Assembly (NCBI GenBank): GCA_947624385.1
Contig: CANQJZ010000023.1
Location: 1-38,965, forward strand
Source of the DNA: an uncultured Oscillospiraceae bacterium
Lineage (GTDB): Bacteria > Bacillota > Clostridia > Oscillospirales > Oscillospiraceae
Reading direction: 5' to 3'
Length of the DNA stretch: 38,965 bases
In this document: piece after piece, positions 1-38,965 of the stretch
Numbering within the stretch: position 1 is the first letter of the stretch
How the letters are laid out: each line of letters starts with the position of its first letter
The notes under the pieces: generated by a model
Database searches by the model: none
What the model saw: the letters and a program-made list of their open reading frames with translations, nothing else
Told to the model about the DNA's origin: nothing
Translations under genes and position numbers: made by a program

Positions 1-1505
1 GACGCGGCGAACAGGTTCTGCCACTCGATCATGTTCAGGTTGGAGAACTGGGTGATGCCCACGGTGATGGGCCGGTTGGACGCCGTGGAGATGAGCACCG
101 AGGATATGGTGAACTCGTTCCAGGCGTTGATGAACACGAAGATCAGCGTGGTCACGATGCCGGGAGCCGCCATGGGGATCAGCACCCGGACCAGAGAGCC
201 CACCGTGTTGCAGCCGTCGATCTTGGCCGCCTGCTCCATCTCCGGGGAGATGGACACGAAGGTGCCCCGCAGAAGCCATATGGCGAAGGCCTGGTTGAAG
301 GCGGCGTTGATGAGCATCAGTCCCACGATGGAGTCGTTCAGGTGCAGCGCGGCGATGAGCTGGGCGATGCCGATCAGCAGCACCACCGGGGAGAACATCT
401 GGCTGACGATGACGAAGCCCAGGAAGATGTTCTTGCCCTTGAAGCGCATCCGGGCCATGGCGTAGGCCGCCGGGATGCCGCACAGCAGGGCGATGACCGT
501 GGCGCCGCCGGCGATGAGCATGGAGTTGACCAGGTACCGCAGCACTCCCCGGTCCACGATATCCTTCAGATTGCCGAAGCGCCACTGGGTGGGAAGCAGG
601 TGCAAAAAGTCGCTGTCGTTGGTCTCCGCGATGGAGCGGAACGCCGTCACCAGCATCACATAATAGGGATACAGGATGAACAGGCACAGGGCGATCACGA
701 AAGCGTACAGCAGCCCTCGCATCAGCGTGTGCTTCACGCTCCCGTGGCGGAGCTGGATACCGGCCAGCATCATGGCGAAAAAGCACGGGAGCGTCAGCCA
801 TACCGTGCCGGTATTGGCAAAGCGCAGGCCGTCCAGCATGTCGTCCAGCTTCTCTCCCGCCTGGGCGTCGAACAGGAAACCGTTCAGCTTCTCAAAAAAG
901 GCGTCCTTCCCCTCCGGGATGAGCTCGTCGATATACAGCCCCACCCGGCGGGACATGAGATAGGTATTCACCATAAAGAACGCCGGGACCAAAAGCACGG
1001 CGATCAGCGCCAGTATATAGGACGCCCGCCGGAAGGCCGCCGGAAGCTCCGCCAGCTGGTGCCAGTCGTCCCCCATGGAGCCGATGACGCCCGCCAGAGC
1101 GCACGCCGCGCTCATGACCATGCACAGGAGCATCGCCAGCAGCACCCAGGCCGACGCCAGACCGGAGCTCAGGAACGACCAGCCCGTTTTCGTGAACGCC
1201 TGGTCCACGGAGAAGGCCACCATGGAAGTGGTCTCGCCCCTGGAGTTGGTCCGCTCGGTCACCGATTCGTTGACCGACACGTCCATGCCGGAGGCGCGGT
1301 ACTCCTCGGCCACCGCGTCCACCTCGGCCCGGACCTCCACGTATTTTTCGTCCCCCACAAAGGTGTTGGCGGACTTTTTTGTATAGACGCTGGAGGTGAA
1401 TTTATAGGCCGGCAGGCTCAACAGGACGACCACTGCAGCTATGGCCAGCAGCATCACCGCCAGAGCCGTGCGGTTTTTCTTCGCAATGAGCTTCCGTTCG
1501 TTCAC
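1..1505 (-). CDS. Sugar ABC transporter permease, MalG type, with long N-terminal extension (3' end outside window)
   Basis: Inner-membrane permease of a CUT1-type importer, read on the minus strand. It starts at GTG 1505-1503, which overlaps the stop of the upstream permease (GTGA, 1502-1505), and is still open at base 1 (about 501 residues visible). The MalG-like core occupies about residues 262-501 and contains the EAA loop (EQAAKIDGCNTVGSLVRVLIP, about 424-443) that contacts the ATPase. The family is usually about 280 residues. Here about 260 extra residues precede the core: a membrane segment near 14-32, a hydrophilic stretch 35-110 and further membrane segments near 113-135, 163-180 and 232-250. 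About 35 C-terminal residues are missing at the edge. Substrate unknown; uronate oligomers are plausible from context. The permease assignment is firm, the role of the extension unknown. Confidence 0.88.
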   Translation of the reverse strand, partial: MNERKLIAKKNRTALAVMLLAIAAVVVLLSLPAYKFTSSVYTKKSANTFVGDEKYVEVRAEVDAVAEEYRASGMDVSVNESVTERTNSRGETTSMVAFSVDQAFTKTGWSFLSSGLASAWVLLAMLLCMVMSAACALAGVIGSMGDDWHQLAELPAAFRRASYILALIAVLLVPAFFMVNTYLMSRRVGLYIDELIPEGKDAFFEKLNGFLFDAQAGEKLDDMLDGLRFANTGTVWLTLPCFFAMMLAGIQLRHGSVKHTLMRGLLYAFVIALCLFILYPYYVMLVTAFRSIAETNDSDFLHLLPTQWRFGNLKDIVDRGVLRYLVNSMLIAGGATVIALLCGIPAAYAMARMRFKGKNIFLGFVIVSQMFSPVVLLIGIAQLIAALHLNDSIVGLMLINAAFNQAFAIWLLRGTFVSISPEMEQAAKIDGCNTVGSLVRVLIPMAAPGIVTTLIFVFINAWNEFTISSVLISTASNRPITVGITQFSNLNMIEWQNLFAA

Positions 1506-2386
1506 AGCTCTTCCTCCTTCCGCATGACGCCCATCATATAGACGCCGGCGCAGATGCACAGGATCAGGAACCCTATGACGGACAGCGCTGTGGCAGGACC
1601 CTTTTGCCGGTCATAGAAATTGAGCATGTACAGATACGTCACCAGCGTATCGGTCTTGTTGGCCGGCGCGCCCCGGGTCATGGTATAGATGATGGGGAAG
1701 GAGTTGAACACGTATATGATGTTCAGCACCGTGCTCACCGTCAGCGACGGCTTTACCAGGGGGATGGTGATGCGCCACAGCTTATCCCAATAGCTGGCTC
1801 CGTCGATGTCCGCCGCCTCATAGAGGGAGCTGTCGATGCTCTGCAGACCGGACAGCACGCAGAAGGCCACGAAGGGAATGGTGACGAAGATGCCCACGCC
1901 GCACTCCCAGATAAACTCGATCTGATAGCTGGAGCGCCAGTTGATGGCCTCCTTGATGATGCCCAGGTTCAGCAGGATATTGTTCAGGTTGCCGTACTCA
2001 TACTTGATGATGTAGTTCCACACCGACGCCTGCACGACCAGAGACGTGGCCCAGGGGAACACCAGAATGGCCCGGGCGATCTTCCGGCCGCGGAATTTCT
2101 GGTTGAGCACCATGGCGACGATGAAGCCAAGGACCGTGCTCAGCCCCACCACTGCGATCACCCACCAGAAGGTGTTGAGCATGACCGTCTTGAAGGCGGG
2201 CAGGCCGATGGCGTCCTTGAAATTCTTCAGCCCTACGAAGCCGCCCATCAGGCCGGACTTGGACACCTCGCTGAATGCCAGCCGGAACACGATCATAATG
2301 GGGAAGATCACGAACAGCGACATCAGTATGATGCTGGGCAGCAGCCATATGTAGGGTTTTATTTTTTTGCGTAGTGTTTTATTCAC
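1502..2386 (-). CDS. Sugar ABC transporter permease, MalF/UgpA type
   Basis: Membrane permease of 294 residues, the normal size for the family. It has six predicted membrane segments; the first follows a basic N-terminus (MNKTLRKKIKPYIWLLPS). An EAA loop is visible (YEAADIDGASYWDKLWRITI), the ATPase docking motif. It pairs with the downstream permease, with which it overlaps by four bases, and takes sugar from the binding protein encoded upstream. No ATPase gene is seen in the window; CUT1 systems in Firmicutes often use a shared MsmX-type ATPase, or the gene lies beyond the left edge. Substrate is inferred only from the uronate neighbourhood. Confidence 0.92.
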   Translation of the reverse strand: MNKTLRKKIKPYIWLLPSIILMSLFVIFPIMIVFRLAFSEVSKSGLMGGFVGLKNFKDAIGLPAFKTVMLNTFWWVIAVVGLSTVLGFIVAMVLNQKFRGRKIARAILVFPWATSLVVQASVWNYIIKYEYGNLNNILLNLGIIKEAINWRSSYQIEFIWECGVGIFVTIPFVAFCVLSGLQSIDSSLYEAADIDGASYWDKLWRITIPLVKPSLTVSTVLNIIYVFNSFPIIYTMTRGAPANKTDTLVTYLYMLNFYDRQKGPATALSVIGFLILCICAGVYMMGVMRKEEEL

Positions 2387-2429
2387 GCCTCACCCTTCTT
2401 TCCTTGTAGGTTCGCGCCGCAGGTAACAC

Positions 2430-2455
2430 GAGGGCCGGACCTTCGTCCGGCCCTC
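2430..2455 (-). promoter_or_regulatory. Hairpin between binding-protein and permease genes
   Basis: An 11-bp perfect GC-rich stem (GAGGGCCGGAC/GTCCGGCCCTC) with a 4-nt loop lies between the binding-protein stop and the permease start. No T-run follows on the minus strand. It therefore looks like an mRNA-stabilising or partial-termination element that keeps binding-protein transcript in excess over permease transcript, as in malE-malF. That role is inference. Confidence 0.6.
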
Positions 2456-2494
2456 GCAAGACTTAGCTGGTCAGGGACAGGAGATACGCGGCGA

Positions 2495-3760
2495 TCAGCC
2501 GGCGACCTGCGCCTGCACGGCGTCCAGCTCAGCGCGGACGTCGGCGCCGGTCAGCGCGTTCTGCTCGGCCTTGACAACGCCCTCGCGGACAGTGTCATAG
2601 TTCTCCATAGCGGTGGGATAGAAGCGGCAGCCGTCCAGCACGTCCAGCCAGGCTCCGAAGGAGGGATCGGCCTCCACCAGAGAACCGACGGCGGAGTTGA
2701 CGGCGGGCAGGAAGCCCTCCATGCTGACCCAGCCCACATAGTTCTCGGGATCATAGAAGAACTTGAGGAACTTGCCGATGGCCTCGTCGCGGGCGGCGGT
2801 CTCCTCCTCGGACAGGGACTCGTCCTTGAACGCCATCACGCGGTCCATAACGCCCACAGAGGCGCTTTCCTTGCCCTCGTTGGCAGGGATGTTGGCGGTC
2901 GCCATGTTGACCGTGGACTCCTTGTCAGCGCAGTAGGTGGGCAGCTGGTTGGGAGCGATGAGCATGGCCATGTCGCCGGCGGCAAACATATCCTGCAGGT
3001 CATAACGGGTCTGGGTGGCGGGGTTGGGGTTGGTGTAGCCGTTGTTCACCAGGCTGATGGCGAACTCGATGGCCTCCACGTTCTCGTCGCAGTTGACGAT
3101 CCAGTTGCCCTCGTCGTCCACAAAGCCGCCGCCGTTGCCCCAAGTGTAGTAGGCGAACGCCGCCTGGCCCTCGTCGGTGGTCATGTCGATGCCCCAGGGA
3201 TAGACCTCGCCGTCATAGAAGTCCAGAATGGTCTGGCAGACGTCTTCCAGCTCGGCCCAGGTGGTGGGGGGCTCGATGCCCATTTCCTCGAACATGTCCA
3301 CATTGTAGTACAGAGCGCGGGCGGAGGCCAGGTCGGGCACGGCCCACACGGTGTCGTCAATGATGGACTCGGCGATGAAGGAGGGGAAGAAGTCCTCATA
3401 CAGGTCGTCCGGGCAGAACTGGCTGACCGGCTCCAGCAGCCCGTCATAGGCGTAGTTGGAGAAGTTGTCGTTGTTCAGGATGTCAGGGGCCTGGCCGCTG
3501 GAGATGCGGGTATCGACCACCTGGTCCACGGTATCCCAGGAGATGACCTCCAGGTTCAGCTTTATGCCGGGGTTCTCGGCCTCGAACTTATCCTTGAAGC
3601 AGGTGCCGTCCATGCCGGTACCCAGGAACCAGTCCTCCGTGTTGGGGCCGTACTGGCAGATGATGACGTCCAGGGTGATCTCGTCGCCGTCGGCGAAGGC
3701 CATCGCGCCCAGAGAGAACACCATCGTCAGAGCCAGCAGCAGAGCGATAAGTTTCTTCAT
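2495..3760 (-). CDS. Sugar ABC transporter extracellular binding protein (CUT1)
   Basis: Solute-binding protein of 421 residues. Residues 1-23 form a signal peptide (MKKLIALLLALTMVFSLGAMAFA), followed by the mature start DGDEIT. The central and C-terminal parts resemble family 1 extracellular binding proteins (for example GIKLNLEVISWD, AMLIAPNQLP and GKFLKFFYDPEN). The start is supported by AAAGGAG about 11 bases upstream. It should deliver a sugar or sugar acid to the two permeases encoded directly downstream. Odd point: there is no lipobox cysteine, although monoderm bacteria normally anchor such proteins as lipoproteins. Substrate is not readable from sequence; uronate oligosaccharides are a guess from context. 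Confidence 0.9.
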   Translation of the reverse strand: MKKLIALLLALTMVFSLGAMAFADGDEITLDVIICQYGPNTEDWFLGTGMDGTCFKDKFEAENPGIKLNLEVISWDTVDQVVDTRISSGQAPDILNNDNFSNYAYDGLLEPVSQFCPDDLYEDFFPSFIAESIIDDTVWAVPDLASARALYYNVDMFEEMGIEPPTTWAELEDVCQTILDFYDGEVYPWGIDMTTDEGQAAFAYYTWGNGGGFVDDEGNWIVNCDENVEAIEFAISLVNNGYTNPNPATQTRYDLQDMFAAGDMAMLIAPNQLPTYCADKESTVNMATANIPANEGKESASVGVMDRVMAFKDESLSEEETAARDEAIGKFLKFFYDPENYVGWVSMEGFLPAVNSAVGSLVEADPSFGAWLDVLDGCRFYPTAMENYDTVREGVVKAEQNALTGADVRAELDAVQAQVAG

Positions 3761-3879
3761 TTCTCGTTGATCTCCTTTTAATAAAATTTTATTGATCCGG
3801 GGCCGAAGCCCAGTCTCACATGAACGGTCCCGCCGGGACCTCCCCTTCTTAGCCCCATTCTACTTGACGGACGGCGCAT

Positions 3880-3908
3880 ATTATAGGAAAATCGAACGAA
3901 TACTAGAA
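3880..3908 (-). promoter_or_regulatory. Promoter of the ABC importer with overlapping operator half-site
   Basis: Minus-strand -10 TATAAT (3885-3880), with a weak -35 TTCTAG (3908-3903) at 17-bp spacing. The sequence GAATACTAG (+ strand, about 3897-3905) overlaps the -35 and matches the right half of the palindrome proposed as the GntR operator. The leader of about 110 bases that follows contains a small hairpin, GGTCCC/GGGACC, at 3826-3840. The rest of the 3761-4047 gap, including the A+T-rich 3885-3975, shows no ORF. Confidence 0.55.
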
Positions 3909-4047
3909 AAATAATTCGCGCCGAATCGTACAAATGCACAATTTGACACGGATGTTGTTTAACCCTTTAAAGAGATCATGAGATCGTACGTCACGCAAGG
4001 GGGAGCTCGAGGGGGACGGTAGTCCCGCCTCGAATGGGATAAATTGC

Positions 4048-4080
4048 CCAAGCCGTCAAAAACTTTTTTGACGGCCTGGG
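4048..4080. terminator. Bidirectional terminator-like hairpin after the AraC-family gene
   Basis: Stem GCCGTCAAAAA/TTTTTGACGGC with a 3-nt loop, extended by CC/GG pairs. It lies just beyond the stop of the minus-strand regulator gene. The A and T tracts are inside the stem, so it can act in both directions. Confidence 0.65.
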
Positions 4081-4081
4081 G

Positions 4082-4921
4082 CTATTGGCGGTTTTTCTTT
4101 CTGTACTCCGTAGGCGTCATGCCCACGGCGGCCTTGAACACCTTGGTGAAATAATTGTAGTCGCTGTACCCCACCGCCTCAGCCACGGCCGACACGGGCA
4201 GTTCGCCTTCCCGGAGCATGGTCCGGGCCGCCTGCATGCGCCGCCGGGCCACGGCCTGGGTCACGGTCAGCCCGCCGGGAAGCTGCCTGGCCAGGGTACA
4301 CAGCTTTGTGGTGCCCATGTTGAGGTCGGCGGCGATCTTTTTCAGGGACAGGCTCTCCCGGAACCGCTCGTCCAGGTAGATTTCCAGCCGCTGCAGGTCC
4401 GTGTACTCCGCCGAGCGGATGATGCCCTCCCGGAGAATATATGCGGTCAGGGCCTGCAATATCTCCGCGTAGGCGGAGGTCTGCTGGAAGGTGTACTGGC
4501 GCAGGGCCCAGAACGCCTCCCGCACCGCCTTCCTGTCGCCCTGGTACCAGTCCAGCGACCGCTCCGACCGCTCCCACTGGCGCTCCAGGGGCGCGTCGTC
4601 CAGAAACTGGCCGAAGCAGAGATAGGCGATGGGCACGCCGTTTTCATATAGCGGCAGCGTCACCTCGCACAGGCCCGCGTGGCACCGGTAGCGGTAGATG
4701 CCCTGGGCCGCGGCGCAGGCCGCCACCGCCCGGGCGTCGCACTGCTCGCACCGCCTGTGTCCCTCCGGGTCCGCGTTCACCAGCCGGCAGAACTCCTGAT
4801 GCCCGCCGAAGATGAGCACGTTCTGGCCCTCGCTGTCGAGAATGCTCGTCTTGACACCTGTGACGGTATATAAGTTTCCCACCAGCCGCAGCAGCTTTGC
4901 CGTGTCGAACAGCAGCTTCAT
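4082..4921 (-). CDS. AraC-family regulator with PocR sensory domain
   Basis: Cytoplasmic transcription factor of 279 residues. Residues about 5-170 match the PocR ligand-sensing domain: VTGVKTSILDSEGQNVLIFG, then a cysteine cluster with HRRCEQCDARAV and YRYRCHAGLCE, then IAYLCFGQFLDD. Residues about 180-279 are the double helix-turn-helix of AraC/XylS proteins (LSLKKIAADLNM and SAVAEAVGYSDYNYFTKVFKAAVGMTPTEYR). It starts at ATG 4921 after a GGGTGAGGG Shine-Dalgarno. It sits between kduD (40-bp gap) and the ABC importer, so it may control either. PocR domains were first seen in the propanediol regulator and are thought to bind small hydrocarbon-like ligands; the ligand here is unknown. Confidence 0.88.
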   Translation of the reverse strand: MKLLFDTAKLLRLVGNLYTVTGVKTSILDSEGQNVLIFGGHQEFCRLVNADPEGHRRCEQCDARAVAACAAAQGIYRYRCHAGLCEVTLPLYENGVPIAYLCFGQFLDDAPLERQWERSERSLDWYQGDRKAVREAFWALRQYTFQQTSAYAEILQALTAYILREGIIRSAEYTDLQRLEIYLDERFRESLSLKKIAADLNMGTTKLCTLARQLPGGLTVTQAVARRRMQAARTMLREGELPVSAVAEAVGYSDYNYFTKVFKAAVGMTPTEYRKKNRQ

Positions 4922-4961
4922 GGTCCCTCACCCGCCTTCACCGGCGCTGTGTATTTCTTTC

Positions 4962-5762
4962 TTATGGCTGCTTGCCGATGTAGGCCAGGATGCCGCCGTC
5001 AACGTACAGGATGTGACCGTTGACGAAATCGGAGGCCTCCGAGGCCAAAAACACCGCCGGGCCCATCAGGTCCTCCGCCGTGCCCCACCGGCCGGCCGGG
5101 GTCTTGGAGACGATGAACTGGTCGAAGGGGTGGCGGCTGCCGTCCGGCTGCTTCTCCCGCAATGGCGCGGTCTGGGGCGTGGCGATATAGCCGGGACCGA
5201 TGCCGTTGCACTGGATGTTGGCCCCGCCGTACTCGGAGCAGATGTTCCGGGTGAGCATCTTGAGGCCGCCCTTGGCGGCGGCGTAGGCGCTGACCGTCTC
5301 CCGGCCCAGCTCGCTCATCATGGAGCAGATGTTGATGATCTTGCCGTGGCCCTTTTTGATCATGCCGGGTATCACGGCCTTTGCGCAGATAAAGGGCCCG
5401 GTCAGGTCGATGTCCACCACCTGGCGGAAGTCCTCGGCGCTCATTTCCAGCATGGGGATGCGCTTGATGATGCCGGCGTTGTTCACCAGAATGTCGATGC
5501 CGCCCAGGTCCTTTTCGATCTTCGCCACCAGGTCCGCGACCTGATCTTCGTCGGTCACGTCGGCGATGTAGCCCTTGGCGTCGATGCCCTTTTCGGCGTA
5601 GTCGGCCAGGGCCTTGTCCAGATTGCTCTGGCTGCGGCAGTTGAAGGCGATCTTCGCGCCCGCCCCGGCCAGGGCCGTGGCGATGGCGAAGCCGATGCCG
5701 TAGGCCGCGCCGGTGACCAGGGCCACCTTGCCCTGCAGAGAGAATTTTTCCATCATATCCAT
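4962..5762 (-). CDS. kduD: 2-deoxy-D-gluconate 3-dehydrogenase / KDG-type SDR oxidoreductase (KduD-like)
   Basis: Short-chain dehydrogenase/reductase of 266 residues. The NAD(P)-binding TGAAYGIG is near residue 18, NNAG near 95, and the catalytic Ser-Tyr-Lys set is visible with YAAAK near 165. In the Kdu pathway KduD converts 2,5-diketo-3-deoxygluconate to KDG using NADH. Gluconate 5-dehydrogenases are close relatives, but the gene directly follows kduI (10-bp gap), which favours the KduD role. The start at 5762 follows GAGG at modest distance; an internal ATG at 5753 is also possible. It feeds KDG to the KDG kinase encoded in the divergent operon. Confidence 0.85.
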   Translation of the reverse strand: MDMMEKFSLQGKVALVTGAAYGIGFAIATALAGAGAKIAFNCRSQSNLDKALADYAEKGIDAKGYIADVTDEDQVADLVAKIEKDLGGIDILVNNAGIIKRIPMLEMSAEDFRQVVDIDLTGPFICAKAVIPGMIKKGHGKIINICSMMSELGRETVSAYAAAKGGLKMLTRNICSEYGGANIQCNGIGPGYIATPQTAPLREKQPDGSRHPFDQFIVSKTPAGRWGTAEDLMGPAVFLASEASDFVNGHILYVDGGILAYIGKQP

Positions 5763-5772
5763 GTCTCGCGCC

Positions 5773-6615
5773 TCATTTCAATTCCCCGGTGGGGATGGTG
5801 TCCATGTCGTCGAATGCCTGGTTCTCGCCGCCCATGGCCCAGATGAAGGTATAGCTGGCGGTGCCGGCCCCCGCGTGGATGGACCAGGAGGGGGAGATGA
5901 CCGCCTGCTCGTTTTTCATGACGATATGGCGAGTCTCGTCGCCCTGGCCCATGAAGTGGAAGACCACCTCGTTTTCCGGGACCTCAAAGTACATGTACAC
6001 CTCCATGCGCCGCTCGTGGGTGTGGGCGGGCATGGTGTTCCACACGCTGCCCGGCTCCAGCACGGTCATGCCCATGGAGAGCTGGCAGGTGGGCAGCACG
6101 TCCGGGTGGATGAACTGGTTGATGACCCGCTTGTTGCTGGTGGCGGCGTCGCCGCAGGGCTTTTTGGCCGCGTCGGCGATCTTCAAAAGCCGGGTCTCAT
6201 AGCTCTTATGGGCCGGGGCCGACACCATATAGAACTTGGCGGGCGCCTCCGGGCTGTCGCTGGAAAACAGGACCTCTTTGGCCCCGCGGGTGATGTACAG
6301 GCAGTCCTTATAGCCCAGGGCGTACACCGTGCCGTCCACGGCGATCTTCCCGGCGCCGCCGATGTTGAAGATGCCGATCTCCCGGCGCTCCAGGAAATAG
6401 TCGGTGCCGAAGCAGCCCCAAACGTCGATGCCCTTGTCGATGCTCACGGTCTCGTGGACCGGCATGCAGCCCAACGTCACCATCCGGTCTACGTGGCTGT
6501 ACACCGCCGTGACCTGGTCGGGCCGGTACAGGTCCTGAATGAGAAACTCGTCCCGGAGCTGCTCGGTCGTATAGTGCTTTACGTCCTTGGGATTGCCGCT
6601 GTAGCGGATATCCAT
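5773..6615 (-). CDS. kduI: 5-keto-4-deoxyuronate isomerase
   Basis: Cupin-fold isomerase of 280 residues that turns 5-keto-4-deoxyuronate (from unsaturated uronates released by pectin or glycosaminoglycan lyases) into 2,5-diketo-3-deoxygluconate. The sequence is KduI-like end to end: MDIRYSGNPKDVKHYTTEQL at the start, and a metal-binding region with MPAHTHERRMEVYMYF. ATG 6615 is chosen because AAAGGAAG precedes it at good spacing and family members begin MDIRY; a longer in-frame reading to 6663 would run into the upstream cupin gene. It is followed by kduD and probably co-transcribed with it. Confidence 0.93.
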   Translation of the reverse strand: MDIRYSGNPKDVKHYTTEQLRDEFLIQDLYRPDQVTAVYSHVDRMVTLGCMPVHETVSIDKGIDVWGCFGTDYFLERREIGIFNIGGAGKIAVDGTVYALGYKDCLYITRGAKEVLFSSDSPEAPAKFYMVSAPAHKSYETRLLKIADAAKKPCGDAATSNKRVINQFIHPDVLPTCQLSMGMTVLEPGSVWNTMPAHTHERRMEVYMYFEVPENEVVFHFMGQGDETRHIVMKNEQAVISPSWSIHAGAGTASYTFIWAMGGENQAFDDMDTIPTGELK

Positions 6616-6631
6616 GTGATCGCTTCCTTTC

Positions 6632-6979
6632 TCAGTTGACAAAATCTTCCCGCATGGGGGCAAATATATCCAGCAGCACGCCCGCCTGGCGGCAGACGCA
6701 GCCGTGAGGCACGCCGTCCTCCTTCAAAAGCGTGTCGCCGGCGCGGACCGTGCGGGTCTCGCCGTCGATGGTGAACTCGAACACGCCGCTGACTACATAA
6801 GTGATCTGGGTGTGGGGGTGGCTGTGCATGGCGCCCACGGCGCCTTCCGCGAAGGTGTTCTCCACGGCCATCACCCCGTCCGTGTAGGCCAGCACCCGGC
6901 GGGTGACGCCCGCGCCGCCGGCCTGCGGCTCGGTCCGGGCGTACTCCACCCAGCGCTGCTTTTTCTCGGGATAGTCCAA
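6632..6979 (-). CDS. Small single-domain cupin protein, TTG start
   Basis: A cupin of 115 residues. The metal-site motif is HSHPHTQITYVVSG with a second half DGVPHGC, and the fold runs from about residue 20 to the end. Such stand-alone cupins next to kduI are common in uronate clusters. They may act as pectin-degradation accessory proteins (KdgF-like proteins linearise unsaturated uronates), so a KdgF role is attractive but unproven. I choose TTG at 6979 because AAAGGAG sits exactly six bases before it; an ATG at 7054 would overlap the regulator gene and has no good ribosome site. It ends 16 bp before kduI. Confidence 0.75.
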   Translation of the reverse strand: MDYPEKKQRWVEYARTEPQAGGAGVTRRVLAYTDGVMAVENTFAEGAVGAMHSHPHTQITYVVSGVFEFTIDGETRTVRAGDTLLKEDGVPHGCVCRQAGVLLDIFAPMREDFVN

Positions 6980-7043
6980 ATGCTTCTCCTTTCCGCCGGA
7001 TGGGACGCGAACGCCCCGTGCAGATACGTCCGCGCCCTTGGCG

Positions 7044-7721
7044 TCACTTTTCAAAATACTGCGGATACTTCTCCCGTATCGCGCTCTCGTCGAACCGGTA
7101 CCGGGTCAGGTGGGTCTGCATGATCTCCCTTGCCCCGGCCGCGTCGCCGCGCTTGATGGCGTCCAATATCAGCGCGTGGTCCTGAACGATCTTCAGGTCC
7201 TTCACGCTGTCCAGCGACATCCGGCGCACCCGGTCGAAGTGTATGAGCAGGTTTTGCATCAGCGTATAGATCTGCATCTTCTGGGCCAGCTCGAACAGCG
7301 TCTCGTGGAACTTGTCGTCCAGCCCCCGGATGTTCTCATAATAGCCGTTTTGCATGTAAAACTGCTGCAGGTGTACGTTTTCCTCCAGCCGCAGCACGCC
7401 CTCCGGCGTGATCATCCGGCAGACCAGCTCCACCACGGCACATTCCAGCGTGTAGCGCATGAACTGGGCCTGCTCCACCATGTCGTAGTCGATCATGGCG
7501 ACGGTGCTCCGCTTCTGGGGCACGACCTGGATGATCTTCACCCGGGCCAGTTCCATAATGGCCTCCCGCACGGGCGTGCGGGACAGTCCCATCTGCGCGG
7601 CCAGCTCATTTTCGCTGATCTGGCTGCCGGGGGCCAGGCCCAGGTCGATGATATTCTCCCGGATGGTGCGCAGGGCGTACATGCGGTCCGTTTCCTGGGG
7701 AAGACGCTCCAATAATGTCAT
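7044..7721 (-). CDS. GntR-family transcriptional regulator, FCD subfamily
   Basis: DNA-binding regulator of 225 residues. The N-terminal winged helix spans about residues 10-75 (LAAQMGLSRTPVREAIMEL), and the C-terminal all-helical FCD ligand domain about 85-215 (DDKFHETLFELAQ and the LILDAIKRGDAAGA helix near the end). FCD regulators such as UxuR and ExuR respond to uronates or their products, so it is the likely specific repressor of this island. The start follows AGGAGG. It lies 65 bp behind uxuB in the same direction, with its own upstream copy of the proposed operator. Orthology to UxuR or KdgR cannot be decided by reading. Confidence 0.92.
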   Translation of the reverse strand: MTLLERLPQETDRMYALRTIRENIIDLGLAPGSQISENELAAQMGLSRTPVREAIMELARVKIIQVVPQKRSTVAMIDYDMVEQAQFMRYTLECAVVELVCRMITPEGVLRLEENVHLQQFYMQNGYYENIRGLDDKFHETLFELAQKMQIYTLMQNLLIHFDRVRRMSLDSVKDLKIVQDHALILDAIKRGDAAGAREIMQTHLTRYRFDESAIREKYPQYFEK

Positions 7722-7748
7722 CCTGTATGCCTCCTGTGTTCTTGAATA

Positions 7749-7760
7749 TTAGCATACAGC
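7749..7760. promoter_or_regulatory. Proposed GntR operator A, upstream of its own gene
   Basis: TTAGCATACAGC resembles the palindrome CTNGYATRCNAG seen at the dctP and KDPG-aldolase promoters, with weaker ends. It lies 28 bp upstream of the gntR start, suggesting autoregulation (inference). Confidence 0.4.
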
Positions 7761-7786
7761 CCTTGCCATTTGCCAATAAACTTCGT

Positions 7787-9385
7787 TCAGTGGACGTATT
7801 TTTTAAGCGTGGCGCGGATGGCGCCGGGACCGGCAGTGAGCTCCTTGAGATACCCCACCACCGCGTCGGCCAGGCCCGCCTCGTACAGGTCCACGTTGAA
7901 GATGACCTTGTTGTGCAGTATGGGCGCCACGGCGCTCTCCACGTCCTGCTCCGGCGTCAGCTTCAACCCCGCCACGTAGGGCGTGACCTCCGCCAGCATC
8001 GGGTCGTCGCTGCGCTCGAAGGGTTCGCCGGCGTCGTTCAGCCCCATCAGATACCGCAGCCAGCCCGCCAGCACAAGGGGGATGAGCTTCAGGTCGTGGA
8101 CATCCTTGTCGGGCGCGTCCATGTAGGCCTTGATGGTGTTGCCGAACCGGATGGGCAGCTTTTGGCTGGTGTCCAGGGCGATGCGCTGGGGCGTGTCGGG
8201 CATGAAGGGGTTGGGCAGCCGGACGTTGATCACCGTGTCGATGAACTGTTTCGGGTCCAGAATACCCGGGTCCACCACCACGGGCAGACCCTCGGTGTAG
8301 CCCACCGTCTTAATGAGCCCCACCAGCTCCGGGTCCTTCATCTCGTCGCAAATGCGCTCATAGCCCAAAAGGCAGCCATAGATGGCGAGGCAGGTGTGCA
8401 GGGGATTGAGGCACGTACACACCTTCATCTTCTCCACCTTGTCCACGGTTTCCCTATCCGTGAAGATGACGCCCACGGTGTCCAGCGGCGGCTGGCCGTT
8501 GGGGAACAGGTTTTCGATGACCAGATACTCCGTTTCCTCGCTGTTGACGTAGGGTGCGATATAGATGCCGGCCGGGGTGATGGTCATCTCCAAGCCCTCC
8601 ACGCCGTCCGCCTCCAGCATCTTCTGCACGCTGGGGTCGGGCCGCGGCGTGATCTTGTCGATCATGGTCCAGGGGCAGCTGAGCTTCTCGGCCGCGTACT
8701 GCACAAAGCCCGCGTCCACCAGGCCCTTTTCCGCCCACTTCTCCGCAAAGGCGGTGACGAAGGCGCGAATTTTATCCCCGTTGTGGGAGCAGTTGTCCGT
8801 GCTCACCAGCGCCAGCGGCGTGCCGCCCGCCTGATAACGGGCGTAGAGCAGCGCGCAAACCCGGCCCAGAAAGCTCCTGGCCTTGTCCGGGCCCGCCTCA
8901 AAGTCGGCGGCGACGTCGGCCTGGATATTCCCGGCGCCGTCCACCAGACTGTAGCCCTTTTCCGTGATGGTGAAGGTCACCATTTGCAGGCTGTCGGCCT
9001 GGAAGTGGCCTTTCAGCTTTTCGAAGTCCTCCGTGCCGGGGGCGGTGAGCAGATAGTCCGCCACGATGGAGCAGATCACCGTCTTGTCCACCGAGCCGTC
9101 CGATTTTAAGGTCGCCAGGATGGAGTAGTTGTCGTTGGGCTGATGCATGCCCTCGCCCTCACGGTTCACGGCGATGACGCCCCGGTCCATGACGCCCTTC
9201 TCGATCATCTCCTGCGCCAGCCGCGCCTGGAACGCCTTGAACAGGTTCCCGCCGCCAAACTGTATCCAGTAGGGGTGCTCTTTCGTCTTGTCGGCGATGT
9301 CCGCCCTGTCGAAGGCCGGGATATGATATCCCTTGGCCTCCCACGCGGCCCGTTCGTTTTTCAGGCTTTCCGCTGTCAGCTTCAT
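7787..9385 (-). CDS. uxuB: Fructuronate reductase / D-mannonate oxidoreductase
   Basis: Polyol-dehydrogenase-family protein of 532 residues that interconverts D-fructuronate and D-mannonate with NAD(H) in the cytoplasm. The N-terminal Rossmann part starts near WIQFGGGNLFKAF (about 42-54). The C-terminal helical domain holds CLNPLHTCLAIYG, the family's Lys/Asn/His region with N and H preserved. ATG 9385 overlaps the uxuA stop (ATGA); the longer in-frame reading to 9418 begins inside uxuA. The direct neighbour uxuA makes the next enzyme of the glucuronate branch, which separates this gene from the second family member at 19031. Confidence 0.9.
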   Translation of the reverse strand: MKLTAESLKNERAAWEAKGYHIPAFDRADIADKTKEHPYWIQFGGGNLFKAFQARLAQEMIEKGVMDRGVIAVNREGEGMHQPNDNYSILATLKSDGSVDKTVICSIVADYLLTAPGTEDFEKLKGHFQADSLQMVTFTITEKGYSLVDGAGNIQADVAADFEAGPDKARSFLGRVCALLYARYQAGGTPLALVSTDNCSHNGDKIRAFVTAFAEKWAEKGLVDAGFVQYAAEKLSCPWTMIDKITPRPDPSVQKMLEADGVEGLEMTITPAGIYIAPYVNSEETEYLVIENLFPNGQPPLDTVGVIFTDRETVDKVEKMKVCTCLNPLHTCLAIYGCLLGYERICDEMKDPELVGLIKTVGYTEGLPVVVDPGILDPKQFIDTVINVRLPNPFMPDTPQRIALDTSQKLPIRFGNTIKAYMDAPDKDVHDLKLIPLVLAGWLRYLMGLNDAGEPFERSDDPMLAEVTPYVAGLKLTPEQDVESAVAPILHNKVIFNVDLYEAGLADAVVGYLKELTAGPGAIRATLKKYVH

Positions 9386-10455
9386 TTCCTCGTCGCTCCC
9401 TTCTCGATGGCCTCCCACAGGCCCTCGATGTACGTGGCGCCCAGAGCCCTATCGTAAAGGCCATAGCCGGGCATGGCCACCTCGCCCCAGATGCTGCGCC
9501 CGTGGTCGGGACGGATGGGACCGGTGAAGCCGATGTCATACAGAGCTTTCACGATCTCGTACATGTCGAAGGTGCCGCAGGCGGAGGGGTGCGGCGCCTC
9601 CTCGAAGTTGGTGGGCGAGTGGAACTTCAGGTTCCGCACGTGGGCGAAGTGGATACGGCCCTTCAAGCTCCGTATCATATGGGGCAGGTCGTTCTTGAGG
9701 TTCGTGCCGTAAGAGCCCGAGCAGAAGGTGACGCCGTTGTGAGGGTCGTCCACCATCTTCATCATGCGCAGGATATTTTCCTCGTTGATGATGATACGGG
9801 GCAGTCCGAACACGCTCCAAGCCGGGTCGTCCGGGTGGATGGCCATGTTGATGTCGTACTTGTTGCACACCGGCATGATGGCCTCCAGAAAATACTTGAG
9901 GTTGGCGAACAGCTTCTCGTCGTCCACGTCTTTGTACAGGGCGAACAGTTCCTTCACCTTCGCCATCCGCTCCGGCTCCCAGCCGGGCATGACGGTGCCG
10001 TTCATGTCCCCGGCGATGGAGCTGAACATTTCCTCCGGGTTCAGGGCGTCCACCGCCTCCTGGGTGTAGGCCAGAGCCGTAGACCCGTCCGGCAGCACCC
10101 GGGCAAGCTCGGTGCGCGTCCAGTCGAACACGGGCATGAAGTTATAGCACACCATGTGGATGTCCTCTTTGCCCAGGTTCTCCAGCGTCTTTATGTAATT
10201 TTCGATGTACTCGTCCCGCTTGCCCAGACCAGTCTTGATGTCGTCGTGGATGTTCACGCTCTCGATACCGGCGATGTGCAGGCCGGAGGCGGCCACTTCT
10301 TCCTTGAGCGCGTGGATACGCTCCTGAGACCAAAGCTCGCCGGGCTGGGTGTCGTACAATGTGGTGATGACCCCGGTCACGCCGGGTATCTGCCGGATCT
10401 GCTGCAAGGTAACGGTGTCAAACTTCGACCCGTACCACCGTAATGTCATTTCCAT
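9382..10455 (-). CDS. uxuA: D-mannonate dehydratase
   Basis: Enzyme of 357 residues that dehydrates D-mannonate to 2-keto-3-deoxygluconate. It is a TIM-barrel protein of the xylose-isomerase-like fold. Recognisable parts are MTLRWYG at the start, GIESVNIHDDIK, AIHPDDPAW (metal-site His and Asp), FCSGSYGTN, HFAHVRN and RPDHGRSIWGE. ATG 10455 is chosen with AAGGAG eight bases upstream; a TTG two codons earlier sits too close to that site. It follows dctM by 12 bp and overlaps uxuB, consistent with one transcript for uptake and catabolism. Confidence 0.95.
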   Translation of the reverse strand: MEMTLRWYGSKFDTVTLQQIRQIPGVTGVITTLYDTQPGELWSQERIHALKEEVAASGLHIAGIESVNIHDDIKTGLGKRDEYIENYIKTLENLGKEDIHMVCYNFMPVFDWTRTELARVLPDGSTALAYTQEAVDALNPEEMFSSIAGDMNGTVMPGWEPERMAKVKELFALYKDVDDEKLFANLKYFLEAIMPVCNKYDINMAIHPDDPAWSVFGLPRIIINEENILRMMKMVDDPHNGVTFCSGSYGTNLKNDLPHMIRSLKGRIHFAHVRNLKFHSPTNFEEAPHPSACGTFDMYEIVKALYDIGFTGPIRPDHGRSIWGEVAMPGYGLYDRALGATYIEGLWEAIEKGATRK

Positions 10456-10467
10456 ATGCAACGCTCC

Positions 10468-11763
10468 TTAACTTCCCAGCAGGTTGGGGATGAGCATACT
10501 GATCTGGGGGATAAAGGTGATGAGCAGCAGCGTGACCAGCATGCAAAGATAGAACGGCAGGGTGGCCTTGACCACCTTTTCCATAGGCGTCTTGCCCACG
10601 GCGGAGCCGATGAACAGTACCGCGCCCACCGGCGGCGTCAGCAGGCCGATGCCGCAGTTCAAAATGACCATGATGCCGAACTGGATGGGGTTGATGCCGA
10701 TAGACGTTGCCACAGGCAGCAGGATGGGCGTGGCGATCAGGATGATAGGGGCCATGTCCATGATGCAGCCCAGAATAAGCAGTATCAGGTTCAGCAGCAG
10801 GGCGATGACGATGGGGTTGTCGGACACGCTGGTGATCAGATTCGCCGCCGTCGCGGGCACGTGCAGCAGGGTCAGGCAGTAGCCGAAGGCGGAGGACGTG
10901 GCGATCAGGATGAGCACGATGGCAAGGGTGTTGATGCACTGCTCCAGGCTCTGCCACACGCCCTTCCAGTTCAGGCCCTTGTAGATGAACACGCTGACGA
11001 ACAGGGAGTAGATGACCGCGATGGCCGCGCTCTCGGTGGCGGTGAACGCGCCGCCGACCACGCCAACGACCACGATGATGATGGCGGCCAGGGCCCAGAA
11101 GGAGGAGGCAAGCTGCTTGATGAAGCGCTTGAGGCTGAACCGCTCGCCCTTGGGGTAATTGCGCTTGACGGAGATGATGTAGGACCCCACCATCAGGCTC
11201 AGGGCCAGCAGCGCCCCGGGCAGGTAGCCGGCCAGGAACAGACTGCCCACGCTGAGGCCGCCGGCGGTGGTGGCGTAAATGACCATGTTGTGGCTGGGCG
11301 GGACAAGAAGGCCCTCGCAGGAGGAGGTGATGGTGACCGCCGTGGAGAAGTCCGCGTCATAGCCCTCGTCCACCATCATGGGGATGAGCAGAGAGCCCAG
11401 GGAGGCGGTGTCGGCGCTGGCGGAGCCGGAAATGCCGCCGAAGAAGTAGGACGCCACGATGTTCACCATGGCAAGGCCGCCGCGCATCCAGCCCACCAGG
11501 GAGTTTGCCAGCGCGATCAGCTTTTCCGATATGCCGCCGCTGCCCATGAGCACGCCCATGGTGATAAAGAAGGGCACCGCCATCAGCGAAAAGCTCCATA
11601 CGCCTTTCACCATCTGCTGGGGCAGGATGACCAGCTGCTGCCCCTGGCTGAGAAGGCACAGGATGGTGGACAGGCCCACCGCGTAGGCGATGGGGAAGCG
11701 CAGCAGGATCATGACAAAGAACGTGCCAAGAAGCACGACTGTTCCCAAAGTCTCAGGACTCAT
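10468..11763 (-). CDS. dctM: TRAP transporter large membrane subunit (DctM family)
   Basis: Membrane protein of 431 residues with about 12 hydrophobic segments, typical of DctM/SiaM large subunits. It carries the characteristic GGISEKLIALANSLVGWMRG and SGSASADTASLGSLLIP, and ends in FIPQISMLIPNLLG. It is the cation-coupled translocation subunit of a TRAP importer for a sugar acid. The start codon overlaps the stop of the small-subunit gene (ATGA). Operon context with uxuA and uxuB makes glucuronate or galacturonate the probable substrate. Confidence 0.95.
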   Translation of the reverse strand: MSPETLGTVVLLGTFFVMILLRFPIAYAVGLSTILCLLSQGQQLVILPQQMVKGVWSFSLMAVPFFITMGVLMGSGGISEKLIALANSLVGWMRGGLAMVNIVASYFFGGISGSASADTASLGSLLIPMMVDEGYDADFSTAVTITSSCEGLLVPPSHNMVIYATTAGGLSVGSLFLAGYLPGALLALSLMVGSYIISVKRNYPKGERFSLKRFIKQLASSFWALAAIIIVVVGVVGGAFTATESAAIAVIYSLFVSVFIYKGLNWKGVWQSLEQCINTLAIVLILIATSSAFGYCLTLLHVPATAANLITSVSDNPIVIALLLNLILLILGCIMDMAPIILIATPILLPVATSIGINPIQFGIMVILNCGIGLLTPPVGAVLFIGSAVGKTPMEKVVKATLPFYLCMLVTLLLITFIPQISMLIPNLLGS

Positions 11764-12299
11764 GCTTTCTCAACCTCCTTTTCCTCCGGTACGAAAAACG
11801 CCTTGATGTGGTTATAGAGCGATTCCAGCTCGAAAATGATCATGCTCCCGCCGGCCAGGGGGATGGGGAAGTACATCCAGAACCGGCTCAGCCAGGGCAT
11901 GGACTCGTACTTGCCGAACTTTGCCAGAGGGGACTGGCACACCTTCCAGCCGTAGACGAGCATGAGCACGCCCAGCGTCATCACGGCCAGGTCCGCCAGC
12001 ACGTCCAGGACCATAATGAGCTTTTTCGGCATGTACCGGTCCAGGGCCGTCATGCGGATATGGCTGTTGGTCCGGATGGCCAGCGTGGCGGACAGCACCG
12101 CCATATAGACCATGCAGGTCAGCACCACCTGCTCGGTCCAGGAGGGGTTGGGGATAAAGGGTACGTACCGGCCTATGACGGCGAAGGTGGTGATCAGGAT
12201 GTCGGCGATCAGCAGCAGCTTGCAGATGACCATGACGATCTTATACGTCACGTTGTACACAGGCCGGATCTTGTCCAGGGTCTGAAAGATCTTCGGCAT
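11760..12299 (-). CDS. dctQ: TRAP transporter small membrane subunit (DctQ family)
   Basis: Protein of 179 residues with four predicted membrane segments, the usual DctQ layout. Typical motifs are WTEQVVLTCMVYMAVLSATL and the following IRTNSHIRM. It forms the membrane complex with DctM. The start at 12299 has AAGGAGAGG upstream. It overlaps dctM by four bases and is separated from dctP by a strong hairpin, so its expression may be lower than that of the binding protein. Confidence 0.93.
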   Translation of the reverse strand: MPKIFQTLDKIRPVYNVTYKIVMVICKLLLIADILITTFAVIGRYVPFIPNPSWTEQVVLTCMVYMAVLSATLAIRTNSHIRMTALDRYMPKKLIMVLDVLADLAVMTLGVLMLVYGWKVCQSPLAKFGKYESMPWLSRFWMYFPIPLAGGSMIIFELESLYNHIKAFFVPEEKEVEKA

Positions 12300-12331
12300 A
12301 CGGTTCCTCTCCTTTTTTAGAAATTTTAAAA

Positions 12332-12365
12332 GGCGGGGGTACAGGGAGGACCCTGTACTCCCGCC
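12332..12365 (-). terminator. Attenuator-like hairpin between dctP and dctQ
   Basis: A 15-bp stem (positions 12332-12346 with 12351-12365, one G-T pair) around a 4-nt loop, followed on the minus strand by TTTT. Since dctQ and dctM lie downstream, it probably terminates only part of transcription and favours dctP mRNA. Confidence 0.7.
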
Positions 12366-12397
12366 GCGGAGTTATGTTTCAGATTTTTGACACAGAC

Positions 12398-13399
12398 TCA
12401 GGGAGCCATGTCCAGGATCTGCTGATAGTAGTCGGCCATGTCGCCCTGGGTGTACTGGCTGACGATGTCGGTGCAGGCCTCGATCCAGGGAGTCTTGTCC
12501 TCGACCTCGACCACGTTGATGCCGTCGGCCTTCAGCTGCTCCAGGACCGCGTTCTCAGCGTCCTCGGAGTTCTTGGCGTTCTGCTCAGAGGCGTACTTGG
12601 CGGCCTCCATGACCCAGCCCTGCTGCTCCTCGGACAGCTTGTTCCAGGCGTTGTCGGTGATGACCAGCTGGATGGCGCCCATGGTGTGGCCGTCAAGAAG
12701 CAGGTTGGGAGCCACTTCCTGGAAGGAGTTGGACTTGTAGTTGGCGATGGGCTGCTCAGCGGCGTCCACAACGCCGGTCTGCAGCGCGGAGTACAGCTCG
12801 GTGAAGCTCACCACGGTGGGGTTGGCGCCAAGGCCCTCGACCATGCCGTTCATGACGGGGTCGTCGGACACGCGGATCTGCATGCCCTTCAGGTCGTCGA
12901 TGGAATCAACGGGGTCCTTGAAGAAGAAGTGACGGAAGCCCTCTTCGCCGTAGCAGATGCCGCGCAGGGGCAGGCCCACTTCCTGGGGCTCGTTCAGGAA
13001 CTCCTCGGCCAGCTCGCTGTTGGCGAAGTTCCAGTAGTGCTCACGGGACACGAACACATAGGGCAGGGAGAGCAGGGTGGCCTTGGTGCAGCCATAGGCG
13101 TTCAGCGCGAAAGCGGAGATACGGGAGATGTCCACGGCCTCGCTGCCGCCAAGGATGCCGTCCAGCACCTGGGCCTCGGAACCCAGAACGCCGCTGGCCT
13201 GCAGGTCGATCTGGATGCTGCCGCCGGACAGTTCTTCGACCTTGGTCTTGAAATCGACGGCCATCTGGCCCACGGGGGTGCTGTCATCAGCGGGGTTGAC
13301 CTCGGCATAGACCAGCGTCACGGGGTCGTCGGCAAAGGCGACGGCGCCCAGGCTCAGGACCATGACCAGGGCCAGGAGCAGGGAGATGAGTTTCTTCAT
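12398..13399 (-). CDS. dctP: TRAP transporter extracytoplasmic binding protein (DctP family)
   Basis: Solute receptor of 333 residues. Residues 1-23 are a signal peptide ending AVAFA. The DctP fold shows GMQIRVSDDPVMNGM (the arginine region that binds the substrate carboxylate in the family) and GVVDAAEQPIANYKS. It is the first gene of the dctPQM-uxuAB unit, so it likely binds glucuronate, galacturonate or a related uronate. As with the ABC binding protein, no lipobox cysteine is present; the signal peptide is nearly the same as that protein's. A Shine-Dalgarno (AGGAGG) precedes the start. Confidence 0.94.
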   Translation of the reverse strand: MKKLISLLLALVMVLSLGAVAFADDPVTLVYAEVNPADDSTPVGQMAVDFKTKVEELSGGSIQIDLQASGVLGSEAQVLDGILGGSEAVDISRISAFALNAYGCTKATLLSLPYVFVSREHYWNFANSELAEEFLNEPQEVGLPLRGICYGEEGFRHFFFKDPVDSIDDLKGMQIRVSDDPVMNGMVEGLGANPTVVSFTELYSALQTGVVDAAEQPIANYKSNSFQEVAPNLLLDGHTMGAIQLVITDNAWNKLSEEQQGWVMEAAKYASEQNAKNSEDAENAVLEQLKADGINVVEVEDKTPWIEACTDIVSQYTQGDMADYYQQILDMAP

Positions 13400-13460
13400 G
13401 TTTGGGTTCCTCCTGTTAAATAATTTTTTTCGCAGAGCATATTGTGCTTAACGCAACTGC

Positions 13461-13501
13461 AATATACCACAATTTCACCCGTTAGTCTACTTGCATACTA
13501 G
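13461..13501 (-). promoter_or_regulatory. Promoter of dctPQM-uxuAB with operator C
   Basis: Minus-strand -10 TATATT (13466-13461), and -35 TAGACT (13489-13484) at 17-bp spacing. CTTGCATACTAG (13490-13501), a near-perfect match to the palindrome CTNGYATRCNAG, abuts the -35. A repressor bound there could block polymerase. Confidence 0.6.
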
Positions 13502-13617
13502 TAGAAATTGGCGCCTCCGTTTTGTGAACCTTGCCGAAAATCGCCCTGTGGGATTGCAAACGCCTGTTAAATATGTAAATATAGTGCCAGCGTAACGGAT
13601 GCGGGGGAGTGGATGGC

Positions 13618-14139
13618 ATGGAAAAGTATCGCGTGGAGGCAAAGATCACGCCGGAGGTATTTCGGGAGTTCGCCCTGTTCGACACCCTGCGCCGCCAGAA
13701 GCGGTATAAGGGTCCGGCGCTGTTCGCGCTCATCATGGCGGGCTTTGCCGCGGTGTGCTTTACCCAGGTGGGCCGACGGGACAACGCCGCCCTGCTGGGG
13801 GGCGTGCTGCTGGCGGTGGGCGTGGTGCTGCCGGCGGTGTATATCGTCACCTTTTTGCTCTCCGTGGGCAAAAAGGCCAAACAGGTGGGCCAGGCCAAAG
13901 GCCCGGCCTATACCGTGGAGCTGACCGCCTCGTCCGTCACGGCACAGGCCGGCGGCCAACGGGCGTCCTACCCATGGAAGAAGATATTTTTCGCCTACCG
14001 GCTCAAACGCAGCATATGCCTGTACGTGGCCGCCGACAGGGCCTATATCCTGCCCGCGGGGCCGGAGGGGGACGACGGCCTCTGGTCGATGATCTGCGGA
14101 CATCTGTCTGATAAGAAATACAAAGATATCCGGACCTGA
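13618..14139 (+). CDS. YcxB-like membrane protein of unknown function
   Basis: Protein of 173 residues. A cytoplasmic N-terminus is followed by two membrane segments (about 36-53 and 62-85), then a C-terminal domain with SYPWKKIFFAYRLKRSICLYV, the pattern of YcxB-like domains (beta-rich, PH-like). Function is not known in the family. ATG 13618 is preferred because GGGGGAG precedes it at eight bases; GTG 13609 is the alternative. It lies between the two divergent uronate operons, reads with the KDPG-aldolase operon but has no obvious link to it. A possible promoter (TTGCAA near 13554, TAAATA 16 bp on) is weak. Confidence 0.7.
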   Translation: MEKYRVEAKITPEVFREFALFDTLRRQKRYKGPALFALIMAGFAAVCFTQVGRRDNAALLGGVLLAVGVVLPAVYIVTFLLSVGKKAKQVGQAKGPAYTVELTASSVTAQAGGQRASYPWKKIFFAYRLKRSICLYVAADRAYILPAGPEGDDGLWSMICGHLSDKKYKDIRT

Positions 14140-14198
14140 AAAGGGGATATTGGTGATTTTACACAAAAATCGGCGGGAAGAATTTTCCGATTCGTCTA

Positions 14199-14226
14199 TT
14201 GTCTTCTAGCATACCAGTTGTATAAT
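14199..14226 (+). promoter_or_regulatory. Promoter of the eda-kdgK-uxa operon with operator B
   Basis: -35 TTGTCT (14199-14204) and -10 TATAAT (14221-14226), spacer 16. The palindrome CTAGCATACCAG (14206-14217) sits inside the spacer, an ideal place for a repressor. It is the same motif as at dctP. Confidence 0.75.
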
Positions 14227-14261
14227 AGTACCATGAAATATTATTTGGGAGGTATACGAAC

Positions 14262-14909
14262 ATGAATGACCTGCAAAAGAAGATCTCCGAGATCGGCGTG
14301 GTGCCGGTGATCAAGCTGAACCACCCGGAGCGGGACGCGGCGCCGCTGGCGAAGGCCCTGATCGCGGGGGGCGTGCCCGTGGCGGAGGTGACCTTCCGGG
14401 CCGCCGGCGCGGCCACGGCCATCCGCCTTATGTCGGAGGCGTACCCAGAGATGCTGGTGGGCGCGGGCACGGTGCTGACCACCGGGCAGGTGGACGAGGC
14501 CCTGGCGGCGGGCGCCAAGTTCATCGTCACCCCCGGCCTGGACGTGGACATCGTGAAGTACTGCCAGGAAAAGAATGTGACCATCTTCCCCGGCTGCACC
14601 ACCCCCACGGACTACCACGCGGCCTATAAGCTGGGGCTGGAAGTGCTCAAGTTCTTCCCGGCGGAGCAGTCCGGCGGCCTTGCCAAGATCAAGGCCATGA
14701 GCGCGCCGTTCCCCATGTTCAAGGTCATGCCCACCGGCGGCGTGAGCCTGAAGAACCTGGCCGATTACCTCAAGTCCCCCGTGATCGCCGCCTGCGGCGG
14801 GTCCTACATGGTCACGGCCGACCTCATCGACAACAACAAGTGGGACGAGATCACCGACCTGTGCAAAAAATCCATCGAGATCGTAAAGGAGGCCCGCGGC
14901 AATGGCTAA
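14262..14909 (+). CDS. eda: KDPG/KHG aldolase
   Basis: Class I aldolase of 215 residues that splits 2-keto-3-deoxy-6-phosphogluconate into pyruvate and glyceraldehyde-3-phosphate, the last step of uronate catabolism. The (beta/alpha)8 protein shows VAEVTFRAAGA (catalytic Glu region), VGAGTVLT, FIVTPGLD, and the Schiff-base lysine in LKFFPAEQSGG. The start has TGGGAGG upstream and follows the operator-bearing promoter. It overlaps kdgK by eight bases, indicating translational coupling. Confidence 0.95.
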   Translation: MNDLQKKISEIGVVPVIKLNHPERDAAPLAKALIAGGVPVAEVTFRAAGAATAIRLMSEAYPEMLVGAGTVLTTGQVDEALAAGAKFIVTPGLDVDIVKYCQEKNVTIFPGCTTPTDYHAAYKLGLEVLKFFPAEQSGGLAKIKAMSAPFPMFKVMPTGGVSLKNLADYLKSPVIAACGGSYMVTADLIDNNKWDEITDLCKKSIEIVKEARGNG

Positions 14910-15930
14910 GATCGTGACGTTCGGCGAGCTGATGATCCGGCTCCAGCCCTATAACTATGAGCGCTTCGTCCAGGCGGACCACCTGGAATTTACCTTCGGC
15001 GGCGGCGAGGCCAACGTGGCCGTTTCCCTGGCCAACTACGGCCAGCACGCCGTGTACGTGACCAAGCTGCCCGCCCACGCCATCGGCCAGGCGGCGGTGA
15101 ACAGCCTTCGCCGGTACGGCGTGGACACCACTAAAATCACCCGCGGCGGCGACCGTGTGGGCATCTACTTCAACGAAAAGGGCGCCTCCCAGCGGGGCTC
15201 CGTCTGCATCTACGACCGGGCCCACTCCGCCATCCAGGAGGCCACCACCGCCGATTTCGACTGGGACGACATCTTTGACGGCGTTGACTGGTTCCACTTC
15301 ACCGGCATCACCCCGGCGCTTGGTCCCAACGTGGTGGACATCTGCCGGGAGGCGTGCAAGGCGGCCAAGGCCAAGGGCGTGAAAATATCCTGCGACCTGA
15401 ACTACCGTGGCAAGCTGTGGACCCGGGAGCAGGCAAACGCGGCCATGACGGACCTGTGCCAATATGTGGACGTGTGCATCTCCAACGAGGAGGACGCCAA
15501 GGACGTGTTCGGCATCGAGGCGGAGGCCACCGATATCACCGCCGGCGAGATCAACCGGGAGGGGTACAAGTCCGTTGCCAAGCAGCTGGCCGACAAGTTC
15601 CATTTCGAGAAGGTGGCCATTACTTTGCGGGAGAGCCACTCCGCCTTCGACAACGGCTGGAGCGCCATGCTCTACGACGTGGCCAGCGGCGAGTACGCCT
15701 TCAGCAAGAAGTACGACCTGCACATCATCGACCGCGTGGGCGGGGGCGACAGCTTCGGCGGCGGCTTGATCTACGCGCTGCTCAATGGCTACACCACCCA
15801 GGGCGCGGTGGAATTCGCCGTGGCGGCGTCGGCTTTGAAGCACTCCATCGAGGGCGACTATAATATGGTCACCGTGTCCGAGGTGGAGAAGCTGGCCGGC
15901 GGCGACGGCTCCGGCCGTATCCAGCGGTAA
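14902..15930 (+). CDS. kdgK: 2-keto-3-deoxygluconate kinase (PfkB family)
   Basis: Sugar kinase of 342 residues that phosphorylates KDG to KDPG with ATP. It shows the PfkB substrate motif FGGGEANVAVSLANYG near residues 33-48 and the C-terminal nucleotide/catalytic motif DRVGGGDSFGGG near 275 (the Asp is the general base). The start overlaps the end of the aldolase gene and uses AAAGGAGG inside it. KDG reaches it from the UxuA, UxaA and KduD branches. Confidence 0.93.
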   Translation: MAKIVTFGELMIRLQPYNYERFVQADHLEFTFGGGEANVAVSLANYGQHAVYVTKLPAHAIGQAAVNSLRRYGVDTTKITRGGDRVGIYFNEKGASQRGSVCIYDRAHSAIQEATTADFDWDDIFDGVDWFHFTGITPALGPNVVDICREACKAAKAKGVKISCDLNYRGKLWTREQANAAMTDLCQYVDVCISNEEDAKDVFGIEAEATDITAGEINREGYKSVAKQLADKFHFEKVAITLRESHSAFDNGWSAMLYDVASGEYAFSKKYDLHIIDRVGGGDSFGGGLIYALLNGYTTQGAVEFAVAASALKHSIEGDYNMVTVSEVEKLAGGDGSGRIQR

Positions 15931-15944
15931 GCGGGAGCGACGCC

Positions 15945-16364
15945 ATGAAAGATCAAAACTGCGGCTACTGCATGCGGGGCGAGCTGCTGGACGCGTTCGG
16001 CATCTATATCTGCGATCTGAGCGTCAGCACGCTGATCCTGTTCAAGGAACAGAGCCACCCCGGCCGCTGCATCGTGGCCTACAAGGACCATGTGAGCGAG
16101 CTGACGGACATCAGCGACGCAGACCGGGACGCGTTTTTTGCCGACGTGGCCCGGGCCTCCCGGGCCATCCACGCCGCGTTCCACCCGGATAAGGTGAACT
16201 ACGGCGCTTACGGCGACGGCGGCTGTCACCTGCACTTCCACCTGGTGCCCAAGTACAGGGACCAGTTCGAGTGGGGCGGCGTGTTCCAGATGAACCCCGG
16301 CCAGACCTATCTGACGCCGGAGGCCTACGACGAGATCATCGAAAAGATCAGGAGCGGCCTGTGA
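15945..16364 (+). CDS. HIT-family nucleotide hydrolase/transferase
   Basis: Histidine-triad protein of 139 residues. The active-site triad is HLHFHLVPKY near residues 99-108, and an N-terminal CGYC pair suggests a zinc site as in many Hint/HIT proteins. The family hydrolyses AMP-linked or other nucleotidyl substrates. It sits 14 bp after kdgK and 22 bp before uxaC on the same strand, so it is in the uronate operon, where a HIT protein has no standard role. The exact substrate cannot be told from sequence. Confidence 0.88.
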   Translation: MKDQNCGYCMRGELLDAFGIYICDLSVSTLILFKEQSHPGRCIVAYKDHVSELTDISDADRDAFFADVARASRAIHAAFHPDKVNYGAYGDGGCHLHFHLVPKYRDQFEWGGVFQMNPGQTYLTPEAYDEIIEKIRSGL

Positions 16365-16386
16365 GGCCGCTAAAAGGAGAAGCGTT

Positions 16387-17820
16387 ATGAAAGCATTCAT
16401 GGACAAGGATTTCCTTCTGGAGACCGAGACGGCAAAGCACCTGTTCCACGATTACGCCGAGCCTCTGCCTCTGGTGGACTACCACTGCCATATCCCGCCC
16501 CAGGAGATATACGAAAACCGCCGGTTCGAGGACCTGGCCCAGGTCTGGCTGGGGGGCGAGAACCCGGACGGCACCTTCTTCGGCGACCACTACAAGTGGC
16601 GTCTCATGCGCTCCAACGGCGTCAGCGAGGAATATATCACCGGCCACAAGCCCAATAAAGAACGCCTGGCCAAGTTCGCCGAGACCCTGGAAATGGCCAT
16701 CGGCAACCCCATGTACCACTGGTGCAACCTGGAGCTGCATAAGTTCTTCGGCTATGAAGACTACCTGCGCCCGGAGACCGTGGACGAGGTATGGGCCCTG
16801 ACGGAGGATAAGCTCAAAAACGACCCGCACATGACGGTCCGGGGCCTCATCGAGCAGGCCAACGTGGCCTTCATCGGCACCACCGACGACCCCATCGATT
16901 CGCTGGAGTGGCACGAGAAGATAGCCGCCGACCAAACCATCAAATTCAAGGTCTGCCCGTCCTTCCGGCCGGACAAGGCCATCAACATCAATAAGCCCGG
17001 CTTCGCCGAATACATCGGCCAGCTGGCCGCCAGCGTGGGCAAAAAGTCCCTGAAAAACGTCTCCGACGTGTGCGCGGCCCTGACCGAGCGGCTGGAGTTC
17101 TTCAAGAAGATGGGCTGCCGGGCCAGCGACCATGGCCTGGACTATATCCCCTTCCGGCCCGTGAGCGAGACGGCGGCGGATATGGCCTTCAAGAAGGTCA
17201 TGGAGGGCGGCGAGCTCACCGTGGCCCAAGCGGAGGGCTACCAGACCTATATCCTGCTGCACCTGGGCCGGGAATACCACCGGCTGGGCATCGCCATGCA
17301 GCTGCACTACTCCTGCCTGCGGAACATGAACGAGCGCATGTACGCCAAAATGGGCCCGGACACCGGCTTTGACATGATCGCCCAGAACACCTGCGGCGGG
17401 GACATCGCCCGGCTCCTGTCCGCCCTGGACATGGAGGGCAAGTGCCCCAAGACGATCCTGTACTCCCTGAACCCCGCCGACAACGAGCAGCTGGGCACCA
17501 TGCTGGGCTGCTTCCAGTCCGACGAGATCCCCGGCAAGATCCAGCACGGCTCCGCCTGGTGGTTCAACGACAACAAGACCGGCATGGAGGACCAGATGAA
17601 GTCCCTGGCCAATCTGGGCCTGCTGGGCAACTTCGTGGGCATGCTCACCGACTCCCGGTCGTTCCTCAGCTATGCCCGCCACGATTACTTCCGCCGTATC
17701 CTGTGCAACCTGATCGGCAAGTGGGTGGAAAACGGCGAGTATCCCGCGGACGAGGCGGCTTTGAAGAAGATCGTAGAGGGCATCTGTTACTACAACGCCG
17801 CTCGCTATTTCGATCTCTGA
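16387..17820 (+). CDS. uxaC: Uronate isomerase
   Basis: Enzyme of 477 residues, the usual UxaC size, converting D-glucuronate to D-fructuronate and D-galacturonate to D-tagaturonate. It belongs to the amidohydrolase superfamily: the metal-site motif VDYHCHIPPQEIYENR is near residues 31-46, and further conserved parts are NPMYHWCNLELHKFFGY and TDSRSFLSYARHDYFRRILC. AAAAGGAG precedes the ATG. Both branches of the pathway start with this enzyme, so one gene serves the uxu and uxa sides. Confidence 0.96.
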   Translation: MKAFMDKDFLLETETAKHLFHDYAEPLPLVDYHCHIPPQEIYENRRFEDLAQVWLGGENPDGTFFGDHYKWRLMRSNGVSEEYITGHKPNKERLAKFAETLEMAIGNPMYHWCNLELHKFFGYEDYLRPETVDEVWALTEDKLKNDPHMTVRGLIEQANVAFIGTTDDPIDSLEWHEKIAADQTIKFKVCPSFRPDKAININKPGFAEYIGQLAASVGKKSLKNVSDVCAALTERLEFFKKMGCRASDHGLDYIPFRPVSETAADMAFKKVMEGGELTVAQAEGYQTYILLHLGREYHRLGIAMQLHYSCLRNMNERMYAKMGPDTGFDMIAQNTCGGDIARLLSALDMEGKCPKTILYSLNPADNEQLGTMLGCFQSDEIPGKIQHGSAWWFNDNKTGMEDQMKSLANLGLLGNFVGMLTDSRSFLSYARHDYFRRILCNLIGKWVENGEYPADEAALKKIVEGICYYNAARYFDL

Positions 17821-17844
17821 TCACCCATAAGGAAGCGTTCATCC

Positions 17845-19050
17845 GTGGAAGAAAAACAGCAAAACCGGCTCCTGGCCTGCGTTCTGTTCGCCTTTTTCGT
17901 CAGCGGCGCGGCCAGCCAGCCGCTGGGGTCCTTCATCCCCTTTCTGCGCTCCGCCTACGGCTTCAGCTACGACCTGTCGGGCATTCTTCTGAGCTGCCAG
18001 TCCGTGGGGAATCTGGTGGCCGTGCTGATCGCGGGGCTGCTACCCAGCCTTCTGGGCCGGCGCAGGAGCATTCTGGTCCTGGCGGTCTGGATGGCGGCGG
18101 CCTACCTCATCTTCGTCAGCGGCCTTGGCTCGCCGCTGTTCATGGTGGCGGCCTTCGCCATGACGGGCGTAGCCCGGGGCGGCAACTCCAATTTCGCAAA
18201 CACCATGATCTCCACCCTGCCGGGGGACAAGGCCACCCGGGGCTATAACCTGCTGCACGGCTGCTTCGCCGTGGGGGCGCTGCTGTCGCCCCTGGCGCTG
18301 GTGTTTCTGTCCAACCGCTTTCCCCAGACGGGCTGGCGGCTGATGGCCGGCGTGCTGGCGGCGCTGTGCCTGGCGCAGCTGGCGGTGTACGGCAAAATGC
18401 CGCTGCCGGCGGAGCCTGCTAAGCGCAGCGTGCGCGCCGTGGATAGGAGTTTTCTCCGGGTCCGGCAGTTCTGGCTGGGCAGCGCCATGCTGTTTTTCTA
18501 CATCTCCACGGAGTACGCCATCGTGGGCTGGCTGGTGACCTATTTTCAGGACGCGGGCATATTGTCCGCGGACCGGGCCCAGATGATGAACAGTCTTCTC
18601 TGGTTCGTGATTTTTCTGGGCCGGATGTTCGGCGCGGCCACCACGGGCAAGATCTCCCGCAACGCCTTATTGCTGGCCGACGGGGTGGGCCTGTGTACCT
18701 TTTTCGCGGTGCTGTTTTTCAGCCGCACGCCGGGCCTGGTCCTGGTGGGGCTCATGGGCACGGGCCTTTTTATGGCCACCATCTACCCCAGCGCCTTCGC
18801 CTTCGGCAGCGACTGCATCCGGGGCAACGACTTCGGCTGCTCCGTCATGATCCTCACAGGCAGCGCCGGCGGCGTCATCACCCCGGCGCTGGTGGGCTTC
18901 GCCGCGGAGCGGGCGGGTATCCGGGCCGGCATGGGCCTTGTCGTCGCCTTTACCGCGCTGCTGCTGGCGAGCATCGTTCTGAGCGTTCTCAGCGTTAAAA
19001 TATCCAAGGATGGAAAAAGGAGTTCTGCAAATGGAAAAGCTGCGCTATAA
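17845..19050 (+). CDS. MFS transporter, probably for a sugar acid
   Basis: Membrane protein of 401 residues with about 12 predicted segments. Typical MFS features include GRRRSILVL in loop 2-3 and a repeat-like second half from about residue 205. It starts at GTG 17845 with AAGGAAG upstream; no ATG fits better. Its place between uxaC and uxaB suggests import of a uronate (or export of an intermediate), but it is not clearly ExuT-like. It overlaps uxaB by 20 bases, so the two are in one transcript. This would be the third transport system of the island, after ABC and TRAP. Confidence 0.85.
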   Translation: MEEKQQNRLLACVLFAFFVSGAASQPLGSFIPFLRSAYGFSYDLSGILLSCQSVGNLVAVLIAGLLPSLLGRRRSILVLAVWMAAAYLIFVSGLGSPLFMVAAFAMTGVARGGNSNFANTMISTLPGDKATRGYNLLHGCFAVGALLSPLALVFLSNRFPQTGWRLMAGVLAALCLAQLAVYGKMPLPAEPAKRSVRAVDRSFLRVRQFWLGSAMLFFYISTEYAIVGWLVTYFQDAGILSADRAQMMNSLLWFVIFLGRMFGAATTGKISRNALLLADGVGLCTFFAVLFFSRTPGLVLVGLMGTGLFMATIYPSAFAFGSDCIRGNDFGCSVMILTGSAGGVITPALVGFAAERAGIRAGMGLVVAFTALLLASIVLSVLSVKISKDGKRSSANGKAAL

Positions 19051-20515
19051 GCTGTTGGCGGATCGGGGCTATGAGGGGTATCTGCTGCAAGACGCTCCCG
19101 AGCGTGTGCTCCAGTTCGGCGAGGGCAATTTCCTGCGGGCCTTTGTTGACGCGTTCATCGACGAGATGAACGAGAAGGCAGGCTTCAACGGCAAGGCCGT
19201 GCTGGTCCAGCCAAGGGGCAATCACCCCGGCTCCGCCCAGCGCATCAACGACCAGCAGGGGCTGTACACGCTCATTTTACGGGGCCGGGAAAACGGCCAG
19301 CCGGTCTACCGCCGGCGGGTCATATCCAGCGTGTCCCGCTGCCTGAGCCCCATCGGGGACTATCAGGCGCTGATGGACTGCGCCAAAAACCCCGACCTGC
19401 GCTTCATCGTGTCCAACACCACCGAGGCGGGCATCGTCTTCGATCCGGCCTGCAAGGCCGACGATACCCCGCCCGCCAGTTTCCCCGGCAAGCTGACCCA
19501 ATTTTTATACGAGCGCTATAAGCTGGGTCTGCCCGGCTTCATCCTGCTGCCATGCGAGCTGAGCGACCACAACGGAAGCGAGCTCAAGAAGTGCGTGGGG
19601 CAGTACATCGACCTGTGGGGTCTGGGCGAGAATTTCCGGGCCTGGGTGATGGACGAAAACGTCTTCTGCTCCACGGTGGTGGACCGGATCGTCACCGGCT
19701 ACCCCAGGGCGGAGGCCGCCGCCCTGTGGGAGGAGATGGGCTATGAGGACGACATCATCGACACCGGCGAGGTGTTCGGCTCCTGGGTCATCGAGGGTCC
19801 CCGGTCCATCCTGGACGAGCTGCCTCTGGCAAAGGCCGGTCTGCCCGTGATCGTGGTGGACGACCACGTGCCCTACAAGCAGCGGAAGGTCCGCATTTTG
19901 AACGGGGCCCATACCTCCATGGTCCTGGGGGCTTATCTGGCCGGGCAGAACATCGTGCGCGGCTGCATGGAGGACCCGGTCATCCACGGATTCATGAACA
20001 AGACGATCTATGACGAGATCATCCCCACCCTGGACCTGCCCAGGGCGGACCTGGAGGACTTCGCCGCCGCCGTATCCCAGCGGTTCAATAACCCCTACAT
20101 CGACCACGCCCTGCTGGACATCTCTCTGAACTCCACGGCCAAGTGGAAGGCCCGGGTGATGCCCAGCCTTCTGGAATACGTAAAGCGGCTTGGCGAGCTG
20201 CCCCGGTGCATCACCTTCTCCTTTGCGGCGTACATCGCCTTTTACCACAACGCCAGGGGGCGGGGCGAGAACTGCCTGACCGGTCTGCGGGGGAGCGATA
20301 CCTACGCCGTCCGGGACGACCCCTGGGTCCTGGACTTCTACTATGACCACCGGGACGATGACGCTAAGTCTATCGCCCACGCCGTCGTACACAACGAGCG
20401 CATGTGGGACGGGGCGCTGGCCGCCATCCCCGGCTTTGAACAGGCCGTGGCCGACGCATTGGCCCGTATCGAGGCCGTGGGTCCCTACAAGGCCATGGAG
20501 GAGGAGCTGGGATGA
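19031..20515 (+). CDS. uxaB: Tagaturonate reductase / altronate oxidoreductase
   Basis: Polyol-dehydrogenase-family enzyme of 494 residues that reduces D-tagaturonate to D-altronate with NADH. The N-terminal nucleotide site is ERVLQFGEGNFLRAFVDAF (about 22-40). The catalytic region includes KVRILNGAHTSMVLGAYLAG, with Lys, Asn and His as in the family. ATG 19031 is preferred over 19010 because AAAAGGAG lies nine bases before it. It overlaps the uxaA start (ATGA). The adjacent altronate dehydratase gene identifies it as UxaB rather than UxuB. Confidence 0.93.
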   Translation: MEKLRYKLLADRGYEGYLLQDAPERVLQFGEGNFLRAFVDAFIDEMNEKAGFNGKAVLVQPRGNHPGSAQRINDQQGLYTLILRGRENGQPVYRRRVISSVSRCLSPIGDYQALMDCAKNPDLRFIVSNTTEAGIVFDPACKADDTPPASFPGKLTQFLYERYKLGLPGFILLPCELSDHNGSELKKCVGQYIDLWGLGENFRAWVMDENVFCSTVVDRIVTGYPRAEAAALWEEMGYEDDIIDTGEVFGSWVIEGPRSILDELPLAKAGLPVIVVDDHVPYKQRKVRILNGAHTSMVLGAYLAGQNIVRGCMEDPVIHGFMNKTIYDEIIPTLDLPRADLEDFAAAVSQRFNNPYIDHALLDISLNSTAKWKARVMPSLLEYVKRLGELPRCITFSFAAYIAFYHNARGRGENCLTGLRGSDTYAVRDDPWVLDFYYDHRDDDAKSIAHAVVHNERMWDGALAAIPGFEQAVADALARIEAVGPYKAMEEELG

Positions 20516-21984
20516 AGCTCATCCGTATCCATCCGGCGGACAACGTGGCCGTGGCTCTGGAGGACATCGCCGCCGGGGAGTCGCCGGAGGGCTTTGATCT
20601 CACCGCCGCCGAGGACGTGCAGCGGGGCCACAAGCTGGCCCTGGTACCCATCGGGAAAGGCCAGCCGGTGGTCAAATACGGCTGTGCCATCGGCGTCGCC
20701 ACGTGCGACATCGCCCCCGGCGCGTGGGTCCACACCCACAACGTCCGCACGGGCCTTTCCGAGGGCGGGGCATATACCTATAACCACAAGGTCCTGCCCA
20801 TGCCGGAACCCCGGCAATACACCTTCCAGGGCTACCGCCGGCCCGACGGCCGCGCCGCGGTGCGCAACGAGCTGTGGATCGTCCCCACCGTGGGATGCGT
20901 CAACGCCGTTGCCAAGCAGTTGGTGGAGCAAAACCAGCACCTGGTGACCGGCTCCATCGACGGGCTTTATACCTTCCCCCACCCCTTCGGGTGCAGCCAG
21001 CTGGGGGATGACCACGCCCAGACCCGCAAGCTTCTGGCCGCGCTGGTCCGCCACCCCAACGCCGGCGGCGTGCTGGTGCTGGGCCTGGGGTGCGAGAACC
21101 TGACCATGGACCAGTTCAAGCGGGAGCTGGGCGCCTGGGACGACGAGCGGGTGAAATTCCTCACCTGCCAGGACGTGCCGGACGAGCTGGCCGCGGGCGC
21201 GGCGCTCCTGGCGGAGCTGGCGCAATACGCCGGGCGGTTCCGGCGGGAGGATATCTCCGCCTCGGAGCTGGTGGTGGGCATGAAGTGCGGCGGGTCTGAC
21301 GGCCTGTCCGGCATTACCGCCAACCCGGCCGTGGGCCGGTTTTCGGACCTGCTCATCGCCGCCGGCGGCTCCACGGTGCTCACGGAGGTGCCGGAGATGT
21401 TCGGCGCGGAGAGCATTTTGTTCGACCGCTGCGCCAGCGAGGATGTTTTTCACAAGGCCGTGGCCATGGTGGAGGATTTCAAGCGATATTTCGTCAGCCA
21501 CGGCCAGGTGGTCTATGAAAACCCCAGCCCCGGCAACAAGGCCGGGGGCATTACCACATTGGAGGACAAGTCCTGCGGCTGCGTGCAAAAGGGCGGCAGC
21601 GCCCAGATCGCGGACGTGCTGGCCTACGGCGAGGCGGTGACGAAAAAGGGTCTCAATCTCCTGAGCGGCCCGGGCAACGACCTGGTGAGCGCCACGGCCC
21701 TGACCGCCGCGGGAGCGCACCTTATTCTATTCACCACCGGCCGGGGGACCCCCTTCGGCGCGCCGGCGCCCACGGTGAAGATATCCACCAACACCGCCCT
21801 GTACGACAAGAAGCGGGACTGGATCGACTTCAACGCCGGTACCGCCGCCCAGGGCGAGAGCCTGGACAGCGTGGGCGAGCGGCTTCTGACCTATGTGCTG
21901 GCCGTGGCCGGCGGCGAAAAAACCAGGGCCGAGCGGCACGGCGCACGGGAAATATCCATCTTCAAGGACGGCGTAGTCCTTTGA
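20512..21984 (+). CDS. uxaA: Altronate dehydratase
   Basis: Iron-dependent enzyme of 490 residues that dehydrates D-altronate to KDG. Residues about 1-95 form the SAF domain ([18 protein letters not shown] and [18 protein letters not shown]). The rest is the altronase catalytic domain ([62 protein letters not shown]) with several conserved cysteines. Full length for the family. It is the last gene of the operon; a strong terminator follows 10 bp after its stop. Confidence 0.96.
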
Positions 21985-21993
21985 CAGACTGCG

Positions 21994-22024
21994 GCGGGCG
22001 GCATTTGCCGCCCGCTTCTTTTTT
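21994..22024 (+). terminator. Terminator of the uxa operon
   Basis: Nine-bp stem GCGGGCGGC/GCCGCCCGC with a 4-nt loop, followed by TTCTTTTTT. Confidence 0.93.
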
Positions 22025-22035
22025 GCAAAAAAGTC

Positions 22036-22063
22036 TTGACAGCGCGGGGGAGAGGTGTATAAT
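22036..22063 (+). promoter_or_regulatory. cysK promoter
   Basis: -35 TTGACA (22036-22041, consensus) and -10 TATAAT (22058-22063, consensus) with a 16-bp spacer, immediately after the preceding terminator. It predicts strong expression. No T-box or S-box motif is visible in the leader of about 45 bases. Confidence 0.88.
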
Positions 22064-22115
22064 AACAGCATCGCAAAAACATATTAAACCAATAGGAAAT
22101 AAGGAGATTTGGGAA

Positions 22116-23045
22116 ATGGCTGTCAACAAATCGTTTCTGGACCTGGTGGGCAACACCCCGCTGCTGGAGCTGGGCAATCTGGAGAAGAAGCTGGGGCTGA
22201 AGGCCCGCGTGGTGGCGAAGCTGGAGTACTTCAACCCGGCCGGGTCCGTGAAGGACCGTATCGCCAAGGCCATGATCGAGGACGCGGAGGCCACCGGCAA
22301 ACTGAAGCCCGGCGCGGTGATCGTGGAACCCACCTCCGGCAACACGGGCATCGGCCTGGCGGCCGTGGCCGCCGCCAAGGGCTACCGCATCATCCTGACC
22401 ATGCCGGAGACCATGAGCGTGGAGCGGCGGAACCTTCTCAGGGCCTACGGCGCGGAGCTGGTGCTGACCGAGGGGGCTAAGGGCATGAAGGGCGCCATCG
22501 CCAAGGCGGACGAGATCGCCGCCCAGACCCCGGGGGCCTTCATCCCCGGCCAATTCGTGAACCCGGCCAACCCGGCGGCCCACAAGGCCACTACCGGCCC
22601 GGAGATCTGGCGGGACACGGACGGCCAGGTGGACATTTTCGTGGCCGGCGTGGGCACCGGCGGCACCCTGACCGGCGTGGGGGAGTATTTGAAGGCGCAG
22701 AACCCCGCCATAAAGGTCGTGGCGGTGGAGCCGGCCAGCTCCCCGGTGCTCAGCAAGGGCGTGGCCGGCAGCCACAAGATACAGGGCATCGGCGCGGGGT
22801 TCGTCCCGGACGTGCTGAACACGGCGGTGTACGACGAGATCGTACCCGTGGAGAACGAGGACGCCTTTGCCATGGGCAAGCTCATGGGCCGCACGGAAGG
22901 CGTGCTGGTGGGCATATCCTCCGGCGCGGCGCTGTGGGCGGCGGTGGAGTTGGCCAAGCGGCCCGAGAATGAGGGCAAGACCATCGTGGCCCTCCTGCCC
23001 GACACCGGCGACCGGTATTTGTCCACCCCCATGTTCCAGGAGTAA
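22116..23045 (+). CDS. cysK: Cysteine synthase A (O-acetylserine sulfhydrylase)
   Basis: PLP enzyme of 309 residues that makes L-cysteine from O-acetylserine and sulfide. The PLP lysine lies in [10 protein letters not shown] (near residue 46), the substrate loop in [11 protein letters not shown], the phosphate-binding glycines in [14 protein letters not shown], and the C-terminal SSGAA is present. ATG 22116 has AAGGAG upstream; the in-frame reading from 21981 is only upstream extension across the promoter. It stands alone, with its own promoter and a hairpin after the stop. Some relatives act on homocysteine, but the motifs fit CysK. Confidence 0.94.
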
Positions 23046-23058
23046 AAGCGGATAAATC

Positions 23059-23084
23059 ACGGGCGCGGCAAAAGCCGCGCCCGT
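23059..23084 (+). terminator. Hairpin after cysK
   Basis: Eleven-bp stem ACGGGCGCGGC/GCCGCGCCCGT with an AAAA loop and no T-run. A near-twin hairpin ends the surface-protein gene at 25647. In both places it stands about 12 bp before a copy of the MITE-like repeat, so it may belong to that unit. Confidence 0.6.
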
Positions 23085-23095
23085 ACCATATGCAA

Positions 23096-23205
23096 AGCCT
23101 CCCCTGTGCAAGGGGAGGTGGGCCGCCGCAAGGCGGCTCGGAGGGGTTGTAGACAACCCTCCAGTCACGCTTACGCGTGACAGCCCCCCTTACACAGGGG
23201 GGCCT
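23096..23205. repeat. MITE-like hairpin repeat, copy R1
   Basis: About 110 bp made of successive hairpins: CCTCCCC/GGGGAGG, GCCGCC/GGCGGC, a pair GGTTGT/ACAACC, GTCACGC/GCGTGAC, and CCCCCC/GGGGGG. The first and last hairpins are near inverted copies of each other (CCCCTGTGCAAGGGG against CCCCTGTGTAAGGGG), i.e. terminal inverted repeats. No ORF inside. Same order and orientation as R2. Confidence 0.8.
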
Positions 23206-23263
23206 TTCGATAAGGTAGGGGGATCAAAAAGTCCCTTTTTTGCAGTGTACACACATTTTTTGC

Positions 23264-23292
23264 TTGCGTTACACCGAACAATGCGCTACAAT
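23264..23292 (+). promoter_or_regulatory. Promoter of the structured leader/RNA
   Basis: -35 TTGCGT (23264-23269) and -10 TACAAT (23287-23292), spacer 17. It predicts a start near 23300, about 280 bases before the surface-protein ATG. Confidence 0.65.
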
Positions 23293-23299
23293 AGGGTTG

Positions 23300-23501
23300 C
23301 GAGATAAGCAAAAGGCGGGACGTGAAAGACTGCCATCCTTCACGCCCCTATGCAGGAGATGTCGCCTCCCACACAGCAGGATAAACTGCGCCGGACCCAT
23401 TATACCCGCAACAGCTTGTTTTTACAAGAAGCTTGCGGATGATGGGGGCAGTGCTGTCGTTCCACGGTGTAGGGAAGTTTCCCTGCGCCGTCTTTTGTTT
23501 G
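23300..23501 (+). ncRNA. Candidate structured RNA ending in a terminator, upstream of the surface protein
   Basis: The predicted transcript has an ordered fold: a hairpin GGG-A-CGTGAA/TTCACG-CCC at about 23317-23347, then a long interrupted arm. The arm nests ACAGC, ACTGC, CCAT, CCGCAA and CTTGT (23373-23419) with ACAAG, TTGCGG, ATGG, GCAGT and GCTGT (23424-23456). Last comes a terminator hairpin. It contains no convincing ORF. It may be a stand-alone small RNA or a regulatory leader (attenuator). I do not recognise the Rfam family. Confidence 0.5.
23464..23501 (+). terminator. Intrinsic terminator or attenuator in the surface-protein leader
   Basis: ACGGTGTAGGG/CCCTGCGCCGT stem (two G-T pairs) around AAGTTT, followed by CTTTTGTTTG. 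A second hairpin, GGTCCG..GGGCGG with CCGCCC..CGGACC (23514-23542), lies between it and the gene. Confidence 0.78.
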
Positions 23502-23582
23502 TCTCGGTGGGAAGGTCCGCGGGCGGGCGACCGCCCCGGACCCGACTGCCGGGAACAAAAAAGAAAGGAACGGTATAGCACG

Positions 23583-25640
23583 ATGGCAAAGCGCGGATTG
23601 AGTTTGCTCCTGGCGCTGGCGACGCTCTTTTCGCTGAGCGTCCCAGCGTTTGCGGAGGAAGAGGCGGTCACGGCGGAAGAAGTCGTGACGGAAGAGCCGG
23701 TTGAAGAACCGGAGGAAGTAGTGGAGGAAGCGGAAGCGGAACCGGAGACAGCGGCAACGTCCGGCACCACCAGCGATGGCCTGACCTGGGAGGTAAACGG
23801 CACCACCCTGACCATCTCCGGCACAGGCCCCATGAGCGATTACGAGTATGACCCGGAGTATTATAAAACGCCCTGGCCGGATACTATCACCTCGGTAGTC
23901 ATCAGCAACGGCGTGACCTCCATCGGCGAAAACGCGTTCAGGGAATACTACTCGCTGACCAGCGCCACCATCCCCGGCAGCGTATCGACCATCGGCTCCG
24001 GTGCTTTTGAGGACTGCCAGTCGCTGGCCGACCTCACCATCCAAAGCGGCGTGACCAGCATCGGAAAAGACGCGTTCTATCACTGCGCCTCGCTGACCAG
24101 CGTTACCATCCCCAACACCGTGACAAGTATCGGGATGTTTGCGTTCAACGACACAGGTCTGCGCACCATTACCATCCCCAGCAGCTTGACCAGCATCGGG
24201 GACAGTGCGTTTGCAGTCTGCGGTTCTCTGACAGACGTGACAATCCAGGAAGGCGTGACAGCGCTCGGAGACTTTATGTTCAGCGGGTGCAGCTCATTGA
24301 TCAGCATCACCGTCCCCGCCAGTGTGGCCGACGTCGGGTACAGCACATTTAGCAATTGTGCTTCTTTGACCGAGATCAACGTCGCTGCCGGCAGCAGCAG
24401 CTATGCCTCTGTGGACGGTGTGCTGTTCAACGCCATCGAGACGGAGCTTATCGCCTATCCTGCCGGCAAGAACGGCAGCTATACGGTCCCCGACGGGGTG
24501 ACTGAAATAGCGCCTATCGCGTTCTCCTACGTAAAGAGCCTGACCGGTGTAACTATCCCCGGGAGCGTGAAGGCCATCGGGAGCCAGGCGTTCGGGCAGG
24601 ATGTGAATTTGAAGAGCGTGACACTGTCCGAAGGCCTAAAGATCATCGGGTACGCTGCCTTTAGCGACTGCTCCAGTCTTACGTCTGTGGTCATTCCGAA
24701 GAGCGTGACCAGAATCAATGATTGGGCGTTTTCCGGCTGCTCCAACCTTGCCAGCCTTGAAATCCGAAGCATGGACTGCGAGGTGTCGCTAACTGGCACC
24801 GAAAACCTGGGTATCCCCGGCAAGACTGTCGTCAGTTGCTACGCCGGCTCCAAGGTGGAGACATGGGCCTTGGAGAATGGTTACCAGGTAGAGTATCTTG
24901 ATCCTGAGCCCACTGCTACGCCGGAACCTACGCCGGAACCTACGGCGGAGCCTACCCCCGAGCCCACGGCGGAACCCACGCCGGTGCCTACGGCAGAACC
25001 TACGCCGGTGCCCACGGCGGAACCCACGCCGGAACCGACGGCGACGCCTAAGCCCACCAATACCCCCGTGCCCACCGCCACGCCCCAGCTGGCCGCGCCG
25101 AAGGTGACCATCAGCAAGGTGTCGAACGGCATCAAGGTTAGCTGGAATAAAATCGCGGGTTCTCCCCGTTACATGGTGTATTACAAGGAAGGCAACGGCG
25201 GGTGGAAGAAGATTGGGACCACGACCAGCACCACGTATACCAGAGCGGCGAAATACCTCAAGAACAATGTGACGTATCAGTTCACGGTGCGGTGCTGTGA
25301 GAACGATAAAAAGACGCTGCTGGGGCCGTATAAGGCGAGTAATAGTTTGAAGTACGTCGGCCAGCTGGCGGCTCCCACGGTGAAGATCGCGAAAGTGGCC
25401 GGGGGTATCAAGGTCACGTGGAACAAGGTCTCTGGCTCTCCCCGCTACATGGTCTACTACAAAGAGAACGGCGGAAGCTGGAAGAAGATCGGCACCACGA
25501 CCAGCACCACCTACACGCGTGCGGCGAAGTATTTGAAGAACAACGTGACGTACCAATTCACCGTCCGTTGTTGTGCCAACGACAAAAAGACGCTGCTCGG
25601 ACCCTACAAAGCCAGCACCAGTTTGAAGTACAAGAAATAA
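23583..25640 (+). CDS. BspA-like leucine-rich-repeat surface protein with two Fn3-like repeats
   Basis: Secreted protein of 685 residues. Signal peptide 1-24 (MAKRGLSLLLALATLFSLSV, ending PAFA). A Glu/Val-rich acidic linker follows at 25-58, then the BspA entry motif GLTWEVNGTTLTISGTGPMS (about 67-86). About nine LRR_5 units cover 100-440, each like SVTIPNTVTSIGMFAFNDTG. A Pro-Thr-Glu repeat linker spans about 440-500, and two Fn3-like domains of about 85 residues, nearly identical to each other, fill 505-685. No LPXTG or SLH anchor is seen. BspA proteins typically bind host or bacterial surfaces. The start at 23583 is set by the signal peptide; AAAGGA lies 13 bases upstream, rather far. MITE-like repeats flank the gene. 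Confidence 0.9.
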   Translation: MAKRGLSLLLALATLFSLSVPAFAEEEAVTAEEVVTEEPVEEPEEVVEEAEAEPETAATSGTTSDGLTWEVNGTTLTISGTGPMSDYEYDPEYYKTPWPDTITSVVISNGVTSIGENAFREYYSLTSATIPGSVSTIGSGAFEDCQSLADLTIQSGVTSIGKDAFYHCASLTSVTIPNTVTSIGMFAFNDTGLRTITIPSSLTSIGDSAFAVCGSLTDVTIQEGVTALGDFMFSGCSSLISITVPASVADVGYSTFSNCASLTEINVAAGSSSYASVDGVLFNAIETELIAYPAGKNGSYTVPDGVTEIAPIAFSYVKSLTGVTIPGSVKAIGSQAFGQDVNLKSVTLSEGLKIIGYAAFSDCSSLTSVVIPKSVTRINDWAFSGCSNLASLEIRSMDCEVSLTGTENLGIPGKTVVSCYAGSKVETWALENGYQVEYLDPEPTATPEPTPEPTAEPTPEPTAEPTPVPTAEPTPVPTAEPTPEPTATPKPTNTPVPTATPQLAAPKVTISKVSNGIKVSWNKIAGSPRYMVYYKEGNGGWKKIGTTTSTTYTRAAKYLKNNVTYQFTVRCCENDKKTLLGPYKASNSLKYVGQLAAPTVKIAKVAGGIKVTWNKVSGSPRYMVYYKENGGSWKKIGTTTSTTYTRAAKYLKNNVTYQFTVRCCANDKKTLLGPYKASTSLKYKK

Positions 25641-25646
25641 AATCAT

Positions 25647-25669
25647 GGGCGCGGCCGATGGCCGCGCCC
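25647..25669 (+). terminator. Terminator of the surface-protein gene
   Basis: Ten-bp stem GGGCGCGGCC/GGCCGCGCCC with loop GAT, then TTCATTATT. Closely similar to the hairpin after cysK. Confidence 0.72.
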
Positions 25670-25681
25670 TTCATTATTGAA

Positions 25682-25802
25682 AGCCTCCCCTGTGCAAGGG
25701 GAGGGGGACCGCGCGAAGCGCGGTGGAAGGGTTGTCCGTTAGCCTGCGTTACAACCCTCCAGTCACGCTTGCGCGTGACAGCCCCCCTTACACAGGGGGG
25801 CC
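25682..25802. repeat. MITE-like hairpin repeat, copy R2
   Basis: About 120 bp, same architecture as R1: CCTCCCC/GGGGAGG, CCGCGC/GCGCGG, GGGTTGT/ACAACCC, GTCACGC/GCGTGAC and CCCCCC/GGGGGG. The outer hairpins are again mutual inverted repeats. The inner hairpin arms differ from R1 but keep pairing. A further small palindrome, CCCCTTTGACAGGGG (25832-25846), lies between it and the rubredoxin gene. Confidence 0.8.
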
Positions 25803-25863
25803 GTCAACAATGTGCGGCTGGCGCCGCTTTCCCCTTTGACAGGGGGCTTTCAAAGCGGTGTTC

Positions 25864-26019
25864 TTATTCCTGGCTGAAACTCTCTTTGCCCGCGCCGCAG
25901 AGGGGGCACTCGAAATCGGCGGGCAGGTCCTCAAACTTGGTGCCGGGGGCGATGCCGTGTTCCGGGTCGCCGGCGGCCTCGTCATAGGTCCAGCCGCACA
26001 GATCGCAAACGTACTTCAT
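25864..26019 (-). CDS. Rubredoxin
   Basis: A 51-residue iron-sulfur electron carrier, too short for many ORF filters. It begins [18 protein letters not shown] and has the two Cys-X2-Cys knuckles that bind one iron (CDLC near residue 5 and CPLC near 38), with the usual spacer and [20 protein letters not shown] lies seven bases before ATG 26019. It follows the flavodiiron fusion gene by 20 bp on the same strand, so it probably donates electrons to it in oxygen or NO reduction. Confidence 0.95.
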
Positions 26020-26039
26020 ATTTTTATCCTCCTTATTTC

Positions 26040-27893
26040 TCAGCCCAGAGGCTCAAAGTCCTCGGGGCCGTGCTTACACAGCGGGCACACGAAATCCGCG
26101 GGCAGCTCGTCTCCCTCGTAGACGTAGCCGCAGATCTTGCACACGAAGCCCTTTTTCTTCTCCAGCACCGGGGGCTTGGGCTTGATGTGGTCGAAGTAAT
26201 ACTGATAGGTGCAGCTTTCCTCGTCGGAGAGCTTTTTCGCCTCGGTCACGTCCGCGATAAACAGGGTATGGGTGCCGCAGTCGATGGCCTGGACCACTTT
26301 CGCGGAGATACAGGCGTTGGCGTACCGGGTCAGGTAGCAAAGGCCGTTGGCGCTCCTGGCCGCGTCCACGTACCCCGCCAGCTTTTCCGTGGTCCGGCCG
26401 GACTCGAAGCCGAAGTGCTCGAAAAGGCTCATGGGCGCGGAAGTGGTCAGCACGGACACGTTGAACGCGCCGGTCTTGGCCACCATGTCGTGGGTGTAAT
26501 TTTCCTTGTTGACCGCGATAGAAATGCGCAGGGGCTTGCCCGTGACCTGCTGGACGGTGTTGATGATGCAGCCGTTGTCCTTCTGTCCATCCTTGGCGGT
26601 CAGCACGAACAGGCCGTAGCTCAATGTCCGGATGGCGGCGGAGTCGATGGCGGTGGGCTCCTTGGCGTTCTTGGCGTGGGCGGCGTCCTCCTGAGCCTTG
26701 ATATCGGCGGCCACCGCGTCGGCCAGGGCCTGAAGCTCGGCCAACTGGTCCTCCTTGAGGGCCGAGCGGAGGGTCAGGGACGCGTCCAGGATGGTCATGT
26801 TTTTCAAGGGCGCGAGAATGTCCCGCATGAGCTTGCCCGCCGTGGGAGCCCAGGAGCCGTTTTCCACCAGCGCCACGGTCCGGTTTTGCAGGTTATGGGC
26901 CGCGATGTCGTGCAGCAGGTTTTCCATGTTCACGAAGATGCCCGCGTTGTACGTGGTGGAGGCAAAGACGATGTGGCTGCACCGGAACGCCTCGGCCACG
27001 ATATAGGACGCATGTGTCACGGACACGTCGTACAGCGCGCTGCGCACGCCCTGTTCGGCCAGCCGCGCCGCAATGATCTCGGCGGCGTTTTCCGTGTGGC
27101 CGTACACGGAGGCGTAGGCGATCAGCACCTGGCTGTCCTCCGGGGTGTACCCGCTCCAGTGGACGTACTTGTCGATGAAGTCCCCGATGTTGCGCCGCCA
27201 CACGTACCCGTGCAGGGGGCAGATCATGGCGATGTCCAGCCCGGCGGCCTTTTTCAGCACCGCCTGGACCTGGTTGCCGTACTTGCCCACGATGTTGGTG
27301 TAATACCGCCGGGCCTCGTCCATGTACACCTTGTCCATGGAGGCGTGGTCGGCGAATATCCCGCCGTCCAGCGCCCCGAAAGAGCCGAAGGCGTCCGCGG
27401 AGAACAGGAGCTTTTCGCTGGTCTCATAGGTCATCATGACCTCCGGCCAGTGGACCATGGGGGCCATCACGAAGGCGAAGGTGTGCGCGCCGGTGCAGAG
27501 GGTGTCGCCCTCCTTGACCAGATGGACCCGGCTGTCCACGTCAAAAGTGAAAAACTGCTTCATCATGGCCGCGATCTTGGCGTTGCAGACGATCTTGGCG
27601 TTGGGATAGCGCAGGGCCAGCTCCTCGATGGTGGCGGCGTGGTCCGGCTCCATGTGGTTCACGATGAGGAAGTTGAGGTCCTCGCCCCCCAGCAGGTGGG
27701 CGATGTTTTCGAAAAACACGTCCCGGACGGCCCGGTCCACCGTGTCCACCACCACGTTCTGGGTGTCCTTCACAAAATAGGAGTTGTAGCTTACCCCGTT
27801 GGGCACGGGGTACACGTTCTCAAAAAGGCTGATGCGCCGGTCGTTGCCGCCGATCCAGGTGACAGTATCGGTGACCTTTTTCACACAGTACAT
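26040..27893 (-). CDS. Flavodiiron protein fused to flavin reductase and rubredoxin domains
   Basis: Cytoplasmic O2/NO-detoxifying enzyme of 617 residues. Residues 1-250 are the metallo-beta-lactamase-like diiron domain with H80, E82, D84, H148, D167 and H228 as ligands. About 254-400 is flavodoxin-like ([19 protein letters not shown]), holding FMN. About 430-570 is a flavin-reductase-like split barrel ([19 protein letters not shown]). 582-617 is a rubredoxin with CKIC and CPLC. In acetogens such as Moorella, FprA and a separate Hrb (flavin reductase plus rubredoxin) work as partners; this is the two in one chain. AAGGAGG precedes ATG 27893. The small rubredoxin gene follows. Reduction chain NAD(P)H to flavin to rubredoxin to diiron is inferred. 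Confidence 0.93.
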
Positions 27894-27932
27894 ACGTTTT
27901 CCTCCTTGGGGAGATTCAAATTATATCGTCCT

Positions 27933-27961
27933 ATTATACCCATATATGGTACAAGTTGCAA
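27933..27961 (-). promoter_or_regulatory. Promoter of the flavodiiron-rubredoxin unit
   Basis: Minus-strand -35 TTGCAA (27961-27956) and -10 TATAAT (27938-27933), spacer 17. A second ATATAAT lies at about 27925-27919. No clear operator. Confidence 0.75.
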
Positions 27962-27965
27962 GGTG

Positions 27966-28730
27966 TCATTTGACGCCCAGCAGCCAGAACCGCCACATGG
28001 CGCATGCCTCCCGGATGGCGTAGTTGAGAAAGAGGCTGAACTTTGTGGTCCGGGCCGGCACCAGTACCGGCTGGCAGCCCAGCTTTTTTGCCATCCAGCC
28101 CAGCCGGTGCAGGTGATATTCGCTGGATAAGATGGCGATCTTCCCGGCGGTGTCCCCGCCCTGGGCCTGGATAATGGCCAGGGAGTTTACCAGATTTTCA
28201 TAGCTGCTGGCGGACTTGTCCTCCAGGAGAAGTCTGGCCGTGTCCACGCCGCGGGCCGCGAGCCAGTCGTACATCGCCTGGGCCTCGGAAATATCCTCCC
28301 CCGGACCCTGCCCGCCGGACAATATAACAGTGCTGTCCGGGTTTTCGTCTATCCACACCAGCGCTCTTTCCAGCCTATCGGTCATGGAGCGGGAGGGGGT
28401 GGAGCCGTTGACCCCCGCGCCGCAGACGATGAGCCAGGGCGCGGTGGTGTCCTCGCTGCCCCGGGCATCGGCCAGCACCGGTATCTCCGCCACCAGAAAC
28501 AGCGGCAGCCCGATGACGATGGCCAGCGCCAGCAGCGCCCGCATCACCCGGCTCACCCTTGTGTTGCGCCGGGAAAACAGGGCGAACAGCGCAAGCCATA
28601 GGGCCAGCGCCAGAAACACCAGCGCCGACATCCGATAGCCCACGGGTACGAACTCGAAAAATATACCGGCCGCGAGGGAAATACCGGCGGCGATGTACAG
28701 CGCCTTTTGCGCCCGCGTCAGATCATGCAT
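27966..28730 (-). CDS. YdcF/SanA-like membrane protein (DUF218)
   Basis: Protein of 254 residues. Three or four hydrophobic segments in the first 95 residues are followed by a DUF218 domain: APWLIVCGAGVNGSTPSRSM, STVILSGGQGPGEDISEA (about 135-150) and ILSSEYHLHRLGWMAKKLG near 210. The conserved acid and His residues of the family are present. Relatives (ElyC, SanA) affect envelope integrity and may act on lipid-carrier or nucleotide substrates; the reaction is unknown. Its start overlaps the end of the ABC-F gene by eight bases, so it is translated from the same mRNA. Confidence 0.85.
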   Translation of the reverse strand: MHDLTRAQKALYIAAGISLAAGIFFEFVPVGYRMSALVFLALALWLALFALFSRRNTRVSRVMRALLALAIVIGLPLFLVAEIPVLADARGSEDTTAPWLIVCGAGVNGSTPSRSMTDRLERALVWIDENPDSTVILSGGQGPGEDISEAQAMYDWLAARGVDTARLLLEDKSASSYENLVNSLAIIQAQGGDTAGKIAILSSEYHLHRLGWMAKKLGCQPVLVPARTTKFSLFLNYAIREACAMWRFWLLGVK

Positions 28731-30594
28731 CCGCCAGCGCCTCCCATTCGCCGTAAAGCCCGTCCAGCTGTTCCTGCAAAGCCGCCTTTTCCGAGCCCAG
28801 CTCCATAAGCTTTTGATAGTCCGTGGCGTTGGCCTCCTCCTGGGCGGTCAGATCGCCGATGGCGCTTTCCAGCTTTTCTATCTCCCGTTCCAGCCGGGCC
28901 AGCTTTTTGGCCGGGTCGCCGGCCCGTGCGGGCCGGGCCGCCTTGGGGGCCTTGGCCTCGTGGTGCCTGGCGGCCAGCGTCAGCTCCGTCTGCCGGGCCT
29001 TGTACGCCTGAAATTCCGTGTACCCCCCGGCGAAGTCCGTGAGCTTGCCGTCCTTGAGCTCCCAGATACGGGTGGCGAACCGGTCCGTGAACCACCGGTC
29101 GTGGCTGACGAACAGCAGCGTCCCGCCGTAATCGTCCAGGGCGTTTTCGATCCACTCCCGGCTGGCGATGTCCAGGTGGTTGGTGGGCTCGTCCAAAATG
29201 AGGAAGTTGATGTCCGACTTCATGAGCATGCACAGCCGCAGCCGGCTCTGCTCCCCGCCGGAGAGACTTCCTACCGTCTTGAACACGTCCTCGCCGGTGA
29301 AGTTGAACGCGGCCAGCCGGTCCCGTGCGTCCTGGGGCAGGGCCTTGTCGTCGTAGATCAGCGTGTCCACCAGCGTCCGCTCCGGGTGGTCGAAGGTGAC
29401 CAGCTGGGGCAGGTACGCCGTGCGCACGGCGGGACCAAGCCGGGTATAGCCCGCGTCAGGGGTCACCTCGCCCAGGATTATCTTCACCAGCGTGGACTTG
29501 CCGCTGCCGTTGTCGCCCATGACGGCCACCCGCTCGCCGGGGCGTATCAGCAGTTCCAGGTGCTCAAAAAGCCTCTTGTCCCCAAAGCTCTTGCCCAGGT
29601 CGTCTATGACCAGCGCCTCGTCGCCCAACAGCTCCCGCTCCTTGAACCGGACGTTCAGCTTCCGCGCACTGGTGGGCTTGGGAGCGGTCTGCAATTTGGC
29701 GATGCGCTTTTCCATGGAAAACGCCCGCTTATAGAGCTTGTCGTTGCCCAGAAACGCCCACAGCCGCAGGTCCCTGGCCGCCTGCTCCAAATGGGCGATC
29801 TCCCGCTGGCTCTTCTCGTACTGCTTTTGCATCTCCTGATACCGCCGCTGCTTTTCCGCGATATAGAAGCTGTAGTTGCCCGCGTAAAACTGGCACACGC
29901 CCTGGTCCAGCTCAATGGTCCGCTGGACCACCGTGTCCAGAAACCACCGGTCGTGGCTCACGGTGAGCACGGTGCCCTGAAAGCGCAGCAAAAAATCCTC
30001 CAGCCATTGGGTGCTCTTCAGATCCAAATGGTTGGTGGGCTCGTCCAGGAGCAATATGTCCGTGTCCTCCAATAAAAGCCGCGCCAGGTTCACCCGCGTT
30101 TTCTCCCCGCCGGAGAGGCTGGCGAAATCCTGCACGCGCATAGCGGGGGAGATGTCCAGGCCGTTTGCCACCCTATCCCGCTCAAAGTCGGTGTTATAGC
30201 CCCCCAGCCGGTCGTATTCCGCGGCCAGCGCGTCGTACCTTGCCAGAGTGGCGGGGGAGTCGTCGGTCTGCATGGCGGCCTCCAGGGCCGTCATTTTTTC
30301 CCGAATACGGTCCAGGTGCCGGAACGCGGAGCGGAGCACGTCTTCTGTGGTGTACCCCTCCGGGTAGACGGGTATCTGGGAGATAAGGCCCACCCGCTTG
30401 CCCGCGGCCAGGACCACGGTCCCCTCGTCCGGCTCCAGCGCGCCGGTGAGCACGCGAAGCAGGGTGGTTTTGCCGGCCCCGTTGGGACCCAGCAGCGCCA
30501 CCCGCTCCCCGGCCTGTACGTCAAAGCTCACGCCCCGGAGGATCTCTGTCCCCCCAAAGCCCTTTTTTACATTTTGCAGCGATATATCGATCAT
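28723..30594 (-). CDS. ABC-F family ATPase, Uup-like
   Basis: Cytoplasmic twin-ATPase of 623 residues without membrane segments. The first cassette has GPNGAGKT (36-43), LSGGEKTRVNLARLLLEDTD and LLDEPTNHLDL. A linker rich in charged residues follows (YIAEKQRRYQEMQKQYEKSQ). The second cassette has GDNGSGKST, LSGGEQSRLRLCML and LDEPTNHLDI. The C-terminal 60 residues form a coiled coil (LARLEREIEKLESAIGDL) as in Uup. ABC-F proteins act on ribosomes in translation or antibiotic resistance; the coiled-coil tail favours Uup/housekeeping over a resistance factor. The start at 30594 lacks a strong Shine-Dalgarno. Confidence 0.92.
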   Translation of the reverse strand: MIDISLQNVKKGFGGTEILRGVSFDVQAGERVALLGPNGAGKTTLLRVLTGALEPDEGTVVLAAGKRVGLISQIPVYPEGYTTEDVLRSAFRHLDRIREKMTALEAAMQTDDSPATLARYDALAAEYDRLGGYNTDFERDRVANGLDISPAMRVQDFASLSGGEKTRVNLARLLLEDTDILLLDEPTNHLDLKSTQWLEDFLLRFQGTVLTVSHDRWFLDTVVQRTIELDQGVCQFYAGNYSFYIAEKQRRYQEMQKQYEKSQREIAHLEQAARDLRLWAFLGNDKLYKRAFSMEKRIAKLQTAPKPTSARKLNVRFKERELLGDEALVIDDLGKSFGDKRLFEHLELLIRPGERVAVMGDNGSGKSTLVKIILGEVTPDAGYTRLGPAVRTAYLPQLVTFDHPERTLVDTLIYDDKALPQDARDRLAAFNFTGEDVFKTVGSLSGGEQSRLRLCMLMKSDINFLILDEPTNHLDIASREWIENALDDYGGTLLFVSHDRWFTDRFATRIWELKDGKLTDFAGGYTEFQAYKARQTELTLAARHHEAKAPKAARPARAGDPAKKLARLEREIEKLESAIGDLTAQEEANATDYQKLMELGSEKAALQEQLDGLYGEWEALADA

Positions 30595-30620
30595 GGAATA
30601 AACTGCCTTGATTCATATTA

Positions 30621-30739
30621 AGCCCCCCTTGTCAAAGGGGGGTGGGCCGCCGTCAGGCGGCTCGGGGGGATTGCTGTTAGACGACGACAATCCCCCAGTC
30701 AGCGCTTCGCGCTGCCAGCCCCCTTTAACAAGGGGGCCA
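30621..30739. repeat. MITE-like hairpin repeat, copy R3
   Basis: Same plan as R1 and R2: CCCCCCTT/AAGGGGGG, GCCGCC/GGCGG, GGGGGATTG/CAATCCCCC, CAGCGC/GCGCTG and CCCCTT/AAGGGG. Outer hairpins are mutual inverted repeats (loop region TTGTCAAA at one end, TTGTTAAA on the complement of the other). It separates the PBP gene end from the ABC-F start and may act as a terminator for the former's transcript. Confidence 0.78.
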
Positions 30740-30753
30740 TAAGCGGTAATGTT

Positions 30754-32064
30754 TCACCCCAGCACCTGGACAGCTTTCTGTAATACTGTCCTCGCTATCG
30801 GCGCGGCGACGCCGTAGCCGCTGCCGGCCCGCTCCGCCAGGACCACGAAGGCCAGCGGCGCGTTGGCGTTGGTGATGAATCCGGCGAACCAGGCGTGGGA
30901 GCCGCCGTATGTCTCGGCGGTGCCTGTCTTGGCGTGCAGCTCAAGGCCCGGGAAATTGCCCGCCCCGCCGTACTCATAGGAGACGTTGTAGCTCATCATC
31001 TCCGAGAGCGTCTTGGCCGTGGAGGGCTCTATGAGCTCCGTGGTGCCACAGCGCTTGCCGTACAAAATCGTCGGCTCCACCACGGTCCCCCCGTTGGCGA
31101 TGGCGCCCACGAACCGCAGGAACGCGTACGGGTTCACCAGGTCGTCGTACTGCCCGATGCCCTCCCAGGCGGCGTCGCCGTCATTGGCGGCGGCGGGCGC
31201 GCTGCCCGCGGCGGTGGGGATGTCCTTATTGAGGGTGTGGGCGCTGGTGAGGCCGTATTTTTCCGCGTACTGGCTGATGAGCGTCCCTCCAAGCTGGCGG
31301 GATATCTCCCCAAATGCCACGTTGCAGGAGCATGCTAACGCCTGTTCCACGGTGATGGTGCCGTGGGTGCCGGAGCACTTGACGGTCTGCCCGCCGATGA
31401 CGGTGCTGCCGGTGCAGGTGAAGGTCTGGTCCCATATGTCCGGGATATTCTCGATGGCGGCGGCCATGGTCACCAGCTTGAACACGGACCCGGGCGTGAA
31501 CGTGGAGCTGACGGCCCGGTTGATGAACGCCCCGTCGCCGGGTTCTGCCGGTACGCCCTGCTCCGGGTCCCACCCCGGCGTGGACACCATGCACAGGATC
31601 TCCCCGGTCTGATAGTTGTACACCAGCACGGTGCCCTTATTGCTTCCCAGGGCGTTATAGGCCGCGGCGGATATGTCCGCGTCCAGCGTCAGCTTCATGG
31701 ACCCGCCCTTTGTGGTGGTGCCGGTCAGGAAGGAGTAGTTGATGAACTTGTCCCGGAAGATGCTCAGCACGCTTGTGCCGATGTTGCCCTCCAGATCGCC
31801 CACCACGTGCAGACACCCCCTGCGCACGGCGCTGTCCTCGGCGTAGTGAAAGCCGTCCTCACCGGCGGCGGCCAGCACGGTTCCGTTTCTGTCCGTGACG
31901 GAGCCCCGGTTCAAAAGCCCGTTGGTATAGATGCTGTCGTTGGCGTAAAAGGTGGCCCAGTCGCCCCCGTCCCGGACCAGCCGAACGAGGTACACGCCCA
32001 GACCGGCAATTACAAGCGCGGCCAGCACCAGCACGGAAAGGGCGCGGTTCGTGACTTTTTTCAT
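30754..32064 (-). CDS. Class B penicillin-binding protein (transpeptidase)
   Basis: Membrane-anchored transpeptidase of 436 residues. The membrane anchor is near 8-28 and the class B motif RGSVTDRNGTVLA is at 53-65. The catalytic set is S193-V-F-K196, S246-C-N248 and K379-T-G381. The N-terminal non-catalytic part is short compared with PBP2 or FtsI (usually 550-700 residues), as in actinobacterial PbpA. It overlaps the upstream FHA-FtsW/RodA gene by four bases; SEDS glycosyltransferase and class B PBP pairs work together in septal, elongation or spore-wall synthesis. Which process is not told by the sequence. Confidence 0.92.
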   Translation of the reverse strand: MKKVTNRALSVLVLAALVIAGLGVYLVRLVRDGGDWATFYANDSIYTNGLLNRGSVTDRNGTVLAAAGEDGFHYAEDSAVRRGCLHVVGDLEGNIGTSVLSIFRDKFINYSFLTGTTTKGGSMKLTLDADISAAAYNALGSNKGTVLVYNYQTGEILCMVSTPGWDPEQGVPAEPGDGAFINRAVSSTFTPGSVFKLVTMAAAIENIPDIWDQTFTCTGSTVIGGQTVKCSGTHGTITVEQALACSCNVAFGEISRQLGGTLISQYAEKYGLTSAHTLNKDIPTAAGSAPAAANDGDAAWEGIGQYDDLVNPYAFLRFVGAIANGGTVVEPTILYGKRCGTTELIEPSTAKTLSEMMSYNVSYEYGGAGNFPGLELHAKTGTAETYGGSHAWFAGFITNANAPLAFVVLAERAGSGYGVAAPIARTVLQKAVQVLG

Positions 32065-33851
32065 TCCGAACGCCCTCCCTGATAGTACCCGTCGTCGTCA
32101 TAATAGCCGTCCTCGGGCAGGTAGTCGGCCCCGTCGTCGTCCACGCCCGCGCCGCCGGAGAACTTCTCCGGCCGCTTCACGGCGAAGCTGGCGTTGGCCC
32201 GGGTGTCGCAGCTCTTGATGAACGACAGCAGCATCCAAAACGATAAAAGGCTGGTGCCGCCCATGGACGCGAAGGGGAACGTGACGCCCGTGAAGGGCAA
32301 TATATCCATGGGGCCGAACACGTTCAAAATGATCTGCACCAGCATCATGCTCACCGTGGCGGAGGCCGCGATGACGAAATAGCTGGACCGGCCGGAGGAC
32401 GCGTTTTTCACCACGAACCCCGCCAGGGCCAGCAGGGACCCCACGCAGGCCAGCGCCGTGAGCAGCCCCATCTCCTCGCTGATGACGGCGAAGACCATGT
32501 CCGTCTCGGCCGCGTAAATATCCACGAGCCACCCGTTGCCGGCGCCCTGGCCGAACAGTCCGCCGCTGGCGGCGGCGCTCATAGCCCGCACCTGCTGATA
32601 GCCCTTTTCGTACACGTCTTCCCACACGTGGCCCCACACGGCGAAGCGGCTGAGGGTCTCCGGCTTCAGAGACAATACCACCATCACCGCCAGCACCGCG
32701 CTTCCCACGGCCAGAAAGGCGGTGGCGAAGCTGCCCGAGCGCATGTAGGAGATGACCAAAAACGTGACGAAAAACACCAGGGCCGTGCCGAAGTCGCCCA
32801 TCAGGGCCAGCAGCCCCACGCAGGCGGCGGAAAAGCCGATGTAGAAGATAAGGTTTCGGTTCACGAACAGCCTGTCCAGCGTGGCCGCTCCGGCGTACAC
32901 GTACAGCACCTTCACGAACTCCGACGGCTGGACGGTCAGCGACCCGAACTCGATCCAGCTTCTGGCCCCGTTTCGCACCGGGGCGATCACCAGCGTCACG
33001 GCCAGCAGCCCCACCGCGGCCACCGCCGCGAACAGCCGCGTGGCCTGGACGCGCTTCAAGTCCCGCAGCCACAGGCACATGAACACGAACAGCCCTATGG
33101 CCGCCAGAAACAGCACGATCTGCTTGAACATGTCGTCCGGCGTCTTGGACGCGCACACGCTCATGCCCACCGTGGACAGAAACAGCGCCAGTATCTCCGG
33201 CTCAAAGCCCCGCTGGCCCGACGCCCGGACCACGATGAAATAGCTCCACTGGACCGTGGCGAGAATGGCGAAGCCCATGGCCACGCCCACCCCCGCGTCC
33301 GGGTTGTATGTAAGCTGCTGCAGGAGCAGCAACACCTGAAACACCGTCAGCAGCAGCATGGTCACGCTGGGCCGCACGTGCCGGCCGGGGGCGTGGCGGT
33401 ACTTGAGAAGGCTGGCCCGCTCCTGCTCCGTCAGGTCCACGAACCTTGTGGATATCTGCCCCAGGGTCAGCACGTCCGCGTCCCGCACGACGGCCCCGCC
33501 GGTCCGGACAGGCTCGCCGTTCACGTACGTCTCGCCCTTGCCCAGATTATAGACCGTCCAGTCCCCCTGGGGACTGCGGATGAGACAGGCGTGCATCTTC
33601 TCCACGGATGGGTCGTCCACCTGCCCGTCCACGCTCCTGGCCCGGCCTAAGATGCACTCCCAGTGGCGCAGAGGGACCATGATGTTGCCGGTCATATAGA
33701 GATAGGCCCACGTCTCCGGCTCGTACCGCTCCCGGAGCATGCTGCGCACGCACCGGGCCACGATGGCCACCGCCACCAGCGGCAGCACGTACCGGGACAG
33801 GTTGGCCAGCATCGGGCCGGCCTTGCCGAAGATCAGCGTCAGAATGTCCAA
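32061..33851 (-). CDS. FHA domain-FtsW/RodA (SEDS) fusion protein, TTG start
   Basis: Membrane protein of 596 residues. An N-terminal membrane segment (about 12-37) is followed by a cytoplasmic forkhead-associated domain (about 58-145; CILGRARSVDGQVDDPSVEK then MHACLI, and LGKGETYVNG), which binds phosphothreonine in the family. The rest, from about 165, is a SEDS glycan polymerase with about ten segments (GARSWIEFGSLTVQPSEFVK; GLFGQGAGNG; AVISEEMGLL; GVTFPFASMGGTSLL). The start is TTG 33851, with AAAGGAGG eight bases before it. The paired PBP overlaps its 3' end. In mycobacteria an FHA protein and RodA are separate genes near pbpA; here they are one chain. A Thr kinase would be the expected controller but is not in the window. 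Confidence 0.92.
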   Translation of the reverse strand: MDILTLIFGKAGPMLANLSRYVLPLVAVAIVARCVRSMLRERYEPETWAYLYMTGNIMVPLRHWECILGRARSVDGQVDDPSVEKMHACLIRSPQGDWTVYNLGKGETYVNGEPVRTGGAVVRDADVLTLGQISTRFVDLTEQERASLLKYRHAPGRHVRPSVTMLLLTVFQVLLLLQQLTYNPDAGVGVAMGFAILATVQWSYFIVVRASGQRGFEPEILALFLSTVGMSVCASKTPDDMFKQIVLFLAAIGLFVFMCLWLRDLKRVQATRLFAAVAAVGLLAVTLVIAPVRNGARSWIEFGSLTVQPSEFVKVLYVYAGAATLDRLFVNRNLIFYIGFSAACVGLLALMGDFGTALVFFVTFLVISYMRSGSFATAFLAVGSAVLAVMVVLSLKPETLSRFAVWGHVWEDVYEKGYQQVRAMSAAASGGLFGQGAGNGWLVDIYAAETDMVFAVISEEMGLLTALACVGSLLALAGFVVKNASSGRSSYFVIAASATVSMMLVQIILNVFGPMDILPFTGVTFPFASMGGTSLLSFWMLLSFIKSCDTRANASFAVKRPEKFSGGAGVDDDGADYLPEDGYYDDDGYYQGGRSE

Positions 33852-33884
33852 TCCCCTACCTCCTTTGGCAGGATATCACCTGAC

Positions 33885-33913
33885 ATTATACATTCTTGTA
33901 ACTAAAATGTAAA
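33885..33913 (-). promoter_or_regulatory. Promoter of the FHA-FtsW/PBP pair
   Basis: Minus-strand -35 TTTACA (33913-33908) and -10 TATAAT (33890-33885), spacer 17, giving a leader of about 27 bases before the Shine-Dalgarno region. Confidence 0.78.
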
Positions 33914-33983
33914 CTGTTAGTTACCGTCGCCACCAAAAAAGGTGTTCCCGGCCCTGCCGGGGACGCGCTGGATTTTAATTCTT

Positions 33984-34096
33984 CTCTCCCTCAGTCAGCG
34001 CAGAGCGCTGACAGCCCCCTCGTCAGAGGGGGCCATATTCTTTTCCGCGGTAGAGGATCAGCCTCCCTCTGACGAGGGAGGTGGCGCGGCGCTTAT
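33984..34096. repeat. Hairpin-repeat remnant(s), R4
   Basis: The right half of a MITE-like element (CAGCGC/GCGCTG, then CCCCCTCGTCAGAGGGGG, 33992-34033) is followed after 25 bp by a left-end hairpin of another (CCTCCCTCTGACGAGGGAGG, 34062-34081). The two ends share the TCTGACGAG core in inverted order, so they look like matching termini that have swapped places or belong to neighbouring copies. A further small hairpin, GCACGC/GCGTGC, is at 34112-34128. Confidence 0.65.
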
Positions 34097-34139
34097 CGGG
34101 GTCCCCACGCGGCACGCCTGTCGCGTGCTCCGACAACAG

Positions 34140-34168
34140 TTGACGTAACGACCGCAAAAGAGTATATT
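34140..34168 (+). promoter_or_regulatory. Promoter of the NusG-domain-II/Gx-transporter unit
   Basis: -35 TTGACG (34140-34145) and -10 TATATT (34163-34168), spacer 17. The predicted start (about 34175-34178) is at or within 3 bases of an ATG. Confidence 0.75.
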
Positions 34169-34177
34169 ATTGCTGTT

Positions 34178-34213
34178 ATGAATACGGCATTTTGCATCAT
34201 CAACATACTATGA
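34178..34213 (+). CDS. Possible leaderless upstream peptide (MNTAFCIINIL)
   Basis: An 11-codon ORF begins at or next to the predicted transcription start and has no Shine-Dalgarno. Its stop overlaps the next gene's start as ATGA (34210-34213). The following gene also has no ribosome site, so re-initiation after this mini-ORF would explain its translation. Inference from layout only. Confidence 0.35.
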   Translation: MNTAFCIINIL

Positions 34214-34548
34214 AGCGGAAGACGGTTTTTTGGCTGGCGCTGTTCGCCGTACTGGCGGCGCTGGGCGCGGGAACATATTTGCTGCGGGGGGTTGCGGGCC
34301 GGCGGGCGGTGGTGTCCGTGGACGGAGAGCCGATGCGGACGGTGGACCTGACCGCCGCGGCGGTGCCGTATGAGTTCACGGTGGAGACGGATTATGGCCG
34401 CAACACCGTCCGGGTGAGCCAGGGCCGGATCGCCGTCGTGGACGCGGACTGCCCCAACCGGGACTGCGTGAAGCAGGGGACCATATCCGACGGGGCCATC
34501 CCCATCGTGTGTCTGCCCCACCACCTGGTCATCCAGATAGAAGATTGA
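34210..34548 (+). CDS. NusG domain II-containing membrane-anchored protein
   Basis: Protein of 112 residues: an N-terminal membrane segment (about 5-22), then a small beta-barrel-like domain (residues 35-112) of the NusG domain II family, with VDADCPNRDCVKQGTIS and PIVCLPHHLVIQI. The Cys pair and PHH are typical of this group. It is exposed outside the membrane. In Firmicutes it is regularly next to a Gx transporter gene, as here (8 bp downstream); its function is not established. ATG 34210 is chosen because the membrane segment starts there; a TTG at 34192 is the alternative. Confidence 0.85.
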   Translation: MKRKTVFWLALFAVLAALGAGTYLLRGVAGRRAVVSVDGEPMRTVDLTAAAVPYEFTVETDYGRNTVRVSQGRIAVVDADCPNRDCVKQGTISDGAIPIVCLPHHLVIQIED

Positions 34549-34556
34549 AGATCGAT

Positions 34557-35069
34557 ATGAACAGGACGCGAAAACTTGTGTTTATGGCCCTGCTGACGGC
34601 GGTGGAGCTGACCATATGGGTGCTGGAGGGGCAGATACCGCCGCCCATACCTGTGCCGGGGGTGAAGCTGGGCCTGGCCAGCGTGGTGACGCTGGCGGCG
34701 ATGGCCGTGCTGGGCCGCCGGGAGGCGGGGTGCATTTTGCTCCTGCGGGTCATATTGGGGTGCCTGTTTGCCGGAAGCTTTTCCGCCATTATCTTTTCCC
34801 TGGCGGGCGGGGTGTTGTCCTGGGCCGTGATGGCCTCGCTTATCGGGCTCTTCCCGGAAAAGCTTCTTTGGGTGGTGAGCGTATTCGGCGCCATCGGGCA
34901 CAACGCGGGCCAGCTTTTGGCGGCGGTGGCGGTGACGAAGACGCCGGGGCTGTTCTGGTACGGCCCGGCCCTGCTGACCTCCGCCATTGTCACCGGGGCG
35001 TTCACGGGCCTGGGGGCCATGTACCTGGTGCGGGCGCTGCGGAAATACCGGGAAAGACGCGGTTTTTAA
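34557..35069 (+). CDS. Gx transporter family / heptaprenyl diphosphate synthase component I-like membrane protein
   Basis: Protein of 170 residues with five or six membrane segments. It matches the family often labelled HepI or Gx transporter: PGVKLGLASVVTLAAMAVLG, LLRVILGCLFAGSF and FSLAGGVLSWAVM. The fold resembles ECF-type S components, so substrate uptake is likely, though the substrate is not known and the 'synthase' label is doubtful. ATG 34557 is the first residue of the usual N-terminus (MNRTRKLVF). Same transcript as the NusG-domain protein. Confidence 0.85.
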   Translation: MNRTRKLVFMALLTAVELTIWVLEGQIPPPIPVPGVKLGLASVVTLAAMAVLGRREAGCILLLRVILGCLFAGSFSAIIFSLAGGVLSWAVMASLIGLFPEKLLWVVSVFGAIGHNAGQLLAAVAVTKTPGLFWYGPALLTSAIVTGAFTGLGAMYLVRALRKYRERRGF

Positions 35070-35088
35070 CGTGGAAAGGAGAAAGAAC

Positions 35089-35892
35089 GTGACAGTGGAC
35101 AGAAAAGAACTGAAGCGCCAGGCCAGGGAGGCCATGCGCCTTGCGCGGCCAAACCCCTACTGGGTGGCGCTGCTGCTATTCGTGATAACCACCATATTGG
35201 GCGTGCTGGGCATGAGCCTGAGCGGGTCCCTGGCGGCCTACCGGACCATGATCTCCGCGGCCCTGGAGGGGGAGCTGGTCTATGTGCCCGCGGTGAGCCG
35301 TGCCGGCGGCCTGGGCCGGCTTTTGCAGATAGCGCTGGAGATCATGGGCATGGAGATGACCATGGGCTTCACCATCTACACCCTGCGGCTCTGGCGGCGG
35401 CAGGAGGCCGGCGCGGGCAATTTGTTCGACGGGTTCGGCATGTTCTTCCGGGCCCTGCTGATCCAGATCATCCCGGCGTTTTTGGCGTCCTTGTGGTCGC
35501 TGCTGTATGTCCTGCCGGTCTCAGTGATGGTGCTGCGCACGTTCAACGAACTGTGGCTGCTGTTTGGCCTGCCTCTGCTGATACCCATGCTGATGGCCAT
35601 GTACGCCTACCGGCTGGCCCCCTTTATCATGCTGGACAACCCGGGCCTTGGGTGCTTCAAGTGCGTGGCACTGAGCCGGGAGATGATGCGCGGCCACCGG
35701 TGGGAGCTTTTCAAGCTGGAAATGAGCTTTCTGGGCTGGGCGCTTTTGTGCGCGGTGATCCCCATCGCGGGGCTGCTGCTGGCCATATGGGTGTCGGCGT
35801 ATATGCAGGTGACCCTGGCCGGGTTTTACGAGGCGGCTGCCGGGCGGTACGCGTCCTATTATGCCCCGCCGGTGGACCAGTCGGAGGAATAA
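35089..35892 (+). CDS. DUF975 family membrane protein
   Basis: Protein of 267 residues with about six membrane segments. The start is typical of DUF975 proteins (TVDRKELKRQAREAMRL); later comes GCFKCVALSREMMRGHRWELFKLEMSFLGW, the family's best-conserved stretch. Function unknown. GTG 35089 is chosen because AAAGGAG precedes it at eight bases. It follows the Gx gene by 19 bp, so probably the last gene of that transcript; a hairpin follows its stop. Confidence 0.85.
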   Translation: MTVDRKELKRQAREAMRLARPNPYWVALLLFVITTILGVLGMSLSGSLAAYRTMISAALEGELVYVPAVSRAGGLGRLLQIALEIMGMEMTMGFTIYTLRLWRRQEAGAGNLFDGFGMFFRALLIQIIPAFLASLWSLLYVLPVSVMVLRTFNELWLLFGLPLLIPMLMAMYAYRLAPFIMLDNPGLGCFKCVALSREMMRGHRWELFKLEMSFLGWALLCAVIPIAGLLLAIWVSAYMQVTLAGFYEAAAGRYASYYAPPVDQSEE

Positions 35893-35900
35893 GGATAAAA

Positions 35901-35935
35901 GAAAAAGCAGCAGGACCGCGCCCCGCTGCTTTTTC
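35901..35935. terminator. Bidirectional terminator between DUF975 and RodA genes
   Basis: GAAAAAGCAGC/GCTGCTTTTTC stem with a 13-nt loop between two convergent genes. The A and T tracts allow termination in both directions. Confidence 0.85.
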
Positions 35936-35943
35936 GTGACAAG

Positions 35944-37104
35944 TCAGTATTCCAGGGAATAGGACCGGAACTGGGCCGGTTTTGGTCGGTATCGGATGCC
36001 GGAGACGATGCCCATGGCGGCGAACATGGTGAACAGCGACGAGCCGCCGTAGCTGAAAAAGGGCAGCGTCAGGCCGATGACCGGCGTCAGGCCCGTACAC
36101 ATGCCCACACTGTTGAAAAGCTGGAAGCAGACCATGGATGCCACGCCCAGACACACCAGCATGCCGAAGGTGCTGTGGCAGTGCAGCCCCACGTATACGC
36201 ACCGGACGATGATGGCCACCAGCAACAGTATCACCACGATGCAGCCGATCATGCCCATCTCCTCGCCGATGCAGGCGAAGATATAGTCCGCGTGCTTGCT
36301 CCGAAGGCCGCCCTCGGCGGTCTGGGTCTGGGTGCCCTGATAAAGCCCGGTGCCCCACAGCCGTCCGGAGGACAGCGCCAGCTTGGCCCGGGTGGGCTCC
36401 CAGCTGATGCCGTACCCGGAGGGGTCGATCTGGTCCTGGATGTAGGGCAGCAGGATACGGTTTTTCTGGTTGTCGCTGAACACGTAGTTCCACGCCAGGG
36501 GCACCGCCAGCGCCACGGCCGCGCCGCCGAACAGGAACCAGTACAGCTTTATCCCCGCCGCGAACACCATCACCACGAACACGAAGAAGAACACCAGCGC
36601 GTTGCCCAAATCGCTGGATATGACCATGTACAGCGCGAACAGCAGCATCAGGTGGCCCACCAGCTGGAACACGCTCAGCGGCGAGCTCAGGTTCCGGTAT
36701 TCCTTCAGGTATGTCAGGTGCTTGGCGGTCAGCACGATATAGATGACCTTCACCACCTCGGCCGGCTGGATGCCGATGCCGAGAAAGCGCAGCCACGCCC
36801 GGTTGCCGGTGTCGTCCTTATAGCCCAGGGGCGTCAGCAGCAGGGCGATGAGGCCGAACTCCGCCACCACCAGCAGCGGCCACTGGTCCGCGAACACGTC
36901 CGCGTCGATGAGGGTGAAGACGAAATACAGCGCCGAGCCGATGAGCAGCGCGAAGGTCTGCACGTAGATATAGGACCGGCCCATGGTTTTCGTGGCGCTG
37001 GATATGGCCACCAGGCCCATGACGGACGCGGCCAGGCACAGGAAAAACAGCAGCATATCCGCCCGCTTGAGAAAATCGCGGATATCGGAAAATTTCAGCT
37101 TCAC
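35944..37104 (-). CDS. rodA: Rod shape-determining protein RodA/FtsW (SEDS glycan polymerase)
   Basis: Membrane protein of 386 residues with ten segments. SEDS motifs include GNRAWLRFLGIGIQPAEVVKV, SSDLGNALVFFFVF, IGEEMGMIG and GLTLPFFSYGGSSLFT. It polymerises glycan strands from lipid II. GTG 37104 is preferred because GGAGGT stands seven bases before it; the longer in-frame reading to 37161 crosses the promoter. No FHA domain, unlike the other SEDS gene at 32061. No PBP gene is next to it. RodA against FtsW against SpoVE cannot be separated with certainty by eye. Confidence 0.9.
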   Translation of the reverse strand: MKLKFSDIRDFLKRADMLLFFLCLAASVMGLVAISSATKTMGRSYIYVQTFALLIGSALYFVFTLIDADVFADQWPLLVVAEFGLIALLLTPLGYKDDTGNRAWLRFLGIGIQPAEVVKVIYIVLTAKHLTYLKEYRNLSSPLSVFQLVGHLMLLFALYMVISSDLGNALVFFFVFVVMVFAAGIKLYWFLFGGAAVALAVPLAWNYVFSDNQKNRILLPYIQDQIDPSGYGISWEPTRAKLALSSGRLWGTGLYQGTQTQTAEGGLRSKHADYIFACIGEEMGMIGCIVVILLLVAIIVRCVYVGLHCHSTFGMLVCLGVASMVCFQLFNSVGMCTGLTPVIGLTLPFFSYGGSSLFTMFAAMGIVSGIRYRPKPAQFRSYSLEY

Positions 37105-37151
37105 GCTTTGACCTCCTTCCCCAAAGCGAGTGGGGACAGCACACAGCCAGG

Positions 37152-37180
37152 AGTATAACACAAAAGCGGGGCGGAGGCAA
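37152..37180 (-). promoter_or_regulatory. rodA promoter
   Basis: Minus-strand -35 TTGCCT (37180-37175) and -10 TATACT (37157-37152), spacer 17. Confidence 0.75.
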
Positions 37181-37216
37181 CGGCCCGCCCTTTAAGAAAT
37201 TGTTAAGGATCGGATC

Positions 37217-37918
37217 ATGGTCATGCAGGACAGAGAGAAAAATCCCCACGCCAACCACCGGGAACGTATGCGGGAGCGGTTCATGCGCTACGGCCTGGAC
37301 AGCTTTGAGGACCACAGCATTTTGGAGCTGCTGCTTTTTTACGCCCAGCCCCGCAAGGACACCAACGTGACCGCCCACCGTCTGCTGGAGGCGTTCGGCA
37401 GCCTGGAGGGGGTGTTCGAGGCCACGCCGGAAGCCCTGAAAACGGTGGAGGGCATCGGGGACAACGCGGCGGTGCTCATCCATCTGGTGCCCGAAGTCGC
37501 CCGCAGATACTTCATCGCCAAGGCAGGTCCCGGCACCATCCTGAACGACAGCGAGGCGGTGGGCCGGTATCTGCTGCCCCGGTTTTTGACCTTCCGGGAG
37601 GAGCGGATGTACATGGTGTGCATGGACGCCAAGCTGAAGGTGCTGGACTGCCGGGAGGTCGGCCGGGGCGGCACCATCTCCGTGGGCGTGAACATCCGGG
37701 GCATCGTGCAGCTGGCCCTGAGCCAGAACGCCACCTACGCCGTTCTGGCCCACAACCACACCAGCGGCCTGGCCATACCGTCCAAAGAGGACGTGACCGT
37801 CACCCTCCGGGTGCGCCAGGTGCTGGCGGAGGTGGGCGTGACGCTCACAGACCACATCGTCATCGGCGACGACGACTTCGTGTCCATGGCGGACAGCGGC
37901 TATCTGTCGGGCTTGTGA
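37217..37918 (+). CDS. radC: RadC family JAB-domain protein
   Basis: Protein of 233 residues. The N-terminal UPF0758 helical part has HRERMRERFMRYGLDSFEDH, with helix-hairpin-helix VEGIGDNAAVLIHLVPEVAR near 76-95. The C-terminal JAB/MPN metal domain (about 110-233) has HNHTSGLAIPSKED, the H-x-H and Asp ligands. The family is labelled DNA repair, but direct evidence for repair is weak; RadC-like genes are also common in mobile elements. Here it is a lone chromosomal copy divergent from rodA, often a conserved neighbourhood in Firmicutes (maf, mreB). AAGGATC precedes the start. Confidence 0.92.
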   Translation: MVMQDREKNPHANHRERMRERFMRYGLDSFEDHSILELLLFYAQPRKDTNVTAHRLLEAFGSLEGVFEATPEALKTVEGIGDNAAVLIHLVPEVARRYFIAKAGPGTILNDSEAVGRYLLPRFLTFREERMYMVCMDAKLKVLDCREVGRGGTISVGVNIRGIVQLALSQNATYAVLAHNHTSGLAIPSKEDVTVTLRVRQVLAEVGVTLTDHIVIGDDDFVSMADSGYLSGL

Positions 37919-38378
37919 CGGCGCGCATGCATTTGCATCGGCCGCTGCCGCAACGGCCGCGGGGGACAGTGAAAATTCCCGCGTTATGTTAAATATAAAA
38001 CTGAAACTATTTGTTGCTGGACGCGTTTGCAGAATTTGAAGAAATTTCCAAAACCCGCTTAACAATCGATGGCGCAAGGGCTGAAGGGCTGTTGAAATCC
38101 CTGTTGAAAATGTCGATAACACCCCGAATTAGAAATGAGTAAGGATTTATGTCAAGCAAATTTTGGCGGGCGGGCTGTGGAAAAAAGCGCGGAAAAAGGC
38201 GGTTTCCCGGGACATGGTGAACAGCCGTGCCGCAGGCCGACTTGAAAATTGACGTGGAAATGAATGGAAGAACATGTGCATTTTACCGGATATATTACAG
38301 ACCGTAATCGCGAAAGTGAAAGACGCCTTCGACGCGCTTTCATTTGAACGAAAAACACCCCCAGGCCGTGGATACGAC
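37919..38378. other. Gene-poor interval after radC
   Basis: About 460 bases with no supported gene. Possible minor hairpin CGGCCG/CGGCCG at 37938-37958 could end radC transcription. A+T-rich tracts lie at 37985-38160. A 57-codon ORF (38274-38447) runs into the promoter of the first cassette and is not trusted. A hairpin, CCCCAGG/CCTGGGG (38358-38384), borders the cassette. Confidence 0.5.
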
Positions 38379-38489
38379 CTGGGGATGTTGCGTTTTGTGA
38401 CAGTATATGCTATTCTGTTTGCGGTGCTTTGCACCGGGGCGCTGTAAGCGGCAGGCGGTTAGTCACACCTCTCAAAAGGGGGTGAGGCC
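38379..38489 (+). repeat. Direct-repeat cassette, copy 1 (promoter plus 5' leader)
   Basis: About 110 bp that match 38701-38814 almost base for base up to the small ORF start. Differences are a one-base change in a G run, a one-base difference in a hairpin loop (CGGTGC-TTT-GCACCG against a TTAT loop) and the bases just before the ATG. The hairpin lies right at the predicted RNA 5' end. Confidence 0.9.
38388..38416 (+). promoter_or_regulatory. Promoter of small-peptide gene 1
   Basis: -35 TTGCGT (38388-38393), spacer 17, -10 TATTCT (38411-38416) with an extended TGC just before it. It predicts a start near 38423, directly at the 5' hairpin. Confidence 0.72.
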
Positions 38490-38623
38490 ATGCGTATTAC
38501 ATTACATATCGGACCTTATCGGGTCACGATCATTGTTGTAAGAAGCAGAAACCGCCACCCTGCACGGTGACGGTTTCCATCTGAAATCCAAACTGTAAGG
38601 GCTAACCGCTTGTCACAGCGCCC
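38437..38623 (+). other. Long-range inverted repeat enclosing small-peptide gene 1
   Basis: GGGCGCTGT (38437-38445) pairs with ACAGCGCCC (38615-38623), and GCGGTTAG (38455-38462) with CTAACCGC (38602-38609). TTTTT follows at once (38624-38628). The sense RNA of about 205 nt can thus join its 5' leader to its 3' end, and the closing stem plus T-run would also serve as terminator. Confidence 0.65.
38490..38570 (+). CDS. Small peptide gene 1, candidate type I toxin
   Basis: A 26-residue ORF starting MRITLHIGPYRVTIIVV and ending in a basic tail with SRNRHPAR. GGGGGTGAGG lies just upstream. The second cassette encodes a related peptide; the two differ by in-frame 6-base and 3-base indels with mostly conservative changes, which argues for coding function. 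Alternating hydrophobic/polar residues suggest a beta-strand or surface-active peptide rather than the single helix of Fst or TxpA toxins. The stop codon lies within a hairpin (38548-38577). An antisense RNA is predicted across the 3' end. I know no named family with this sequence. Confidence 0.6.
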   Translation: MRITLHIGPYRVTIIVVRSRNRHPAR

Positions 38624-38630
38624 TTTTTGT
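38548..38630 (-). ncRNA. Predicted antisense RNA to small-peptide gene 1
   Basis: A start near 38630 is set by the minus-strand promoter at 38637-38666. The likely end is the hairpin GAAACCG..CACC/GGTG..CGGTTTC (38548-38577), followed on this strand by TGCTTCTT. The RNA of about 85-90 nt would be fully complementary to the last codons and 3' end of the sense RNA, as RatA and SR4 are to txpA and bsrG. Confidence 0.6.
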
Positions 38631-38636
38631 ATGCTC

Positions 38637-38666
38637 ATTATAGACCGAGTCGGGTTTGCATGTCAA
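38637..38666 (-). promoter_or_regulatory. Near-consensus promoter of the antisense RNA
   Basis: Minus-strand -35 TTGACA (38666-38661) and -10 TATAAT (38642-38637), both perfect consensus hexamers, spacer 18. There is no gene on this strand for it to serve. Confidence 0.85.
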
Positions 38667-38700
38667 GTCCTGCGCGGCCTTTTTTGCGCGTGGCTCCCGC

Positions 38701-38814
38701 CTGGGGGATGTTGCGTTTTGTGACAGTATATGCTATTCTGTTTGCGGTGCTTATGCACCGGGGCGCTGTAAGCGGCAGGCGGTTAGTCACACCTCTCAAA
38801 AGGGGGTGAGGCAT
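38701..38814 (+). repeat. Direct-repeat cassette, copy 2 (promoter plus 5' leader)
   Basis: Second copy of the 38379 cassette, 322 bp downstream in the same direction. -35 TTGCGT (38711-38716) and -10 TATTCT (38734-38739), spacer 17, with the same extended TGC and the same 5' hairpin (loop TTAT). Confidence 0.9.
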
Positions 38815-38965
38815 ATGCCTATTACGCTGACGTTACATATCGGAAGATATACGATAACGTTGACGATAAGAAGGACGAACCGCCACCGTGAACCGCGCCC
38901 CGTCAAGCAGACAGTGAAAAAGAATGAGTTTTCTCAGCCAGCAGGGAACTGCTGGCTGCTTTATG
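38815..38965 (+). CDS. Small peptide gene 2, related to gene 1 (open at window edge)
   Basis: ORF starting MPITLTLHIGRYTITLTIR and continuing through TNRHREPRP to the window edge (50 codons without a stop). It has the same GGGGGTGAGG ribosome site as gene 1. The first 24 residues align with gene 1. Beyond NRH the reading frame passes where gene 1 stops, apparently because of a small deletion in the hairpin, and runs into a terminator-like hairpin. It could be a longer variant or a decaying copy. Confidence 0.5.
   Translation, partial: MPITLTLHIGRYTITLTIRRTNRHREPRPVKQTVKKNEFSQPAGNCWLLY
38935..38958 (+). terminator. Terminator-like hairpin at the window edge
   Basis: Ten-bp perfect stem CAGCCAGCAG/CTGCTGGCTG with loop GGAA, followed by CTTTATG; the rest lies outside the window. 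Confidence 0.6.

What the first reader, a model, noticed from the sequence alone, without database searches (positions are those of the whole stretch)
38388..38666. Candidate type I toxin-antitoxin locus with an unfamiliar peptide
Seen: a promoter, a short leader, a good ribosome site, a 26-residue ORF with a basic tail, and a perfect-consensus promoter on the other strand firing back across the ORF's 3' end with no gene of its own. A hairpin that could end the antisense RNA lies over the ORF stop. Known: txpA/RatA and bsrG/SR4 share this convergent 3'-overlap plan. Inference: the peptide is toxic or membrane-active and the antisense RNA silences it. The peptide alternates polar and apolar residues instead of forming one hydrophobic helix, so it may be a new class.
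Basis: partly seen in the sequence, partly recalled or inferred. Interest (0 to 1): 0.85.

Follow-up and report, generated by a model that had tools for sequence, protein, structure and literature searches.

The report
Unannotated beta-hairpin peptide with antisense RNA
Many gut Clostridia, and some of their likely phages, carry an overlooked gene for a peptide of about 25 residues, predicted to fold as a beta-hairpin and nearly always opposed by an antisense RNA gene, which looks like a toxin-antitoxin pair whose peptide is unlike the known helical ones.

Summary
The 26-codon ORF (38490-38570) is a real gene: pN/pS is 0.02 over codons 2-17 in ten copies of its subtype and 0.16 over codons 9-16 in 95 distinct 25-codon relatives. 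An antisense promoter follows in 129 of 134 intact relatives, perfect in 103; shuffles 2%. The hairpin over the stop codon is more stable on the antisense strand in 129 of 130: an antisense terminator. A second copy lies at 38704-38965. The peptides tested match no Pfam or NCBIfam family; 192 of 210 stretches found in GTDB species genomes encode a relative. In L055 one array carries this peptide and helical, TxpA-looking peptides on nearly the same promoter, leader and 3' end. A 32-residue relative is predicted as a beta-hairpin. Best reading: a type I toxin-antitoxin family with a new, beta-hairpin kind of peptide. Toxicity and both transcripts are untested.

The parts
38388..38416 (+). promoter of the peptide mRNA, TTGCGT-17-TATTCT with extended -10 TGC; start near 38423
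   Evidence: read; conserved upstream in relatives
38423..38435 (+). 5' hairpin GGTGC-TTT-GCACC of the mRNA
38437..38462 (+). 5' strand of the long-distance pairing (38437-38444 and 38455-38462)
38467..38487 (+). hairpin that pairs the ribosome site GGGGGTGAGG
   Evidence: ribosome site paired in 79 of 81 representatives
38490..38570 (+). ORF, 26 aa, MRITLHIGPYRVTIIVVRSRNRHPAR, with stop
   Evidence: purifying selection
38550..38575 (-). antisense terminator hairpin over the ORF stop, followed on the minus strand by a T-rich tract
38602..38628 (+). 3' strand of the long-distance pairing (38602-38609 and 38616-38623) and T-tract, likely mRNA end
38537..38630 (-). predicted antisense RNA, about 95 nt
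   Evidence: promoter and terminator positions; no transcript data
38637..38666 (-). antisense promoter TTGACA-18-TATAAT, 12 of 12
38704..38889 (+). second tandem copy: promoter, leader and ORF start MPITLTLHIGRYTITLTIRRTNRH (ATG at 38815), interrupted after the NRH codons
38890..38965 (+). end of a repeated, insertion-like element inside the terminator hairpin of copy 2; the contig ends in it

Best explanation
A type I toxin-antitoxin locus of an undescribed family. A sense promoter makes a mRNA of about 205 nt. While it is being made, a hairpin holds the ribosome site; once complete, its 5' leader pairs with its 3' end and keeps it silent. A near-consensus promoter on the other strand makes an antisense RNA of about 95 nt, complementary to roughly the last 35 nt of the ORF and the whole 3' untranslated region, ending at a terminator that overlaps the stop codon; it should pair with the mRNA and lead to its cleavage or decay. 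If the antisense RNA is lost, or the mRNA 3' end is trimmed, the peptide is made. The peptide is cationic and probably folds as an amphipathic two-stranded beta-hairpin (strands about 2-7 and 10-16, two-residue turn), and most likely damages the membrane from inside. Shown by sequence comparison: coding, both promoters, strand-specific terminator, leader/3' pairing, paired ribosome site, exchange of the ORF on a shared chassis. Inferred: transcription, toxicity, membrane target, decay by RNase.
For: Coding: pN/pS 0.158 at codons 9-16 in 95 distinct CDS, wrong frames above 4; 0.02 at codons 2-17 in 10 CDS of the window subtype. Antisense promoter in 129 of 134, 103 perfect, shuffles 2.2%. Terminator: U.G on minus and C.A on plus in 28 of 28, minus more stable in 129 of 130 and in 81 of 81 representatives. 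Long-distance pairing: native stronger than the mean of swapped pairs in 129 of 130, sense stronger than the opposite strand in 122 against 8; window mRNA z -6.9. Ribosome site paired in 79 of 81. Same chassis with helical peptides in L055. Beta-hairpin prediction, pLDDT 89 over residues 1-20. Remnants that keep the antisense part and have lost the ORF start.
Against: No transcript, growth or protein data. The structure prediction is of a 32-aa viral relative, because the window peptide is below the 30-residue limit; pTM 0.34, tail pLDDT 50-56; the job on the window's second copy never ran. Shuffle control (a) is weak: cells paired 98.3% against 97.3% in shuffles, further pair types reached by 95 of 500 shuffles, since most helix columns do not vary; the outer long-distance helix has no pair with changes on both sides. 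The native tail is within the best 5% of all tails in only 42 of 81 representatives. 16 of 35 genomes of the genus have no match by the protein profile. 6 of 138 intact ORFs lack a good antisense promoter, one of them cut by a contig end. The long-distance pairing does not itself cover the ribosome site.
Confidence: 0.8

Rival explanations
1. The same RNA plan, but the toxic peptide acts on a cytosolic target (ribosome, nucleic acid or an essential protein) and not on the membrane.
For: Low hydropathy and net charge +5 to +6; Arg21 and His22 invariant in 95 CDS.
Against: The tail codons also form the antisense terminator, so their conservation does not prove a protein role; the strands have one apolar face, which suits a membrane (inference).
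Confidence: 0.25
2. A small non-toxic regulatory peptide (signal, or modulator of a membrane protein or ribosome) whose dose is set by the antisense RNA.
For: Toxicity is untested; 26-aa peptides with antisense control need not kill.
Against: The chassis is shared, in one array, with helical peptides that look like known type I toxins; multi-copy and patchy distribution; remnants keep the antisense part.
Confidence: 0.12
3. A non-coding repeat or small mobile element with inward-facing promoters in its inverted ends; the ORF is incidental.
For: Copies are dispersed and in tandem; leader and 3' end are inverted repeats, so the two ends resemble each other (one search found the L055 ends on both strands).
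Against: Codon-level purifying selection; strand-specific G.U pairs that matter only in RNA. No target-site duplications were looked for.
Confidence: 0.03
4. Leader peptide that regulates a neighbouring gene.
For: Short ORF with structured leader.
Against: Neighbours differ between loci; the transcript has its own T-tract end before the antisense promoter.
Confidence: 0.02

Closest known systems
TxpA/RatA, BsrG/SR4 and the Hol_Tox family (PF16935), Bacillota
   Same: Short toxin ORF with a convergent antisense RNA overlapping its 3' end and a basic C-terminal tail (plan recalled, not from a call). L048 in the window's genus has a helical 28-aa peptide with a weak PF16935 match on the same plan.
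   Different: This peptide matches no PF16935, has maximal 18-residue hydropathy 0.83 against 2.49 for the L048 peptide, and is predicted as a beta-hairpin.
AapA/IsoA of Helicobacter pylori (PMC6733600, passages)
   Same: mRNA silenced by a 5'-3' long-distance interaction plus ribosome-site hairpins formed during transcription; cis antisense RNA; several chromosomal copies.
   Different: AapA1 has a helical membrane segment (PMC8309996, passages). Here the antisense RNA overlaps the 3' end, and the long pairing closes upstream of the ribosome site.
Clostridioides difficile CD2517.1-RCd8, CD2907.1-RCd9, CD0956.2-RCd10 and relatives (PMC6563280 and PMC7699646, passages)
   Same: Unannotated small toxin genes with convergent overlapping antisense RNA in Clostridia, several in prophages.
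   Different: Those toxins have a hydrophobic N-terminus and a lysine-rich C-terminus; not met here.
zor/orz of E. coli (PMC11264685, abstract and outline)
   Same: Antitoxin-only remnants occur, as here.
   Different: Other host and other sequences (recalled architecture); compared only for the remnant pattern.

Membership tests
Type I toxin-antitoxin (functional class) | conserved small ORF under 60 codons | tested here: met
Type I toxin-antitoxin (functional class) | antisense RNA gene complementary to the toxin mRNA (promoter and terminator) | tested here: met
   at sequence level only:
Type I toxin-antitoxin (functional class) | both RNAs are transcribed | not testable with these tools
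   no transcript data at hand
Type I toxin-antitoxin (functional class) | peptide is toxic and the antisense RNA neutralises it | not testable with these tools
   needs expression experiments
TxpA / Hol_Tox (PF16935) | match to the PF16935 profile | tested here: not met
   3 peptides of this kind, no match even at E 10; 0 of 35 genomes of the genus at E 0.01
TxpA / Hol_Tox (PF16935) | one hydrophobic membrane helix | tested here: not met
   hydropathy, prediction of two strands
TxpA / Hol_Tox (PF16935) | convergent antisense RNA overlapping the 3' end | tested here: met
AapA/IsoA | 5'-3' long-distance interaction and ribosome-site hairpin | tested here: met
   predicted and comparative only:
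AapA/IsoA | helical AapA-type toxin | tested here: not met
   AapA1 helix as given in PMC8309996
C. difficile CD2517.1-type toxins | hydrophobic N-terminal region with lysine-rich charged C-terminus, 30-56 aa | tested here: not met
   charged tail present, hydrophobic N-terminal region absent, length 26; feature from PMC6563280
any Rfam family | match at the gathering score | tested here: not met
   window and five relatives: none; window 38300-38965 at E up to 10 gave five matches, all below gathering

The most novel reading that the evidence does not exclude
A first beta-hairpin class of type I toxin, widespread in gut Clostridia and in predicted phages, carried on an RNA chassis (promoter, leader, 3' end, antisense promoter) that is modular: the same chassis, in one array, carries either a membrane helix or a beta-hairpin, so toxins of unrelated fold are swapped while the antitoxin scaffold is kept.
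Probability: 0.6. Interest if true: 0.87.

Novelty: new variant of a known kind. Interest (0 to 1): 0.8.

Why it matters
[quoted passage not shown] the legend of its table also mentions beta-sheet segments, without saying in the text held which toxins have them. A cationic beta-hairpin made inside the cell and kept silent by RNA would be a new toxin chemistry, related in principle to beta-hairpin antimicrobial peptides (recalled). It is also a common gene that the searched family libraries miss: a search for its first eight residues alone gave 192 confirmed stretches in one-genome-per-species data. The shared chassis gives a natural experiment on which parts of a type I antitoxin depend on the toxin ORF, and the overlap of the basic-tail codons with the antisense terminator is a clear case of constraint from both strands.

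Tried and rejected
Rejected: chance promoter; incidental ORF in a repeat; leader peptide of a neighbour (neighbours vary); plain Hol_Tox member; known RNA family.

Led nowhere: phage records gave one match at E 8 by protein and one at 70% identity, E 8e-9, by DNA, both in unannotated records; plasmid records gave one Vescimonas fastidiosa record with 5 and 7 places; PDB sequence search 0 matches. Covariance model R1 was built but never used in a search. Alignment A5 held a wrongly placed L050 row and was not used further. Check of the helical L055 and L054 peptides against PF16935: no match, which weakens the name Hol_Tox for them. One search, a strict chassis pattern, sorted 97 units into 61 beta, 3 helical, 14 other (10 of them the window's own subtype that my pattern missed) and 19 none; it is used only for which loci hold both kinds.

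Not found in print by these searches: five peptide strings in 0 papers; listings of type I systems in Clostridia, gut families and beta-structured toxins show none that by title or abstract start describes it. Only open-licence papers are held, supplements could not be read, and PMC2887945 was not held. PMC8040213, on candidate structured RNAs in human microbiomes, was seen only as a listing and might include this RNA.

Biases and drops: the 138 elements came from peptide patterns, profiles (46, 60) and DNA similarity (17); codons 2-8 are therefore not used as evidence in the 95-CDS set (the ten CDS were found by DNA similarity within the genus). Only 80 of 192 confirmed genome hits were kept. 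Elements with N, or with the same 160-nt core, were dropped. Order search: 27 of 394 including the own genome at E 0.01, 18 at E 1e-6; several others lie inside long unrelated ORFs. Phylum 5 of 398 including own; class 2 of 391 including own, the other a weak part match. The remnant list has 35 units without an intact ORF by my pattern, many of them contig-edge cases, other peptides, variant turns or chance matches; nine or more are true remnants by my reading.

Full report
What is there. The window is contig 23 of a 2.18 Mb, 65-contig genome. The one plasmid-collection record that matches is from Vescimonas fastidiosa (80.8% identity), so the host is probably of that genus or near it (inference). 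After a radC-like gene (37217-37918; PHROGs 'DNA repair protein') lies the locus. A second copy follows in tandem: 108 nt of promoter and leader are identical but for one inserted base, and its ORF starts MPITLTLHIGRYTITLTIRRTNRH before an insertion-like repeat cuts it. The genome has five matches in all; of the three outside the window one is whole in outline (contig 41), one is cut by the same repeat at a contig end (contig 31) and one is a 3' part (contig 41).

Distribution. By DNA similarity 22 of 60 genomes including the own match: 21 of 35 of the genus, some only in part, and one of 25 beyond it. By protein profile 19 of 35 of the genus match, up to 6 times in one genome. In the order 18 of 394 genomes match at E 1e-6 or better, in three families; in the phylum sample 5 of 398 including own, in two further families. 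A search for MRITLHIG in one-genome-per-species data gave 210 stretches, 192 confirmed as relatives, 80 kept; titles of the 80 name mostly Oscillospiraceae and Lachnospiraceae, with Flavonifractor plautii ATCC 29863, Pseudoflavonifractor capillosus, Oscillibacter valericigenes, Clostridium porci and Agathobaculum massiliense among them. Seventeen IMG/VR contigs carry it. In L087 it lies between tail sheath and tail tube genes; in L025 between what I read as a phage holin gene and the start of a later gene (no family search). In F. plautii a BRO-family gene and in C. porci a resolvase lie near, elsewhere ordinary chromosomal genes. In the Vescimonas record no annotated feature lies under it (that gene table is incomplete).

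The peptide is a gene product. I collected 138 distinct elements with 86 distinct peptides. In the 95 distinct 25-codon MRIT-type CDS, codons 9-16 have pS 0.663 and pN 0.105 (ratio 0.158); the two wrong frames give 4.75 and 4.17. Those 95 do not include the window's own 26-codon subtype; for that, ten distinct CDS found by DNA similarity give pS 0.333 and pN 0.006 over codons 2-17 (ratio 0.02), and fourteen of the 27-codon subtype of copy 2 give 0.264 and 0.028 (ratio 0.10). The last codons show weaker selection on the peptide (ratios 0.38 to 0.66) and a lower pS, as they also form the antisense terminator. The consensus is about MRITLHIGxFTVTIIVKxRNRHSAK.

The antisense gene is real at sequence level. 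Of 134 intact elements with enough downstream sequence, 129 have a minus-strand promoter of at least 10 of 12, 103 of them 12 of 12; shuffles give 2.2%, the plus strand of the same region 6.7%; the -10 lies 141-181 nt (median 150) from the start codon. Most of these relatives were found by peptide alone, so the promoter was not selected for. The hairpin over the stop has a pair that is C.A on the plus and U.G on the minus strand in 28 of 28, and folds better on the minus strand in 129 of 130, or 81 of 81 after thinning to about 80% identity. Its T-rich tail is the complement of the Lys/Arg codons, so part of the 'basic tail' may be imposed by the terminator.

The mRNA is built to be silent. 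The window mRNA folds at -94.9 kcal/mol, z -6.9, mainly by pairing of 38437-38462 with 38602-38623, just before the T-tract. On 28 same-genus sequences a named structure of 26 pairs is formed in 98.3% of cells; slid versions give 37-51%. Shuffling is a weak control, as most columns do not vary (97.3% paired in shuffles; further pair types 13 against 12.0, reached by 95 of 500); 4 pairs have changes on both sides (7 of 500 shuffles reach that) and the covariation score exceeds all 500 shuffles. Over 130 elements native leader/tail pairs are stronger than the mean of swapped pairs in 129, and than the opposite strand in 122 against 8; after thinning 80 of 81 and 78 against 3, but the native tail is within the best 5% of tails in only 42 of 81, since core motifs are shared. 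The ribosome site is paired in 79 of 81. This resembles AapA/IsoA (PMC6733600, passages), except that here the long pairing closes upstream of the ribosome site, which has its own hairpin.

One chassis, two kinds of peptide. In L055 four units lie in tandem: two encode MITYSELFAYTLVIIGIVGLMLQIANKK and MVTYSELFQLLMFLVAFAGLILQLSKRK, hydrophobic single-helix peptides of TxpA look (recalled), and two encode this peptide. Across types the 99 nt of promoter and leader are 85-95% identical and the last 65 nt 95%, while the ORFs are 53-59% and the stretch between 46-50%. L152 and L054 also hold a helical unit beside this peptide. L048, of the window's genus, has a 28-aa helical peptide with a weak PF16935 match (E 0.029, below the cut-off) and the same plan, with a leader/3' duplex of -59.5 kcal/mol, antisense promoter and hairpin. 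The helical peptides of L055 and L054 do not reach PF16935, so this is an argument from architecture.

Fold. Around the Gly-x turn cross-strand partners match in polarity (I7/F10, H6/T11, L5/V12, T4/T13), and the MPITLTLHIG subtype is two residues longer in the first strand. AlphaFold2 on the 32-aa relative of L096 (20-row alignment A7) gives strands 2-9 and 12-19, pLDDT 89 over residues 1-20 and 50-56 beyond, pTM 0.34. Other turns occur on the same chassis: HILQW and HVLFW, HILGY and HPFGF (read by eye). Maximal 18-residue hydropathy is 0.43-0.93 for these peptides against 2.49 for the helical L048 peptide, so a membrane helix is unlikely.

Loss pattern. At least nine units, in L007, L018 (three), L026, L037, L040, L042 and L047, keep antisense promoter and hairpin but have lost the ORF start (my reading of the list), while 6 of 138 intact ORFs lack a good antisense promoter. 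This is what a toxic product might leave, as reported for orz-only E. coli (PMC11264685, abstract), but my searches recovered the two kinds unevenly, so it is a weak argument.

Verdict. Type I toxin-antitoxin architecture: very likely. Toxic peptide: likely, untested. Beta-hairpin: likely, one prediction on a relative plus sequence pattern. Novelty: new variant of a known kind, with a peptide class that I found in no library or paper searched.

Noticed in passing
window 38890-38965; L004 1-72; L021 about 1611-1689; L054 1-60; L131 about 3070-3150: The end of an insertion-like repeat lies inside the antisense terminator hairpin of five copies in four genomes or records (two in the own genome), at contig ends, so its transposase is not seen. 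The same end also occurs outside such hairpins (L197, L199, L206), and 8 of 35 genomes of the genus have it.
   Followed up: partly
L055 480-1700, minus strand: Array of four type I-like units on one chassis, two with helical and two with beta-hairpin peptides.
   Followed up: yes
L048, minus strand: A helical 28-aa Hol_Tox-like peptide in the window's genus, with the same sense promoter style, long-distance pairing and antisense promoter segment TTTTTGTATGCTCATTATAG.
   Followed up: partly
L037, L042, L007 near 1380, L018 near 360-700: Remnants that keep the antisense promoter and terminator but have lost the start of the peptide ORF.
   Followed up: partly
L184, L187, L190, L193: A divergent subtype such as MPVRLTFHIGRFTISIEIRLTHRNNRHYGQ in two genomes of another family of the phylum, with 9 profile matches in one of them.
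   Followed up: no
L087 near 3858: A chassis-like antisense promoter and T-tract with a different short reading frame in a phage-like contig.
   Followed up: no
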